A program made the position numbers and the translations under genes. Shown in pieces: positions 1-64,000 of a stretch of 64,000 nt of DNA. Every line of letters begins with the position of its first letter. Positions within the stretch are counted from its first letter, which is position 1. The notes under the pieces are model-generated. The model searched no databases and was not told where the DNA came from. It saw nothing but the letters and a program-made list of their open reading frames with translations. The stretch is from Alphaproteobacteria bacterium (GTDB lineage: Bacteria; Pseudomonadota; Alphaproteobacteria; UBA6615), in contig SHWB01000001.1 of assembly GCA_009691025.1 (NCBI GenBank), positions 62,001 through 126,000 of the forward strand, given 5' to 3'.

Positions 1-804
1 CCAGGCATTGGCGTCATGGGTGCAGGACAGCACCGTGCCGTCCTCGCCATAGGTGTCGAGGGCGTATTTGACGATGTCGTGGCCGGCGACGCCGATGGCG
101 TGGATGAACAATTGCCCGGTGAAGTCCGCGAGGCCGAAGCGGCGGCGCACGGCGCGGCTGTCGATCGCCACGCCGGCCGGGGAATCGGGTAGCGCCTCTT
201 CCCATTCGGCCAGCCGCATGCCGTCCGCGCCGAGCAATTGCAGCCACAGGCGCACGCCGCGTGCCTTGTAGCCGTGCCAGTAATTGGCGGTGACCACGCG
301 CGTGTGATGCGCCGTGGGGCCGGAGCCCGTGTCGCGGAAGAAGGCGAAGTTGGTGGCGAAGTTGAGATTGTGCAGGTAGGTGCCCGGCACGGTCAGCTTC
401 GCGTCGGGCAGCCGCATGGCGTCGAGCGTCACCACTTCGCAGCCCGCCGGCACGATGTGGCGGACATGCGCGACGATGGTGCCGGCGTCGAAGGCGACGA
501 CGAGCAAGGCCGTCACCTTCGCCCGCGCCAGCACCGTCACCGGCTCGGCATTGCGGCCGAGCAGTTTCTCGCCGATGCGCGCGACGTCCTGCACGAAGAC
601 ATGGGCGAGTTCGAGGCCGGCGAGGGGGTGCAGTGCCGCGAATGGCACGGCGAAGCCCAGCGGGTCGTAGACGCCGACCGGTCCGGCGGCGGCGAGGCGC
701 GCGATCATCGCCCCGGCCTGCGCGGCGACCGCGGGATGGCCGGCCGCCTTGAAGAAGGAATAGCCGCCGCTGCGGTTGGAGAAGGTTTCGATGTCGAGGG
801 CCAT
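1..804 (-). CDS. Conserved protein of unknown function, 3' end beyond the window
   Basis: An open frame starts at an ATG complementary to 802-804 and runs without a stop to the window edge, giving 268 residues of an unfinished protein. I do not recognise a domain. The sequence is soluble-looking, with no signal peptide or membrane span. Tryptophan- and tyrosine-rich stretches such as NYWHGYK and a final FIHAIGVAGHDIVKYALDTY suggest a folded enzyme or binding domain. It begins only 11 bases after the stop of the 2-oxoglutarate oxygenase gene, so the two are almost certainly co-transcribed. A partner or substrate protein for that oxygenase is an inference from position only. The reading frame is well supported by codon use; the function is not. 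Confidence 0.7.
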   Translation of the reverse strand, partial: MALDIETFSNRSGGYSFFKAAGHPAVAAQAGAMIARLAAAGPVGVYDPLGFAVPFAALHPLAGLELAHVFVQDVARIGEKLLGRNAEPVTVLARAKVTALLVVAFDAGTIVAHVRHIVPAGCEVVTLDAMRLPDAKLTVPGTYLHNLNFATNFAFFRDTGSGPTAHHTRVVTANYWHGYKARGVRLWLQLLGADGMRLAEWEEALPDSPAGVAIDSRAVRRRFGLADFTGQLFIHAIGVAGHDIVKYALDTYGEDGTVLSCTHDANAW

Positions 805-815
805 CGCTGCCGCCG

Positions 816-1436
816 TCAGGACGCGCGCAGGAGCTTGGCGAAGGCCGACAGCGAGTGCCGAGCCTGCTCGCGCCACAGATAGGCGCGCCCCGTCACCCAG
901 TTGAGCTGCAGGGACCGCCGCTCACCTTCGAAGGATTCGTGGCCGTGCCAGGCGTTCTCTGTGCAGCGGAAGGCCAGCAGCGTGCCGGCTGCCGGCGGCA
1001 CTTCGAGGATGTAGTCGTCGAGGCCGCGGTCGTTGTTGAGCAGGCGCAGCCTGCCGCCCGCGGCGTCCCACTCGCTGTTTAGGTAGAACAGCGCCGTCAC
1101 CAGCTTGCCGGCGGAATCGGTGTGGATGCGGCCGTCGGTGGCGCGGCAATGTCCGCGCACCGTTAGCATGGTCGGCCGGCCACCGAGGTCGACGCCCAGC
1201 TTGTCGCCCACCAGGCGCGCGAGGTCCTCGCCATCCAGCGCGGCGACGAGACCGGCGAATCCCGCCCCGTAGCCGAGCGCCCACGACGGAAAGCTGCCGG
1301 GCCCGTCAATGGCCGGGAAGTCGCGGTGGATGGCGGCCAGGGCGTCGGCGCGGATGGCCCCGGGCACGACGAAGTGCGGGAAGGGTGCGGCAAGAGCCGG
1401 TGCCGAGGCGATGGCGGCGAGGTCGAGCACGGACAT
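816..1436 (-). CDS. 2-oxoglutarate/Fe(II)-dependent oxygenase
   Basis: The 206-residue protein has the layout of the prolyl-hydroxylase-like 2OG-Fe(II) oxygenases. An HxD iron pair lies at His105 and Asp107 (RIHTDS). A distal histidine follows at 164 or 166 (NAWHGHES), and a 2-oxoglutarate-binding arginine at 173/174 (EGERRSLQ). The length is typical of single-domain bacterial members, which hydroxylate protein or small-molecule substrates using oxygen and 2-oxoglutarate. The unidentified gene ending beyond the window follows after 11 bases and is probably in the same operon. The substrate cannot be predicted. Family assignment is firm because all metal and cosubstrate residues are present in the right order. 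Confidence 0.85.
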   Translation of the reverse strand: MSVLDLAAIASAPALAAPFPHFVVPGAIRADALAAIHRDFPAIDGPGSFPSWALGYGAGFAGLVAALDGEDLARLVGDKLGVDLGGRPTMLTVRGHCRATDGRIHTDSAGKLVTALFYLNSEWDAAGGRLRLLNNDRGLDDYILEVPPAAGTLLAFRCTENAWHGHESFEGERRSLQLNWVTGRAYLWREQARHSLSAFAKLLRAS

Positions 1437-1484
1437 GTCGCGCCCTGTTTACGGCCGGCAGGGGGTGATTGCAATTGCGCCACC

Positions 1485-2480
1485 TCAAGGCGCTGGCGGC
1501 GCAAGCCCCAGTCGCTCGGCCACCGCGCGGGCGACGCGCGCCGTGTCGTCGGGCGGTGTGTAGGCCCAGTCTTCCAGCCGCCCGGCGAAGGGCCGCGTCA
1601 CCCCGGCATCGCGCATCGCCCTGTGGAAGCGGCGGAAGCGGGTCGTGCCGCCGGGCAGGTCGATGACGTGGACGGGCCGGCCGGTCCCTGCCGCCTCGCT
1701 AACCATGTTCACCGAATCGGCCGTCACCAGCACGGCATCGGCCAACGCGAGGAAGCCCAGATAGGGGTTATCGCCGCTGCAGTCCCAGACCGTGGCCGGG
1801 CTTCCGGCCAGCGCCGCCGCGACGGCCTGCGTGGCGGCCGGCGGCGTGCGGCGCGACGGCGTGACCATCAGGCCGGCACCCTGCGCGGTGAGCGCCGCCA
1901 GCGCGGCGGCGATCGCCCTTGCCTCGCGCTCGCCTAGGGCATAGGCGCGGTTGCCGCCGCCCAGCAGCACCGCGACACGTGGCCGTGGCAGGTGTTGGAG
2001 ACGCGGCGCCCACAGCGCGGCCGCCGCCGCCAGCGCCTCCGGCGTAACGCCATGCAGGGCGCCCAGCGTGACGATGACATTCAGCCCGCTCAGCCGGTCA
2101 TGGCGTGGCGCAACGACGAGGTCGAAGCGGCCGGGCGCGACGCGCGGGTTCTGGATCTGCACGACCCGCACCGGCCGGCTGCGGCCGGACCGGCGCTTGA
2201 GCTCCAGCACCGGGGCGACGGTCTGCCGCCCGGTCGAGATGATCAGGTCGGGCCAGGGCTTCGACAGGGCGTCGCCGCCGTCGCGGCCGGTATCCAGGGC
2301 CGCCAGCTGCGACGGCCACAGGCCGGGCGGCAGCCAGCGCCAGGGCGGGCGCACGACGATGCGCTTGACCGTCGGCGCAAGGCCGAGCGCCGCGGCCAGC
2401 GCGCGGCACTGACTTTCCATGCCCGCCTTGCCGTCGGTGACGACCCAACAGGCGGTACGCTGGACAGAGAATTGCGCCAT
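1485..2480 (-). CDS. ELM1/GtrOC1-family protein (putative nucleoside-diphosphosugar hydrolase)
   Basis: The protein (331 residues from the ATG at 2480; an ATG six codons upstream is also possible) opens with VTDGKAGMESQ and contains LLGGGNRAY and TADSVNMVSEAA, hallmarks of the ELM1 (former DUF1022) family. The family is named after a plant mitochondrial fission factor. Bacterial members are annotated as predicted sugar-nucleotide epimerase- or glycosyltransferase-like proteins. The fold is GT-B-like, with the TADSVNMVSE segment probably forming the ligand site. It is widespread in Alphaproteobacteria and often stands alone, as here. Its exact reaction is not established. It ends 49 bases from the start of the convergently organised oxygenase operon. 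Confidence 0.8.
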   Translation of the reverse strand: MAQFSVQRTACWVVTDGKAGMESQCRALAAALGLAPTVKRIVVRPPWRWLPPGLWPSQLAALDTGRDGGDALSKPWPDLIISTGRQTVAPVLELKRRSGRSRPVRVVQIQNPRVAPGRFDLVVAPRHDRLSGLNVIVTLGALHGVTPEALAAAAALWAPRLQHLPRPRVAVLLGGGNRAYALGEREARAIAAALAALTAQGAGLMVTPSRRTPPAATQAVAAALAGSPATVWDCSGDNPYLGFLALADAVLVTADSVNMVSEAAGTGRPVHVIDLPGGTTRFRRFHRAMRDAGVTRPFAGRLEDWAYTPPDDTARVARAVAERLGLAPPAP

Positions 2481-2591
2481 GGCGGGGGCATAGCCCACCC
2501 CCGCGATCTTCTGCCAGTGGCTAGATTGAAACTTTGTTTCGAGTCATTATCTTTCGCAGGGGCCGGGGGGGGGGAAGGTGAGGGGCAGGTG

Positions 2592-3110
2592 GTGACGGCA
2601 GAGAACAACGGCAGGCGCCGGGTGCGCCTCGACGCCATCGACCGCAAGATTCTGCGCAATCTGCGCGACAATGGCCGGATGACCAATGTCGAGGTGGCGC
2701 GCCGCGCCGGCATCTCGGCGCCGCCCTGCCTGCGGCGGGTGCGGGCGCTGGAGGAGGCCGGCTATATCCGCGGCTTCCACGCCGAGCTGGACGCCGAGCT
2801 GCTGGGCTACGAGGTGATGTTCCACGCCTTGGTCGGCCTCGACGCCCAGTCGGACGCCGTGCTCGGCGAGTTCGAGCGCACCGTGGGCGCCTGGCCGGAG
2901 GTGCGGCGCTGCGACATGATCCGCGGTGGTGGCGACTTCATGCTGCGCATCGTTGCCCGCAACACGGCGCACGAGAACGAGCTGACGACCCGCCTCACGC
3001 GCGTGCCGCACGTCAACACGGTCAGCACATTTCAGGTCATCCGCACCGGCAAGTTCGAGGCCGGCGTGCCGGTCGACGAGCCGGCTCAGCGCGAGGACCG
3101 CCAGGGCTGA
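2592..3110 (+). CDS. Lrp/AsnC-family transcriptional regulator
   Basis: The 172-residue protein has an N-terminal helix-turn-helix (LDAIDRKILRNL, then EVARRAGISAPPCLRRV) and a C-terminal RAM domain that binds an effector and drives oligomerisation (the MIRGGGDFMLRIVARN region). The frame stays open far upstream, but GTG at 2592 is preferred because GAGGGGCAG lies just before it and translation from there starts directly before the DNA-binding domain. Such proteins sense amino acids and regulate amino-acid metabolism. No target operon is obvious: the neighbours are an ELM1 gene read in the opposite direction and a small exported protein. It could regulate itself from the 90-base gap shared with the ELM1 gene. 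Confidence 0.88.
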   Translation: MTAENNGRRRVRLDAIDRKILRNLRDNGRMTNVEVARRAGISAPPCLRRVRALEEAGYIRGFHAELDAELLGYEVMFHALVGLDAQSDAVLGEFERTVGAWPEVRRCDMIRGGGDFMLRIVARNTAHENELTTRLTRVPHVNTVSTFQVIRTGKFEAGVPVDEPAQREDRQG

Positions 3111-3188
3111 CATTGTCCTGCCGCCGCCCGGCCGCCAGCGTTTGCCCGGTCGGTCCCCGGGGCGAACGCACGGCTTGGGGAGCGGAAC

Positions 3189-3506
3189 ATGTGGAGGCTG
3201 GCGTTTGCCGTGGCGGTCGCGGCCCTGATCCTGCCGGTGGTGAATAGCGGGGCCCAGACGCGTCGCTTCGGCTACATCATCGCCGAGGAGGTCGCCGCCA
3301 TGCGCGACCGACCCGCCTGCCTGCGCGTCACCGGCGAGGACGGCAGGGACTACGTCGTGCCGCTATTCGAAATGGACGGCAAAAGCATCGACGAGGTGCG
3401 CGCGATCATCGACGATTACGAGGACCGCTACGGCGCGCCCTTCGTCATGTTCCTCGGCGACGCCCTCGCGGCCCATGCCGCGGGCGATACCTCGCGGGAA
3501 TGCTGA
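3189..3506 (+). CDS. Small exported protein of unknown function
   Basis: A 105-residue protein with a clear N-terminal signal sequence: hydrophobic residues 4-18, then an alanine-rich cleavage region near residue 22 (NSGAQT). The mature part is acidic and ordinary (RFGYIIAEEVAAM, EVRAIIDDYEDRYGAPFV) with two cysteines, at the middle and the extreme C-terminus, that could form a disulphide in the periplasm. No family is recognised. GGGGAGCGG precedes the ATG. It is followed by a repeat-rich gap and has no obvious operon partner. Confidence 0.7.
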   Translation: MWRLAFAVAVAALILPVVNSGAQTRRFGYIIAEEVAAMRDRPACLRVTGEDGRDYVVPLFEMDGKSIDEVRAIIDDYEDRYGAPFVMFLGDALAAHAAGDTSREC

Positions 3507-3522
3507 GGCGGGCTGGGGCGGT

Positions 3523-3636
3523 CTCGTCCTTCGCCCTTCGAGACGCCGCCTGCGGCGGCTCCTCAGGGTGAGGAGGCTCAGGACGAGGAGCCCCCTTGAG
3601 GAGAATCCTCATGGTGAGCCTGTCGAACCATGAGGC
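3523..3636. repeat. REP-like palindromic repeat, two adjacent units
   Basis: The gap after the small exported gene contains a unit of the form CCTCGTCCTTCG ... GAGACGCCGCCTGCGGCGGC ... CTCAGGGTGAGG (3523-3572), with an internal GC-rich hairpin. A second short palindrome in which CATGGT and ACCATG flank GAGCCTGTCGA lies at about 3609-3634. Related units sit at 4836-4883, 4930-4973 and 37275-37343. Elements with these core words are known as dispersed intergenic repeats in many Alphaproteobacteria. They are probably non-autonomous REP-type sequences or transcription-terminating hairpins. Confidence 0.7.
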
Positions 3637-3638
3637 CG

Positions 3639-3961
3639 TCAGGGCCGGCCGGCCGCCATGCCGTAGTCGCGCAGCACGGCCGCGACGGTGATGCGGTAAT
3701 CGGCGAAGACGTTGTCGCGCCCGCGCGCCTGCGCGATGCGGTGACCGGCATGGGCATACGAGCATTCGACCGCCGCCTAATCGCGCCACAGCGACAGCGA
3801 CAGAAACTTGCCCGGGTTAGTGACGCTGGCGAAGCGTTCTACGGAGATGAAGCCGTCGATCTTCGCCACCTCGCCGGCCAGCGCCTTGCGGCATCGAAGT
3901 AATCGTCGGCCCGGCCCGGCTTCGGCACCACCTGGAAGATGACGGCGATCATCGCTGGCAT
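3639..3961 (-). pseudogene. Antibiotic-biosynthesis-monooxygenase-like (ABM) protein, broken
   Basis: Read leftward from an ATG at 3961 (or 3952) the sequence encodes MIAVIFQVVPKPGRADDYFD. The frame then shifts by one base near the alanine codons. The shifted frame continues as GEVAKIDGFISVERF and ends in DNVFADYRITVAAVLRDYG. An in-frame TAG at 3777-3779 interrupts it after LSLWRD. The conserved words are those of short ABM/DUF4188-like ferredoxin-fold monooxygenases, normally about 105 residues. With one frameshift and one nonsense codon it cannot make the full protein as written. Whether this is decay or sequence error cannot be told from one strand. Confidence 0.75.
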
Positions 3962-4054
3962 CCCTTCGCTGCCGGCATAGCGTTCACCCCGGGCGCGGCA
4001 CGTCAAGCCGCTATGCTATAGTGGCATCTAACGTCACCGGGAAGGAACCGACGG

Positions 4055-4813
4055 ATGGACCTGAATATCGCCGACCGCATCTGCCTCGTCACCGGCGCCT
4101 CGATTGGTATCGGGCGCGGCATCGTCGAGGTGCTGGCGCGCGAGGGCGCGCAGACCATCGCCGTTGCCCGCCGCAAGACCCTTCTGGACGAAGTTGCCGA
4201 CGCCGTCGCGGCGGCCGGCGGCAAGCAGCCGCATGTCATCGTCGGCGATCTCACGACGCGCGACGGGCCGGCGAAGATCGCCGAGGCGGCGCTGGCGAAA
4301 TTCGGCCGCGTCGACGTGCTGGTCAACAATGCCGGCCAGTCGATCGCCGCGAAATACGACACCGACGACGCGGTGTGGGAGAACGGCATGACTCTGAACT
4401 TCCACGCCGCCCGTCGCCTGACCGTGCCACTGATCAAGGGCATGGCGGCGCGCAAATGGGGCCGCATCGTCAGCATCACCGGCGGCATGGAGCTGACGAG
4501 CCTCAACGCGGCCTCGACCGGAAAGGCCGCCACGCATGTGTGGTCCAAGGGCCTGTCGCGAGACTTCGGGCCGCACGGCATAACGGTCAACTGCATCGCG
4601 CCGGGACGCATCAACAGCGAGCAGATCCTCGGCCGCCTGCACGCCGATCCGGCCGAGCGCGAGGCGTTCATCAAACGCGAAGTGCCGCTGGGCTATTTCG
4701 GCGAACCGGAGGATCTGGCGGTGCTCGTCGCCTTCCTCGCCTCGCCCGTTGCGCGCTACATCACCGGCGAGGTCTTCCGCGTCGATGGCGGGTTGTACCG
4801 GTTCGCGCACTGA
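4055..4813 (+). CDS. Short-chain dehydrogenase/reductase lacking the usual catalytic tyrosine
   Basis: The 252-residue protein has the classical SDR cofactor motif TGASIGIG (residues 13-20) and NNAG (91-94), and ends in the conserved YITGEVFRVDGG. The active-site lysine is present (Lys157 in AASTGKAA), but the residue four positions earlier, normally tyrosine, is Ala153; the usual serine region reads SITGG (140-144). This places it in the divergent SDR set annotated as FabG-like proteins that have lost the Tyr. It may use another residue or act as a binding protein. It is monocistronic, flanked by repeats and a convergent dehydrogenase gene. The SDR fold is certain; the chemistry is not. Confidence 0.85.
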   Translation: MDLNIADRICLVTGASIGIGRGIVEVLAREGAQTIAVARRKTLLDEVADAVAAAGGKQPHVIVGDLTTRDGPAKIAEAALAKFGRVDVLVNNAGQSIAAKYDTDDAVWENGMTLNFHAARRLTVPLIKGMAARKWGRIVSITGGMELTSLNAASTGKAATHVWSKGLSRDFGPHGITVNCIAPGRINSEQILGRLHADPAEREAFIKREVPLGYFGEPEDLAVLVAFLASPVARYITGEVFRVDGGLYRFAH

Positions 4814-4835
4814 CGGCGGCCCGTATTCTCTCAAG

Positions 4836-4973
4836 GGCCTCATCCTGAGGAGCCCGCGCAGCGGGCGTCTCGAAGGACGAGGCCCGTGGAGGAAGACAAG
4901 GCGCGGTCCATAACGCCGGGGCCGGCGCCCCTCGCCATTCGAGACGCCACCCTTCGGGTGGCTCCTCAGGGTG
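4836..4973. repeat. REP-like palindromic repeats, two units in opposite orientation
   Basis: Two units fill the gap between the SDR and the beta-hydroxyacid dehydrogenase genes. Unit 4836-4883 reads GGCCTCATCCTGAGG, a GC hairpin (GCCCGC/GCGGGC), then TCTCGAAGGACGAGGCC, so the whole unit is an imperfect palindrome. Unit 4930-4973 is the inverse form: ATTCGAGACGCCAC, then GTGGCTCCTCAGGGTGA. They match the repeat at 3523-3572. Because they sit between convergent genes they may act as bidirectional terminators. Confidence 0.75.
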
Positions 4974-5007
4974 AAAAGAGCGGGGAGGTATCGCGTGTAC
5001 CCGGCGC

Positions 5008-5877
5008 CTAATTCTTCTCTGCCGTCAGGAACTCGTAGACGACCGAGACGTCGTCCTCCAGCCGGCCGGTGGCGGCCGTCTGCTGGTAGAGCTTGTTGGC
5101 GGCGCGCAGGAAGGGCGCGGAGAGGCCCAGAGAATCGGCCTGGCGCTCGATGATATCGAGGTCCTTGTAGAGCAGCTTCGACGGGCCGGCGGTGGGCTGC
5201 CATTTGCGCTCGGCGATCGTCGGCGCGCGCAGGTTGAAGATGATCGAGCCGCCGGCACTCGGCCCGACCGTGTCGATCATCTGCTGCGAGGTGAGGCCCA
5301 TGGCGTGGCCGAAGGCCATCGCCTCGGCCACCGCGACTGTATTGGCGGCGACGAGGAAGTTGATGGTCAGCTTCAGCTTGATGCCGGTGCCGTAGGCGCC
5401 GACATACATCGTCTTCGGCGCCACCAGTTCCAGCAGCGGCCGCACGCGCTCGGCTGCGGCCTCGTCGCCGCTGGTCATGATGATGCCGCGCCCGACGGCT
5501 AGGATCGGTCGCGTGCCGCTGATCGGCGCGTCGAGGATGATGGCCGGCGTCCTGTCGATCGCCGCCCTCTCCTCTTCCTTCATCGCCACCGAGGTCGTGT
5601 TCATCTCGATGATGACGAGGTCCTTGTGGGCGCCGGCCGCCACGCCGTCCGGCCCGTACATCGAGGCTCGGATGGCATCGTCGCCCGGCAGCGCGGAGAT
5701 GAGCAGGTCAGACGCCGCCGCCAGTTCGCGCGGCGTCGCCACCAGCGCGCCGCCCTGCGCCGCCAGCTTCTCGGTCGAGGGTCGGCGCACGGCGAGCACG
5801 CGATGGCCGACGGCAAGGTACTTCTCGGCTGCGAAACCGCCGATCAGGCCAAGCCCGAGAATGCCGATCGTAGCCAT
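5008..5877 (-). CDS. NAD(P)-dependent beta-hydroxyacid dehydrogenase (3-hydroxyisobutyrate dehydrogenase family)
   Basis: The 289-residue protein begins with the Rossmann motif GILGLGLIGG (residues 5-14). It carries the substrate-binding segment of the family (LDAPISGTRP) and the catalytic-lysine segment GTGIKLKLTINFL, with lysine and asparagine in the expected spacing. Members oxidise 3-hydroxyisobutyrate, tartronate semialdehyde or similar short hydroxyacids. It is the last gene of the leftward operon starting at 9254, 41 bases behind the ThDP-binding subunit gene. It may therefore reduce the aldehyde made by that decarboxylase; this coupling is inferred from position. The gene ends with TAG, showing that TAG is a normal terminator in this genome. 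Confidence 0.87.
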   Translation of the reverse strand: MATIGILGLGLIGGFAAEKYLAVGHRVLAVRRPSTEKLAAQGGALVATPRELAAASDLLISALPGDDAIRASMYGPDGVAAGAHKDLVIIEMNTTSVAMKEEERAAIDRTPAIILDAPISGTRPILAVGRGIIMTSGDEAAAERVRPLLELVAPKTMYVGAYGTGIKLKLTINFLVAANTVAVAEAMAFGHAMGLTSQQMIDTVGPSAGGSIIFNLRAPTIAERKWQPTAGPSKLLYKDLDIIERQADSLGLSAPFLRAANKLYQQTAATGRLEDDVSVVYEFLTAEKN

Positions 5878-5918
5878 GGTCCGATGTCCTCGTGTCTTCA
5901 GGGGGCCGTGCCTTGTCT

Positions 5919-6503
5919 TCAGGGGGCCGTGCCCAGCAGGGCTTCGCGGAAGCGGGTCCGCAGATACGCTCCGTCGCGCGCCGGCAGCACCTTAGGAGGT
6001 TCCACCGCCGTGACCTTGACGGTGGCGAAGCGCGGTCCGTCGCCGGAATGCAGGAGACGGGCAAAGCGCATCACCGCGTCCATGTCAGCGACCGGCTCGA
6101 CCGCGAGGCCGCAGGCGGCGGCGACGCCGGACAGATCCACGCCATGCGCCGTCGCGGTCTTCTGCATGCCGGTCTCGGCGTAGCACTCGTTGTCGATCAC
6201 GGCGATCGACAGGTTCGCCGGCCGCATGACGCCGATGGTGGCGAGCGAGCCGAGGCCCATAAGCATTTCGCCGTCGCCGGTGACGCACAGTACCGGGCGC
6301 GCGGGCTGCGCCATGGCGATGCCCAGCGCCATCGCGACGGCGCCTCCCATGGCGCCCCACAGGTAGAAGTTCAGCGGATGGTCGCCGGCGGCAGCGAGGT
6401 CGTAGGTGGTCGAGCCGAGGCCGGAGACGACCAGCAGGTCGCGCCGGTCGGAGACGAGAGCGGCGACGACAGCGCGGCGCTCGAGAAGATTGGCGGCGGT
6501 CAA
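5919..6503 (-). CDS. ThDP-binding C-terminal subunit of a two-subunit 2-oxoacid decarboxylase
   Basis: This 194-residue protein carries the ThDP/Mg2+ motif GDGE...DNE (GDGEMLMGLG to AVIDNECYAETG, roughly residues 95-130). It corresponds to the PP domain of ThDP enzymes. Together with the preceding gene, which carries the PYR domain, it matches the split architecture of sulfopyruvate and phosphonopyruvate decarboxylases (ComE-like subunit). These enzymes decarboxylate a 2-oxoacid to an aldehyde. The two genes are 4 bases apart, so a heteromer is expected. The real substrate is unknown. The next gene, a hydroxyacid dehydrogenase, could act on the aldehyde product. Confidence 0.85.
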   Translation of the reverse strand: MTAANLLERRAVVAALVSDRRDLLVVSGLGSTTYDLAAAGDHPLNFYLWGAMGGAVAMALGIAMAQPARPVLCVTGDGEMLMGLGSLATIGVMRPANLSIAVIDNECYAETGMQKTATAHGVDLSGVAAACGLAVEPVADMDAVMRFARLLHSGDGPRFATVKVTAVEPPKVLPARDGAYLRTRFREALLGTAP

Positions 6504-6507
6504 GGGC

Positions 6508-7038
6508 TCACTCCTCCACGAAGGACTTGCGGCCGATCAGCCGCTGGCCGAGCAGCACGGCGGTACCCATGGACGAGTCGAAGGCCAGCCGCAGCGCCGC
6601 ATCGACCGTCGGAGCGACATCCTCCGGCGCGTCGGCGCGGAACACGCGCACGCCGGACAGTTCGAGCACGCCCTGCGTGGCACCGCCCATATGGGTCTGC
6701 CATGGGTTGAACTCGCCCCACTCGCCGCGCATCGTCACCAGCGTCAGCAGCGGGAAGCGGCAGGTGGCGATCAGCGACAGCATGTTGATGCAGTTGCCGA
6801 CGCCGCTCGACTGCATGAGCAGCGCGGCCCGCTGGCCGCCGAGCCAGGCGCCGGCGGCCACCGCCACGCCCTCCTCCTCGGTGGACAGCACGATGGTGCG
6901 CATGCGGTTGTCGGCCTCGCAGCGCTCGATCAGCCGCTTGTGGCCGGCATCGGGAACATAGGCGACATGGCGGATGTCGCCGCGCTGCAGAACCTCGAAG
7001 ATGCCGTCGTGCCAGTCGGCTTGCGTCGCGGACGTCAT
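6508..7038 (-). CDS. ThDP-binding N-terminal (PYR) subunit of a two-subunit 2-oxoacid decarboxylase
   Basis: The 176-residue protein has the PYR-domain core of ThDP enzymes. Its STEEEGVAVAAGAWLGG segment (about residues 52-68) holds the glutamate that activates the cofactor, followed by LLMQSSGVGNCINML. Length and motifs match the alpha subunit of sulfopyruvate decarboxylase (ComD-like). The partner PP-domain gene follows after 4 bases. The upstream neighbours are an adenylate-forming ligase and a citryl-CoA-lyase-like gene, so the decarboxylase probably handles an intermediate of an acyl-CoA route rather than coenzyme M synthesis. Confidence 0.85.
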   Translation of the reverse strand: MTSATQADWHDGIFEVLQRGDIRHVAYVPDAGHKRLIERCEADNRMRTIVLSTEEEGVAVAAGAWLGGQRAALLMQSSGVGNCINMLSLIATCRFPLLTLVTMRGEWGEFNPWQTHMGGATQGVLELSGVRVFRADAPEDVAPTVDAALRLAFDSSMGTAVLLGQRLIGRKSFVEE

Positions 7039-7129
7039 GCTGTCCTTCCCTCGTGCGGCCTCGCGGGGGCCGGGCGGGCGCGACTGTGCTCAGGCGTCTC
7101 CGGTGCCGTCAAGGTCGAGCGGCGGCCCG

Positions 7130-8482
7130 TCAGGCAGCGGCGCTGGAGAAGTCGACGAGGGGGGTCTTGTACTCGCCGCCCGGAATGGTGCCCGGGGCGA
7201 CGAACTCGACGCGCGTGGTGACGACCAGCACGTCGCGCACCGTCTTCTCGATGGCCTCGGCGAGACCTGTGGCTGGCGTCGTGCCTTCCGGCACCTCCAC
7301 CTGCAGCGGCAGCGGCGGGTCCTGCCGCACCCCTGTTTTTAAGGGGCGGATCAGGATGGTACCGGTGACGGCGGGCGCGAAACGCGCCACCACTTCGCGC
7401 ACCGCGCTGGGGAAAAGGTTGACGCCGCGTACGATCATCATGTCGTCGGTGCGGCCGATGCAGCGGATGCGCGTGCCGGTGCGCCCGCTAGGCACGCGCC
7501 CGGTGCCGGTGACGACGACGTGGTCGCGGCTGCGGAAGCGCACCAGCGGCGCCGCCTCGTGATGCAAATGGGTGTAGACCACCTCGCCGGTGGCGCCCGT
7601 CTCGAACGCGATGACCTGCCCGGTCGCGGGGTCGATCAGCTCGGCGTGGACGGTTCCGTAGGCGCAGAAATGCATGCCGTCCTGCTCCGGCCCTTCGGCC
7701 CACAGCGTGATGCCGACATCGCCGACTCCCAGCACCTCGCAGAGCCTTGCATCGAAGGCCTGCTCGATGCGCTGGCGTAGCGCCGGCTCGCTGCCGCCCG
7801 GCTCGCCGCCCGTCACTAGCGCGGCGAGGCCGCAGGCCGCAGGATCGACGCCGCGCTCGCGCGCCGCTTCGGCAATGTAGACCAGCGCCGAGGGCGTGCC
7901 CATCGTCACATGCGGCTTCAGGCGCGACAGTGCGGTGACCAGGCGGTCGGTATTGCCGGTGCCGACGGGGATCAGACCGCAGCCGAGGGATTGCAGCGTG
8001 TCGAGCACGAGGCCGGCGACGAAGGGGCCGGCATTGTAGGTCGTCAGCACGCGGTGATGTGGCCTTATGCCGGCGGCGGTATAGGCGCGCCTCGACGTGC
8101 GCAGCCAGCGTTCGCGGTCGGCGGCGGTCAGCGGGATGTAGGACGGCGTGCCGGTCGTGCCGCTGGTCGAGAAGACGCGCTTGATGTCGTCGAGCGGCGC
8201 GGCGCAGTGCGCGCCGATGGGCGGGCTGTCCTGCTGGCTCGCTCTCAACTCGTCCTTGAGCGTCAGCGGCAGGCGCGCGAGGTCGGAGAGGCCGCCAATA
8301 TCCTTCGGCCCACGCAGCCCGGCGGCGGCGAATTTGGCGCGGTAGAAAGGCGAGTGGGCGAACAGGTAATCGGCCTGCCGGCGCCAGAGCGCATCATCGG
8401 CCGCGACATGCGAACCGGGCTCGGCACACTCGATCGCCGGTTCGAAGATCGCGTCGGGATCGGAGGAAAGGTCAGCCGCCAT
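7130..8482 (-). CDS. Phenylacetate-CoA-ligase-like adenylate-forming enzyme
   Basis: The protein (450 residues from the ATG at 8482) contains the AMP-binding loop FSTSGTTGTPSY, the mid-domain TGGEPGG, and the C-terminal hinge GRTDDMMIVRGVNLFPSAV. This is the PaaK/CapK branch of the ANL superfamily, which activates aryl or acyl acids to CoA thioesters with ATP. The frame is open further upstream, but ATG 8482 is chosen because it begins directly before the conserved domain and overlaps the preceding gene by 11 bases, as in a coupled operon. It probably provides the CoA ester used by the citryl-CoA-lyase-like partner. The acid substrate is not predictable. Confidence 0.87.
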   Translation of the reverse strand: MAADLSSDPDAIFEPAIECAEPGSHVAADDALWRRQADYLFAHSPFYRAKFAAAGLRGPKDIGGLSDLARLPLTLKDELRASQQDSPPIGAHCAAPLDDIKRVFSTSGTTGTPSYIPLTAADRERWLRTSRRAYTAAGIRPHHRVLTTYNAGPFVAGLVLDTLQSLGCGLIPVGTGNTDRLVTALSRLKPHVTMGTPSALVYIAEAARERGVDPAACGLAALVTGGEPGGSEPALRQRIEQAFDARLCEVLGVGDVGITLWAEGPEQDGMHFCAYGTVHAELIDPATGQVIAFETGATGEVVYTHLHHEAAPLVRFRSRDHVVVTGTGRVPSGRTGTRIRCIGRTDDMMIVRGVNLFPSAVREVVARFAPAVTGTILIRPLKTGVRQDPPLPLQVEVPEGTTPATGLAEAIEKTVRDVLVVTTRVEFVAPGTIPGGEYKTPLVDFSSAAA

Positions 8483-9254
8483 CGTATTCGATCGCCTGGG
8501 CACCGTAGTGGGACATGTAGAAGCCGATCGGCCGCTGCCTTTCCTCGTAGAGATGGCCGATAAGGCCGATGGTGCGGGCGACGATGGGAATGCCACGCAC
8601 CGCCTCGCGCGGCACGCCGAGATCGAGCAGCACCGCCGCCATCGGTGCGGTCAGGTTCATCGGCATAGGCCGCTTCCACACCGCCTCGACGGCGGCCGGG
8701 AAGGCGCGCAGCATCGCCACATGGCGGCCCGAGACGCCGCGCTCATCGGCCGCCCCCAGCACGCGCACCGCGCGCGGGTCTACCGGGTGGTGGATCGGAT
8801 GGCCGAAGCCGGGAATGGTGCGGCGGGCCGTGCGGATTTCCTGCGCCAGCGCCATCGCGGCCGCCTCGGGCGTCTCGCCTTTCTCGTCGACCCGCTTGAG
8901 CGCGGCCGTCAGCAAGTTTGCACATTGCTCTGCGCTTCCGAGAATGACCGAGCCGACGCCGAGGATGCCGGCCGCCACCGCCGCCTGCAGCGCCTCGGGC
9001 GCGGCGGCCAGTGTCATGCGTGCGGCCTGCACGCTGGGCGTCAGCCCGTGCTCGGCCAGCGCCACCACCAGCATGTCGAGGAAATAGGCCTGGTCGGCGG
9101 TCGGCTGGCGACCGGTGAGGTGGAAGTAGAAGAACTCGGCGATGGACACCTTGCCCATCAGGTCGTGGCAGAGATCCTTGCCACGGATGGTGATGTGTGC
9201 GGCGTCGGAATGCTCGATCGCCGACTTCGGATCGCCGGCCTTGCCGATCAGCAT
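8472..9254 (-). CDS. Citryl-CoA lyase / citrate-synthase-like protein
   Basis: The 260-residue protein is shorter than citrate synthase (about 430) but keeps its catalytic landscape: EHGLTPS near residue 70, PGFGHPIHHPVDPR near 155 and an arginine-rich C-terminus (YEERQRPIGFYMSHYG). Citryl-CoA lyases and the lyase domain of ATP-citrate lyase have this size. Family members join or cleave acyl-CoA and oxoacid units by Claisen chemistry. It is the first gene of the leftward operon and is divergent from the flavin monooxygenase gene across a 231-base gap with promoter-like elements. The start at 9254 follows GGAGACAGG, a good ribosome site. Confidence 0.85.
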   Translation of the reverse strand: MLIGKAGDPKSAIEHSDAAHITIRGKDLCHDLMGKVSIAEFFYFHLTGRQPTADQAYFLDMLVVALAEHGLTPSVQAARMTLAAAPEALQAAVAAGILGVGSVILGSAEQCANLLTAALKRVDEKGETPEAAAMALAQEIRTARRTIPGFGHPIHHPVDPRAVRVLGAADERGVSGRHVAMLRAFPAAVEAVWKRPMPMNLTAPMAAVLLDLGVPREAVRGIPIVARTIGLIGHLYEERQRPIGFYMSHYGAQAIEYDGG

Positions 9255-9356
9255 GGGTCCTGTCTCCTGCCTCGCTCGGTGCCCGCTGGCGGCCCGTTCC
9301 ATGGTGCTCGGCGGAGATTAGGGCAGCCCCGGCCATCCGGCAACATTTCGCCATTA

Positions 9357-9417
9357 TGAAATGCGTTTCACGCACTTGAACCCTTCTTGACACTTCGCCG
9401 ACATGCCCGCCTAAATG
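9357..9417 (+). promoter_or_regulatory. Candidate operator and promoter between the two divergent catabolic operons
   Basis: The 231-base divergent gap contains TGAAATGCGTTTCA (9357-9370), an inverted repeat with 5-base arms around 4 bases. It resembles operators of IclR-family regulators, which often have TGAAA/TTTCA half-sites. Just downstream lies a perfect TTGACA (9387-9392) and, after a long 19-base spacer, TAAATG (9412-9417). That would serve the rightward operon beginning at 9486, with the operator upstream of the promoter as for an activator. The IclR gene at the far end of that operon is the obvious candidate. Motif-based only. Confidence 0.35.
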
Positions 9418-9485
9418 GCCCCAGTGCCGCTGAGCGGCCGCGGGCTGGCATTGCCCACTGTCCACTGTCCACAGGAGTAAGGTCC

Positions 9486-10607
9486 ATGGAACTCGGCATG
9501 TTCGCGATGCCGCTGCGCCCGCTCGAGGGCGACATCACGGCGAACTACCACCGCGATGTCGAGGCCTTCGTCATAGGCGACAAGCTGGGCTACAGTGAAG
9601 GCTGGATGGGCGAGCATTTCACCATCCCGTGGGAGCCGGTGCCGGCGCCCGACCTGTTCATCGCCACCGTGCTGGCCAAGACGCAGAACATCAAGCTCGG
9701 CACCGGCGTGGTGCTGCTGCCGATGCACGATCCGCGGCTGGTCGCCACGCGCATCGCCTATCTCGACCATCTCGCTCGCGGCCGGCTGTATTTTGGCATC
9801 GGCGCCGGCGGCGCGCCGACCGATTTCCATTTCTGGGACATCGACTACAAGAACGGCGAGCACCGCGCGCGCATGCGCGAATCGATCGACGTCATCCTGC
9901 GGCTGTGGACCGAGGACAAGCCCTTCACCCACAACGGCAAGTTCTGGCAGTTCAAGGTGCCGGAGCCTATGATGAACGTGCCGCTCTACCATCACATCCG
10001 GCCCTACCAGAAGCCGCACCCGCAGATCGCCGTGGCCGGCCTGCACAAGGCTTCCGAATCCCTGGTTACGGCCGGCGAGCGCGGCTGGATCCCGATGTCG
10101 ATCAACTACCTGCCGGCGCGCAACCTGATCACCCATTGGGACGCCGTGCGCGAGGGCGCGCGCCGTTCCGGCCGCACCGTGTCTCGCCGCCAGTGGCGCA
10201 TCGCGCGCGAGATCTACGTCGCCCGCACCGACGCGGAGGCGCGCGAGCACGTGCTCAGCGGCGCGATCGGGCGTGCCTATAGCGGTTACATGCACAATGT
10301 GCTGCGTTCTCTGAACGTCCTCGACCTCTACAAGACCGATACGGAGATGCCGGACGACGCGCTGACGACCGAATACGTCTGCGACAACATCTTCGTCGTT
10401 GGCAGCCCCGACACGGTAACCCGCAAGCTGCGCCAGCTCTACGCCGATGTCGGAGGCTTCGGCACGGCGCTGCAGATACAGTACGTCTACGAGCCGTGGT
10501 CGAAGTGGACCTCGAGCATGGAGATGCTGGCCAAGGAGGTCATGCCGAACCTGCGCGACCTCGTGCCACCGGAAGTCGAGACGCTCGAGGCGCGCGCGGC
10601 CGAGTAG
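9486..10607 (+). CDS. LLM-class flavin-dependent oxidoreductase (luciferase-like monooxygenase)
   Basis: The 373-residue protein has the luciferase-like TIM-barrel pattern: SEGWMGEHFTIPWEP near residue 37, IKLGTGVVLLPMHDP, and LARGRLYFGIGAGG. These correspond to the FMNH2 site and the bacterial luciferase alpha-type scaffold. The translation begins with MELGMFAMPLRP at 9486, preceded by AGGAGTAAGG; longer frame extensions upstream lack a domain. Such enzymes use reduced flavin and oxygen to monooxygenate or cleave substrates such as sulfonates, nitriloacetate or cyclic ketones. It leads an operon with an IPNS-like oxygenase, PEBP and enoyl-CoA hydratase, so oxidative attack on an organic acid is likely. 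A flavin reductase is not seen nearby. Confidence 0.87.
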   Translation: MELGMFAMPLRPLEGDITANYHRDVEAFVIGDKLGYSEGWMGEHFTIPWEPVPAPDLFIATVLAKTQNIKLGTGVVLLPMHDPRLVATRIAYLDHLARGRLYFGIGAGGAPTDFHFWDIDYKNGEHRARMRESIDVILRLWTEDKPFTHNGKFWQFKVPEPMMNVPLYHHIRPYQKPHPQIAVAGLHKASESLVTAGERGWIPMSINYLPARNLITHWDAVREGARRSGRTVSRRQWRIAREIYVARTDAEAREHVLSGAIGRAYSGYMHNVLRSLNVLDLYKTDTEMPDDALTTEYVCDNIFVVGSPDTVTRKLRQLYADVGGFGTALQIQYVYEPWSKWTSSMEMLAKEVMPNLRDLVPPEVETLEARAAE

Positions 10608-10632
10608 GCGCGCGCCGTCAGGGGAGGACAGG

Positions 10633-11676
10633 ATGTCCAGCGTCGCAACCAGCGCGCCGCGCGTGTCCGGTTACGTGGCGAGCTGTCTCGCCGACGAGCG
10701 CATTCCTGTCATCGATGTCGGCCCCTACCTGTCGGGCGACGTCGATGCGCTGGAGCGCTGGGCGGTCGATCTGCGGGCCATCCAGGAGAGTCTAGGCTTC
10801 TACTGTATCGTCAATCATGGCGTCGACCAGGTGCTGGTCGACCGCTCTTTCGAGCGCGTGGCCGAGCTGTTCGACCTGCCGCTCGAAACCAAGATGCGGT
10901 ACCGGGTGGACTACCACCACATCGGCTACATCCCGACCAAGGCGACGGTGCTGCGCTGGTCGACCATTGCCGACAACAGGAAGAAAGACCTCAATGAGGC
11001 TTGGGCGTTCATGCGCGAGCGCACGCCCGACGATCCCAGGGTCAAGGCCAACATCCGCCATCGCGGCCTCAACAAATGGCCGGCGGAGCTGCCGCAGTTC
11101 CGCCCGACGATCATCGCCTACCAGGAGGCCATGGCCGTTCTGGCGCGCCGCATGCTGCCGGGATACGCCCGCGCGCTGGAACTGCCCGGCGACTGGCTCG
11201 CCGACAAGTTCTCGCAGCCGGAATACTACAATCGCTGCGCCTACTACCCGCCGGCGCAGGCGGAGGAGGGCCAGTTCTCGCTCGCTCCGCACTCCGACCA
11301 CAGTTCCGTCACCTACCTGCCGATGATGGACGTGCCGGGGCTGCAGGTCATGGCGCCGTCGAAGCGCTGGATCGAGGCCGAGCCGGTGCGCGGCGCGATG
11401 GTCGTCAACACCGGCGAATTCCTCAACCGATGGACCAATGGCCGGTTCATCGCCACGCCGCACCGCGTGGTGCCGCCGAGGGCACGCCGTTACGCTCTGA
11501 CATTCTTCTACAACGCCAATGACGAGACGATGGCGACGCCGATGCCGACCTGCATCCGGCCTGGCGAGACGCCGCGCTACGAGCCGATGTCATTCCACGA
11601 TTTCTTCGTTAAATATATGGATGGCAACTACATTTACCGCACCGCCGAGATGAACGAGGACGCGGCGACGTGCTGA
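10633..11676 (+). CDS. Isopenicillin-N-synthase-like Fe(II)/2-oxoglutarate oxygenase
   Basis: The 347-residue protein has the DIOX_N region (IPVIDVGPYLSGD, GFYCIVNHGV). It continues with the catalytic iron motif APHSDHSSVTYL (HxD), the distal histidine in TPHRVV, and an arginine pair for cosubstrate binding (ARRYALTFF; the RxS motif is degenerate). Members of this family hydroxylate, desaturate or cyclise small molecules. ATG 10633 is chosen because GGGGAGGA precedes it and the conserved domain starts shortly after. It is the second gene of the rightward operon, 25 bases after the flavin monooxygenase. Two different oxygenases side by side point to stepwise oxidation of one substrate. Confidence 0.88.
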   Translation: MSSVATSAPRVSGYVASCLADERIPVIDVGPYLSGDVDALERWAVDLRAIQESLGFYCIVNHGVDQVLVDRSFERVAELFDLPLETKMRYRVDYHHIGYIPTKATVLRWSTIADNRKKDLNEAWAFMRERTPDDPRVKANIRHRGLNKWPAELPQFRPTIIAYQEAMAVLARRMLPGYARALELPGDWLADKFSQPEYYNRCAYYPPAQAEEGQFSLAPHSDHSSVTYLPMMDVPGLQVMAPSKRWIEAEPVRGAMVVNTGEFLNRWTNGRFIATPHRVVPPRARRYALTFFYNANDETMATPMPTCIRPGETPRYEPMSFHDFFVKYMDGNYIYRTAEMNEDAATC

Positions 11677-11705
11677 CGGCAAGAACCGTTCGTGAAGGAG
11701 AGGCC

Positions 11706-12338
11706 ATGCAGAAACTCACCGTGACGGTCGAGGGCGTCGCCGAGCGTGGGCGCATTCCCGGCGAATACGCCTTCGGCGTGCCGGGCAAGGATGCACCCTT
11801 CGCCTTCGGGCCCAATATCAGCCCGGCCCTGCGCTGGTCGGGCGCGCCCAATACGGCGAAATCCTTTGCAGTCGTCATGTACGACGCCTCGGTGCCGACT
11901 GTGTTCGACGACGCCAACAAGGAAGGCAAGACCATCCCGGCCTCGATTAAGCGGATGGATTTCTACCACTGGATCCTCGTCGACATCCCCGCCGGCACGA
12001 CGCAGATCGCGCGCGGCGCCGAATCGAACGGCGTCACGGCCAGGGGCAAGCCGCATGGCCGCGTCGCCATCGGCCTGCGCGGCATCAACGATTTCGGCGG
12101 CTTCTTCGCCTCGATGCCAGACATGGCCGGCGATTACGGCGGCTATGACGGGCCGGCGCCGCCGTGGAACGACGAGGCGCTGCACGAATACCATTTCGCC
12201 GTCTTCGCGCTCGATGTGGTGAGCCTCGGCCTGTCCGGCCGCTTCTTCGGCAAGGACGTGATGAAGGCCATGGACGTTCATGTGCTGGCGAAGGGCGAGG
12301 CGGTCGGCCTCTACACGCTCAACCCGAATCTGCGGTGA
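11706..12338 (+). CDS. YbhB/YbcL-family (PEBP) protein
   Basis: The 210-residue protein has the phosphatidylethanolamine-binding-protein core: FGPNISPALRWSGAP near residue 38, FYHWILVDIP near 83, and YHFAVFALD near 168. Bacterial homologues of the Raf kinase inhibitor family (E. coli YbhB/YbcL) bind small anionic ligands, and their role is largely unknown. No signal peptide is present, so it is probably cytoplasmic. The ATG at 11706 follows AAGGAGAGG. The 3' end overlaps the next gene's GTG by 4 bases, so it is part of the operon. It may bind an intermediate; that is inference. Confidence 0.85.
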   Translation: MQKLTVTVEGVAERGRIPGEYAFGVPGKDAPFAFGPNISPALRWSGAPNTAKSFAVVMYDASVPTVFDDANKEGKTIPASIKRMDFYHWILVDIPAGTTQIARGAESNGVTARGKPHGRVAIGLRGINDFGGFFASMPDMAGDYGGYDGPAPPWNDEALHEYHFAVFALDVVSLGLSGRFFGKDVMKAMDVHVLAKGEAVGLYTLNPNLR

Positions 12339-13123
12339 GCGGCCTCGTCGGCACGGAGCTTCTGGTCGATGTGAGCGACCGCGTGCTCTACGCGACGCTC
12401 AACCGTCCCGAAAAACACAACGCCCTGCGGTTGGCGCTGCTCGAAGCCATCCGGCTGACCTTCGTCGAGCATGCCGGCGACGGCACGCTCGTTGCCGCCG
12501 TGCTGACCGGCGCCGGATCGCGCAGCTTCGCCGCCGGCGGCGATCTGCGCGAACTCGACTTTGTGCGAGGCAGGGCAGAGGCCGAGCGCATGGAGCGCGA
12601 CGCGCGCTCGGCGCTGGACGCCGTGCGCGACTTTCCCGTGCCGGTCGTCGCGGCGCTCAACGGCGCCGCGCTGGGTGGCGGTGCGGAACTGGCCGTGGCC
12701 TGCGATTTCCGTGTCGCCGCGCGCCATGCGACCATCGCCTTCGTGCAGGGCCGCATCGGTGTGTCGACCGCCTGGGGCGGCGGCATCGACCTGCTGCAAC
12801 TTGTCGGCCGCGCCCGTGCCCTGCGCCTGCTGACGAGTTGCGAGTCGGTCGACGCCGTTCATGGGCTGGCGATGGGCCTGTTCGACCGTGTCGCAACCGA
12901 GAGCGAGGATTTCGCCGCGACGATCGAGGATTTTCTCGCGCCGCTGCGGCGCCAGAACCCGCAGTCCATGCGCGGCTTCAAGGCGCTCGCCGACGCCTAC
13001 CGCAGTGGCGCCGGCCGCGCCGCGATGGCGGCCGTGGAACGACGCCACTTCGTCGATTCGTGGCTGCACGACGACCACTGGAGCGCGGTGGAGAAGGTGC
13101 TGCCTTCAAGGCCGAAGGTCTGA
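12335..13123 (+). CDS. Enoyl-CoA hydratase/isomerase (crotonase) family protein
   Basis: The 262-residue protein shows crotonase features: LNRPEKHNAL, the first oxyanion segment GSRSFAAGGDLRE (about residues 55-67), and the second, NGAALGGGAELAVACD (about 108-123). The frame is open upstream through the PEBP gene, but GTG 12335, overlapping the PEBP stop as GTGA, places the start exactly before the domain and indicates coupled translation. Crotonases hydrate, isomerise or hydrolyse CoA esters. In this operon it may act on the CoA thioester formed by the ligase of the divergent operon. Exact substrate unknown. Confidence 0.87.
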   Translation: MSGLVGTELLVDVSDRVLYATLNRPEKHNALRLALLEAIRLTFVEHAGDGTLVAAVLTGAGSRSFAAGGDLRELDFVRGRAEAERMERDARSALDAVRDFPVPVVAALNGAALGGGAELAVACDFRVAARHATIAFVQGRIGVSTAWGGGIDLLQLVGRARALRLLTSCESVDAVHGLAMGLFDRVATESEDFAATIEDFLAPLRRQNPQSMRGFKALADAYRSGAGRAAMAAVERRHFVDSWLHDDHWSAVEKVLPSRPKV

Positions 13124-13125
13124 GG

Positions 13126-13881
13126 TCACGCGCCGGCGCCGCGCGCCTCGATGGCATCGCGCGCCGCGAGCAGGGCATGGGCATAGGCCGCCTCGTTGGC
13201 CTCGGCGCGCGCCAGAGGTGCCGCGATGGCGAGGCCGAGCACTTCGCCGCCGGCATCCGCCGTCACCGCCATGCCCATGACATCGGCGACGTTCTCGCCG
13301 CGCGTGGCGAACCAGCCGTGCGACGTGCCGGTGGCGAGGTCGGCTTCCAGCGCGCCGATGTCTATAATGGTCGCCGGCGTGTAGCGGGCGAGCGGCATGC
13401 GCGCGAACAGCGCGGCGCGCTCGCCGGCATCCAGCCGGCCGAGCAGGGCCTTGCCAATGGCGCTGGAATGCAGCGGCTTGATGTCGCCGGGACGAGCGGA
13501 GTAGCGCACCGTGTGGCGGCCCTCGACGACATCGAGGTAGAGCACGGCGTCGGCCTGGCGACGGCCGAGCAGCACCGTCTCGCCGGTGGCGTCGCGCAGT
13601 TCGGCCAGCACGGGGCCGACGCGTTCGAGGATGGGGTCGTGACGGGCGATGGTCTCGACGATCTCGAACAGGCGCTTGGTCGGGTAGATCGTTCGCGTCC
13701 GCTCCGAGGTGTAGAGATAGCCGCGTGCAGACAGCGTGCGCACCAGCCCGTGGCAGGAGGAGATCGGCGCGCCCAGCTCGGCGGCTAGCCGGGTCAGGGT
13801 CATCGGCGCGCGGGCGCGCCGGAAGGCCTCGAACAGCGCTAGCGTCCGCCCGGCCGTCTTCACGTCCCGGTTCACATTCAT
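13126..13881 (-). CDS. IclR-family transcriptional regulator
   Basis: The protein has an N-terminal winged helix (TLALFEAFRRARAPMTL, then RLAAELGAPISSCHGLVRTL) and the C-terminal effector-binding domain typical of IclR proteins (HSSAIGKALLGRL). ATG 13881 gives 251 residues beginning just before the helix-turn-helix; an upstream start at 13917 is possible. It is convergent with the rightward catabolic operon and ends 2 bases from it. It is the natural candidate regulator of both divergent operons through the TGAAA/TTTCA palindrome at 9357-9370. The effector is unknown. Confidence 0.87.
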   Translation of the reverse strand: MNVNRDVKTAGRTLALFEAFRRARAPMTLTRLAAELGAPISSCHGLVRTLSARGYLYTSERTRTIYPTKRLFEIVETIARHDPILERVGPVLAELRDATGETVLLGRRQADAVLYLDVVEGRHTVRYSARPGDIKPLHSSAIGKALLGRLDAGERAALFARMPLARYTPATIIDIGALEADLATGTSHGWFATRGENVADVMGMAVTADAGGEVLGLAIAAPLARAEANEAAYAHALLAARDAIEARGAGA

Positions 13882-13933
13882 GAAGGGATGTTCGTGGATG
13901 TGAAGGTGGCCGGTCAAGAGAACAGGCCGCGCC

Positions 13934-14407
13934 CTATTTGTATTTGACCTTCACGACTTCGTAGTAGCGTGTGCCGTTCGGCGTCTCGACCTCGACGGAA
14001 TCGCCGGCGGTCTTGCCGATCAGGGCGCGGCCCAGCGGCGAGACGATGGAGATGCGCCCGTCCTTGATGTCGGCCTCGAATTCGCTGACCACCTGGTATA
14101 CGCTCTTCTCGTCGTTGTCATCGTCGGCCAGGGTCACGATGGCGCCGAAGCGCACCGTGTCGCCGCCGATCTTCGTCGTGTCGATCACCTCGGCGCGCTT
14201 GGTGATTTCCTCCAGCTCGCCGATGCGGCCCTCGATGAACGACTGGCGCTCGCGCGCGGCGTGGTATTCGGCGTTCTCGGACAGGTCGCCATGCTCGCGC
14301 GCCTCGGCGATCGCCTGAATTATCGCCGGCCGTTCGAACGACTTCAGGTGCTTCAACTCTTCCTGCAACCGGCCATGCCCTGCCGCCGTCATGGGAATCT
14401 TTTCCAT
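13934..14407 (-). CDS. greA: Transcription elongation factor GreA
   Basis: The 157-residue protein matches GreA in length and order. It has an N-terminal coiled coil ([33 protein letters not shown]) whose acidic tip reaches the RNA polymerase secondary channel, and a C-terminal FKBP-like domain ([19 protein letters not shown]). It rescues backtracked RNA polymerase by stimulating transcript cleavage. The open frame extends upstream to 14464, but ATG 14407 ([11 protein letters not shown]) gives the standard N-terminus. It lies directly downstream of carB in the same direction, as in many Alphaproteobacteria. It ends with TAG. Confidence 0.97.
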
Positions 14408-14508
14408 GGCCACATATTCACTAATGATGACGACGTACCCATGATTGGGGCGTCGCAGGCACAAATAACACCCGCGCGGACACCGTTTCCGGCGTCCGAC
14501 GGACCGAG

Positions 14509-17790
<3,282 letters not shown>

Positions 17791-17822
17791 CAGGCGACCT
17801 GTCAGGCGATTGAAACACGCAC

Positions 17823-18275
17823 TTGAACCACAGAGACACAGAGACACAGAGAGGCCTGACCGTTCACGTCAGAGCACCATCCGCTTGATGCCGTCCTTCA
17901 GGACGGCAGTATTGAAATTGATCAACAATCCGCGGGTATAACCACCAAGGCGCAGGTAGGTGAGCAACTGCGCCTCGTGCACCGGCAACAACTTCTCCAC
18001 TGTCTTCAGTTCCATAACCACCTGAATCGCGACCACGATGTCGAGGCGGTAGCCGCAGTCGATGGCCGTGCCCTTGTAGCGGACCGGCAAGGGGAGTTCT
18101 CGCGAAAATGCGAGACCGGCGACTTCGAGTTCCCGACACAGACATTCCTGATATGCCGATTCGAGAAGCCCCGGGCCCGAGTGTGCGGTGAACCTCGATC
18201 GCGAGCCCGATAACCTGCCCGGTCAAGGCATCCCGTCGATCTGGGGCGCGATCTCTCTGTGTCTCTGTGGTTCAA
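17823..18275. mobile_element. Cassette bounded by inverted repeats, carrying a GxxExxY gene
   Basis: The stretch between carB and carA begins with TTGAACCACAGAGACACAGA (17823 on) and ends with the exact inverse (to 18275). At least 22 bases match perfectly; the left copy has one extra CACAGAGA unit. Inside lies only a GxxExxY-type reading frame in the carAB direction. Sequences of the ACCACAGAGACACAGAG type next to GxxExxY genes recur in many unrelated bacterial genomes. Here the repeats clearly bracket the gene, which supports a unit that moves or is moved. No transposase is present, so mobilisation in trans is an inference. Confidence 0.6.
17869..18226 (-). pseudogene. GxxExxY-family protein, frameshifted
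   Basis: The first part reads MTGQVIGLAIEVHRTLGPG. One extra G in the GGGCCCGGGG tract near 18175 then shifts the frame, after which the family sequence continues: LLESAYQECLCRELEVAGL, RYKGTAIDCGYRLDIVV, VMELKTVEKLLPVHEAQL, and INFNTAVLKDGIKRMVL to a stop at 17869. The D...ELK pattern (CGYRLDIVV/VMELK) is the PD-(D/E)XK-like nuclease core of the family, whose function is unknown. Length without the shift would be about 120-130 residues, as usual. The shift in a G run could be a sequencing artefact, so the gene may be intact in reality. Confidence 0.75.
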
Positions 18276-18280
18276 TGTGG

Positions 18281-19477
18281 TCAGTCTTTCTTGCCGTCCG
18301 GGGTCATCATGTCGACGAAGCGGTGGAAGAGGTAGTGGCTGTCCTGCGGGCCGGGCGAGGCCTCGGGGTGGTACTGCACCGAGAACACCGGCTTGCCGTC
18401 GACTGCGAGCCCCTCGACCGAGCCGTCGAACAGCGAGCGGTGGCTGACGCGTACGCCGGACGGCAGCGAATCCTCGACGACGAGGAAGCCGTGGTTCTGG
18501 CTGGTGATCTCGACCTTGCCGGTGGCGAGGTCCTGCACCGGATGGTTCGCGCCGCGATGACCGTGATGCATCTTCTCGGTGCGCGCGCCGAGCGCCAGCG
18601 CCAGCATCTGGTGGCCGAGGCAGATGCCGAACAGCGGCGTGCCGGCGTCAAGCACGCCACTGATCATCGGCACGGCGTATGCGCCCGTCGCCGCCGGGTC
18701 TCCCGGGCCGTTCGACAGGAACACGCCGTCGGGCCGGTGGCGCAGCACATCCACGGCCGTCGCCGTCGCCGGCAGCACGGTGACGCGGCAGCCGGCATCG
18801 GCGAGGCAGCGCAGGATGTTCTGCTTGGCGCCGAAATCGACGGCGACGACGTGGAAGCGCGGATTGTCCTGGCGGCCGTAGCCGGCGCCGAGCGTCCAGC
18901 GCGTCGCGTCCCAGGCATAGCTCTGCATGCAGGATACGCCGCGCGCGAGGTCCATGCCCTCGAGTCCCGGCCATGCCGTGGCCGCCCGCAACGCGGCGTC
19001 GATGTCGATCGGCGCACCGGGCGAATGCACGACAACGCCATTGGGTGCGCCGCCGTCGCGGATGCGGCGGGTCAGCCGGCGCGTGTCGACGCCGGTGATG
19101 GCGATGAGATCCATCGCCGCCAGCCAGTCGGACAACGGCCGCAAGGAGCGCCAGTTCGACGGCTGGGTGATGTCGGCGCGCAGCACGCAGCCGCGCGCCG
19201 CCGGGGTGATCGTCTCGACGTCCTCGGCGTTGGCGCCGACGTTTCCTATATGAGGGAAAGTGAAGGTGATGATCTGGCCGGCATAGGAGGGATCGGTGAG
19301 GATTTCCTGGTAGCCGGTGATCGAGGTGTTGAAGCAGACCTCGCCCACGGCCTGACCGGTGGCGCCGGCGCCGCGGCCCCAGAACACCGATCCGTCGGCC
19401 AGCACCAGCGCGGCCGTGGCCCAACGGGGCTGCCCGAGGCTCTTGGCGCTCGGCAGGTCGGTGGCGTCTGCGGGCAT
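18281..19477 (-). CDS. carA: Carbamoyl-phosphate synthase small subunit
   Basis: The 398-residue protein has the N-terminal CPSase small-chain domain (LVLADGSVFWGRGAG, FNTSITGYQEIL) and a class I glutamine amidotransferase domain. The nucleophile cysteine sits in FGICLGHQML, with the catalytic His-Glu in QYHPEASPGPQDSHYLF. It hydrolyses glutamine and channels ammonia to CarB. It reads leftward ahead of carB, with the repeat-bounded GxxExxY cassette between them starting within a few bases of its stop. Divergent yqeY begins about 255 bases away, leaving room for a regulated promoter. Confidence 0.98.
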   Translation of the reverse strand: MPADATDLPSAKSLGQPRWATAALVLADGSVFWGRGAGATGQAVGEVCFNTSITGYQEILTDPSYAGQIITFTFPHIGNVGANAEDVETITPAARGCVLRADITQPSNWRSLRPLSDWLAAMDLIAITGVDTRRLTRRIRDGGAPNGVVVHSPGAPIDIDAALRAATAWPGLEGMDLARGVSCMQSYAWDATRWTLGAGYGRQDNPRFHVVAVDFGAKQNILRCLADAGCRVTVLPATATAVDVLRHRPDGVFLSNGPGDPAATGAYAVPMISGVLDAGTPLFGICLGHQMLALALGARTEKMHHGHRGANHPVQDLATGKVEITSQNHGFLVVEDSLPSGVRVSHRSLFDGSVEGLAVDGKPVFSVQYHPEASPGPQDSHYLFHRFVDMMTPDGKKD

Positions 19478-19732
19478 GTGGTCTCGGTCCTGACGGGCCG
19501 GTCGCGGGAGCGCCGTCCCGGCGCACGGATGGGCCGGACGGGGACCGGACCCTTGCGCGGGCGGTGCGCGGCGCCTACATAGGCGCTGCCGTGCACGGCG
19601 TCAAGCGGTCTTCGGACGAAAAGAACAAGAAAAAACAGACACTTATCGTCGGCCATGGGTCGTTGTCGGTGCCCGGGAGGGCCGAGCCGGCGATGCCGTC
19701 CTAACCAACGCACCAAACCACGAGGCTATCCC

Positions 19733-20197
19733 ATGTTGCGCGAGGCCTTCACGGAGGCGCTCAAGCGGGCGCTCAAGGAGAAGGACGCACCGGCCGTCTC
19801 CACGTTGCGTCTCATTCTCGCCGCCCTCAAGGACCGCGACATCGCCGCGCGCGGCCGCGCCGGGCCGGACGCGACCATCGGCGACGACGACGTGCTGGCG
19901 ATGCTGCAGACCATGGTGAAGCAGCGCCGCGAGTCCATCGGGCTCTACGAGCAGGGCGGACGGCTGGAGCTGGCCGACCGCGAGCGGCGCGAGATCGAGA
20001 TCATCCAGCACTTCCTTCCGGAACCGCTGGACGACCGGCAGGTCAAGGCCGCCGTGGCCGAGACCATCGCGCGGATCGCCGCCGCCGGCCTGCGCGATAT
20101 GGGCAAGGTCATGGCCCAGCTGCGCGCCGACTATGCCGGCCGCATGGATTTCGCCGGCGTCAGCGCCATCGTGAAGACCGCACTGGACGCGCGCTAG
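19733..20197 (+). CDS. yqeY: GatB/YqeY-domain protein
   Basis: The 154-residue protein is a stand-alone YqeY: an N-terminal helical part (LREAFTEALKRALKEKDAPAVSTLR) and a C-terminal domain like the tRNA-binding tail of GatB (EIIQHFLPEPLDD, then GKVMAQLRADYAGRMDFA). The start at 19733 gives the canonical N-terminus. Genes of this type sit in front of dnaG in most Alphaproteobacteria, as here. A role in charged-tRNA handling is proposed for the family but not proven. It ends with TAG, 83 bases before dnaG. Confidence 0.92.
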   Translation: MLREAFTEALKRALKEKDAPAVSTLRLILAALKDRDIAARGRAGPDATIGDDDVLAMLQTMVKQRRESIGLYEQGGRLELADRERREIEIIQHFLPEPLDDRQVKAAVAETIARIAAAGLRDMGKVMAQLRADYAGRMDFAGVSAIVKTALDAR

Positions 20198-20280
20198 GCG
20201 GGCGCTTTCGTCCCCGCCTTTCGTTTCATCCACAGACGCGGCGGCCGGCCGGCGACTCGGGCTTGATGTAGGTTCCCCCG

Positions 20281-22116
20281 ATGGCCCTGCCGCAACAGTT
20301 CCTCGACGAGCTGCGTGCTCGCGTGTCCGTTTCGGCCATCGTGGGCCGGCGGGTGCGGCTTGAGCGGCGCGGGCGCGAACACACCGGCCTGTGTCCGTTC
20401 CACAAGGAAAAATCGCCCTCCTTCACCGTCAACGACGACAAGGGCTTCTTCCACTGCTTCGGCTGCGGCGCGCATGGCGACGCCTTCGCCTTCGTCATGC
20501 AGTCGGAAGGGCTGTCATTCCGCGAGGCGGTCGAGCGGCTGGCCGGCGAAGCCGGCATGGAGTTGGCGCGCGAGACGCCGCGCGAGGCCGCCGAGGCGGA
20601 AGGACGGCGCGACCTCGAAAGCGTCGTCGAGGCCGCCTGCGCCTGGTTCGAGGAACAGCTCGCCACCCCCGCCGGGGCGGCGGCGCGCGCCTATCTCGAA
20701 CGACGCGGCATCGGGCCCGACATGCGCCGACGCTTCCGCATCGGCTATGCGCCGGACGGTCGCGGCCGGCTGGTGCAGGCGATGGCGGGGCGCGGCTACC
20801 CGCTCGACCGTCTGGTCGCCGCCGGGCTGGTCAAGGCCGGCGAGGATGGCGGCGCGCCGCGCGACTATTTCTTCGATCGCGTGATTTTCCCGATCGGCGA
20901 CCGCCGTGGCCGCATCGTCGCCTTCGGCGGGCGCACGCTGGGCGACGCCAAGCCCAAATACCTCAACTCGCCCGACAGCGAGGTCTTCCACAAGGGCCGG
21001 CTGCTCTACAATCTGGCCGCCGCGCGGGCGGCTTCGCGCGAGTGCGGCGCCATCCTCGTCGTCGAGGGCTATACCGACGTCATCGCGCTGGCCCGCGCCG
21101 GTGTCGCCCATGCGGTGGCGCCGCTCGGCACAGCCCTGACGGAGGATCAGATCGGCCTGCTGTGGCGGCTGGTCGACGAGCCGGTGCTGTGCTTCGACGG
21201 CGACGCCGCCGGCGCGCGGGCCGCCGAGCGCGCCGCGCGCCGGGCCCTGCCCTTGCTGGTCCCTGGCAAGTCGCTGCGCTTCCTCGCCCTGCCCGATGGC
21301 GAGGATCCCGACAGCCTGCTCGCCCACCGCGGCCCGCAGGCGCTGGTCGCCGCCCTGGCCCGGCCGCGCCCGCTGGTCGAGGTGCTGTGGCAGGCCGAAC
21401 TCGGCGCCCTGCCCACGGACACGCCCGAGCGGCGCGCCGGGCTGCGCCAGCGCCTCGGCGAACTGGCCCGCACCGTCACCGAGCCGGCGGTGCGCGAGCA
21501 GTATGCGGCGGCCTTCGCCGAACGGTTCGAGGAAGCCTTTCCGGCCCGCCCGCCGCGCGGCCTGTGGCAACAGCGCCCGTGGCGGCCGGGGGGGCGCCGT
21601 GGCCCGGCCGGCCCGGGGGCAGGCCCGGGCGCCGTGCCATTCGCAGCGCGGGGCGACGTCGACGGCGTGCGCCTGCAGGCGGAGCGCATCCTGATCGCCC
21701 TGCTGGTCAACCACCCGGCCCTTGTCGACAGCCACCACGAGGCATTGGCGGAAATCCGTCTGGAGAGCCAAATTCTTGACAGAATGTTGCGTCAAATCCT
21801 ACACATCGCGGTCTTGTCGCCGCAGCTTGACGTGGCAAGGATGGAACGCCATCTCATGGAACACGGCTTTGGCGAGCCGCTAACTGAAATTCGTACTGAA
21901 CGGTTCTACAAGACCGCGTCTTTCGTCAGGCCGGGCGGCGATCCCGGTCCGACAGCGGAGGCGTTGAACGACATGTTGAATTACATCGGGCGGGCCGGTA
22001 GAGCAGCCGCTCGCCACTCAGAGGCCCTCACGGCGTTAACGGCGAACGACGGCGACGTATCGGGCGAGCGCTACGCCGCCAGGATGCGGGACGAGGTCGG
22101 CACGGGCGATGGCTAG
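20281..22116 (+). CDS. dnaG: DNA primase
   Basis: The 611-residue protein has the CHC2 zinc finger (Cys38, His41, Cys59, Cys62). It also has the catalytic core FPIGDRRGRIVAFGGRTL and the TOPRIM acidic motifs VVEGYTDVIAL and CFDGDAAGARA. A C-terminal region follows a Pro/Gly-rich linker at about 430-455 and contacts the helicase DnaB. It lays RNA primers for replication. It lies between yqeY and rpoD in the classical macromolecular-synthesis order. The ATG at 20281 and TAG stop are unambiguous. Confidence 0.98.
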   Translation: MALPQQFLDELRARVSVSAIVGRRVRLERRGREHTGLCPFHKEKSPSFTVNDDKGFFHCFGCGAHGDAFAFVMQSEGLSFREAVERLAGEAGMELARETPREAAEAEGRRDLESVVEAACAWFEEQLATPAGAAARAYLERRGIGPDMRRRFRIGYAPDGRGRLVQAMAGRGYPLDRLVAAGLVKAGEDGGAPRDYFFDRVIFPIGDRRGRIVAFGGRTLGDAKPKYLNSPDSEVFHKGRLLYNLAAARAASRECGAILVVEGYTDVIALARAGVAHAVAPLGTALTEDQIGLLWRLVDEPVLCFDGDAAGARAAERAARRALPLLVPGKSLRFLALPDGEDPDSLLAHRGPQALVAALARPRPLVEVLWQAELGALPTDTPERRAGLRQRLGELARTVTEPAVREQYAAAFAERFEEAFPARPPRGLWQQRPWRPGGRRGPAGPGAGPGAVPFAARGDVDGVRLQAERILIALLVNHPALVDSHHEALAEIRLESQILDRMLRQILHIAVLSPQLDVARMERHLMEHGFGEPLTEIRTERFYKTASFVRPGGDPGPTAEALNDMLNYIGRAGRAAARHSEALTALTANDGDVSGERYAARMRDEVGTGDG

Positions 22117-22158
22117 TCCGTAGGGCCGGCGGGCGCGCGAGGGATTCGGGGAGTACAC

Positions 22159-24153
<1,995 letters not shown>

Positions 24154-24184
24154 GGGGCGGGGGGGCGGGGCATTACCACGCCCC

Positions 24185-24483
24185 CTACTCCGGCTCCTTG
24201 TCCTCGATCATCCCGCGCACATAGGCCATCACGGTGTGGCGCAGGCTTTCGCGGTTGGTGCCCTGTTCGCTGTGGCGCTCGTCGACGACCACGTCGAGGT
24301 AGTCGAGCACGTCGCGATAGAAGCGCCGGCCAGGGCGGCGGATAGACTTGTTGAGGATCAGCTCGACGCGGATGCGCTCGGCCAGCGCCTCGACCTCCTC
24401 GACCGGGGGGGGCGGGCGAAGCGCCGGACGCGTTTGAGCTGTTCGAAGGCGGCCTCGACAGCCACATCGCTGATGCTTGTCAT
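24185..24483 (-). pseudogene. Small hypothetical protein, frame interrupted at a run of eight G/C
   Basis: From ATG 24483 the frame reads [19 protein letters not shown]. After a run of eight C (eight G on the plus strand, near 24405-24412) the sensible sequence continues one base out of frame as [19 protein letters not shown], then [20 protein letters not shown], to a TAG at 24185. Removing or adding one C would yield a single acidic helical protein of about 98 residues. No family is recognised. The homopolymer may be a sequencing error, or a genuine slippery site giving on/off expression. The gene is convergent with rpoD. Confidence 0.55.
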
Positions 24484-24580
24484 GAATCGGCAATCTAGCC
24501 CGGTTGGCGCTGCGACGTAATCGTCCGTGCCGCGGCGACGGCCGGCGAATTGCCGTGCTATAGGAAGGCGACGACCATGG

Positions 24581-24656
24581 GGGCCTGTAGTTCAGGGGTT
24601 AGAACGGACCGCTCATAACGGTCATGTCGCAGGTTCGAATCCTGCCGGGCCCACCA
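24581..24656 (+). tRNA. tRNA with CAU anticodon, probably tRNA-Ile2 (lysidine-modified), possibly elongator Met
   Basis: The 76-base sequence folds as a cloverleaf. The acceptor pairs GGGCCTG with CGGGCCC, the D-arm is GTTC/GAAC, and the anticodon stem is GACCG/CGGTC with loop CTCATAA (anticodon CAT). The T-arm loop is GTTCGAAT in GCAGG/CCTGC, and CCA is encoded. It does not have the unpaired first position of an initiator. The GGGCC acceptor start is more like alphaproteobacterial Ile2(CAU) than elongator Met, but this is a judgement from memory. Its 3' end is the left border of a decayed gene region, as at many tRNA integration sites. Confidence 0.92.
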
Positions 24657-24704
24657 TTCCCTTGCACCGACGGCGCGATCGCGGCTGCGCTCGCTGCCGG
24701 CCGC

Positions 24705-25531
24705 TCAGGCCGCCGGCAGGCGCGCCGCGATCCAGCCCTCAATGTCGGCCATGACCGTCTCCTTGCCGAGATCGGCGAGAAGGTCGTGGAAATGGCCGTC
24801 ATAGAGCTTCAGCGTCTTGTCGCTGGAGCCGGCGCGGTCGATAATTCCTGGCTGCCGGCGGGCATCGTCGCCTTGTCCCGCGTGTCGTGGAGGATGAGCA
24901 CCGGCAGGGTGATGCGCGGAAATTTGCGCTTGAGGCGCTCGTCGCCGCGTACCATGGCGGCCAAGGTGATCGCGGGCTGGGTCTAGCGTGCGGTGAGCGG
25001 GTCGTCGTCCAGCGCCTTTACCACCGCCAGATAGCGCGAAAAATCCCTGTTCTTCAGGCGCAGGGCAGGCACGCGGGGCGCGATGCGGCTGAGGCCGTTG
25101 ACGATCGCGAGGGCGAAGTCGGGAGCCGGCACCTTGAAGGCGAAGCTCTCGCAGATCAGGCCTGCCAGCCCGGCCTGATCTGCGAGCGCGTAGGTGCAGG
25201 AGATGACGCCGCCGGCGCTGTGCCAGAGCAGGAACACGGGAAGCCAGGGTTCGCGCGCCTTGGCAATATCGATGAGCGATGCGGGGTCGCCGACGTACTG
25301 CGCGATGGCCTCGACCTGTAAGCGTTCGCCATCCGACCGGCCGCGCCCGCGCAGATCGAGCGCATAGACGGCATAGCCGTAGGCGGCGAACCGCCCGGCG
25401 GCACACAGATACTGGCCGCTGTGCGAGTTGAAGCCGTGGCAGATGGCCACGATGCCGCCCGGCGTGCCGGATGGCCGCCACGAACGGACGAAGATCTGTC
25501 CGCCCGCGCCGTCAAGTTTTTCCTCGGTCAT
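24705..25531 (-). pseudogene. Alpha/beta hydrolase (lysophospholipase-like), broken
   Basis: From ATG 25531 the protein runs through the oxyanion segment (VAICHGFNSHSGQYL), LDLRGRGRSDGE, and the nucleophile region LLWHSAGGVISC, in which the usual first glycine of GxSxG is Trp. A TAG at 24983-24985 stops it after DDDPLTAR. The same frame continues (TQPAITLAAMVRGDERLKR, then VLILHDTRDKAT). A single-base deletion near 24850 then moves the ending, which holds the catalytic histidine (YDGHFHDLL), to another frame. One nonsense codon plus one frameshift make it a pseudogene as written. It follows the tRNA directly. Confidence 0.8.
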
Positions 25532-25841
25532 GCTGTTGTCCGAACCCATCGCACGCCTCATCATCCATGGTTCGGTGACGTTCCTCATCGTGGACACGGT
25601 CGGCCGCGCGACGACGGAAAGCGCGCCGGGGCCGCCGCCGGGGCGATTTCTCGACGGCTTCTGCCCGGCCCCACGACGATATCAGGCCCTTCGGCGATAT
25701 CGGTACGAATTCCTCTACGGAGCGGGACGACGGCCGTGCCGCGTTCCTGGCCGGGGCTGACCGCAATATGAACCGGAGCGGGGACTCCTTAGTTGGTGTC
25801 TCAGGATACCGCCGTTCAGACGACGCAGCCGCGCGCGTGGC

Positions 25842-26006
25842 GTCGTGCTTTTACCGGTCGTCGATGGCGACGAGATCGTCGGCGTCGTGACCGCCGACGA
25901 CATCGGCCGGGCGGTCGACGACGCGGGCGCGGCGCCGACCGTGAGCTATCGCCTGTCGCCCGAGACCCCGTCAACAACAGAGGGAAGCATTCATGTCTTC
26001 GTATAA
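25842..26006 (+). pseudogene. Possible C-terminal remnant of a CBS-domain protein
   Basis: The frame reads VVLLPVVDGDEIVGVVTADD, then IGRAVDDAGAAPTV, and ends at TAA 26004. The P-V-V-D-x-D-x-I-x-G-V-V-T pattern is the second half of a CBS domain. There is no start or N-terminal part: upstream of 25842 the sequence back to the broken hydrolase (25532-25841) holds no credible coding frame. It is therefore listed as a fragment of a lost gene. The evidence is one short motif, so confidence is limited. Its end overlaps the start of the next small gene. Confidence 0.4.
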
Positions 26007-26139
26007 CGATACGGAAGCGCACCTGACTCCGTTGCAGGCTCGCGGGGCGGTCAATACCGGGCGCATGCGATACGTCCTGTTGATTTTTCTGACTGGCATC
26101 GTGGTCGCGTTCGCCGTGCTTTACGCGATCCTCGTCTGA
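25993..26139 (+). CDS. Small single-span membrane protein
   Basis: A 48-residue open frame starts at ATG 25993 with AGAGGGAAG just upstream. It has a polar N-terminus (SSYNDTEAHLTPLQARG), a short basic stretch (TGRMRY) and one membrane span to the C-terminus (VLLIFLTGIVVAFAVLYAIL). The positive residues before the span predict a cytoplasmic N-terminus. Tiny proteins with this layout are common in Alphaproteobacteria but have no assigned function. It lies 32 bases before dodecin in the same direction, and the two may be co-transcribed. Confidence 0.55.
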   Translation: MSSYNDTEAHLTPLQARGAVNTGRMRYVLLIFLTGIVVAFAVLYAILV

Positions 26140-26171
26140 TGGCGCATGGCCCATACCCAGGGAGCCCTATC

Positions 26172-26390
26172 ATGTCGGACAATGTGTATTCCGTGACAGA
26201 GATCGTCGGCACGTCGACCAAATCCGTCGAGGACGCCATTGCCGGCGCGATCGCCACGGCGGTGAAGACGCTCAAGCATCTCGCCTGGTTCGAAATCGTC
26301 CAGACGCGCGGCCATACCGAGGATGGCAAGGTAGCGCACTACCAGGTGGTGATGAAGATCGGCTTCCTCTACGACTCGGCCGCGGCCTAG
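26172..26390 (+). CDS. Dodecin (flavin-storage protein)
   Basis: The 72-residue protein from ATG 26172 matches dodecin: VYSVTEIVGTSTKSVEDAI, the flavin-stacking Trp in LKHLAWFEIVQTRG, and HYQVVMKIGFLYD. Dodecins form hollow dodecamers that bind riboflavin/FMN (sometimes CoA) and protect cells from free flavin. The Trp and the Gln-x-Arg-Gly segment used for flavin binding are both present. GGAGCCC precedes the start. It is one of the few intact genes in the decayed 24.7-28.6 kb stretch. Confidence 0.9.
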   Translation: MSDNVYSVTEIVGTSTKSVEDAIAGAIATAVKTLKHLAWFEIVQTRGHTEDGKVAHYQVVMKIGFLYDSAAA

Positions 26391-26405
26391 CGGGAGCATC
26401 GGGCC

Positions 26406-26681
26406 GTGGCGACCCCGGTCGACGATCGTGGCGGCATCGCCGGTATTAGGGCGTCGCCCCGGCTCCTGTGGCGACGCGCGAAGCCGGTCATATGGCGCGC
26501 CGTGCACTGGTCGGACCGCCAAATCCCGGCCGGCGTGCGGACGCTGGCCGGCCTGCCGCTGATCGTCGGTGGGGTGTTCAGCTTCCTGCCGGTCGCCGGG
26601 TTGTGGATGCTGCCCGTCGGCCTCGCCCTCATCGCGCCCGACATGCCTGCGCTGCGCCGGCGGTTGCTGTCATGGGTGTAA
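26406..26681 (+). CDS. Small membrane protein of unknown function
   Basis: The 91-residue protein has a basic N-terminal half (RLLWRRAKPVIWRAVHWS) and one hydrophobic hairpin or two short spans (LAGLPLIVGGVFSFLPVAGL, then MLPVGLALIAPDMPAL). It resembles the short PGPGW-type or transmembrane hypothetical proteins widely present in Alphaproteobacteria, but no function is known. It follows dodecin after 15 bases in the same direction. Confidence 0.6.
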   Translation: MATPVDDRGGIAGIRASPRLLWRRAKPVIWRAVHWSDRQIPAGVRTLAGLPLIVGGVFSFLPVAGLWMLPVGLALIAPDMPALRRRLLSWV

Positions 26682-26767
26682 CGCCATCATCCCGACCGGG
26701 ACGGAACGGTGTTGGACGGCAAGGTATCCGCGGGCGAGGATCCTCCGGGGAAGAAAGGGGAGAAGGC

Positions 26768-27468
26768 ATGCCTTGCACTGTGTTCCTCGCCGGGGCCGGC
26801 GGCGCGGTCGGCCGGCGGCTAGCGCCACTGCCCGTGGAGGCCGGCTACCGGGTGGTCGGCAGCACGCGATCGGCGGCGCGCATAGAGTCGCTGGCGGCGC
26901 TGGGAATCGAGGCCGTGCAGGTCGACGTCTTCGACGAGGCGGCTCTCGCCGCCGCGATGACGGCGGCGCGGCCGGAAATCGTCATCCACCAGCTCACGGA
27001 CCTGCCCTATGGCCTCGATCCGGCGCTGATGGAGGAAGGGCTGGTGCGCAATGCCCGCATCCGTGTCGATGGCACGCGCAACCTCGTCGCCGCGGCGCGG
27101 GCGGCCGGCGCGCGCCGCCTGATCGACCAGAGTATCGCCTGGCTGTATGCGCCCGGCCCCGAGCCGCACGGCGAGGACGACGCGCTCGACGCGGTAAGGC
27201 CGCCTCGGTCACGCTCTAAGGGGTGCTGGCGCTGGAGAGGCAAGTCCTGGAGGTGGCGCCGCTCGAGGGTATAGCGCTGCGCTATGGCATGTTCTATGGC
27301 CCGGGCACCGGCAGCGCGGAGCGGTAGGGCGGGCCGGCGCGCGTGCATGTCGATGCGGCGGCGCAGGCGGCGCTGCTGGCGATCGAGCGCGCGCGGCCTG
27401 GCGTCTACAACATCGCCGATCAGGGCGACTACTTGTCGTCGGAAAAGGCCCGCCGCGACGGCGAATGA
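26768..27468 (+). pseudogene. NAD-dependent epimerase/dehydratase (extended SDR), broken
   Basis: The gene starts well (AGAAGG before ATG 26768) and encodes VFLAGAGGAVGRRLAPL, a Rossmann motif of extended SDRs, then IVIHQLTDLPYGLDP and VDGTRNLVAAARAAG. A frameshift occurs near 27192. In the shifted frame the family sequence continues (LRYGMFYGPGTGSAER, HVDAAAQAALLAIE, GVYNIADQGDYLS) but is crossed by TAA at 27217 and TAG at 27325. Three lesions make loss of function very likely. The catalytic YxxxK is not recognisable. About 45 residues of the normal C-terminus may also be missing. Confidence 0.8.
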
Positions 27469-27523
27469 CGGGCCGAAAAGCGACACCCGGAGCCGCTGGC
27501 GCCGGGTGTCGTGCCAGTGACGC

Positions 27524-27997
27524 CTACTTCTTCTGCGACTGGTAAAAGTTGACCATCCGAACCACGTCGCGCGCGTCGATGCGGCCGAGCGGCCCGTCGC
27601 TGTAGCTGCTCGCCATCACCTTGTTCTCGGCGTTGAGGATGAACTCCGACGGCTGGATGATCTGCCGCCGTTCCTCCCACCACGATCCGAGTCGGTCGGC
27701 AATGTCACGCGTGACACCATAGCCGACCGGGAAGTTCAGCTCGTTGGCCACTTCCTGGGCCTTGTCGAGCTGGTCGACGCTGGCTGCGACGACCTTCACG
27801 TTCAATTTGTCGAATTCTGCCTTGCTCGATGCGAAGCCGCCCAACTGACGGCGACAATAGGGTCACCAGTGTCCACGGTAGAACAGGATCACCTTGTATC
27901 GGGCATCGAGGCCCTGCGGCAGGTTGAGCGTTCCGCCTCCGACGAGTTTCAGCGTCATGGAGGGGAACGCATCGCCTATACCGAGTTTTGTGGCCAT
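27524..27997 (-). CDS. Peroxiredoxin-like (AhpC/TSA) protein with in-frame TGA: candidate selenoprotein
   Basis: A single frame from ATG 27997 (GAGGAAAG just before it) to TAA 27524 is crossed by one TGA at 27863-27865. The 157-codon product is a thioredoxin-fold redoxin: FYRGHW-U-PYCRRQLGGF around the TGA, then VVAASVDQLDKAQEVANEL and VGYGVTRDIADRLG. TGA is codon 45 and replaces the first Cys of the CxxC redox motif (Cys48 is kept). Seven bases after the TGA a hairpin can form, stem GTCGCC/GGCGGC (one G-U pair) with an 8-base loop beginning GU, as in bacterial SECIS elements. The base after TGA is C, a leaky context. Prx-like selenoproteins with UxxC are known. The alternative is a nonsense mutation in a region that holds other dead genes. 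Confidence 0.65.
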
Positions 27998-28237
27998 GCT
28001 TTCCTCACGCGAACCAGCACCCTCGGTGGCCGACGGCCCCCTGTGGATACTTTTGGCAGTCTCGCGCAGGTCCGCCCGCGTCGGCAACCGGCCACTCTTG
28101 CGCCTGCGGAACAGAACCCGGCCGGTCATTCGCCGTTTCTCCAACTGGGTTGTGTGGTACGATCGCATCGTCGGCAGGCCTTCGCGTCGCGCCTGCCCGG
28201 CCGTGGCCCGGGCGCCGTCGACGGCGTTCGCCCGGTC

Positions 28238-28600
28238 GACCAGGCGGCGTATCACATGGCTCTCGCCGAAACTCGAATGCGGCTCGGCGCGGCACGCCTG
28301 GTCCTCGAGCGCGCCACCGCTGATCTAGACCGCCACATCGTCACCGGAACACCCATGCCGCTGGCGCTGCGCGCCCGCCAGCGTGTCTATTGTGCCTGGG
28401 CGGTCGGCGAATGCTCGGCGGTGTCGGCGCGGCTGCACTCGCTGTCGGGCGCCTCCGCCATCGCGCTGGGCAACATCATGCAGCGCGCCGCCGTGGATAC
28501 CGGCGCGGCCGCAATGCATGCCTTCCTCGAACTGCCCGGAACGCTGGAAATATACGGCCGTGCGTTGTTGGGACTGGACATGGGTGCCGCGTTCGTATGA
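28238..28600 (+). pseudogene. C-terminal fragment of an acyl-CoA-dehydrogenase-family protein
   Basis: The last 120 residues of an open frame resemble the C-terminal helical domain of acyl-CoA dehydrogenase/HsaA-type flavoproteins (LGAARLVLERATADLDRHI, HSLSGASAIALGNIMQRA, HAFLELPGTLEIYGRALLG). The N-terminal and flavin-binding parts are missing; the open frame continuing upstream to 27869 is antisense to the peroxiredoxin-like gene and not conserved-looking. A truncated remnant is the simplest reading. The 240 bases between it and the peroxiredoxin-like gene hold no convincing gene. Confidence 0.65.
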
Positions 28601-28636
28601 GTCGCGTCCCGGTACGCCGTAGTGGGCAGGGGAAGC

Positions 28637-29257
28637 ATGGATCGTTTGCTAGAAGGTTATCGCCAGTTTCGTGCCAGCGTCTGGCCGGAGGAGCGCAGCC
28701 GCTACGAGGCGATGGCGCGGCGCGGGCAGACGCCCGAGACGCTGGTGATCGCCTGCTCGGACTCGCGCGTCGATCCGGCGACGGTGTTTGGCGCGGTGCC
28801 TGGCGAATTGTTCTCGGTGCGCAACGTTGCCGGTCTCGTGCCGCGCTACCAGCCGGATGCGGGCTATCACGGCACCAGCGCGGCGCTGGAATATGGCGTG
28901 CGCGTGCTCAAGGTCGCGCGCATCGTCGTACTGGGGCATGCGCAGTGCGGCGGCATCCGGGCGATGGTCGAAGGGGCTCCGCAGGGTGCGCGCGACTTCG
29001 TCAAACCGTGGATGAAGATCGCCGAGCCGGTGCTCCGCGCGCAGCCATCCGGACCCGACTCGGCCGATCCGCTCACCTTTTACGAGAATGGGGTGGTGCG
29101 CCTGACGCTTGCCAACCTGATGAGCTTCCCGTGGATCGCCGAAGCGGTCATATCCGGCGGACTGGCCCTGCACGGCTTCCGCTTCGACATCCACACCGGC
29201 GTGCTGGCGGTTCTCGAAGGCGACAGCTTCGTTCCCGTGGCGTCCGCCAGTGGTTAG
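28637..29257 (+). CDS. Beta-class carbonic anhydrase
   Basis: The 206-residue protein has the complete zinc site of beta carbonic anhydrases: Cys40-Ser-Asp42-Ser-Arg44 and His101-x-x-Cys104 (GHAQCGG). The Asp/Arg dyad for substrate binding is within CSDSR. It interconverts CO2 and bicarbonate in the cytoplasm, supplying bicarbonate to carboxylases and to CarAB. ATG 28637 with GGGGAAG upstream gives the standard N-terminus (MDRLLEGYRQFR). Its stop overlaps the end of the convergent acyl-CoA dehydrogenase gene by 4 bases. Confidence 0.95.
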   Translation: MDRLLEGYRQFRASVWPEERSRYEAMARRGQTPETLVIACSDSRVDPATVFGAVPGELFSVRNVAGLVPRYQPDAGYHGTSAALEYGVRVLKVARIVVLGHAQCGGIRAMVEGAPQGARDFVKPWMKIAEPVLRAQPSGPDSADPLTFYENGVVRLTLANLMSFPWIAEAVISGGLALHGFRFDIHTGVLAVLEGDSFVPVASASG

Positions 29258-30444
29258 ACCAGCCGCGCATCCGGTTCGAGGCCCAGAAGATGCTGGCCGA
29301 TGAGCTGGAAAAAGGCGAGGCGGCCCTGCAATTGCTGTGTGACGGTGTTGGCGTCACGCAGGCGCCGTTCGAAAGGCTGGCTGGCGAAGACGGAAGTGGT
29401 GCCGGCGTGGTGGTAGACGGCGCCGGTGGCGTCCTTCGCCTCGTGGATCGCATGCGTCACGGCCATGCGGATAGTCATGCGGTGGTCGATCGTGAAGGCG
29501 TCGTTGCGCGCCACGTCGTCCCAGAGCCGGTGCGCGCTTTCCAGCACATAGGCGCGGGCAGCGGCGATGCGTGTCGCGGCGCGGCCGAAATCGAACTGGG
29601 CCACGCCGTCCTCGCGCAGCGTCGGCGCGCCGCCACGCGGCGATTTCTCGCGTGCCAGCGTGGCGAAGGCGTCCATCGCCCCGCGTGCGATGCCCAGCGC
29701 GATGCCGGCGAAGCCGCAGCCATAGACGCTCTGCGCCGGCAGGCGGTAGAGCGTGCCCTCGGCATAACGGGGCGTGTCGGACTCCGGCACGAGCGTGTAG
29801 TCCGGGGAGAACCCATGCGCTTCAGGCACGAACAGGTCGGTGACGGCGTAGCGGTCGCTGCCGGTGCCGCGCAGGCCGATGACGTCCCACACATCGGTCA
29901 GCGTCACATCGGCACGCGGGAACAGCAGGGTCCGTTCGCGCGGCGGCCCGTCCGGCGTGACGATCCGGCAGCGCCCGCCGAACCATGTCGCGTGCCGGCC
30001 GCCGCTGGCGAAGTTCCATACGCCGGTGACGCGATAGCCGCCCTCGACGGGAATCGCCTCGCCGCGCCCCGGACCCCAGGCAAGGACCGCGCGCGGATCG
30101 CCGAAGATTCGTCGTGCGGCAGCGGGGGCGAGATAGGCTGATGCCATCGAGCAGCCCGAAGCCTGGGCGAGGCACCAGGCAACGCTGGCGTCGGCGGCGG
30201 CCACAATCTCCATCACCGCGAACAGCGTGGCCGGATGCAGTTCCTCGCCGCCCAGCGCGCGCGGCAGCAACAGGCGTAACAGGCCGGCTGCGTGCAGGGC
30301 ATCGAGCAAATCGGCCGGCAATTCGCGCGCGGCATCGATGCGCGGCGCCGCCGCGGAGATCGCCGGCGCGAGGCTGCGCGCCCGCCCCACGATATCGGCA
30401 GCGCCGGGCGAGCGCGTTGGGCCGCCGGTATCGGGAGGGGTCAT
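29254..30444 (-). CDS. Acyl-CoA-dehydrogenase-family flavoprotein (group D monooxygenase-like)
   Basis: The 396-residue protein follows the acyl-CoA dehydrogenase plan: an N-terminal helical domain, a middle beta domain (VTGVWNFASGGRHATWFG) and a C-terminal four-helix domain (GAVYHHAGTTSVFASQPFER). The middle-domain words and the HHAGTTS segment are those of the subgroup that includes flavin-dependent monooxygenases such as HsaA and HpaB-like proteins, rather than true beta-oxidation enzymes. It may need a separate flavin reductase, not seen nearby. It is followed 13 bases upstream by the CocE-type hydrolase reading the same way, a likely two-gene operon. Confidence 0.85.
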   Translation of the reverse strand: MTPPDTGGPTRSPGAADIVGRARSLAPAISAAAPRIDAARELPADLLDALHAAGLLRLLLPRALGGEELHPATLFAVMEIVAAADASVAWCLAQASGCSMASAYLAPAAARRIFGDPRAVLAWGPGRGEAIPVEGGYRVTGVWNFASGGRHATWFGGRCRIVTPDGPPRERTLLFPRADVTLTDVWDVIGLRGTGSDRYAVTDLFVPEAHGFSPDYTLVPESDTPRYAEGTLYRLPAQSVYGCGFAGIALGIARGAMDAFATLAREKSPRGGAPTLREDGVAQFDFGRAATRIAAARAYVLESAHRLWDDVARNDAFTIDHRMTIRMAVTHAIHEAKDATGAVYHHAGTTSVFASQPFERRLRDANTVTQQLQGRLAFFQLIGQHLLGLEPDARLV

Positions 30445-30457
30445 CGCCGCTCCAGAC

Positions 30458-32230
30458 TCATCGCTTATTGCCGCGCTTCTTCCCTGGGATAACCGGCAGC
30501 ATCAGGTACGACGGATGGTTGGGGCCGGCATGCAGGGTCACGCGGCCGCCGAAGACGCGCGCCGGCCGATCCCTGGGATTGTCGTGCAGGAAGGGCCCGC
30601 AACCCGTCATCTCGTTTTTCATGTTCGACAGGCGCAGTCCCTCGCCCGGATAGACGTAATCCTTGCCACGCACGCTGAGCGCGATGCGGTAACCACGCGG
30701 CACGACGATGCCGGTCGGCCAGATTTCGACATCGCACTCATAGACACGGCCGGGCGTCAGCGGCTGCTTCTCGTCGTGGGTATGATACGGCCAGTACGGC
30801 TTAGACAGCTTCTTGTCGAGCTTGCGCTGTGAGGCACGCAGCCAGCCCTGGGCGATCGGCGTATGCGGGTCGACTGTGCCCTGGAAGGTCACTTCCTTCA
30901 TGTCTCCCGTGAACAGGCGGACGACGAGGAAGAGGTCGGCGTCGGGCGTCTCCGACGATACGAACAGCTTGGCCGAGATGGGGCCTAGGATCTCGGTTTC
31001 CTCATCGGCCGGCGGCAGGAAGAAGGTCACGCCGTCGCCGAGGCCGTCATAGGTGATGGTCGTCTTCTTCGCCGGCCCCTTGCCGCCAAGAGACATATGG
31101 GCGGGATCGAGTAAGAGCTTCGTCCATTTCGTCTGCGGCAGCGGCCATTCCTTCTCCGTGCGCGGCTCGAAGCGCTCGCCGACATGGCGCGTCTTCACCA
31201 TCACGCGCGGTTTGCGGTTCCAGCCGTTCTTCTCGCCCTTGAGGTAATGGGCGAAGAACTGCTTCTGCAGCTCGCGTCCATAGGGGGTGTAGAACTCCGT
31301 CCAGTGCTCGAGGCCGTGGATCTCGAGCCACTTTTCCTTTGCCGCCGCGCGCACGTAACCTTCGTAGTTGCCGCGCGGATGCAGGCCCTGGCCGGCCCAG
31401 CTCGCCGTCGACAGGAAGGGCGTCTTCACCTTCGACCAGTCGGGCGAGCGGTCGCGGTGCCATTCGTCGTCTAGCGGATGGGCGAGGATGTCCTTCTCTA
31501 TGTCCTGTCGGTTCTTCGCCAGCGCGGCCTCCGGCAGGGTCGGCGGTCCCGACACCAGCTCCCCCGAGAGGATGTTGCTCTTGTATCCGCGCGTGCCGAG
31601 ACCATGCTGAATCGTCTTGATCTGCATGTCTAACCAGTTCGGCAGGAAGGTGCACATGATACCGCCGTGGTAGCAGAACTCGCGGTACATGTCGGCGGCA
31701 CCTTCCCAGATACACATCGCCGCGAGGTGTCTGGGCTGCAGGCAGGCGACGTGCCACTGGTTCGAGCCGTAGTAGGAAATGCCGTTGAGGCCGACCTTGC
31801 CGTTGGACCATGGCTGCACGCCGGCCCACTCGATGCAGGCGGCATAGTCCTGCGTCTCGCGCGGCGAATAATGGTCGATGAAGCCGGGCGAGCGGCCGGC
31901 ACCGCGCGAATCGATCCGCACCACAACGTAGCCGTCGGGCACCCAATGCTCGGGATCGACCGTCTCCCAGGTCTGGTACTTGTTGGTCGAACCCGAGATG
32001 GCTTCGGGATGGTCCTTCGAGAACAGCTCCCACACGGTCTTGTAGCCGTCCTGCCAGGACAGCCACTTGGCGTAGGGGCCGTAGGTCATCAGCACCGGAT
32101 ATCGGCCGGGGCCGATCGGCAGGTAGACATCGGCGCGCAGCACTAGGCCGTCGTCCATCGCCACTGGCACGTCCCAGTCGACACGCATGCCGTCGCGAAC
32201 TTCGGATTTGTATGTCGTGGCCTCGGTCAT
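30458..32230 (-). CDS. CocE/NonD-family hydrolase (X-Pro dipeptidyl-peptidase S15-like)
   Basis: The 590-residue protein has an alpha/beta-hydrolase core with the oxyanion tyrosine region (MTYGPYAKWLSW) and the nucleophile motif GISYYGSNQWH; Ser is followed by Tyr, as in cocaine esterase and X-Pro peptidases. A C-terminal jelly-roll domain (ISAKLFVSSETPDADLFLV, ALSVRGKDYVYPGEG) completes the CocE architecture. Such enzymes hydrolyse esters or amides of small molecules. No signal peptide is seen, so it is cytoplasmic. It reads into the acyl-CoA-dehydrogenase-like gene 13 bases later, suggesting joint catabolism of an ester or amide. Confidence 0.9.
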   Translation of the reverse strand: MTEATTYKSEVRDGMRVDWDVPVAMDDGLVLRADVYLPIGPGRYPVLMTYGPYAKWLSWQDGYKTVWELFSKDHPEAISGSTNKYQTWETVDPEHWVPDGYVVVRIDSRGAGRSPGFIDHYSPRETQDYAACIEWAGVQPWSNGKVGLNGISYYGSNQWHVACLQPRHLAAMCIWEGAADMYREFCYHGGIMCTFLPNWLDMQIKTIQHGLGTRGYKSNILSGELVSGPPTLPEAALAKNRQDIEKDILAHPLDDEWHRDRSPDWSKVKTPFLSTASWAGQGLHPRGNYEGYVRAAAKEKWLEIHGLEHWTEFYTPYGRELQKQFFAHYLKGEKNGWNRKPRVMVKTRHVGERFEPRTEKEWPLPQTKWTKLLLDPAHMSLGGKGPAKKTTITYDGLGDGVTFFLPPADEETEILGPISAKLFVSSETPDADLFLVVRLFTGDMKEVTFQGTVDPHTPIAQGWLRASQRKLDKKLSKPYWPYHTHDEKQPLTPGRVYECDVEIWPTGIVVPRGYRIALSVRGKDYVYPGEGLRLSNMKNEMTGCGPFLHDNPRDRPARVFGGRVTLHAGPNHPSYLMLPVIPGKKRGNKR

Positions 32231-32330
32231 GGCGTGGCTCCGTCCCCGGCGTCAGTCTCCCAGGCTCTGCGGCCGTCGTCGCACTGTCGCAGGACGGGTA
32301 TCGCCTGACAATCGGCGGCGGGGTTACCTA

Positions 32331-32828
32331 TTATAGCCTGGTCGGGTTGGGGGCGTCGCCGTAGACCAGCTCCGGATCGAACACCTTCTCGGTGTCGGTG
32401 AAGGCCAGCGGCACGGGCGTGGCCGCCACCGCGGGTCCTGTTGGCACCGCGCGGTAGAAACAGGAGCGGTAGCCGACATGGCAGCTTGCCCCACCATCGA
32501 CGCGTACGCGCAGCCAGACGCAATCCTGATCGTCGTCGACGCGCAGCTCGACGACGTGCTGCACGAAACCGCTGGTCGCGCCCTTGTGCCACAGCGCCTT
32601 GCGCGAACGGCTCCAGTAATGGGCCTCGCCGGTGCGGATGGTCGCCTCCAGCGCCGCGGCGTTCATGTAGCCGACCATCATCAGCTCGCCGCTGGCGTGG
32701 TCGGTCGTCACGGCCGGCATCAGGCCGTCGACATCGAATTTGGGCGCCAGCACGGCGCCCTCCTCGACCTGGGCGATGCTCTCGCGGGGGGCGAACAGCG
32801 GCGAAGCGGGCCGGTTTGGCTCGGCCAT
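32331..32828 (-). CDS. hisI: Phosphoribosyl-AMP cyclohydrolase
   Basis: The 165-residue single-domain protein has HisI motifs: [37 protein letters not shown] and [11 protein letters not shown] followed by [11 protein letters not shown]. The cysteines with the aspartates of the DDDQD region form the Zn/Mg sites. It opens the adenine ring of PR-AMP in histidine synthesis. It is not fused to HisE, and no other his genes are near. It is divergent from a CobW-type GTPase gene 107 bases away. Pairings of COG0523 proteins with zinc-enzyme genes including hisI are known from zinc-starvation regulons. Confidence 0.93.
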
Positions 32829-32935
32829 GGCGGCAACTCCTTGGGCCTGCGGACAGGGCTGGTGTTATAACGGCGTCCGCGCGCGCGAAGTCAAGACGCG
32901 CGCCCTGGCCGACGGGCCGGGAAGGGAGGATGCGT

Positions 32936-33964
32936 ATGGGCGAATGGGACGCCCCGCCGCCGGCCGAGCGGCTGCCGGTGGGGCTCGTGACCGGCTTCTT
33001 CGGCAGCGGCAAGACGACGCTGGTCAACCACCTGCTGCGCCAGAAGGCGGCGGCGAACACCGTCGTCATCGTCAACGAGCTGGGCGAGATCGGCCTCGAC
33101 CACGATCTGGTGGTGACGGCGCGCGAGAACGTCACGCTGCTCGCCTCGGGCTGCCTGTGCTGCTCGCTGCGCGGCGACCTGCAGCGCACCCTGACCGAGC
33201 TTTACCTGCTGCGCGTGCGGCGGACCATTCCGGCCTTCACCCGCGTGCTGGTGGAGACGACCGGCCTCGCCGACCCTGGCCCGGTTATGAACACGCTGAT
33301 GCTCGACGAGCTGGTGGCGACGTACTACCGGCTCGATGGCGTGGTCGCGACGGTCGACGCGGCGGCCGGCATGGGCTCGCTCGACCGGCATCGCGAGGCG
33401 GTGAAGCAGGCGGCGCTGGCCGACCGCCTCGTCCTGACCAAGACCGACCTCGCCAGCCCCGCGACGGTGGCGGCGCTGACGACGCGGCTAGCCTCGCTCA
33501 ATCCCGGGGCCCGGGTGGTGACGGCGAGACAGGGGGAAATCGACCCGGCGCTGCTGTTCGGCCTCGGCCTGTGGGACGACGCCCGCCGCGCCCGCCTCGA
33601 TGCCTGGCTCGGCGAGGGCGCCGACGAGGGGCACGGCCACAGCCACGACGACGGCATCGTCACCCACGCCTTCGCCCTCGACCGGCCGGTCGAGCGCGCC
33701 GCCTTCGAAGCGTGGTTCGAACTGGTGGCCCTGCTGCGCGGGCCGGACCTGCTGCGACTCAAGGGCATCGTCAACGTGGCCGGCGCGCCACGGCCGCTGG
33801 TGGTGCATGCCGTCCAGCACGTGCTCCATCCGCCGGTGGAACTCGATGCCTGGCCGGGCGACGACCGCCGCACGCGCCTCGTCGTCATAGCCCGCAACGT
33901 GCCGCGCGCGGCCATCGCCTCAACCATGGCCCGGCTGGAGACGATACCCGTTCCGGCCACCTGA
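32936..33964 (+). CDS. CobW/COG0523-family metal-chaperone GTPase
   Basis: The 342-residue protein has the Walker A GFFGSGKTTL (residues 20-29), the metal site Cys73-Leu-Cys75-Cys76 (GCLCCSL), the NKxD-like TKTD, and the C-terminal CobW domain. A histidine-rich linker (EGHGHSHDDG) could hold zinc. Start 32936 is preferred to an ATG 6 bases upstream because GGGAGGA then lies at proper distance. COG0523 GTPases deliver or sense metals, mostly zinc or cobalt. Divergence from hisI, a zinc enzyme gene, favours a zinc role. An 8-base palindrome GTTATAAC lies between the two genes. Confidence 0.9.
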   Translation: MGEWDAPPPAERLPVGLVTGFFGSGKTTLVNHLLRQKAAANTVVIVNELGEIGLDHDLVVTARENVTLLASGCLCCSLRGDLQRTLTELYLLRVRRTIPAFTRVLVETTGLADPGPVMNTLMLDELVATYYRLDGVVATVDAAAGMGSLDRHREAVKQAALADRLVLTKTDLASPATVAALTTRLASLNPGARVVTARQGEIDPALLFGLGLWDDARRARLDAWLGEGADEGHGHSHDDGIVTHAFALDRPVERAAFEAWFELVALLRGPDLLRLKGIVNVAGAPRPLVVHAVQHVLHPPVELDAWPGDDRRTRLVVIARNVPRAAIASTMARLETIPVPAT

Positions 33965-34063
33965 CCCTCTCGGTGTTCACCCGATCACTATTGGACTTCG
34001 CTCACGGAGTGGGCATGATGGCTTCCGGAGGCGCCAAGACCTTCGGCGGGAACGTCAGTCCTC

Positions 34064-34840
34064 ATGGCCACCTATCAGAATCGGTCCCTCGAGCGTGCCT
34101 TCTCCATCCTGGAGTATCTCGGCGCGACCGAACGCGGCCTGACCGTCGTCGAGATCGCGCGCCAGACGAAGCTGCACCGGGCGACTGTCCACCGGCTGCT
34201 GATGGTCCTCAACCAGCTCGGCTACGTCTACAAAGACCGCGTCACGCGCGAGTACTGGGCCGGCTTCCACCTGCATCCCTTCGGCTATCGCACCAGCATG
34301 ATCGCGCGCCTGACGCATCATGCCCGGCCGTTCCTCGTGACGCTGGCCAACGAGGTCGACGAATCGGTGCATCTCGGCGCGCTCGAGGGCATCCAGTCGC
34401 TGGTTTGCGAGCGCATCGGCACCGCGCGCAGCGCGCGCCTCGACCGCCAGCCCGGCGAGTATCTCGACGCGCACGCCAACGCGGTCGGCAAAGCGCTGCT
34501 GTCGCAGCGGCCGGAAGAAGAACTGCGCCGCGCCTATCGCGAGGCGACGATGCGCGCCCATACCGGACGCACGATCACTAATGTCGAGGGGCTGCTGCGC
34601 GAGCTGCGGCAGACGAAGTCGCGCGGCTACGCGGTCAACGACGAGGAGTATCGGATGGGCGTACGCTCGGTCGCCGCGCCGGTGCTCAACCCGGCGGGCC
34701 GTGCCCTGGCCGCCATCGCCATCACCGGCCCGAAGGCGCGGCTGACGGACGCCATGCTGCCCAAACTTGGCCAGCGCACGGTCGAGACCGCCCGCGCGCT
34801 GGTCGGCCGCCTGCTGGAGATCGCGCCCAACGACGACTGA
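34064..34840 (+). CDS. IclR-family transcriptional regulator
   Basis: The 258-residue protein has the winged helix (ERAFSILEYLGATERGLTV, EIARQTKLHRATVHRLLMVL) and the IclR effector domain (LDAHANAVGKALLSQ, GYAVNDEEYRMGVRSVAAPV). The start is placed at ATG 34064. IclR proteins control catabolic operons. The closest catabolic gene is the convergent muconolactone-isomerase-like gene, whose stop is 3 bases from this one. A target promoter could not be identified. Confidence 0.88.
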   Translation: MATYQNRSLERAFSILEYLGATERGLTVVEIARQTKLHRATVHRLLMVLNQLGYVYKDRVTREYWAGFHLHPFGYRTSMIARLTHHARPFLVTLANEVDESVHLGALEGIQSLVCERIGTARSARLDRQPGEYLDAHANAVGKALLSQRPEEELRRAYREATMRAHTGRTITNVEGLLRELRQTKSRGYAVNDEEYRMGVRSVAAPVLNPAGRALAAIAITGPKARLTDAMLPKLGQRTVETARALVGRLLEIAPNDD

Positions 34841-34843
34841 CTA

Positions 34844-35155
34844 TTACGGCAGCGCTGGCAGCCTGCATTCCGCCTTCTTGTAGGCGGCGGCGGGATGCTC
34901 GATCAGCGGCGTCACCTCGATCACCATCCACGGATGCAGCGGTAGCGACGACAGGTTGGCGTGCAGCTCCTCCAGCGTCTCGGCCTGCCACAGGCTGAAA
35001 TTGGCCCGCCTGCCGACGATGCGCCAGATGCGCAGCAGCTTGCCTCCGTCCATCAGCTCGCCGCCGCGCTTCAGTTCGCGCGCGTTGATGTCGGCGACCT
35101 TCTCCGGCGCCATGTCGCCAGGCAGGGCGACGGTGATCTGCACCATGAATAGCAA
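34844..35155 (-). CDS. Muconolactone-delta-isomerase-like protein
   Basis: The protein begins MLFMVQITVALPGDMAPEK if the TTG at 35155 is used. AGGAGGCG lies directly upstream, and the MLFxV...TV start is that of muconolactone isomerases. An ATG three codons in (35146) is the alternative. At 103 residues it is of family length and contains LLRIWRIVGRRANFSLW and HPWMVIEVTPLIEHP. True muconolactone isomerase works in the catechol branch of the beta-ketoadipate pathway, but no cat genes are near, so it may isomerise or simply bind another substrate. The convergent IclR regulator ends 3 bases away. Confidence 0.8.
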   Translation of the reverse strand: MLFMVQITVALPGDMAPEKVADINARELKRGGELMDGGKLLRIWRIVGRRANFSLWQAETLEELHANLSSLPLHPWMVIEVTPLIEHPAAAYKKAECRLPALP

Positions 35156-35258
35156 TGCGCCTCCTCCTCGCCCGCATCTGCGTGGTGCGTGACGATAGCG
35201 CAGGGGTGACCTGACGGCACCACTCCCCAAGCCGGCTTGTGGGCTGTATGAAAAGGCC

Positions 35259-37247
35259 ATGATCGCGGAACTGGGCCACTTCGCCCTCATCCTCGCGCTT
35301 TGCGTCGCCTGCGCGCAGGCGACCGTGCCGCTGCTCGGGGCGGCCTGGGGCGAGGCGCGCCTGATGGAGCTGGCGCGGCCGGCGGCGCATGCCCAGCTCG
35401 CCATGGTGGCGCTGGCCTTCGCCGCGCTGACCAATGCCTACGTCACCGGCGATTTCTCCGTCGCCGTCGTGGCGCAGAATTCCCACTCCGCCCAGCCGCT
35501 GCTCTACCGGGTCTCCGCCGTCTGGGGCAATCACGAGGGCTCGCTCGTGCTGTGGGTGCTGATCCTCGCCGTGTTTGGCGCGGCGGTGGCGGGCTTCGGG
35601 CGCAACCTGCCGCCGGCTTTGGCCGCGCGCACGCTGGCGGTGCAGGCGATGATCGGCGCGGCCTTTCTAGCCTTCATCCTCGCCACCTCGAATCCGTTCG
35701 CCCGCGCCTTTCCGGCGCCGGCCGAGGGCATGTCGCTCAATCCGTTGCTGCAGGATCCGGGCCTCGCCTTCCATCCGCCGCTGCTCTATGGCGGCTATGT
35801 CGGGCTGTCGATCGTCTTCTCCTTCGCTGTCGCCGCATTGCTGGAAGGGCGCATCGACGCGGCCTGGTCGCGCTGGGTGCGGCCCTGGACGCTCGCCGCC
35901 TGGGTCTGCCTCACCGCCGGCATCGCGCTGGGCAGTTGGTGGGCCTATTACGAACTCGGCTGGGGCGGCTGGTGGTACTGGGACCAGGTCGAGAACGCCT
36001 CTTTCATGCCGTGGCTGGTGGCGACGGCGCTGCTCCATTCGGCCATCGTCGTCGAACGACGCGACGCGCTGAAAAGCTGGACCGTGCTGCTGGCCATCCT
36101 CGGCTTCTCGCTGTCGTTGCTCGGCACCTTCCTCGTACGCTCCGGCGTGCTCACTTCTGTGCACACCTTCGCCAGCGATCCTGGTCGTGGCCTGTTCATC
36201 CTCCTGATGCTGGTGGTCGCCATCGGCGGCAGCCTCGCTTTGTATGCATGGCGCGCGCCGAAGCTTAGCCCGGGCGGGCTGTTCGCGCCGGTCAGCCGCG
36301 AGGGCGCGGTGGTTCTCAACAACCTGCTGCTTTGCACCGGCGCCGCGACGGTCTTCGTCGGCACGCTCTATCCCTTGGCGCTGGAAGTGGTCGGCGGCGG
36401 ACGGGTGTCGGTCGGGCCGCCATTCTTCGCCGGCACCTTCGTGCCGCTGATGGTGCCGCTGGCCGTGGCCGTGGCGGTCGGACCGCTGCTGGCCTGGAAA
36501 CGGGCTGATCTCGGCGGCGCGCTCGGGCGTCTCGGCGCGGCGGCCGGCATTGCCGGGGCGGTGGCGGTGGCGACGCTGTGGATCGCGGTCGGCGACAAGG
36601 TGTGGGGCGCGGTCGGCCTTGCGCTGGCCGCCTGGCTGGCCGCCGGCGTGGCTACGGAACTCGCCGGCCGGTTGCGCATGGCGCGCGCCAGCGGCGCCGG
36701 ACTCGGCCGCCGCCTCGCCGCGCTGCCGGCGGGCGAATGGGGCATGGCTCTCGCCCATCTCGGCCTCGCCGTCGCCATCGTCGGCATGACGGCGTCGTCG
36801 TTGTGGGAGCGCGGCCATGTCGGCGCCTTGCGCGCCGGCGAGTCGATGACGGTGGCCGGCTACACGGTGGCGCTGCGCGGCGTCGCCGAGGTGGCGGGCC
36901 CCAACTACACCGCCGCGCGTGGCCAGTTTGACGTTGCCGTCGGCGGCCGCCCGCTAATGACCCTGTTGCCGGAGCGCCGCCACTATCATACCGCCGGCGA
37001 CCAGACGACGACCGAGGCGGCGATCCGTACGCGGCCGCTCGGCGACCTCTACGTCGTGCTCGGCGAGCCGGACGGGCAGGGGGCATGGACGGTGCGCGTC
37101 CATTTCCGTCCGATGGTGTCGGCGCTCTGGGCCGGCGCGCTGATGATGGTGCTGGGCGGCCTCGCCTCGCTGGCCGACCGCCGCCTGCGCGTCGGCGCGC
37201 CCTCGCGACGGCGTCGTGTGGCGCAAGCAGCCGCGCCGACGGCGTAA
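35259..37247 (+). CDS. ccmF: Cytochrome c maturation heme lyase subunit CcmF
   Basis: The 662-residue protein is a multi-span inner-membrane protein. It has the tryptophan-rich heme-handling WWD-type loop GWGGWWYWDQVENASFMPW near residue 235, plus HEGSLVLWV and the periplasmic domain near the C-terminus (HYHTAGDQTTTEAAI). It joins heme from CcmE to apocytochrome c together with CcmH. ccmH follows, but ccmE is not upstream and no ccmG (DsbE thioredoxin) lies between, unlike the usual ccmEFGH order. All recognisable heme-ligand histidine regions appear intact. Confidence 0.96.
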   Translation: MIAELGHFALILALCVACAQATVPLLGAAWGEARLMELARPAAHAQLAMVALAFAALTNAYVTGDFSVAVVAQNSHSAQPLLYRVSAVWGNHEGSLVLWVLILAVFGAAVAGFGRNLPPALAARTLAVQAMIGAAFLAFILATSNPFARAFPAPAEGMSLNPLLQDPGLAFHPPLLYGGYVGLSIVFSFAVAALLEGRIDAAWSRWVRPWTLAAWVCLTAGIALGSWWAYYELGWGGWWYWDQVENASFMPWLVATALLHSAIVVERRDALKSWTVLLAILGFSLSLLGTFLVRSGVLTSVHTFASDPGRGLFILLMLVVAIGGSLALYAWRAPKLSPGGLFAPVSREGAVVLNNLLLCTGAATVFVGTLYPLALEVVGGGRVSVGPPFFAGTFVPLMVPLAVAVAVGPLLAWKRADLGGALGRLGAAAGIAGAVAVATLWIAVGDKVWGAVGLALAAWLAAGVATELAGRLRMARASGAGLGRRLAALPAGEWGMALAHLGLAVAIVGMTASSLWERGHVGALRAGESMTVAGYTVALRGVAEVAGPNYTAARGQFDVAVGGRPLMTLLPERRHYHTAGDQTTTEAAIRTRPLGDLYVVLGEPDGQGAWTVRVHFRPMVSALWAGALMMVLGGLASLADRRLRVGAPSRRRRVAQAAAPTA

Positions 37248-37251
37248 GTTC

Positions 37252-37842
37252 ATGTCGCTCGACTTTTTCGTGAACCTCATCCTGAGCCTGTCGAAGGAAG
37301 GGGTCCGCGCGAAGCCTCGTCCTTCGACAGGCTCAGGACGAGGACACATTGGAGGTGCCGGGGCATTGCTTTGTGCTGCGGCGCTGCTCGCGGGCGCGCT
37401 GCTCGCCGCGCCGCCTGCCTTGGCGCAGCCGATTCCACCGGCGCCCGATCGTTCGCTCGCCGATCACGTGGCGGAGGCGCGGGCCCAGGCGCTGATGCGC
37501 GAGTTGCGCTGCGTCGTCTGCAAGGGCCAGTCGATTGGCGATTCCAACGCCGAGCTGGCGGCCGACATGCGCCGCCTAGTGCGCGAGCGCATCGCCGCGG
37601 GCGAGGGCGACGCAGCCGTGCGCGAATGGTTCCGGGCCCGCTACGGCGATTTCGTGCTGCTCGATCCGCCTTTCACCGCCGCCACTTGGGCGCTCTGGCT
37701 GGCGCCCCCCGCGGTGCTGGCGCTCGGTACCGCCGGAATCCTGCTCTGGCTGCGCCCCAGGCGCACGCCGGCGCCGGTAGCCGCCCTCGACGCCGGGGAG
37801 GAGGAGCGGCTCGCCCGCCTCGTCGAGCACCCCGCCGACTGA
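37252..37842 (+). CDS. ccmH: Cytochrome c maturation protein CcmH/CycL, N-terminus overlapping a repeat
   Basis: The core protein has the redox motif RCVVCKGQSIGDSNAELA (CxxC) and a C-terminal membrane span (WALWLAPPAVLALGTAGILL), as in the 150-residue CcmH/CycL proteins that reduce apocytochrome c. From ATG 37252, five bases after ccmF, the first 38 residues are encoded by a palindromic repeat and look meaningless (ILSLSKEGVRAKP). A TTG at 37366 with GGAGG 10 bases upstream gives a clean signal peptide (LCAAALLAGALLAAPPALA) and 158 residues. I think that start is likelier, though the longer frame is open. ettA follows. Confidence 0.88.
   Translation: MSLDFFVNLILSLSKEGVRAKPRPSTGSGRGHIGGAGALLCAAALLAGALLAAPPALAQPIPPAPDRSLADHVAEARAQALMRELRCVVCKGQSIGDSNAELAADMRRLVRERIAAGEGDAAVREWFRARYGDFVLLDPPFTAATWALWLAPPAVLALGTAGILLWLRPRRTPAPVAALDAGEEERLARLVEHPAD
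37275..37343. repeat. REP-like palindromic repeat inside the ccmF-ccmH junction
   Basis: Two 24-base arms, CCTCATCCTGAGCCTGTCGA plus AGGA (37275-37298) and its inverse ending at 37343, match at all but one position and flank a 21-base centre. A long hairpin would form in the mRNA between ccmF and ccmH. The arm words CCTTCGACAGGCTCAGGA are those of a repeat found in many Proteobacteria and are shared with 3605-3636. The element sits where ccmG would normally be and contributes codons to the open frame of ccmH. Confidence 0.8.
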
Positions 37843-37936
37843 GCGTTGCGGGCCGCGTCCGCGCCCGCTACAACCGCGACCAGTCTGAGGCGGTCTCCCG
37901 CCCAGCCATCCCCGCGCCAACCGAGCGAGCGGCCAC

Positions 37937-39616
<1,680 letters not shown>

Positions 39617-39619
39617 GTC

Positions 39620-40660
39620 TCAGCGCTGCGCGCGCAGCTCGCGGCGGACCGTCTCGGTGCCCTGCACCATGGCGGTCAGCTTGGCTGCCGCTGCCGCACG
39701 CGAGATGTACTTCATGCCGCAATCGGGGGCGACGACGAGTCGCTCGGCCGGAATGTGCTTTAGCGCGACCCGCACGCGATCGGCGACGAGGTTCGGCGTT
39801 TCCGCCACCTCGTTGTTCATGGAGATGACGCCGACTATCACCTGCTTGGCCGGCAACCTCTCCAGGACGGAGAGGTCGAGATCAGGCTGTGCCGCCTCGA
39901 TCGATATCTGCTGTGCGGCCGCGCCGTTCAATTCCGGCAGAAAGGAATAGCCCGAGGGCTTGTCCTTGACGGAATTGGCGTAGCCGAAGCAAAGGTGGAT
40001 GGCCGTCGTGCCGGTGGCGCCGTCGAGTGCGCGGGCGATGGCCGGCAGTGCGAAGGCGCGCGCCTCCTCGGGAAACGCCTGCATCCACGGCTCGTCGAGC
40101 TGCACGACATTGGCGCCGGCGGCGAACAGGTCGAGCACCTCGGCGTTCACCGCGTCTGCATACGCCATTGCCGCCTTCTCGCGCGAGCCGTAGTGCAAAT
40201 CCTGCGACTGCATCGTCATGGTGAACGGGCCAGGGACGGTGATCTTCACCGCGCGGTCCGTGGCGGCGCGCAGGAACTTCATGTCGCGTAAGAGAATCGG
40301 GCGCGTTCGGCGAATCGGGCCCACTATGCGGGGGGCGGGGATCGACTTGCCGATGCGGCTCAATGTGACGCCAGGTGGGTCGTCGCTGATGCCGTCGAGC
40401 GCGGTCGCGAAGCGGTTGGAATAGCTTTCGCGGCGGATTTCGCCGTCGGTCAGGATGTCGACGCCGCAACGCTCCATCTCGCGGATGGCGGCCAGCGTGG
40501 CGTCGTCCTGGGCGCTTTCGAGCTGCGGCTCGGCGATGCGCCAGATATGGCGCGCGCGCACCCGCGGCGGGCCGATGCGCAGCACGACGTCGCGATTGAC
40601 CAGCCAGTCGGGCTGCGGCCAGCTACCCACCACAGTCGTAGGCAAGAGACCGAAATCCAC
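39620..40660 (-). CDS. MetE C-terminal-domain-like methyltransferase
   Basis: The 346-residue protein corresponds to the catalytic half of cobalamin-independent methionine synthase. It has TTVVGSWPQPDWL at the start, the zinc ligands His222-x-Cys224 (IHLCFGYA), Glu255 and Cys314 (APDCGMKYIS), and VQLDEPWMQAFP. Full MetE is about 750 residues; this short form lacks the N-terminal half and probably acts on another methyl or thiol substrate, like the archaeal core-MetE proteins. All zinc ligands are intact. It is convergent with ettA. Two more distant relatives lie at 48877-51384. Confidence 0.85.
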   Translation of the reverse strand: MDFGLLPTTVVGSWPQPDWLVNRDVVLRIGPPRVRARHIWRIAEPQLESAQDDATLAAIREMERCGVDILTDGEIRRESYSNRFATALDGISDDPPGVTLSRIGKSIPAPRIVGPIRRTRPILLRDMKFLRAATDRAVKITVPGPFTMTMQSQDLHYGSREKAAMAYADAVNAEVLDLFAAGANVVQLDEPWMQAFPEEARAFALPAIARALDGATGTTAIHLCFGYANSVKDKPSGYSFLPELNGAAAQQISIEAAQPDLDLSVLERLPAKQVIVGVISMNNEVAETPNLVADRVRVALKHIPAERLVVAPDCGMKYISRAAAAAKLTAMVQGTETVRRELRAQR

Positions 40661-40750
40661 GGTGCTTCCTCCCCGTATCTCGATGTCGTCCGATGAAGAA
40701 GGCGCGGTCGCGAAACGACGCGGCCGTGTGGAGGCCTGCCGGCAGTGTTC

Positions 40751-41380
40751 TTACTTCGTGGTTTCGCGGCGGCGGCGCAACTCGACCAGCAGGCCTTCGA
40801 CATTGCCGCCGTTGTTGCGAATGACGGTGGAGAATTCGTCTCGCTGGGTATTGGCCATGCTGACGCCTTCGACCACGACGTCGACGATTTTGTAGACCTC
40901 GCCGGCATTGGCGACGCGCCATTCCACGCGAACCGGTGTGTTCTGGTCGGTGTAGAGGACGCTGCGCACGATGGCCGATTTTTCCTTGTCCTCTGGTCCG
41001 CTGGCGTCGATGGCGTCCTTCACCTCGAACTTATGTCCGGAATAATCCAAGAAGCGGTCGGCCCAGGTGTTGACGATGACGGCCTCGAACAGCACGAGAT
41101 ACTCGTCGCGCTGCTTGTCGTCCGCGCTGCGCCAGTAACGGCCGATGACGAATCGGGCGATGCCCGGCAAGGCGAAGGCGTTGCGCAACATGGAACGGAA
41201 TTTCTGTTGCCGCTGATCGACCGACAGATCCTTTGCCACCAATGTGCCGATGGCCTGTTCGGCGAGGGTGCGCACGAAGGATTCGGACTGGTCGACGTAG
41301 ACGCCCTGCGCCGCGCCCGCGGGTGCCGCCGAGACAACGAACAGAAACGCGACGGCGAGGTTGCGCAGAACCCTGCTCAT
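40751..41380 (-). CDS. mlaC: MlaC-family periplasmic phospholipid-binding protein
   Basis: The 209-residue protein starts with a signal peptide (NLAVAFLFVVSAAPAGAA) and has the Ttg2D/MlaC core (RSMLRNAFALPGIARFVIG, DEYLVLFEAVIVNTWADRF, VEWRVANAGEVYKIVDVVVE). It shuttles phospholipids through the periplasm between MlaA at the outer membrane and the MlaFEDB transporter. Its ATG lies 4 bases after the mlaA stop, so the two are one operon. In hopanoid producers a homologue is called HpnM. The transporter genes are not in the window. Confidence 0.92.
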   Translation of the reverse strand: MSRVLRNLAVAFLFVVSAAPAGAAQGVYVDQSESFVRTLAEQAIGTLVAKDLSVDQRQQKFRSMLRNAFALPGIARFVIGRYWRSADDKQRDEYLVLFEAVIVNTWADRFLDYSGHKFEVKDAIDASGPEDKEKSAIVRSVLYTDQNTPVRVEWRVANAGEVYKIVDVVVEGVSMANTQRDEFSTVIRNNGGNVEGLLVELRRRRETTK

Positions 41381-41384
41381 GAGA

Positions 41385-42197
41385 TTAACGCGAGCTTGGT
41401 TCGCTGGGGGCCGACTCGCGCTCGTTGTCCAGCGCAATGGTGGGCGCCGGCATGCGTAAGTAGGATTCCACGTTGCTTATCTCCGCCGCCCGACGCTGGC
41501 GATAGAGGCTCCGTACGGCGCTGTAGTAATCGACCGACTTGGCCTGCGTGTCGCGGACCATGTCCAAGTTGCGCGAACGCTCCTCGACCGCACCCAAAAC
41601 GGCCCGGCCGATGGCGACTTCCTTCTCCGTGACGGCGTTCACCAGGTCGAGGAAGTAATCCGCGACCGTGCCTAGTCTATCGGTACCACTCGACGGTCCG
41701 AGCAGAGGAAGCATGAAGTACGGTCCCGATCCCGCACCCCAGGCCTGCAGCGTCTGGCCGCCATCCTCGTAGATGCGCTTCTTGGCTTCCTCGGTCTGCG
41801 CCGGCGTCACGTCGCCGAGCAGCAGGGTCGGCAGGTTGAGGAAGAAGCGCTGGGCCGCCAGATCGGCGCGCTCCATGTTTCCCTGCAGGAGGCTGTGCAG
41901 AAAGGTTAGCGGCAGCGTCAGGTTGTAGAGAAGATTGCGGATGGCCGGCTTCAGACCTTCCGGACCGAGGTCGCGATAGGTCACCGCGATCGGCTGCAGG
42001 ATGAGATTGTCGACCGCCACATTGAACGAGAAGACGAGCCGGTTGGCCGTCTCGAACGGGTCGTTCGCGGCCTGGAATTCCGCCATCGCTTCCTTGTCGG
42101 ACTCGGGCGGCGGTATCGCGCACGCACCCAGCAGACCGGCCACCAGCACAACGGACGTTGCGCGGCCAAAAGCCGCGAAACGAACCGTTCGTCGCAT
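41385..42197 (-). CDS. mlaA: MlaA/VacJ-family outer-membrane lipoprotein
   Basis: From ATG 42197 the 270-residue protein has a lipoprotein signal with lipobox LLGAC (Cys26). The MlaA body includes DPFETANRLVFSFNVAVD, LPTLLLGDVTPAQ, and the pore-forming GPYFMLPLLGPSSGTDRLG. MlaA extracts mislocalised phospholipids from the outer leaflet of the outer membrane and passes them to MlaC. An ATG further upstream (42239) lacks a signal and is not preferred. The operon reads mlaA-mlaC. Confidence 0.93.
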   Translation of the reverse strand: MRRTVRFAAFGRATSVVLVAGLLGACAIPPPESDKEAMAEFQAANDPFETANRLVFSFNVAVDNLILQPIAVTYRDLGPEGLKPAIRNLLYNLTLPLTFLHSLLQGNMERADLAAQRFFLNLPTLLLGDVTPAQTEEAKKRIYEDGGQTLQAWGAGSGPYFMLPLLGPSSGTDRLGTVADYFLDLVNAVTEKEVAIGRAVLGAVEERSRNLDMVRDTQAKSVDYYSAVRSLYRQRRAAEISNVESYLRMPAPTIALDNERESAPSEPSSR

Positions 42198-42417
42198 GCG
42201 CACCTTCGTTCCGCCGCACGGCAGGTACCATTCGACCACGCGTCACCCCAGACCAGTACCCGGCCATACGCCGGGCCCGCACCACCCTACAGAGCGGACA
42301 CTAACACGAGATTGCTGAATGTGTGCACTGGTTGGCTGTGACTGTTTGCTTGCACACGGTGTTGACCGTTGCCAGCGGACCGCAGGCGACCGTTACGGGG
42401 TCGATAGCCACCTGTGG

Positions 42418-42456
42418 AATATTGCCGCAAGAAGGGAAATATTGCCGCAAGAAGGG
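42418..42456. repeat. Two tandem copies of a 20-base unit upstream of arsR
   Basis: AATATTGCCGCAAGAAGGG occurs twice back to back (42418-42436 and 42438-42456, one A between). The surrounding 323 bases between the mlaA and arsR genes hold no gene. The repeat lies 41 bases upstream of the 20-base palindrome that precedes the ArsR gene. It could be regulatory or a neutral duplication; no known motif is recognised. Confidence 0.6.
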
Positions 42457-42496
42457 TGTGGCGTAGAATGGATGCCGAAACACAGGGTGTTACAAT

Positions 42497-42516
42497 ATAT
42501 AAAGATATCTTTATAT
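42497..42516. promoter_or_regulatory. Perfect 20-base palindrome, probable ArsR/SahR-type operator
   Basis: ATATAAAGATATCTTTATAT is a perfect palindrome in otherwise GC-rich DNA, 46 bases before the ATG of an ArsR-family regulator. The composition and ATATAAAG...CTTTATAT form agree with operators assigned to SahR, the S-adenosylhomocysteine-responsive ArsR regulator of methionine-cycle genes. Autoregulation of the ArsR gene is expected. No second full copy was seen in front of the methyltransferase-metF-purU operon. Confidence 0.6.
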
Positions 42517-42562
42517 TCGCATTCGATCATCATTCTGCGGCCATCGAGTTGGGCAGAAACTC

Positions 42563-42802
42563 ATGGAACGGGAGCGTTTGCTGGCGGGGCTGAAGGCGGC
42601 GGCCGAGCCGACTCGGCTGCGCCTGCTTGCGCTTTGCGTGCGCAGCGAATTGACCGTCGGCGAACTGACCCAGATTCTCGGGCAGAGCCAGCCGCGCCTG
42701 TCGCGCCACCTCCGCCTGCTGTGCGAGTCGGGCCTGCTGCAAAGGGCGCAGGAAGGCACGCATGCGTTCTTCCGCCTTGCCCAGGGCGGCAAGGCGGCCT
42801 GA
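42563..42802 (+). CDS. ArsR-family regulator, SahR-like, DNA-binding domain only
   Basis: The 79-residue protein is an ArsR helix-turn-helix: AAAEPTRLRLLALCVRSELT, then ELTQILGQSQPRLSRHLRLL, ending LLQRAQEGTHAFFRLAQGG. This sequence type in Alphaproteobacteria normally forms the N-terminus of a protein of about 320-340 residues with a C-terminal methyltransferase domain that senses S-adenosylhomocysteine, next to metF. Here the frame stops after the HTH and a monooxygenase gene occupies the space. No methyltransferase remnant follows. It can probably still bind DNA but may have lost effector sensing. Confidence 0.85.
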   Translation: MERERLLAGLKAAAEPTRLRLLALCVRSELTVGELTQILGQSQPRLSRHLRLLCESGLLQRAQEGTHAFFRLAQGGKAA

Positions 42803-42814
42803 GCGCTATGTCCA

Positions 42815-43948
42815 CTAGCACCCCGTCGGCACCCTTGCCGCCGTCGCGCCGAATCGGCGGGCGAGGAGGGGCTGGTGCTTGGTGCGCAACCAGAGCGGCT
42901 TGAGCGCGTCGGGCATGGCCAGCGTCCAGCCGTAACGGCGCGACCAGCGCTGGGTTTGTTCGGTCGCCGGGCGCTCCGTGGCTTCCCAGCCGGCGAGGGC
43001 CGTTTCGCAGTCGATGTGGCGGTCGAGATGAACGGCCAGGGACAGGGCGTTCATCATCGCCGTGCCGGCGCCCTGGCCGAGATATGGCGTCATGGCGTGC
43101 GCCGCGTCGCCGAGTACGGCGACCTTGCCGGAAGACCAGCGCGACAGGGCGATCGTCTCGAACTCGGCCCAACGGCAATTGGCCCAGTCGGTATCGTCGC
43201 GGATGCGGATGATGAGCGGCTCCAGCGCGGGGAAGGCGCGTGTCCAGGCACCCGCGTCGAGCGGCGTGGCGCGCGCAGCCTGATCGGATGCCGGGCAGGT
43301 GAGGATGGCATAGAGGCTGTCTTCCGTGTTCGGGCACCACAGCACGCGCCGCCGCCCCGACCATGCCTCGACGAGGCGCGTGCCCTGCACGGCGTCGCGG
43401 GCTATTTCGCCGGTATCGCGCGGTATAGTCATGCGCACGCCGACCGCGCCCTGCCCGACGCGCCGGCAGGCGAGGCCCAGCCCGTCGCGCAGCATCGAGT
43501 TGATGCCGTCGGCGGCGACCACGAGATCGGCGGGCAGGCGGCGCCCCCCTTCGAGAACCACGGCGCCTTCCGGGTCCGCCACGACGACGGCCGAGCCGGT
43601 AACGATGTCGACGCCCAGCCGGGCGGCCCGCGCGGCCAGCGTGGCTATGATGTGGTGACGGGAGATACGGAAGCTGTCGGTCAGTGCCACCCTCGGCACC
43701 AGCAGGCGGCCCTTGCCGTCCTGGTGCTCCCAATGGTCGACGCGCATACCGCCCAGCACGATGCGCGCCTGCAGGCCGAGGGCGCGGAACAGGCGCGCCA
43801 CGTTCGGCATGATGGCGATGCCGAAGCCCTCGGCGCGCAACGCCGGCCGGCGTTCGTGCAGGCGCACGCTCCAGTCGCGCTCGGCTAGGGCGACCGCCGC
43901 CACGAGGCCGCCGAATCCGCCGCCCGCCACTTCCGCATGCCGTCCCAT
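42815..43948 (-). CDS. FAD-dependent monooxygenase (aromatic hydroxylase type)
   Basis: The 377-residue protein from ATG 43948 has the FAD ADP-binding motif VAGGGFGGLVAAVALAERD near residue 8. It also has the middle DG motif LVVAADGINSMLRDGL near 150 and the GD motif VAVLGDAAHAMTPYLGQGAG near 285. These define class A flavoprotein hydroxylases such as salicylate or 6-hydroxynicotinate 3-monooxygenase. Such enzymes hydroxylate aromatic acids with NAD(P)H. It lies on the opposite strand between the truncated ArsR gene and the metF operon, which suggests it was inserted there. The longer frame to 44449 has no domain. Confidence 0.88.
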   Translation of the reverse strand: MGRHAEVAGGGFGGLVAAVALAERDWSVRLHERRPALRAEGFGIAIMPNVARLFRALGLQARIVLGGMRVDHWEHQDGKGRLLVPRVALTDSFRISRHHIIATLAARAARLGVDIVTGSAVVVADPEGAVVLEGGRRLPADLVVAADGINSMLRDGLGLACRRVGQGAVGVRMTIPRDTGEIARDAVQGTRLVEAWSGRRRVLWCPNTEDSLYAILTCPASDQAARATPLDAGAWTRAFPALEPLIIRIRDDTDWANCRWAEFETIALSRWSSGKVAVLGDAAHAMTPYLGQGAGTAMMNALSLAVHLDRHIDCETALAGWEATERPATEQTQRWSRRYGWTLAMPDALKPLWLRTKHQPLLARRFGATAARVPTGC

Positions 43949-44176
43949 TAAATCCCGTGCCTCCCAGCCTCGCTCGGGCGGGCCAAGCAAGAAGCCGGCC
44001 CGGGAGACGCCGGAAGTGTTCCACGGCCATGGCGCGCACGCACGCGATGGGAGCGGTATGGGCGGAGTGGGATAAATCCCACAAAACTGCCCATCATTGA
44101 ATTGGGCAGGATTGTGGTTGTGAAGTGGGCTGTTGCCCTTCACCCTTATCTCCAAACGACGAAAAGCGGTAAGGGC

Positions 44177-45640
44177 ATGGAAACGCGAATGACCGAAGCG
44201 GAAACCCTGTTGCGAGAGATCGGCGATTTCTGCCGGCGCACCGGCGTGGCCGAATCGACCTTCGGCCGTCATGCCGTCAACGACGGCAAGCTCGTGACGC
44301 GACTGCGTTATGGCGGCCGGGTGACGACGCGGACAGTCGAGCGCGTGCGCGATTATATGATCGCGGCTCCCTCGGGGTGGCCGTTGCGCAACCGTCCGAA
44401 CGGCAATGGCGCTGCCGCGGGACCGGCCACGTCGGCCGCCGCGACGCATGCTATCGCGCCGTCCGGCGCGATGACTCTACCGACCGCCAAGGCGCGGGGC
44501 GCCGGGGATGAAGAGGCGGGAGAGCGCACCTTCCGCTTTTACGACAATCGGCAGAAATACCTGATGTTCGTCCATACCTGCGGCGAGAAATGGGTCGTTG
44601 CCGACCGCGTCGGCATGGAACTGGCGCATCTGCATCCGCAGCCGCCGGCGCTGCGCGTCTTCGACGCCGGCATGGGCGACGGCACGGTGCTGACGCGCGT
44701 CATGCGCAAGATGCACACGCGCTTCCCGACCATGCCGTTCTACGTCACCGGCAAGGAAATCAGCCTCGAGGATGTGCGCCTGACGCTTGAGAAGATGCCG
44801 GACCGCTTCAACGAGCATCCGGCGACCGTCCTCGTCGTCACCAACCTCTACTACACCGAGGCGCCGTGGCTGACGCCGCGCTCGCTCGCCGCCGCCGCCT
44901 CGCTCGAATGGCACGAGGTGCCGCTGACCGGCACGACGGCGCATGAATTCGAGCAGCAGATCACCGCGCTGCAGCCCTTTCTCGCGAAGAACTGGAATGT
45001 GCGGGGCAGCGCCACGACCGGCAATCTGCTCTACGAGCGGCCGACCGTGCTCGTCCTCTACCGCGACGATTACCGCTTCATGCTCGACCAGGTGATTCCG
45101 CATCCGGGACGCGCGCGCGCCGATTACGACCTTGTCATCGCCTCGCAGCCCTACCGCGCGCGCATGCCGGTCGACTTCAAGGCCGAGAAGGTGGTGGCGC
45201 CGCTGGCCCGCGCGCTGGCGCCGGGCGGCCGGCTGGTCGGCATCCATTCCTCGGGCGGCGATCCGGGCATGGAGGTGATCCGCAATGTCTGGCCGCAGGA
45301 AAATCCCTTCGCCGACGATCGCCACGCCATTCTCAAATCGGCGAAAGTCTTCCTCGGCGCCGCATGCCGCGACCTCAATTTCAACGCCTACGCCGACCGG
45401 CGCTCCATCTTCCGTTACGACATGCACACGTTGCCGAGAGAGATTGGCGCCGCCATCGGCACATCGACGCTGTTCGCGGCCTGGAACGCCGCGATCTACG
45501 TCGCCCAGATCGAGGACGAGCGCCTCGCCGACGTCATCGCCTCGGGCCGGTGGCTCGATGCGACGCGCGACGTTCTGCAACGTCATAGAGGGCTGTGGTT
45601 CAACGACGAATCCTACGTCATCTCGCGGCGCCGGGATTGA
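44177..45640 (+). CDS. Methyltransferase-like protein with an N-terminal HTH-like segment
   Basis: The 487-residue protein begins with a segment (residues 1-65; TGVAESTFGRHAVNDGKLV, RVTTRTVERVRDYM) that looks like a short DNA-binding helix-turn-helix. An Ala-rich linker follows, then a Rossmann domain with the SAM-binding motif VFDAGMGDGTVLTRVM near residue 170 and a later ALAPGGRLVGIHSSGGDP. It is conserved next to metF in Alphaproteobacteria as far as I recall, but no substrate is known. metF starts 7 bases after its stop, so the genes are coupled. It may act in the methionine/SAM cycle as an enzyme or sensor; this is inference. Confidence 0.75.
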   Translation: METRMTEAETLLREIGDFCRRTGVAESTFGRHAVNDGKLVTRLRYGGRVTTRTVERVRDYMIAAPSGWPLRNRPNGNGAAAGPATSAAATHAIAPSGAMTLPTAKARGAGDEEAGERTFRFYDNRQKYLMFVHTCGEKWVVADRVGMELAHLHPQPPALRVFDAGMGDGTVLTRVMRKMHTRFPTMPFYVTGKEISLEDVRLTLEKMPDRFNEHPATVLVVTNLYYTEAPWLTPRSLAAAASLEWHEVPLTGTTAHEFEQQITALQPFLAKNWNVRGSATTGNLLYERPTVLVLYRDDYRFMLDQVIPHPGRARADYDLVIASQPYRARMPVDFKAEKVVAPLARALAPGGRLVGIHSSGGDPGMEVIRNVWPQENPFADDRHAILKSAKVFLGAACRDLNFNAYADRRSIFRYDMHTLPREIGAAIGTSTLFAAWNAAIYVAQIEDERLADVIASGRWLDATRDVLQRHRGLWFNDESYVISRRRD

Positions 45641-45647
45641 GCCGGCG

Positions 45648-46682
45648 ATGAACCAGTCCGCCCTTTCGCGCGACGGCAAGCCCGTGAATCTAGTCAGCCT
45701 TGCCGCCTCCGGCGCGGCGCCCGTTCGTCAGGTCGCTGACCCGGCGAGCGTGCGCCGGCTCGCCGACGTGCTAGCAGCTGGCCATTTCGCCGTCACGGGC
45801 GAAATCGTGCCGCCGGACTCCGCCGATCCTTGGGATTTTGTCGCTCGCGCTGCGCCGCTCAAGGGTTGGGTCGATGCCGCCAACGTCACCGACGCGGCCG
45901 GCGCGCGGGCCACCATGTGCAGCCTCGCCGGGGCCACTCTGCTGGTGCAGAACGGCATCGACGCGGTCCTGCAGATGACCTGCCGCGACCGCAACCGCAT
46001 CGCGCTGGAAGGCGATCTGCTGGGCGCCGCCGCCCTCGACGTGCGCAACGTGCTGATTATGACGGGCGACGACCCCAAGGGCGGCGACCAGCCGGAAACC
46101 AAGGCCGTCCACGACATCGACAGCCGCGCGCTGATGAACATCGCCCGCGTCATGCGCGACGATGGCGTACTGCCTTCCGGCCGCGCCATCGCCGGGCGGC
46201 CCGCGGTCTTCATCGGCTGTGCCGAGGTGCCGTCGGACCCGAAGCCCGACTGGCAGCCCAAGGGCATCCTCGCCAAGATCGAGGCCGGCGCGCGCTTCGC
46301 CCAGACGCAGTTCTGCTTCGATGCCGGGATTGCGCGGCGCTGGGCGGCACGGCTGGTCGACGCCGGCATTGCCGAAAAGCTCTATGTGCTGATCGGCATC
46401 GGACCCATCGCCTCGGTCAAGTCGGCGGTGTGGATGCGCGACAATCTGTGGGGCACGATCATGCCCGACGCGGTGATCGCGCGGCTGGAAGCGGCCACCG
46501 ACGCCCGCGCCGAGGGCGTTCGCATCTGCGCCGAGCTGATGCAGGAGCTGGCCGAGGTGCCCGGTATCGCCGGCGTGCACCTGATGTCGCCGCGCGGCGC
46601 CGAGACGATTGCCGAGGCGGTTGCCGAGTCGGGTATCATGACCCGTCGCGGAGCAGCCAGGGCGCAGCAGATCGATGAGTGA
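45648..46682 (+). CDS. metF: Methylenetetrahydrofolate reductase
   Basis: From ATG 45648 the 344-residue protein has MetF features: FAVTGEIVPPDSADPW (flavin/folate barrel start), VDAANVTD, VLIMTGDDPKGGDQ, AKIEAGARFAQTQFCFD and MSPRGAETIAEAVAESG near the end. It reduces 5,10-methylene-THF to 5-methyl-THF for methionine synthesis. It lies between the methyltransferase-like gene and purU, overlapping the latter by 8 bases. The wider open frame upstream is antisense noise. Regulation by the SahR-like ArsR gene would be usual. Confidence 0.9.
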   Translation: MNQSALSRDGKPVNLVSLAASGAAPVRQVADPASVRRLADVLAAGHFAVTGEIVPPDSADPWDFVARAAPLKGWVDAANVTDAAGARATMCSLAGATLLVQNGIDAVLQMTCRDRNRIALEGDLLGAAALDVRNVLIMTGDDPKGGDQPETKAVHDIDSRALMNIARVMRDDGVLPSGRAIAGRPAVFIGCAEVPSDPKPDWQPKGILAKIEAGARFAQTQFCFDAGIARRWAARLVDAGIAEKLYVLIGIGPIASVKSAVWMRDNLWGTIMPDAVIARLEAATDARAEGVRICAELMQELAEVPGIAGVHLMSPRGAETIAEAVAESGIMTRRGAARAQQIDE

Positions 46683-47577
46683 AATCGGTATCGGGCCGGT
46701 GGCGTCGCCGCCGGCCGACAAGGCTGCGCGCCGTTACGTCCTGCGGCTCGCCGGCCCCGATCGCCTCGGCATCGTTGCCGCCGTCGCCGGTCTGCTGACC
46801 CAACTCGACTGCAACATCCTAGAAGCGCACCAGTTCGGCGACGCGCCGACCGGACACTTCTTCCTGCGCACGGAATTCGTGGCCGGTCCGTCGGCGCCCG
46901 CGGAGGAGGCCCTGCTGGCGGCCTTCGCGCCGACGGCGCAGCGTTTTGCCATGAGCTGGCGGATTCGTGACCTTGCGACCCGGGCGCGCGTGCTGGTGCT
47001 GGTCTCCAAGGCCGGCCACTGCCTCAACGATCTGCTCTACCGCGTCTCGATCGGGGCGCTGGCGATAGATGTCGTCGCCGTCGCCTCTAACCACCTTGAC
47101 CAGGCCTCGCGCGCGGCCTTCTATGGCGTGCCCTTCCACCATCTGCCGGTGAGCGCGACGAACCGGGCGAAGCAGGAGACGGGATTGCTGGCGCTGGCGA
47201 AGGAGACACGCGCTGACCTCGTCGTGCTCGCCCGCTACATGCAGATCCTGTCGGACGGGATCAGCGCCACGCTGGCGGGCCGGGCGATCAACATCCACCA
47301 CTCCTTCCTGCCCGGATTCAAGGGCGCCCAGCCCTATCACCAGGCGCATGTGCGCGGCGTGAAGTTGATCGGCGCCACGGCGCACTACGTGACGGCCGAC
47401 CTCGACGAGGGTCCGATCATCGAGCAGGAGACGGTGCGCGTGACGCATGCCGACACGCCCGAGCGCCTCGCCGCCGTCGGGCGTGACCTCGAAAGCCTCG
47501 TGCTGGCGCGCGCCGTGCGCAGCCATATCGAGGATCGCGTCCTGCTGCATGGCAGACGGACGGTGGTCTTCACGTAA
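46675..47577 (+). CDS. purU: Formyltetrahydrofolate deformylase
   Basis: The 300-residue protein has an N-terminal ACT domain (LRLAGPDRLGIVAAVAGLL) and a formyltransferase domain with the catalytic Asn-His-Asp set (NIHHSFLPGFKGAQPYHQA, GATAHYVTADLDEGPIIEQ). PurU hydrolyses 10-formyl-THF to formate and THF, balancing one-carbon pools, or serves in demethylation pathways. Its start overlaps the metF stop by 8 bases. The operon methyltransferase-metF-purU thus covers one-carbon folate flow. Confidence 0.95.
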   Translation: MSEIGIGPVASPPADKAARRYVLRLAGPDRLGIVAAVAGLLTQLDCNILEAHQFGDAPTGHFFLRTEFVAGPSAPAEEALLAAFAPTAQRFAMSWRIRDLATRARVLVLVSKAGHCLNDLLYRVSIGALAIDVVAVASNHLDQASRAAFYGVPFHHLPVSATNRAKQETGLLALAKETRADLVVLARYMQILSDGISATLAGRAINIHHSFLPGFKGAQPYHQAHVRGVKLIGATAHYVTADLDEGPIIEQETVRVTHADTPERLAAVGRDLESLVLARAVRSHIEDRVLLHGRRTVVFT

Positions 47578-47623
47578 GGACCGTGCGGTCGCGGTGCGAC
47601 GATCCGCACCATGCCGGTGACGC

Positions 47624-48421
47624 TCAGCGGTGGCGCGCCAGCCAGGCGAGGGTGACGGCATTGAACTCGGCCGGCCGCGTCACGGTGACGCCGTGCCCGC
47701 CATCGGCGAATACGTGCAGGTCGGCGCCGGGGATGTTGTGCGCCAGCTCCTGCGAGGCATAGAGAGGCGTCAATATGTCGTCGCGCGCGCAGCAGACCAG
47801 CGTCGAGGTGGCGATGCGGCGCAGATCGGCACGGCGGTCGTAGCCGACGACCATATCCATGCGCGCCTGCAGGATGTCGGCCGACGGGAGTTCCTTCTCG
47901 GCGGCCACTGCGCTCGCTGCCATGGCCGCGGCGTTGTCGCGGACGTATTGCGGCGGGAACAGTAGGATAGCCGCCATCCGCGCATAGGCCACGGGGCCTC
48001 CGGCGCGCAGCAGATCGCCACGGATGCCGAACACCAGGCGCAGATGGTCGTCCGGCCCGGCCCAGGAATCGGCCAGCACCATGGCACCGAGGCGGCGTGG
48101 ATAGGACAGAGCCATGACCTGGCCGATGGCGCCGCCAGTCGAATGCCCGACGAGCAGGCAACGGTCGATGTCGAGCGCGTCGAGCACGGCGATCGCATCT
48201 TCCGTCATCAGTTCGACGGTGTAGCGGCCTTTCCAGAGAGTGCTGCGGCCCGTACCGCGGTGGTCCCACCGCACCACCCTGTAACCGGCGGCGAGGAAGG
48301 CCGCCATTTGCGGCGTCCAGTAAACGGCGGTGCCGCCGAGACCGGTGGCGAACAGCACAACCGGCCCGTCGCCTTCGTCCTCGACCCACAACTCGACATC
48401 GCCCGAACGAATGGCCGGCAT
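47624..48421 (-). CDS. Alpha/beta hydrolase (NicD/RutD-like)
   Basis: The 265-residue protein has the oxyanion region LFATGLGGTAVYW, RWDHRGTGRST, the nucleophile elbow LLVGHSTGGAIGQ (Ser near residue 96), and acid and histidine positions in ARDDILTPL and DGGHGVTV. It resembles N-formylmaleamate deformylase and aminoacrylate hydrolase. It is the last gene of the leftward cluster, 33 bases behind the cupin, and a paralogue of the hydrolase at 54656-55444. A role in hydrolysing a ring-cleavage product is inferred. Confidence 0.87.
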   Translation of the reverse strand: MPAIRSGDVELWVEDEGDGPVVLFATGLGGTAVYWTPQMAAFLAAGYRVVRWDHRGTGRSTLWKGRYTVELMTEDAIAVLDALDIDRCLLVGHSTGGAIGQVMALSYPRRLGAMVLADSWAGPDDHLRLVFGIRGDLLRAGGPVAYARMAAILLFPPQYVRDNAAAMAASAVAAEKELPSADILQARMDMVVGYDRRADLRRIATSTLVCCARDDILTPLYASQELAHNIPGADLHVFADGGHGVTVTRPAEFNAVTLAWLARHR

Positions 48422-48453
48422 GGCTGCTCTCCCATCTCGCGGCTGCGAACCGC

Positions 48454-48798
48454 TCAATAATTCAAGGCATGGAAATCGTAGGCGCCGACGCCATGGACCA
48501 GGGCGAAGGCCGCCGCTGCCGCGCCGACATTGCGGATGCTATGCGGGCGGCGGGCCCGGACGTTCGCCATGCCGCCGGGCGCCAGATCGGTCACGCTCTC
48601 GGGCGCGCGCGTCTCGGCCCACATACGGCCCTCGCGGCAGATGTACCAGTCGTTTACGACCGAGTGCATGTGCCAGGGGATTTCCGCACCGGGGCCAGTT
48701 GATAGACGAACAGCCGCATTTCGCCATGGGCCAGTACCGTACTGTCGATCCCAGGCCACTTCGGCCCCCCCTACGGACTGTCGGCTCGCTTCGATCAT
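48454..48798 (-). CDS. Cupin-domain protein
   Basis: The 114-residue protein has the cupin metal motifs: IPWHMHSVVNDWYICREG (H-x-H...E) and the second motif RRPHSIRNVGAAAAAF. Single-domain cupins of this kind are dioxygenases, isomerases or binding proteins. The region before the first motif (RNAAVRLSTGPGAE) reads slightly unusually and another frame gives MRLFVYQLAP, so a small frame error is possible there. It lies between the MetE-like gene and the terminal hydrolase in the same operon. Confidence 0.75.
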   Translation of the reverse strand: MIEASRQSVGGAEVAWDRQYGTGPWRNAAVRLSTGPGAEIPWHMHSVVNDWYICREGRMWAETRAPESVTDLAPGGMANVRARRPHSIRNVGAAAAAFALVHGVGAYDFHALNY

Positions 48799-48876
48799 AG
48801 CACTGTCCTCTCTTCGGCTCCCCCAACCGGAGTCAAACGCCTCCGGCGGCGGGACGCAAGCGCGCGATGGCAAAAG

Positions 48877-50055
48877 TCAGCGCGCCAACGGCACCATCGA
48901 CAGATTGGCGTCGGTGGCCGGAATCGGCGCCTCCGGCAGGCCCAGTTCGCGGCGGACCATGTTGGTGCCGCGAACGAGCGAGACCATCTTGTAGAAGGCG
49001 TGCATGCGGCTCATAGACTGGCGGCCGAAGCCGCAGTCCGACGTAAGGATCAACCGCTCAGGTTCGATCGACTGCAGGCACAGCCGGATCATCGCCGCTA
49101 CCTCCTCCGGCCGCTCGACCTGCAGCGTGCGATGGCTGATGACGCCGATGGCGATCTTCTTGTCCTTGCCGATGGCCTTGCCTATCAGCGGGATGTCCTT
49201 GCCGCCGTTGGTCGCCGCCTCGAAGGTGAGAACGTCTGCGTCGAGCTGGTCGAGCCAGGGCAACGCCTTCTCGTAGGAGACGTCGGCGGCATACATCTTC
49301 TGCGCCCCCGGACTGCCCCAGCAGGTGTGGCACCACACCTCGGTCTTGGCACGCAGGCCCTTCACCTCGCGGTTGAAGGCGGCGACGTATTGCGCCGGCG
49401 AGATCGGCGCGTTCGGCACATGGATGTTCTGGTGAATGCCCGGTTCCTCGACCTGCACGATAGGAGCTCCGGCGTCGGCCAGCGCGTGATACTCGCGATT
49501 GAAGGCATCGGACAGCGCGTCGAGAAATGCGATCTGGTCGCGATAGTGGCTGTTGGCGATCATGTGGACGAGCACCTGGGCCGAGGCCGAGCCGATCTTC
49601 ACCGGCCGGTCGGTCATCGGCGCGATTGCCTTCCAGGCACGGTCGAGCTGCAGCGAGGTTTCGCCGATGGCACGCTCGACATGGGGCGTCATGCGCGTCT
49701 CGATGACCTCCCAGATGAAGTCGCCGGGGCCGCGGTCGCGCATGGCGGCGGAGGGCTGCACCTGGACGCGCGGCGCGCCGACCCCCGCGATGCGCTCGTA
49801 GACATAGCTCACCCAGGCGCGGCCGGCGACATCGTCGTCGAGGCGGGTGTCGCCGTCGACCATGATGTCGATGCCGGCGCGGTGCTGCGAGGCGACGTGG
49901 CAGGAAAGACAGTCGAAATGCTGCTCGCGGTAGGAGCGATGGGCGAAGCCGGTCGACAACGGCGCGCCGCGCAGGTTCTCCGTGTACCAGGACGGGCGCG
50001 GCAGAGCGCCGGTGGTGGTCGTCAGAAGGGCCTTGCCCTTAGTTGCCGTGAACAT
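48877..50055 (-). CDS. MetE-like (cobalamin-independent methionine synthase family) protein
   Basis: The 392-residue protein from ATG 50055 has the family start LTTTTGALPRPSWYTENL. The zinc-site words are WCHTCWGSPGAQ (His and Cys ligands) and LTSDCGFGRQSMSR (Cys ligand); VQVEEPGIHQN and the terminal VRRELGLPEAPIP also fit. This branch differs from MetE by the FDCLSCHVASQH insert near residue 40 and occurs in catabolic clusters; its methyl acceptor is unknown. A paralogue in tandem immediately upstream is broken. CTTTT-rich DNA with GGGGAGAAG precedes the start. Confidence 0.85.
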   Translation of the reverse strand: MFTATKGKALLTTTTGALPRPSWYTENLRGAPLSTGFAHRSYREQHFDCLSCHVASQHRAGIDIMVDGDTRLDDDVAGRAWVSYVYERIAGVGAPRVQVQPSAAMRDRGPGDFIWEVIETRMTPHVERAIGETSLQLDRAWKAIAPMTDRPVKIGSASAQVLVHMIANSHYRDQIAFLDALSDAFNREYHALADAGAPIVQVEEPGIHQNIHVPNAPISPAQYVAAFNREVKGLRAKTEVWCHTCWGSPGAQKMYAADVSYEKALPWLDQLDADVLTFEAATNGGKDIPLIGKAIGKDKKIAIGVISHRTLQVERPEEVAAMIRLCLQSIEPERLILTSDCGFGRQSMSRMHAFYKMVSLVRGTNMVRRELGLPEAPIPATDANLSMVPLAR

Positions 50056-50204
50056 TTTCTTCTCCCCTTTTGGCGTTCCGCGCAGGCTCTTACGCGAGCC
50101 ATGGCACGGTAATATCCAGGCATGCGACCGTCGACCGGGCATTTGGCAAATGCTCAGCCCACTGCCCACATGCGGCTGCTATGGGATCGACTGGCGGCCG
50201 GCCT

Positions 50205-51384
50205 TCAGCGCGCCAGCGGCACCATCGACAGGGCGGGATCGGTGGCCGGAATCGGCACTTCCTCCAGCCCCATCTTGCGGCGGACGATGTAGGTGCCGCG
50301 CACCATCGAGACCATCTTGTAGAAGGCGTGCATGCGGCTCATCGACTTCCGGCCGAAGCCGCAATCCGAGGTGAGGATCAGACGCTCCGGCTCGATCACC
50401 TTGAGGCAGCGGCGGATCAGGGCGGCGACATCCTCCGGCCGTTCGACCTGCAGGGTACGGTGGCTGATGACGCCCACGGCGACCTTCTTGTCCTTCGAGA
50501 TCATCGAGCCGAACAGTTCGAGGTCGTCGCCGTTGTTGGAGGCCGCCTAGACCGTCAGCACGTCGATGTCGAGTTGGTCGTAGTACGGCAGCGAGTCGCG
50601 GTAGGAGAGCTGGCCGTGCTCGACGCGCTGGGCGCCGGGGCTGCCCCAGCAGGTATGGCTCCAGACTTCCGTCTTGGCGCGCAGACCATTCACCTCGCGG
50701 TTGAAGGCTTCGACATATTGCGCCGGCGTGATCGGCGATTTTTTTAGTGGATGGTCTGTGGATCGTCGGCTCTTCGACCTGCACGATCGGGCAGCCGGCA
50801 TCGGCGAGCGCGTGATATTCGCGGTTCATCGCGTCTGACAGGTCGTTCAGCAGTTTGACGCGGTCGCGATAATGCTCGTTGACGCACATGTACTTGACGA
50901 GATGGGCGCTGACGGTACCGAGCTTAATCGGCCGGTCGGTCATCGGCTAGATCGCTTTCCAGGCACGGTTGAGCTGCAACGTCGTTTCGCCGATCATGCC
51001 GACGACATGCGGCGTCATGCGCGTTTCAATCACCTCCCACATGAAGTCTCCGGGGCTCTTCTCAGCTGTGTATGGCGCCGGCTGGATCTCGGTGCGACGC
51101 GGCGCGCCAATACCCGCGACGCGCTCATAGGCATAGGACTTCCAGCTTCGGCCGGCGACGTCGTCGTCGAGGCGTGCGTCGCCGTAGACGAGAATGTCTT
51201 TGCCCGCATTGTGCTGGGCGGCGACATGGCAGGCGAGGCAATCGAAATGATGCTCGCGGTAGGCGCGCTGCGCGAATGCCGTCGACAGGGTCTGGCCACG
51301 CAGATTCTCCGTAAACCACGATGGCCGCGGCAGCGCACCGGTGGTTGTGGTCAGCAGCGCCTTGTCCTTCGTAGCAGTGAACAT
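50205..51384 (-). pseudogene. Second MetE-like gene, broken paralogue
   Basis: The frame starts at ATG 51384 with LTTTTGALPRPSWFTENLRG and parallels the intact neighbour throughout. It is interrupted by TAG at 50947 (where the paralogue has Ala), a frameshift at a run of seven T near 50742, and TAG at 50547 (where the paralogue has GAG). The rest remains very similar (EVWSHTCWGSPGAQ, LTSDCGFGRKSMSR, ALSMVPLAR). The similarity shows a tandem duplication, with one copy inactivated or mis-sequenced. The three lesions make full translation unlikely. Confidence 0.85.
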
Positions 51385-51395
51385 CGGGGGTCCTC

Positions 51396-52153
51396 CTAGA
51401 CCGCCTTGGTGGCGTAACCCGGCCGCATCCACGAGATCCGGGCTCCGGGATAGTAGGCGGCGGCGAAGGACGGACGGACCTGCACGCGCGCATACTAGCC
51501 GGCGACGCGCGGATATTTGCCTTCCCACATATCGGCCATCTCGATGTCTTCCATCCGCACGATGACGGGGGTGATGCAGATATCGGCTATGGAAAAGCGG
51601 GCGGCAACGAGCCAGTAGTGGCCGTCGAGCGCCGCTTCCATGCGAGCTAGGGAGCTGTCGAGCTGCTCGATCTCCGCCTCGTACTCCTCGTCGCTGAAAC
51701 CCTTCTGGCCCATACGCTTGAAGAAGTGCTTGCGCAGCGGGTTGGCCTCGACGAAGGCAGAGAATTACTCGGGCGACTTCTTCTGGAAGTGGGAGAGTAA
51801 CACATTGCGGAAGGACGGCACGCGGATCGCCATCGACGGTACCTCGTCGATCCAGCGCAGCCAATCGCGCATCATCGCCCGGTCGACGAGGTCGTCGGGC
51901 GCAGGCGCGGCGCATCCGGCCAGCGCTCGTCGAGATACTCGTACATCACCGTCGACTCATAGATCGGTCTTCCGTCATGGACGAAGGGTGGCACGACGCC
52001 GTTGGGATTGATGGCGAGGAAGGCCGGTGTCAGGTTCTCGTGCTTCGACAGGTAGACCGGCCGGCTCACCCAGTCGATGCCTTTCTCGGACAGGGCGATC
52101 CGCACCTGCTGGGTGCAGGTCGCGATGTGGCTGTGGTAAAGATCGAGCGCCAT
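51396..52153 (-). pseudogene. Glutathione S-transferase family protein, broken
   Basis: From ATG 52153 the protein has the thioredoxin-like GST domain (LDLYHSHIATCTQQVRIAL, NPNGVVPPFVHDGRPIYEST). A frameshift near 51890 follows. Later parts in the shifted frame (MMRDWLRWIDEVPSMAIR, ALDGHYWLVAARFSIADIC) are crossed by TAA at 51765 and TAG at 51495, and the natural stop is TAG at 51396. GSTs such as maleylacetoacetate or maleylpyruvate isomerases act on aromatic ring-cleavage products, which would fit the cluster. It overlaps nothing and is 12 bases ahead of the broken MetE-like gene. Confidence 0.8.
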
Positions 52154-52169
52154 CGGAACTCTCCCGTAC

Positions 52170-53000
52170 TCAGTGGGCGGCCAGCCAGGCGATCGCTCGC
52201 GCGGCCCACGGGCCATCGGCCTCGCCCGCCGCGTAGCAGGCCGTGAAGTGGTTGCGGCCCGGAAGCACGATACGCTCCGCATCGCCGCCGGCAGCGGCCA
52301 GTTCGCGCTCGAACCGCTCGGCCTGCGCGCTCAGATGCGGGAAGTCCTCGCTGCCATGCGCCAACAGCATCGGTGGCGGGGGTGGGACGAGGTGCATTCC
52401 GGGGCTGGCGGCGACATCGTTGCCAGCCTCTGCCGATCCTAGGAAGCGCGGCCGCATCGACAGGCCCGAGCCCTCGCCGAACCAGTAAATGCCGGAGATC
52501 GGCAGCACACCGCGCACGACATCGGCCGGAAGGCCCAGCCCGGCCTGCCAGTCGCGCCGCGTCGCCAGCAGGGCGGCATAATGCGCGCCGGCTGAGTGGC
52601 CGCCGACAAACAGGCGCTTCGGATTGGCACCCCAGCGACCGACATTGGCGTGCAGCCATTGCAGCGTGCGCGCCGCATCCATCCAGCCGACCGGAAACAG
52701 GTGCTGGGGCGCCAGCCGGTAGCCGAAGGTGACGAAGGTGACGCCGGCCGCATTCATCGCCGGCGCCATGAAGCTCATCATTTCCTTGTAGCCGTTGGTC
52801 CATCCGCCGCCGAAGGTGAAGGCCAGCACGGTGCCGTTGGGCTTCGCCGCGGGATGGACGATCAGGCGCTGGCAGGGATCGTCGCCATAGGAGAATTCCT
52901 CGCCAGCCGGCACGCGCGACGACAGGTACAGCGTGACCGCCTTGTAGCCGGCGCCCTGTTCGGTTAGTGGCTCCTGCGGGGCATAGTCCTCGATCTTCAT
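52170..53000 (-). CDS. Alpha/beta hydrolase of the esterase / kynurenine-formamidase type
   Basis: The 276-residue protein has the oxyanion-hole motif FTFGGGWTNGYKE near residue 63 (HGG-like), the nucleophile FVGGHSAGAHYAAL near 138, the acid in HGSEDFPHL and the base in PGRNHFTAC. This is the HSL/formamidase branch, which opens esters or formamides. It stands between RidA and the broken GST gene in the leftward cluster. Hydrolysis of an N-formyl or ester product of ring cleavage is a reasonable guess. Confidence 0.87.
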   Translation of the reverse strand: MKIEDYAPQEPLTEQGAGYKAVTLYLSSRVPAGEEFSYGDDPCQRLIVHPAAKPNGTVLAFTFGGGWTNGYKEMMSFMAPAMNAAGVTFVTFGYRLAPQHLFPVGWMDAARTLQWLHANVGRWGANPKRLFVGGHSAGAHYAALLATRRDWQAGLGLPADVVRGVLPISGIYWFGEGSGLSMRPRFLGSAEAGNDVAASPGMHLVPPPPPMLLAHGSEDFPHLSAQAERFERELAAAGGDAERIVLPGRNHFTACYAAGEADGPWAARAIAWLAAH

Positions 53001-53047
53001 GACAATATCCGCGGGCCGCCGGGGCGGCTACCGGCCTGGCGGCGGGG

Positions 53048-53431
53048 TCAGCCGAGATGTGCGGTGGACGCGATCTCGACTAGGAATTCGGGCTTCACGA
53101 GATCGGCGCGGATGCAGTAGCGCGCCGGCGGATCCTTGGGAAAATACTCCCGGTAGACTTCGTTCATAGACGCGTAATCGGCGAGGTCCTTGAGGAAGAT
53201 ATGGTTGAAGGCGATGTCGGCCATGCTGCCACCGGCCGCCACGATGACCGATTTGATCGCTTCGAGCACGGCGCGCGTCTGGGTGCGGGCGTCGCCTTCG
53301 CCGACCACTTTGCCGCTGGCGTCCATCGCCAGCGTGCCGGAGACGTAGACGGTGTTACCGGAACGCACGCCAGGAGAATAGGGCGCTAGCGGCGGCGGCG
53401 AGCCGGGCGGGATGATCGGCTTATGGGCCAT
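53048..53431 (-). CDS. RidA/YjgF-family deaminase
   Basis: The 127-residue protein has RidA motifs: [19 protein letters not shown] near residue 19 and the substrate arginine region [18 protein letters not shown] near 103, with a terminal glycine (HLG). RidA proteins hydrolyse reactive enamines/imines. Cluster versions, such as RutC in pyrimidine breakdown, process aminoacrylate-like intermediates. Its presence with NicX- and NicD/RutD-like genes supports a nitrogen-heterocycle pathway. It reads 126 bases downstream of the first NicX-like gene. Confidence 0.92.
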
Positions 53432-53557
53432 TGTTCGGTACTCCGTTCACGAAGGATTCGACGGTAACGCCCTGCGCAAGGCCTGGCCGGCGAAGCGATC
53501 CAGCCTCGTGGCGAGTGGCTGGATCGTTTCGAGGCGCACATAATGACGCGAGCAGGT

Positions 53558-54640
53558 TCAGGCGGCGACCATCAGGGACTGGCTCGGCTGCACGATCATG
53601 CCCTTGTCGACGATGCGCCCGTCCTCGACGACCACCTCGTTGTCGAGGATGACGGTGCAGCCGAACATCGGCGCGTCGACATGCGCCCTGGTCTTGTTCT
53701 TGCCGCCGCCCTGGTCGTTGGGACCGGTCGAGAACAGGAAGGTTCCTGGCCAGGCGCGGCCGGTGCCGCCGACGCGCTCGATCGCCGGGCCATGCACGGC
53801 GATCTGGTCGAGCACGGCATTCGGATTGAGGCCCCATCCGAGATGCGAGACATGGTAGGGCTCGTTGTCGCCGGGATGCTGGCGATGCGCGTCCATGAAG
53901 TCGCGCATCAGCTTGGCGTCGGTCTTTCCCTCGATGTTGACGATGACGCCATTCTCGATATCGAGCCGGCAGGTGTCCTCGAAATAGCGCACATAGGGCA
54001 GGATCCAGCAATCGCCCGGCTGGTAGACGATGGTGCCATCGGCCGTACCGATATTTGGCCAGGTCGAGAAATGGCCGGCGCCCCAATGGTCGACGCGGCC
54101 CGGCTCCTCGGCGTAGCCGTACTGGCACGAGGTGAACATGTCGCCGAGCTTGCAGCGGAAGTCCGTGCCGGCCTTGGAGATGACGCGCATTTCCTTCGCC
54201 TTGTGCACCTTGTCGCTGGCGTAGATGGCAGCTTCCTTGAGGCCCGGTGGCGACATCAGGCGGGCGAGATCGTCCGGCGCGTCGTAGATCATGAGGAAAC
54301 GGGTGCCGGCCGCGCAGCCCCTGGCCATCCACTCCGAACCGAGCGGGATGTGGTGCGCGACGACCAGGTCGGCCGCCTCGATCGCGGCGATCGAACCCTT
54401 GGTGTCGAACACCCACTCCCCGCCGATATGCGTGGTCGAGAATTTACGGTTCACCTTCATCTCGTAAATGCCGGCGCCGATCTCGGCGGCCGCCGCGAAG
54501 GCCGCCTCGACATACTCCCGGCGTGTCGACAGGTCGGTGACGAGCACCACCGTCTCGTCGGGGCGGACGCGGCACAACTCGAATTCCTTCTTGTATAGGA
54601 ATGCGAGCTGCATGGTGTTGATCTCTTGCGGGCGCAGCAT
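53558..54640 (-). CDS. NicX-like ring-cleaving dioxygenase (M29-aminopeptidase fold), copy 1
   Basis: The 360-residue protein belongs to the family of 2,5-dihydroxypyridine 5,6-dioxygenase (NicX), which shares the M29 aminopeptidase fold. The three iron ligands of NicX, two His and one Asp arranged H...HxD, are matched by His266 (HVSHLGWG), His320 and Asp322 (RAHVDAPMFG). Other conserved words are GIYEMKVNRKFSTTHIGGE and WPNIGTADGTIVYQPGD. NicX opens a dihydroxypyridine to N-formylmaleamate. The hydrolase gene reading into it is NicD/RutD-like, the enzyme class expected to act next. The exact ring substrate is unknown. Confidence 0.85.
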   Translation of the reverse strand: MLRPQEINTMQLAFLYKKEFELCRVRPDETVVLVTDLSTRREYVEAAFAAAAEIGAGIYEMKVNRKFSTTHIGGEWVFDTKGSIAAIEAADLVVAHHIPLGSEWMARGCAAGTRFLMIYDAPDDLARLMSPPGLKEAAIYASDKVHKAKEMRVISKAGTDFRCKLGDMFTSCQYGYAEEPGRVDHWGAGHFSTWPNIGTADGTIVYQPGDCWILPYVRYFEDTCRLDIENGVIVNIEGKTDAKLMRDFMDAHRQHPGDNEPYHVSHLGWGLNPNAVLDQIAVHGPAIERVGGTGRAWPGTFLFSTGPNDQGGGKNKTRAHVDAPMFGCTVILDNEVVVEDGRIVDKGMIVQPSQSLMVAA

Positions 54641-54655
54641 GTGGGCCTCCTGCGG

Positions 54656-55444
54656 TCAGGGCGTGGCGAGAAAATCGAGGACGAGCTTGTTGAATTCCGC
54701 CGGGCGGACGCGCGAGGCGGCGTGAGCGCCGCCATCGAGCAGGACAAGCCGGGCACCGGGAATGGCGCGGACGAGCGCCTCGGAGAAATAGGCCGGGGTC
54801 TGGTTGTCGTCCCTGGCGCAGACGACGAGGGTCGGGGCCGCGATGCGGCCCAACTCTGTGCGGCGGTCGAAGGCCTGTATGGCCTCGATCCGGCTCGCCT
54901 GGATCTCGGCCGCCGGCAGCATGCGCAACTGCGCTTCCTGCTGGCGCATCAACTCATCGTAGTTCTCGGCGATCCAGGTTGGCGGGTAAAGCATGATTGA
55001 GGCCATGTCGGCGTACAGTTCCGGCCCGAGCTTCTCGAGGATGGCGCGGCGTACCCGCCAGACCAGCGTGCGGTACGGATCGCCGTGGGTCGTCGAGGAG
55101 TACAGCACCAGCTTATCGATGCGGCCGGGATGGTCGATCGCCATCGCCTGGCCGATATTGCCGCCGGCCGAATGCGTAACGAGGTCGACGCGCTCGAGTC
55201 CCAGCGCGTCGAGCAGCGCCACCAGGTCGCCGGCGAGCTGTTCTATCGACGCCACGGGCGCATGCGTCGTCCGCCCGGTACCGCGCTGGTCGTAGACCAG
55301 CACGCGGCGCTTCGCCGTGAAGGCGGCCATCTGCTCGCGCCAGTAATTGGCCGTGCCGCCCATGCCGGCGACGAGCACTACCGGCGGTCCGTCGCCCGAG
55401 ATCTCGTAGAACTGGTCGATACCGGCGGCATGCAGGACGGGCAT
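54656..55444 (-). CDS. Alpha/beta hydrolase (NicD/RutD-like), paralogue
   Basis: The 262-residue protein has VVLVAGMGGTANYWREQMA, VYDQRGTGRTTH, the nucleophile LVTHSAGGNIGQAMA (Gly before His replaced by Thr), and the acid/base region CARDDNQTPAYF and LDGGAHAASR. It closely resembles the hydrolase at 47624-48421 and the formylmaleamate-deformylase/aminoacrylate-hydrolase group. It is 15 bases upstream of the first NicX-like gene and 6 bases after the TetR gene, so it is tightly coupled to both. Confidence 0.87.
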   Translation of the reverse strand: MPVLHAAGIDQFYEISGDGPPVVLVAGMGGTANYWREQMAAFTAKRRVLVYDQRGTGRTTHAPVASIEQLAGDLVALLDALGLERVDLVTHSAGGNIGQAMAIDHPGRIDKLVLYSSTTHGDPYRTLVWRVRRAILEKLGPELYADMASIMLYPPTWIAENYDELMRQQEAQLRMLPAAEIQASRIEAIQAFDRRTELGRIAAPTLVVCARDDNQTPAYFSEALVRAIPGARLVLLDGGAHAASRVRPAEFNKLVLDFLATP

Positions 55445-55450
55445 CGGTGA

Positions 55451-56200
55451 TCACTCCGCGGCGACGGGCAGGAAACGGTCGGACAGCAGGCGATACGCCG
55501 CGGCGATGAGGCCCTCGACGCTGTAGGGCACGAGGGCGTCGAACACCGGCGCCACGGCAGTGCCATAGACGTGCTCGCGGATGTCCCGGTAGTTGAGGCC
55601 GCCATGCCAGTGCCATACGAGTTCGAGCTCAAGCGCGCCGATCGCCGCCCGCTCGGGCACGGCAATGCCGCTCGCGGCGCGCAACTCGCGGCAGATGCGC
55701 TCGAGCAGCGGCCGCGTGACCTGCTGAAAATAACGCTGGTTGAGGCCGTCGTCCTGGCGCGACGCCGCGAGGAACAGGCGCATCCACTGGCGGCCATGCG
55801 TCACCTCGGCGTGGCGGCGCGCGAAGGTGGCCAGCCGCTCGGCCACCGGCACGCCGCGGTCGGACAGCAGGCGCTGCCAGTCGCCGCGCCCGTAGCGCAA
55901 CCAGGCTTCGTCGATGACGCGCTCGATCAGCGCCTGCTTGGTCGTAAAGTAGCGGAACAGCAGCGGATGCGTCACGCCGAGGCGGCGGGCAAGGCTACGA
56001 AGATCGGCATCGAAGCCGACCTCGGCGAAATAGCCGATCGCTGCCTCGACGATCTCCTGCTCGCGGTCGGGACCGGACAGGCGTCGGCGGCGCGCGCCGT
56101 CGCCCGCTCGTTCGACGGGCGCGGACGTCGCCGTCGGCCTGGCGCGCGTCGATCCTCGCGGCGCGGACAAGGTCGGATTTCTTCCTCGAGTGGCGGGCAC
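55451..56200 (-). CDS. TetR-family transcriptional regulator
   Basis: The 249-residue protein has a long basic N-terminal tail (about 45 residues), a TetR helix-turn-helix (IVEAAIGYFAEVGFDADLRS, LGVTHPLLFRYFTTKQALIE), and an all-helical ligand domain. Its GTG start overlaps the TAG of the preceding gene (TAGTG), indicating coupled translation, although an internal start would remove the odd tail. Sitting in the middle of the catabolic operon, it is likely its regulator and may sense a pathway compound. No palindromic operator was confidently found upstream of the operon. Confidence 0.87.
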   Translation of the reverse strand: MPATRGRNPTLSAPRGSTRARPTATSAPVERAGDGARRRRLSGPDREQEIVEAAIGYFAEVGFDADLRSLARRLGVTHPLLFRYFTTKQALIERVIDEAWLRYGRGDWQRLLSDRGVPVAERLATFARRHAEVTHGRQWMRLFLAASRQDDGLNQRYFQQVTRPLLERICRELRAASGIAVPERAAIGALELELVWHWHGGLNYRDIREHVYGTAVAPVFDALVPYSVEGLIAAAYRLLSDRFLPVAAE

Positions 56201-56703
56201 TAGGGCAGCGCCTCGTAGCCCTTGGTGAAGCCGTTCAGTGAGACCGGGACGTTGACAGGCTGGTTGGGCTGGCCGTAGATCACGAAATTAGCCCCCTTGC
56301 CGGCCTTGAGCTTCCGCAACAGCCGGTCATCGAGATCCATCTCGGCGACACAACCATTCTTCAGGCAGCGTGCAAACGGCATGCCGCCGAAATCCTGGCC
56401 GTCTATCTTCACGGCCACGCCCGGGGCCAGCAGCACGCCGAGCGGCGCCACCACGCGCAGGACCTGGCCGCTCTTTACCAAGATCACAAGGAAGTGGACG
56501 TTCGGCTGGTTGTTCATCGTGAGCCTCTGGACCATGACGCACATCTTCTGCCGCTGATCGATCAGCGAATCATCGCAACGGGTAGTCCACTCGGCCGACC
56601 GTGCCGGCGGCGTCTGGGCAAGCGCCGGGGCGGCTATCAACATGGCCAGTCCAAGTGCCGCGCCCGAGAGCCATGCCCACGTACCGAATCTCGATAATGT
56701 CAT
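56200..56703 (-). CDS. IalB (invasion-associated locus B)-family exported protein
   Basis: The 167-residue protein has a signal peptide (ALGLAMLIAAPALAQ) and IalB features: WTTRCDD, a run CVMVQRLTMNNQPNVHFLVI, PLGVLLAPGVAVKIDG and FARCLKNGCVAEMDLDD, with paired cysteines for disulphides. IalB-family proteins are periplasmic and of poorly known function, first linked to host invasion in Bartonella. An exported protein of this kind inside a catabolic operon, between a PPOX and a TetR gene, is unexpected. Its stop TAG overlaps the TetR start. Confidence 0.85.
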   Translation of the reverse strand: MTLSRFGTWAWLSGAALGLAMLIAAPALAQTPPARSAEWTTRCDDSLIDQRQKMCVMVQRLTMNNQPNVHFLVILVKSGQVLRVVAPLGVLLAPGVAVKIDGQDFGGMPFARCLKNGCVAEMDLDDRLLRKLKAGKGANFVIYGQPNQPVNVPVSLNGFTKGYEALP

Positions 56704-56714
56704 GATGTTCTTTC

Positions 56715-57332
56715 TCAATAGAGGTTCTCGACATACTCGCGTTCGATGCGCTCGTGGTTCGAGGCTTCGTCGACGCCGTACTGGTCGGCCGAAATCTTCG
56801 CTAGCGTCGGGAAGCTCGTGCGCTCGACGTGATTGTCGGGATTCCAGAAGTCGGCACGGATCAACGCCTTGCCGCAATGGAAGAAGGATTCGGCGATGTC
56901 TACCACGATCGCTGCGAGCGGCGGCTTGCCGTTCGCGGCCATGCGCGCCAGCAGTGCCGGCTCCGTCGTCAGCCGAGCCTTGCCGTTGACGCGCAACATC
57001 TCGTTGATGCCCGGCACCATGAACAGCATGCCGACCTGGGCGTTCGAGACGATGTTATGGTGCGTGTCGACTCGCCTGTTACCTGGGCGGTCGGGAATGG
57101 CGAGGGTGCGGTCGTCTAGGATCGCAACGAAGCCGGGGGAGTCGCCGCGCGGGCTGCAATCGGCGGGGCCGTTATCGGCCGCGGAGGTCGCGATCAGCAC
57201 CAGCGGCGACATGGCGATGAAGCGGCGGCTGTGCTCGTTGAGCGCCGGCAGTTCCTTGTGCTTGAGGAAGCCCTTGGGTTCGCCGTAATGAGCCCGCAGC
57301 GCGGCGAGATCGCCCAGCTCGTGCTCGGCCAT
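56715..57332 (-). CDS. Pyridoxamine-5'-phosphate-oxidase-family protein, copy 1
   Basis: The 205-residue protein has a split-barrel flavin-binding fold: HSRRFIAMSPLVLIATSA, DCSPRGDSPGFVAILDDRTL, IPDRPGNRRVDTHHNIV and GKARLTTEPALLARM, then AESFFHCGKALIRADFW. This is the MSMEG_1061-like PPOX branch that binds FMN or F420-type cofactors. It is a close paralogue of the next gene upstream, same length, so a tandem duplication is evident. The role in the cluster is probably flavin-linked reduction or oxidation of an intermediate; not known. Confidence 0.87.
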   Translation of the reverse strand: MAEHELGDLAALRAHYGEPKGFLKHKELPALNEHSRRFIAMSPLVLIATSAADNGPADCSPRGDSPGFVAILDDRTLAIPDRPGNRRVDTHHNIVSNAQVGMLFMVPGINEMLRVNGKARLTTEPALLARMAANGKPPLAAIVVDIAESFFHCGKALIRADFWNPDNHVERTSFPTLAKISADQYGVDEASNHERIEREYVENLY

Positions 57333-57364
57333 GGCGTTTCTTCCTGATTGTTCGTGATCGACGG

Positions 57365-57982
57365 TCAGTAGAGATTCTCGGCGTAGTCGCGCTCCAGCAT
57401 CGCCTTGTGCTTTTCCCGGTCGACGCCGAACTGGAATTCGGTGATCTCTGACAGCGAGGCAAAATCCTTGCGCGCTATGTGCTTGTCTGGATTCCACAGA
57501 TCGGCGCGGATCAGCGCCTTGCCGCAGTGGAAGAAGGATTCGGCGATGTCTACCACGATCGCTGCGAGCGGCGGCTTGCCGTTCGCCACCATGCGCGCGA
57601 GCAGCGCGGGATCGGTCGTCACCCGCGCCTTGCCGTTGATGCGCAGCACCTCGTCGACGCCGAGCACCAGAATGACGATGCCGACCTGCGGATTGGCGAC
57701 GATGTTCTGGTGCGAGTCGACGCGCTTGTTGCCCGGCCGGTCGGGTATGGCGATGGTGCGGTCGTCTAGGATCGCCACGAAACCGGGAGCGTCGCCGCGC
57801 GGGCTGTTGTCGGCGGGGCCGCCATCGGGCGCGGCCGTGCCGAGGAACAGGATTGGCGACAATTCGATGAAGCGTCGGCTGTGCCGGTTCAGCGCCGGCA
57901 GCTCCTTGTGCGCTACATAGCCCTTGGGTTCGCCGAAATGGGCGCGCAGGGCGGCGAGGTCGCAAAGATCGTGCTCGGCCAT
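57365..57982 (-). CDS. Pyridoxamine-5'-phosphate-oxidase-family protein, copy 2
   Basis: The 205-residue protein is the tandem paralogue of the preceding entry (HSRRFIELSPILFLGTAA, DNSPRGDAPGFVAILDDRT, IPDRPGNKRVDSHQNIV, AESFFHCGKALIRADLW). Its ATG is 8 bases after the stop of the second NicX-like gene, so NicX-like and PPOX proteins are made together. The two copies diverge most at their C-termini and at the motif VPGIN/VLGVD, suggesting different partners or substrates. Confidence 0.87.
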   Translation of the reverse strand: MAEHDLCDLAALRAHFGEPKGYVAHKELPALNRHSRRFIELSPILFLGTAAPDGGPADNSPRGDAPGFVAILDDRTIAIPDRPGNKRVDSHQNIVANPQVGIVILVLGVDEVLRINGKARVTTDPALLARMVANGKPPLAAIVVDIAESFFHCGKALIRADLWNPDKHIARKDFASLSEITEFQFGVDREKHKAMLERDYAENLY

Positions 57983-57990
57983 CGCGCGTC

Positions 57991-59073
57991 TCACGAGGCG
58001 ACGTTCAGTGGGTAGACCGGCTCGGCGATCATGCCGTGGTCGACGATGCGGCCCTCCTCGATCACCACCTCGTTGTCGAGCAGCACCGTGGTGCCGAACA
58101 TTGGCAGGTCGATATGGGCGGCGGTGTCGTTGGTGCCGCCGGCCTGTGCGTTCGGCCCGGTCGAGAACAGGAAGCTGCCCGGCCAGGCGCGGCCGGTGCA
58201 GACCAACTTCGAGATGTCCGGTCCGTGCACGGCGATCTGGTCGAGCACGGCATTGGGATGGATGCCCCAGCCGAGATGCGACACATGCCAGGGATTGTCG
58301 TCTTCCGCCCTCTTGCGATGCGCCTCGCAGAAATCGCGGATCAGCTTGGCGTCGGTCTTGCCTTCGACGTTGACGATGACGCCTTTCTCGATGTCGAGGT
58401 GCACAAAGTCCTCGACATAGCGCACATATGGCAGGACCCACGCATCGCCCGGCTGCAGCACCACCGTGCCCTCGGCGGAGCCGATGTTCGGCCAGGTCGA
58501 GACATGGCCGACGCCCCACTGGTCGACATGTCCCGGCTCGTCGGCATAGCCCCATTGCGTCACCGTGCGCAGCTCACCGAGGCCGCAGCGGAAATCGGTA
58601 CCGGCGCGCGACAGCACGCGCAGCTCCTTCGCCTTGGCGACCTTTTCGCGCGCATAGGTTGACGCTTCCTTGAGTCCCGGCGGCGACTGCATGCGCGCTA
58701 GCACGTCGGGATGGTCGAGGATCATCAGGAAGCGCGTGCCGGCGGCGCGGCCGCGCGCCATCCATTCGGTGCCGAGGGTGATGTGGTGGGCGATCACCAT
58801 GTCGGCCGCCTCGATCGCCTCGATGGCGCCCTTGGTGTGCCAGACATGCTCGCCGCCGATATGCGTGGTCGAGAAGGCGGCGTTGAGCTTCATCTCGTAG
58901 ATGCCGCAGCCGATCTCGGCTGCCGCGGCGAAGGCAGCCTCGATATACTCTGCCGGCGTTGCGAGGTTGCTGATCACTACGATCGTCTCGTCGGGGCGCA
59001 CTTTGCAGAGTTCAAGTTCCTTCCGGTAAAGGAAGGCGAGGCTCATCGGATTGGTTTCGCGCGGGCGCAGCAT
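57991..59073 (-). CDS. NicX-like ring-cleaving dioxygenase (M29-aminopeptidase fold), copy 2
   Basis: The 360-residue protein aligns without gaps to the copy at 53558-54640 and keeps the same metal residues (His266 in HVSHLGWG, His320 and Asp322 in AAHIDLPMFG). Both therefore look catalytically competent. Conserved words include GIYEMKLNAAFSTTHIGGE and WPNIGSAEGTVVLQPGDAW. The open frame extends upstream, but ATG 59073 gives exactly the paralogue's N-terminus (MLRPRETNPM). Two NicX-like enzymes with different flanking partners suggest two successive or parallel ring cleavages. Confidence 0.85.
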   Translation of the reverse strand: MLRPRETNPMSLAFLYRKELELCKVRPDETIVVISNLATPAEYIEAAFAAAAEIGCGIYEMKLNAAFSTTHIGGEHVWHTKGAIEAIEAADMVIAHHITLGTEWMARGRAAGTRFLMILDHPDVLARMQSPPGLKEASTYAREKVAKAKELRVLSRAGTDFRCGLGELRTVTQWGYADEPGHVDQWGVGHVSTWPNIGSAEGTVVLQPGDAWVLPYVRYVEDFVHLDIEKGVIVNVEGKTDAKLIRDFCEAHRKRAEDDNPWHVSHLGWGIHPNAVLDQIAVHGPDISKLVCTGRAWPGSFLFSTGPNAQAGGTNDTAAHIDLPMFGTTVLLDNEVVIEEGRIVDHGMIAEPVYPLNVAS

Positions 59074-59108
59074 GGCGATCCTCCGACGCTTAGTGACCGG
59101 TTGGTAAA

Positions 59109-60061
59109 TTACTTGACGAGGTTTCCTCTCGTCAAGGCTCGACCGGACAGCAGGCGCCGGTAAAGCGGTCGCTGGACGAGCGGCAGCAGACACATCGGCA
59201 GTTGTACGGTGGCAGCCATGGCGGCCACCTCGGCTGTCGCCGACGCGCCCAATACGGCCAGCAGCAGGGCATAGTTGCGCGCCGCCGTGTTGAGGCCGAC
59301 CGCGAGCGCGGCTTCGCGCCCGGCCGGCAGGAACAACAGCGTGCCCCCGACCAGCCAGGCGATGTGGACGGCGCAGGCGACGGCGAAGATCAGCGCCACG
59401 CCCGGCGGGTCGGACTCGGTGCGCGCGCGCATGCCCGCCATTACGGCGATGGCGACGATGCCGAAAACTATCGAGAAGGCGCCGTCCAACTCCACCCGCG
59501 CGCGTGCCAGGCGCTCGGCGCCGGCGAGCCGGCGGACGACGACGCCAATGATCAGCGCGACAGCGACCACGCCGGCGAGCCGCAGGCCCGGGACCTCCGG
59601 CGCGATGGGGATTTCGAGGTCGAGCAGGATCAGCGCCACCGTCGGCAGCGTGACCGGCGCGACGAGGATGCACAGCACCAGCCCGGCGAGTGCACCGCGG
59701 CGTCGGTGCCGAACAGCAGGGCGAGACCGGGCGTGGCGGTCATCGGGCCGACAGCGGCGAACAGCACGATCGCCTCGGCCAGCCGCAGCGGCAGATGCAG
59801 CATGCTAATCACGGCCAGCGTGGCGAGCGGCGCGGCGAGCAGCAGCCATACCGTCTGCAGAATGGCCGTCTGCGGCCGTCGCGCCAGCACCGCCATCCGC
59901 GACCAATCGGTGCGGGCGATCGACAGGCCGAGCATCGTGCGCAGCATGGGCAGCAGCACGCTGCCCAGCGCGTCGGAAAGAGTGGGCACGAAGTAGCCGA
60001 TGGCGATGCCCTAGGACACTACCCAGGTGCCGTGGCGGCCAGCGAAATGCAGGCGCTTCAT
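59109..60061 (-). pseudogene. Bile-acid:Na+ symporter (BASS)-like transporter, broken
   Basis: The gene begins at ATG 60061 (MKRLHFAGRHG). It meets TAG at 60011-60013 where GAG would fit, continues as GIAIGYFVPTLSDALGSVLL through several membrane spans (VWLLLAAPLATLAVISMLHL), and shifts frame near 59685. It then continues with further spans (LAGVVAVALIIGVVVRRL, GLNTAARNYALLLAVLG) to 59109. About ten hydrophobic spans in total and the NTAARN segment fit the BASS family, which imports organic anions. As written it is inactive. It lies between the SDR and NicX-like copy 2, the expected place of the substrate importer. Confidence 0.75.
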
Positions 60062-60068
60062 GCTGCGC

Positions 60069-60872
60069 CTAGACGCCGGCCTGGATGGTCACGCCGCCAT
60101 CGACGACGAGTTCGGTGCCAGTGATGTAGCGCGCGGAGTCGGAGGCGAGGAACAGCGCCGCCTCCGCCACGTCCCAGGCATCGCCCCAGCGGCGCAGCGG
60201 CACGACCCCGGCGCGCGCCGCGAAGAAGGCGTCGGGATCGCTGCCGGCGAGCGACTTGAACACCGCGCCCTCGACCAGCGGCGTGCGCATCAGCCCGGGC
60301 AGGATGGAATTGCACCGGATGCCGTCGGGGCCGTACTGCGCCGCGATGGCACGCGTCATGCCGTTGATCGCCGTCTTGGTTGCGTTGTAGGAGATGTATG
60401 GCGCGCCGAGCCAGCGCAGGCTGGCAATCGACGAAACGTTGAGGATCACGCCGGCCCGCTGCGCCTTCATGTGCGGCAGGACGTGGCGGCAGGTCAGCAG
60501 GATGCTGGTGACGTTGACATCGTGGCCGCGCGCCCAGTCCTCCAGATTCACGTCCTCCGGTCCGCCGGGCACGACGATGCCGACATTGTTGTGCATAATG
60601 TCGACGCGGCCCCATCGGCCTATGCAGTCGGCGACGAGCCGCGCGACATCCGCCTCGCGCGACACATCGGCGGTGACGGCGACGGCCGTGCCGCCTTCCC
60701 CGGCCACGATGGCGGCGGCCTCCTCGGCGGCCTCGGTGCGATTGTCGACCACGAGCACGCGGGCGCCCTCGCGCGCGAACAGCACCGACGCCGCCTTGCC
60801 GTTGCCCCAGCCCGGCCCCATCGAGCCGCCGCCGGTGACGATCGCCACCTTGCCGTCGAGACGTCCTGTCAT
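60069..60872 (-). CDS. Short-chain dehydrogenase/reductase
   Basis: The 267-residue protein has the SDR cofactor motif TGGGSMGPGWGNGKA (a lengthened glycine loop), HNNVG for NNAG, and the intact catalytic set: Ser in NVSSIAS and YISYNATKTAI (Tyr-x-x-x-Lys). It ends in YITGTELVVDGG. It should oxidise or reduce an alcohol/ketone of the pathway. It is the first gene of the leftward cluster, 7 bases ahead of the transporter, and divergent from a broken cupin gene about 130 bases away. Start 60872 is chosen at the conserved N-terminus (MTGRLDGKVAIVTGG). Confidence 0.9.
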   Translation of the reverse strand: MTGRLDGKVAIVTGGGSMGPGWGNGKAASVLFAREGARVLVVDNRTEAAEEAAAIVAGEGGTAVAVTADVSREADVARLVADCIGRWGRVDIMHNNVGIVVPGGPEDVNLEDWARGHDVNVTSILLTCRHVLPHMKAQRAGVILNVSSIASLRWLGAPYISYNATKTAINGMTRAIAAQYGPDGIRCNSILPGLMRTPLVEGAVFKSLAGSDPDAFFAARAGVVPLRRWGDAWDVAEAALFLASDSARYITGTELVVDGGVTIQAGV

Positions 60873-61004
60873 CGTGCGTTCCTCCGCATCGCGGTTCCTG
60901 CCGCAGCCTTCCCTGGCCGCGCTCACCCTAGCATGTGGGCGCTGGCGCCGTGGGCGATCGGGACTTAAGTTGTGGGCAAACTGGCGCCGCGGCGTCCCGA
61001 GGGA

Positions 61005-61394
61005 ATGAACGCCCCTATGGGCACGCCCCTGAAGGCTGAGGAAATCGCCGGTCGTCCGACCGGGCCGGCGTCGACGCGTCGCGTGCTGGTAGACGACGAG
61101 AAGATGCAGGTTACCTACTACAATTTCGCGCCGGTCGAGGAGACGGGCTGGCACACCCATCCCTACGATTACGTCGTCGTCACCTTCGACCAGGGCCAGT
61201 TCGAACTGCAGACGACCGACGGCAAGGTCAACCGCATCGGATCGAACGGTCTGAACCACAACCTCGTGCGCGGCGGCATGCGGCATTGAGCGAAGAATGT
61301 CGGTACCACCGATAAGACTCTGGTCGATATCGAGCTCAAGCAGGCCAAGGCTGGCACCAACACGCCGGTCGGCGACCGTTCTGCCTGGGCCTAA
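61005..61394 (+). pseudogene. Small cupin-like protein with an in-frame TGA
   Basis: From ATG 61005 the protein reads through the cupin motif VEETGWHTHPYDYVVVTF and stops at TGA 61287 after GGMRH. The same frame continues sensibly (AKNVGTTDKTLVDIELKQAK) to TAA 61392. Restoring the TGA codon to a sense codon such as TGG would give about 129 residues, typical of small metal-binding cupins. The TGA is not at a Cys-expected site and no SECIS-like hairpin was noticed, so a nonsense mutation or error is preferred. The 150 bases after it hold nothing recognisable. Confidence 0.65.
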
Positions 61395-61544
61395 GCCGTT
61401 GCCGTCCTCGCCAAATCATAGCGCGAGGGGCGCGGCCAGGGCGGCGCAAGAGACGGGTCGGGCATTCCGGAGACATATCCGCGAAGAGGCGGACGGCCAT
61501 CATTTTGCGGCGCGTTGTCTAATGCTACGAAGTTGGTCGGGTAC

Positions 61545-61977
61545 TCAGGATGGAGAGATGTCGAACTTCTCGAGCCGGCCACGCGCAGCCGCGACAACGC
61601 GATCTTCAAATTCCGATTTGTACCTGAGTATGAGCGCTTCAGCGGACATGTCTGCCATGCCTAACTCTACAAGTTTTTTTTGAACCCGAGTGACGGCTGC
61701 GGTTTCAGAGAGAGGTCGGCGAGCAATTTGCGAACACCCACACGGTCGAGCTTTTGCCGCGTACGACTCAAGCGCTTCGTTTTGCCGGCCTCCTCCGTTA
61801 GGGCTTGTTCAAGCGCGCACATAACACCTGCGAACTCCGCCGCAAGCGGATCGCTAAGGTCACGACCTTCTGCGCGTCATAGCTGTCTGAATGCGTCCTT
61901 GTAAACGTCCTCTCTTCCGAGCCGTTTGGCATTGTCCATGAACGTTCGCAGATTGATTGGGTCCCAGACGCTGGACA
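61545..61977 (-). pseudogene. Remnant of a small hypothetical protein common on genomic islands
   Basis: Leftward the frame reads FMDNAKRLGREDVYKDAFRQ, meets TGA at about 61877, and continues EGRDLSDPLAAEFAGVMCAL, then RLSRTRQKLDRVGVRKLLADL. After a run of eight A near 61675 the sense moves to another frame: KLVELGMADMSAEALILRYK to the stop at 61545. This order (RLGREDVY... RTRQKL... TGE/SAE..LRY) is that of a widespread short hypothetical protein often found on islands, usually about 150 residues. The stretch is visibly more A/T-rich than its neighbours, pointing to foreign origin. Confidence 0.6.
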
Positions 61978-62034
61978 GATCCGGATTTTTGGGCGTCACA
62001 ACCACCACCGTCTCGGCAATTCCAACACTTCTTT

Positions 62035-63030
62035 CTAAATTCCCTTGTCGGTGCGGAACCAGGAATTGCGGCCGACCGAGCCGAGGATCACGCCGCGCGT
62101 CTTGCCGCCGGCGTCGAGCACCGTCAGCGGTACGTCGACACCAGCGGGGCCGACCGCCCAGACCGCGCGGAAGAACTCGATGAGATCGCCGACCGGCTTG
62201 CCGGCGACGGCAAGCAGAACGTCGCCCTAGGCAATGCCGGCTTTCGCCGCCGGACTCTCCTCGGCGACGCGGCCGACGAAGACGCGACAGCGATAGGCTT
62301 CGGCGGTGATGCCGAGACACGGACTCTCCGGCCCGGAGCGTTTGCCGGATTTCGTCAGGTCGGCGAGGATCGGTTTCAGCTCGTCGATAGGCACGAACAT
62401 GTTGCCCGGTGAGGGTCGGCCTGGTGACGCCGCGTCGGTGATCAGCAGCGAGCCGATGCCGACCAGATTTCCGTCGCTGTTGCCCAGCGCCGCGCCGCCG
62501 AAGGCCGGATGGGGCGGGGCGGTGAAAATGGCGCGGTCGAGCACGTATTCCCAGCCGCCGGCGAAGGCGCGGCGCGAGACGACATAGGCGCCTAGCGCCT
62601 GCGCTGGCCCCAGGCGCGTGGCGACCAGCACCTGATCCGAGACGGCGAGGGCGGTCGCCTCGCCGAGCGCCAGCGGCCGCAGATTGAGCGGCGCCAGCGA
62701 GCGGACGAGGCCGAAGCCCGAGGCGTGGTCGTAGCCGGCCAGTGTGCCGGGTACTTTCCTGCCATTGTGCAGGGTGATCTCGACCCTGGTAGATTCGACG
62801 ATGAGGTAGCCGATGGTGAGGATCAAATCATCGCCGATGACGACGCCCGATCTCTCGCGTTCGGTGCCGAGGAAGCGTGCGGTGCGGGCAGTCGCGGGGA
62901 TTCCGATGTCGAGTCCGACGACAGCCTCAAAGATGCGCTAGCCGTCGACGGCGGCGACCAGCGGTGCCGGCGCCATCGTCGCGACCAACCCCAGCAGCAA
63001 AACTCTCAACGCCCTTGCCATGCGCCGCAT
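62035..63030 (-). pseudogene. Degenerate HtrA/S1C-type protease with PDZ domain, two in-frame TAG
   Basis: One frame of 332 codons runs from ATG 63030 to TAG 62035 and is crossed only by TAG at 62938 and 62227. It has a signal peptide (VLLLGLVATMAPAPLVAAV), a trypsin-like domain (SGVVIGDDLILTIGYLI, ALGNSDGNLVGIGSLLIT) and a C-terminal PDZ (AAKAGIA, GDVLLAVAGKPVGD). The catalytic His is replaced (TIGY for TAxH) and the Ser region reads PAFGGAAL, so even the intact form would be a pseudoprotease. Both TAGs fit GAG. It is either a pseudogene or read through. Confidence 0.7.
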
Positions 63031-63119
63031 CGACCCGCCTCCGTGCCGATCAGCCCCCGCAGGTGAGGGTGGCACTGGCGGAGGCCATGCGGCCCGGAAT
63101 TGGCACGAGCCCGGCGGGC

Positions 63120-64000
63120 TCAGGCCGCCACGTCCTTCGACGTGATGGTGTACTTGAAATTGTCCGGATCCAGGGCGTCGAGCAGGAGCGAGGCCCGTTC
63201 CGCCTGCGGATACATCAGGAAGCCCAGCTTCGGCTGCTTGCTGCCCGGCAAGGCGACATCGTGCGCGACGTTGTAGGCGACCCAGTTGCCTTCCCACGCA
63301 CCGAACAGGGCATTGCGCGCGGCCACGACCTTGGGATCGCCGATTGCCAGGTTAGCCGGCGGCTCCTCGAGGACGACCTTGCGCACATCGGCGGGATCGA
63401 CTGGCGCCCAGCCGAAGCCGGCCAGGTGGACCTCCGCCCGGCAGTGCTGTGCCTTCGTGACGTTCGCCGAGCCGGCGCCGAGGCTCTTGTAGCCGAACTG
63501 CGACGGCAGGACGCGCAGGCCGTAGACGTCGCGCTCCGGAATGCCGGCGGCGCGGGCGAGGCCGACATAGAGCGCATTGAGGTCGGCGCATTTGCCGCTG
63601 ATATTGTCGGTCCGCAGCATGGAGTCGATGTCGCCCGTCCTGCAGCCGCGGGTTGCGTCGTTGCGGTGCGTGTTCTCGACCACCCAGTTGTAGATGGCGC
63701 GCGCCTTGTCGGCGTCCGTGCGGGCATTGGCGACGATCTTGTCCGCCGTCTGCTTCACGATGCCGTCGACCGGAATGAGGTCCGTGCCCGCGAGGTTGAG
63801 CCGGCTCTCGGCATCGCCGAGCGCGGGCGCCGTGCCGGGCTTCGACAGGTCGATGGCGCGGTCGCGCATGGCGATGCGGCTCGTCACCTCGAGCGACGGC
63901 GCGGCTTCGCCGTCCTTCCAGACGGCGTGCAGCATCTCCGCCCCGTACCGGGGGTCCTTGACCCGCGTCACGGTCGCCGCGTTGCTAGTCCACGTGCTTT
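63120..64000 (-). CDS. Transglutaminase-like protein, 5' part beyond the window
   Basis: The frame is open to the right edge, so the true N-terminus is missing; 293 residues are visible. A transglutaminase-like cysteine-protease core is clear: nucleophile in ISGKCADLNALYVGLARAAG, histidine in CRAEVHLAGFGWAPVD and aspartate in PVDPADVRK. The ARAIYNWVVENTHRND segment precedes the Cys as in the family. Such proteins hydrolyse or cross-link peptides, and exported versions process cell-envelope proteins. The start of the protein, needed to see a signal peptide, is not in the window. The degenerate protease gene follows 90 bases later. Confidence 0.85.
   Translation of the reverse strand, partial: STWTSNAATVTRVKDPRYGAEMLHAVWKDGEAAPSLEVTSRIAMRDRAIDLSKPGTAPALGDAESRLNLAGTDLIPVDGIVKQTADKIVANARTDADKARAIYNWVVENTHRNDATRGCRTGDIDSMLRTDNISGKCADLNALYVGLARAAGIPERDVYGLRVLPSQFGYKSLGAGSANVTKAQHCRAEVHLAGFGWAPVDPADVRKVVLEEPPANLAIGDPKVVAARNALFGAWEGNWVAYNVAHDVALPGSKQPKLGFLMYPQAERASLLLDALDPDNFKYTITSKDVAA

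Follow-up and report, generated by a model that had tools for sequence, protein, structure and literature searches.

A predicted peroxiredoxin-like selenoprotein gene with a Sec-Pro-Tyr-Cys site, conserved in a mainly alphaproteobacterial clade

Peroxiredoxin-like (Prx-like) selenoproteins with a UxxC motif have been known since 2005, and the original prediction for the gene described here had placed them chiefly in marine and deltaproteobacterial data. The Sargasso Sea set contained 22 such sequences, under the name 'Prx-like protein' (PMC1088965), the GOS set contained 225 sequences of Prx-like 1, with PF00578 and UxxC (PMC2398784), and 'Prx-like thiol:disulfide oxidoreductase' is the published name of a family with the same domain and motif (PMC13188914). 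In culture, the published UxxC carriers are mostly Deltaproteobacteria and Clostridia, and in an early survey the Alphaproteobacteria had a single selenoprotein family, with FdhA (formate dehydrogenase) being the sole selenoprotein of the Sec-decoding members (PMC1794560). The clade to which the present gene belongs, in contrast, consists mainly of alphaproteobacterial MAGs, in which the gene is often linked to selAB. Judged by their descriptions, the published proteins and the one reported here have PF00578 and a UxxC motif with Sec in first place in common, and both have marine and aquatic relatives as well as Cys homologues.

The gene is found in the window, that is, the whole stretch of 64,000 nucleotides analysed here, and its features are collected in Table 1. 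Its reading frame of 157 codons is crossed by a single TGA, at codon 45, and contains zero other stops; translation from the ATG gives MATKLGIGDAFPSMTLKLVGGGTLNLPQGLDARYKVILFYRGHW-U-PYCRRQLGGF... and ends at TAG. The TGA occupies the first Cys position of a CxxC motif (YRGHW-U-PYC) and is followed by CCC in this gene and by CC in all clade members, and a GAGG lies six to nine bases before the start codon (...GCGTGAGGAAAGC-ATG). These observations agree with the original prediction, which had described one open frame with a single TGA at the first redox Cys, a ribosome site before the ATG and a C after the TGA. Our reading, held with high confidence on the strength of sequence comparison, is that the gene encodes a Prx-like selenoprotein with a Sec-Pro-Tyr-Cys site, in which UGA45 would be read by SelB with Sec-tRNA(Sec), and that the product is most likely a thiol:disulfide oxidoreductase or thiol-dependent reductase.

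Table 1. Positions in the window of the predicted selenoprotein gene and its signals
Feature	Position	Strand	Details
Prx-like (AhpC/TSA fold) selenoprotein CDS, predicted	27524..27997	minus	read from 27997 to 27524; 157 residues, Sec at 45, ATG start, TAG stop
In-frame TGA, predicted Sec codon (U45)	27863..27865	minus	first position of UxxC; clade conservation
TGT codon of Cys48, predicted resolving Cys of the UxxC pair	27854..27856	minus	invariant Cys in alignment
Shine-Dalgarno-like GAGG 5' of the ATG	28003..28006	minus	direct reading
Predicted bacterial SECIS apical hairpin	27836..27852	minus	arm GCCGUC 27852-27847, loop AGUUG 27846-27842, arm GGCGGC 27841-27836

With Cys placed at the TGA, the window protein matched AhpC-TSA (PF00578) with 79.7 bits (cut-off 26; E 2.3e-22). 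The structure model, built with relatives (pLDDT 94.7, pTM 0.91), had peroxiredoxins as its best fold matches (6q5v, TM 0.84), and its helix 46-57 represents the first active-site helix, with UxxC at its start. There is no conserved cysteine besides the UxxC pair, and this, together with the position of the motif, points to a catalytic cycle in which Sec45 and Cys48 may form a reversible selenenylsulfide, the protein acting as a thiol:disulfide oxidoreductase or thiol-dependent reductase. Aligned with peroxiredoxins, the protein has Cys48 at the place of the peroxidatic Cys (TxxC) and Sec45 at that of the conserved Thr, so that the canonical TxxC (or TxxU) site has been lost, the Thr position being held by Sec or Cys. 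The main functional rival within the selenoprotein reading would be a true peroxidase, in which a peroxidatic Cys48 is helped by Sec45. The rank of peroxiredoxins at the top of the fold matches and the alignment of Cys48 with the Cys of TxxC speak for such an enzyme, but replacement of the peroxiredoxin Thr by Sec yields UxxC as in thioredoxin-like reductases, and the published family bears the name of a thiol:disulfide oxidoreductase (PMC13188914); we therefore consider a peroxidase possible, though on the unlikely side. The sequence itself shows the frame, the place of the TGA and its conservation among relatives, the Sec machinery of the genome, the constraint on the RNA and the predicted fold, from which we infer insertion of Sec and the catalytic cycle with its putative substrate and electron donor.

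We found 29 homologues beyond the window gene, with 52-75% identity, each with a TGA at this codon as the only stop within the frame, and the TGA at codon 45 is thus present in 30/30 members of the clade (25 sequences after removal of near-duplicates). Distant homologues with the FYRGHW motif (FYRGHWCP(Y/F)C-type, at most 45% identity) carry TGC or TGT at that codon, and no close Cys form of the clade was found. In a maximum-likelihood tree, a branch with 97/95 support separates the Sec sequences from the rest, and a single switch between Sec and Cys, in either direction, suffices to explain this tree. These data bear directly on the possibility that the gene is a pseudogene, derived from a Cys-type redoxin in which mutational decay produced the TGA. 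The surroundings lend this some colour, since the adjoining epimerase and acyl-CoA dehydrogenase are split or fragmentary, but the same single TGA in an otherwise open frame recurs in the homologues down to 52% identity, a close Cys form was not found and the codons near the TGA are constrained, making decay very improbable. The alignment of Cys and TGA orthologues, proposed with the original prediction as a check, accordingly revealed a shared TGA free of the further frame damage in relatives that would have spoken for decay.

The original prediction had also regarded the neighbouring genes as decayed, which is accurate for some of them. The NAD-dependent epimerase gene (26468-27520, plus strand) appears to be split between two frames near 27274-27284, and a C-terminal fragment of an acyl-CoA dehydrogenase gene (28322-28600, plus strand) stands just before the gene for a beta-carbonic anhydrase (28622-29257). 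The latter is intact, as are the other large neighbours, and an intact acyl-CoA dehydrogenase gene of the same type as the fragment is located at 29254-30444 on the opposite strand to it.

A search for selA, selB, selC and selD had been suggested, their absence being named as an outcome that would count against a selenoprotein; all four were found in the same genome. Specifically, selA scored 572 bits (E 2.4e-172), selB 421 bits (E 1.6e-126) and selD, as the SelD part of an Ndh-SelD fusion, 294 bits (E 5.6e-88), and selC scored 71.8 bits as tRNA-Sec (cut-off 47) and was called by ARAGORN as a tRNA-SeC with anticodon tca. All four genes fit into a stretch of about 9 kb on contig C14, and the window belongs to contig C23; the source genome is an incomplete MAG (61%), with the gene and the sel cluster on different contigs. 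The order in the sel locus (L014:4070-13451, G000:C14) is selA-selB, a reverse-strand gene for a large subunit, which we named by eye as being of the aldehyde oxidase/xanthine dehydrogenase type, selC and the Ndh-SelD fusion. The selC gene, reported to be nested in selB in other Alphaproteobacteria, here lies outside selB. Because the genome possesses the full Sec machinery and 29 related genes share the codon, UGA45 is almost certainly read as selenocysteine.

Judging by the frame alone, it is formally possible that the TGA specifies a different amino acid (e.g. Trp, as in code 4) or is passed by generic read-through, giving a product without Sec. In this genome, however, TGA terminates normal genes (rpoD, RidA and others end with it), the Cys homologues align a redox Cys, not Trp, at the codon, and the genome has the Sec machinery, with which the gene co-occurs, leaving such a product only a very slight chance. 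An assembly or sequencing error turning TGC or TGT into TGA might be suspected, as other genes of this MAG show some apparent frameshifts, but the identical TGA occurs in independent MAGs from several projects, and we regard this explanation as negligible. Since the 29 homologues share the TGA and have no other stop, both decay and sequencing error are effectively excluded.

The published model of the bacterial SECIS requires an apical loop of 3-9 nt with a G in its first two positions, a stem of 4-16 bp, a spacing of 16-37 nt and a free energy no higher than -7.5 kcal/mol (PMC13188914). In the window, the hairpin GCCGUC-AGUUG-GGCGGC (6 bp, 5-nt loop, -9.1 kcal/mol), whose loop is separated from the UGA by 16 nt and has G at position 2 followed by U, lies within all of these limits. 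The conserved string gives a consensus hairpin GCCGNC-AGUUG-GNCGGY, and 92.5% of cells are paired in the GCCGUC/AGUUG/GGCGGC hairpin among 20 distinct sequences. Changes on both sides are seen in a single pair (A-U, G-U, U-A and U-G), which is unpaired in 9/20 sequences, and in relatives whose fifth position is unpaired the hairpin alone reaches only -4.7 to -5.8 kcal/mol. RNAalifold detected nearly no covariation, and the free energy of the region was no better than that of shuffled sequence (z = 0.26). A different hairpin had been proposed originally, GTCGCC/GGCGGC with an 8-nt loop starting with GU; it can form in the window, but it is largely specific to that sequence, with one of its pairs broken in 17/20 relatives, and 13 nt separate its loop from the UGA; we have rejected it as a conserved element.

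As the free energy could not be distinguished from that of shuffled sequences, the weight of the RNA evidence lies on codon constraint. When synonymous codons were shuffled within each gene, a test whose statistics ignore shared ancestry, the codon choice at R49, R50, Q51, L52 and G54 was far more uniform than expected from codon usage (P = 0.001 each), and P46, Y47 and C48 were constrained with P 0.01-0.04. Most codons elsewhere were unconstrained, with L38, V19 and S73 also at P = 0.001. AT-rich members use AGA or AGG at Arg41, yet have CGC CGT at 49-50, and the conserved codon string is not kept in the Cys homologues. We propose that SelB and Sec-tRNA(Sec) would decode UGA45 guided by this short hairpin, beginning 11 nt after the codon.

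The distribution of the gene is consistent with this reading. In its own family, comprising 24 genomes, the TGA gene is present in 16/20 genomes whose selA exceeds the cut-off, against 0/4 of the others (hypergeometric P 0.0066). Nine further genomes with the TGA form, from outside the family or from other collections, all have selA (9/9), which was thus found in 25/25 TGA-form genomes checked. In several genomes, e.g. G003, G005, G010, G015, G017, G018, G021 and G030, the gene is about 5-8 kb from selA on one contig. The Cys form is uninformative about loss of Sec, because 6/9 genomes carrying it likewise contain a selA that scores over the cut-off.

The same genome contains, outside the window (G000:C23:9065-10096, plus strand; locus L136:1183-2214), another gene interrupted in frame by a TGA, which also counts in favour of the Sec reading. 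It is ResA-like, with one in-frame TGA in the motif WESW-TGA-GCRND (WESW-U-GC), and matches NF041054 WAxxUGC_long with E 1.2e-63 and 215.6 bits, under the 300-bit cut-off; a relative in G023 also has one TGA. The NF041054 family of UGC-containing Prx-like/ResA-like WAxxUGC proteins likewise comprises thioredoxin-fold selenoproteins, but it differs from the window protein in its UGC motif and greater length and is a different family. In addition, genomes of relatives contain further frames that resemble peroxiredoxins, are about 220 aa long and include one TGA (G003:C11:5766-6029, G005:C2:1350911-1351123 and others), which are possibly Sec-type (TxxU) peroxiredoxins.

Among other curated families, PrxU (NF040737, TxxU) belongs to the same fold superfamily, but its Sec is at the peroxidatic position, three residues after that of the window protein, which scored 20 bits, the cut-off being 270. 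The SelL-related family (NF040769) has a Prx-like redox fold with weak similarity over residues 11-87, but the window protein is without UxxU, and its 27.1 bits compare with a cut-off of 120. The score for the curated AhpC family was far under the cut-off, and no NCBIfam model reaches its cut-off with the window protein. Standard annotation is therefore likely to stop at the UGA.

Taken by sequence, the gene is a well-supported candidate for a true selenoprotein gene, and its type is one already known, Prx-like with PF00578 and UxxC. What is new is that the gene belongs to a clean clade, mostly of alphaproteobacterial origin, that this clade is linked to selAB and that NCBIfam does not cover it. 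The original prediction had held that such a gene would be notable in an alphaproteobacterial background, but the gene is no isolated oddity, being shared by an entire clade of mainly alphaproteobacterial genomes. We suggest, tentatively and with the balance slightly against it, that this is a distinct Prx-like selenoprotein clade with no Cys form found, often near selA/selB and lacking an NCBIfam model, whose genes are probably cut at the UGA by annotation and which may rank among the main users of the Sec machinery in these lineages. Building a family model on the clade sequences would recover such mis-annotated genes of a peroxiredoxin-like UxxC selenoprotein that is conserved across many environmental Alphaproteobacteria.
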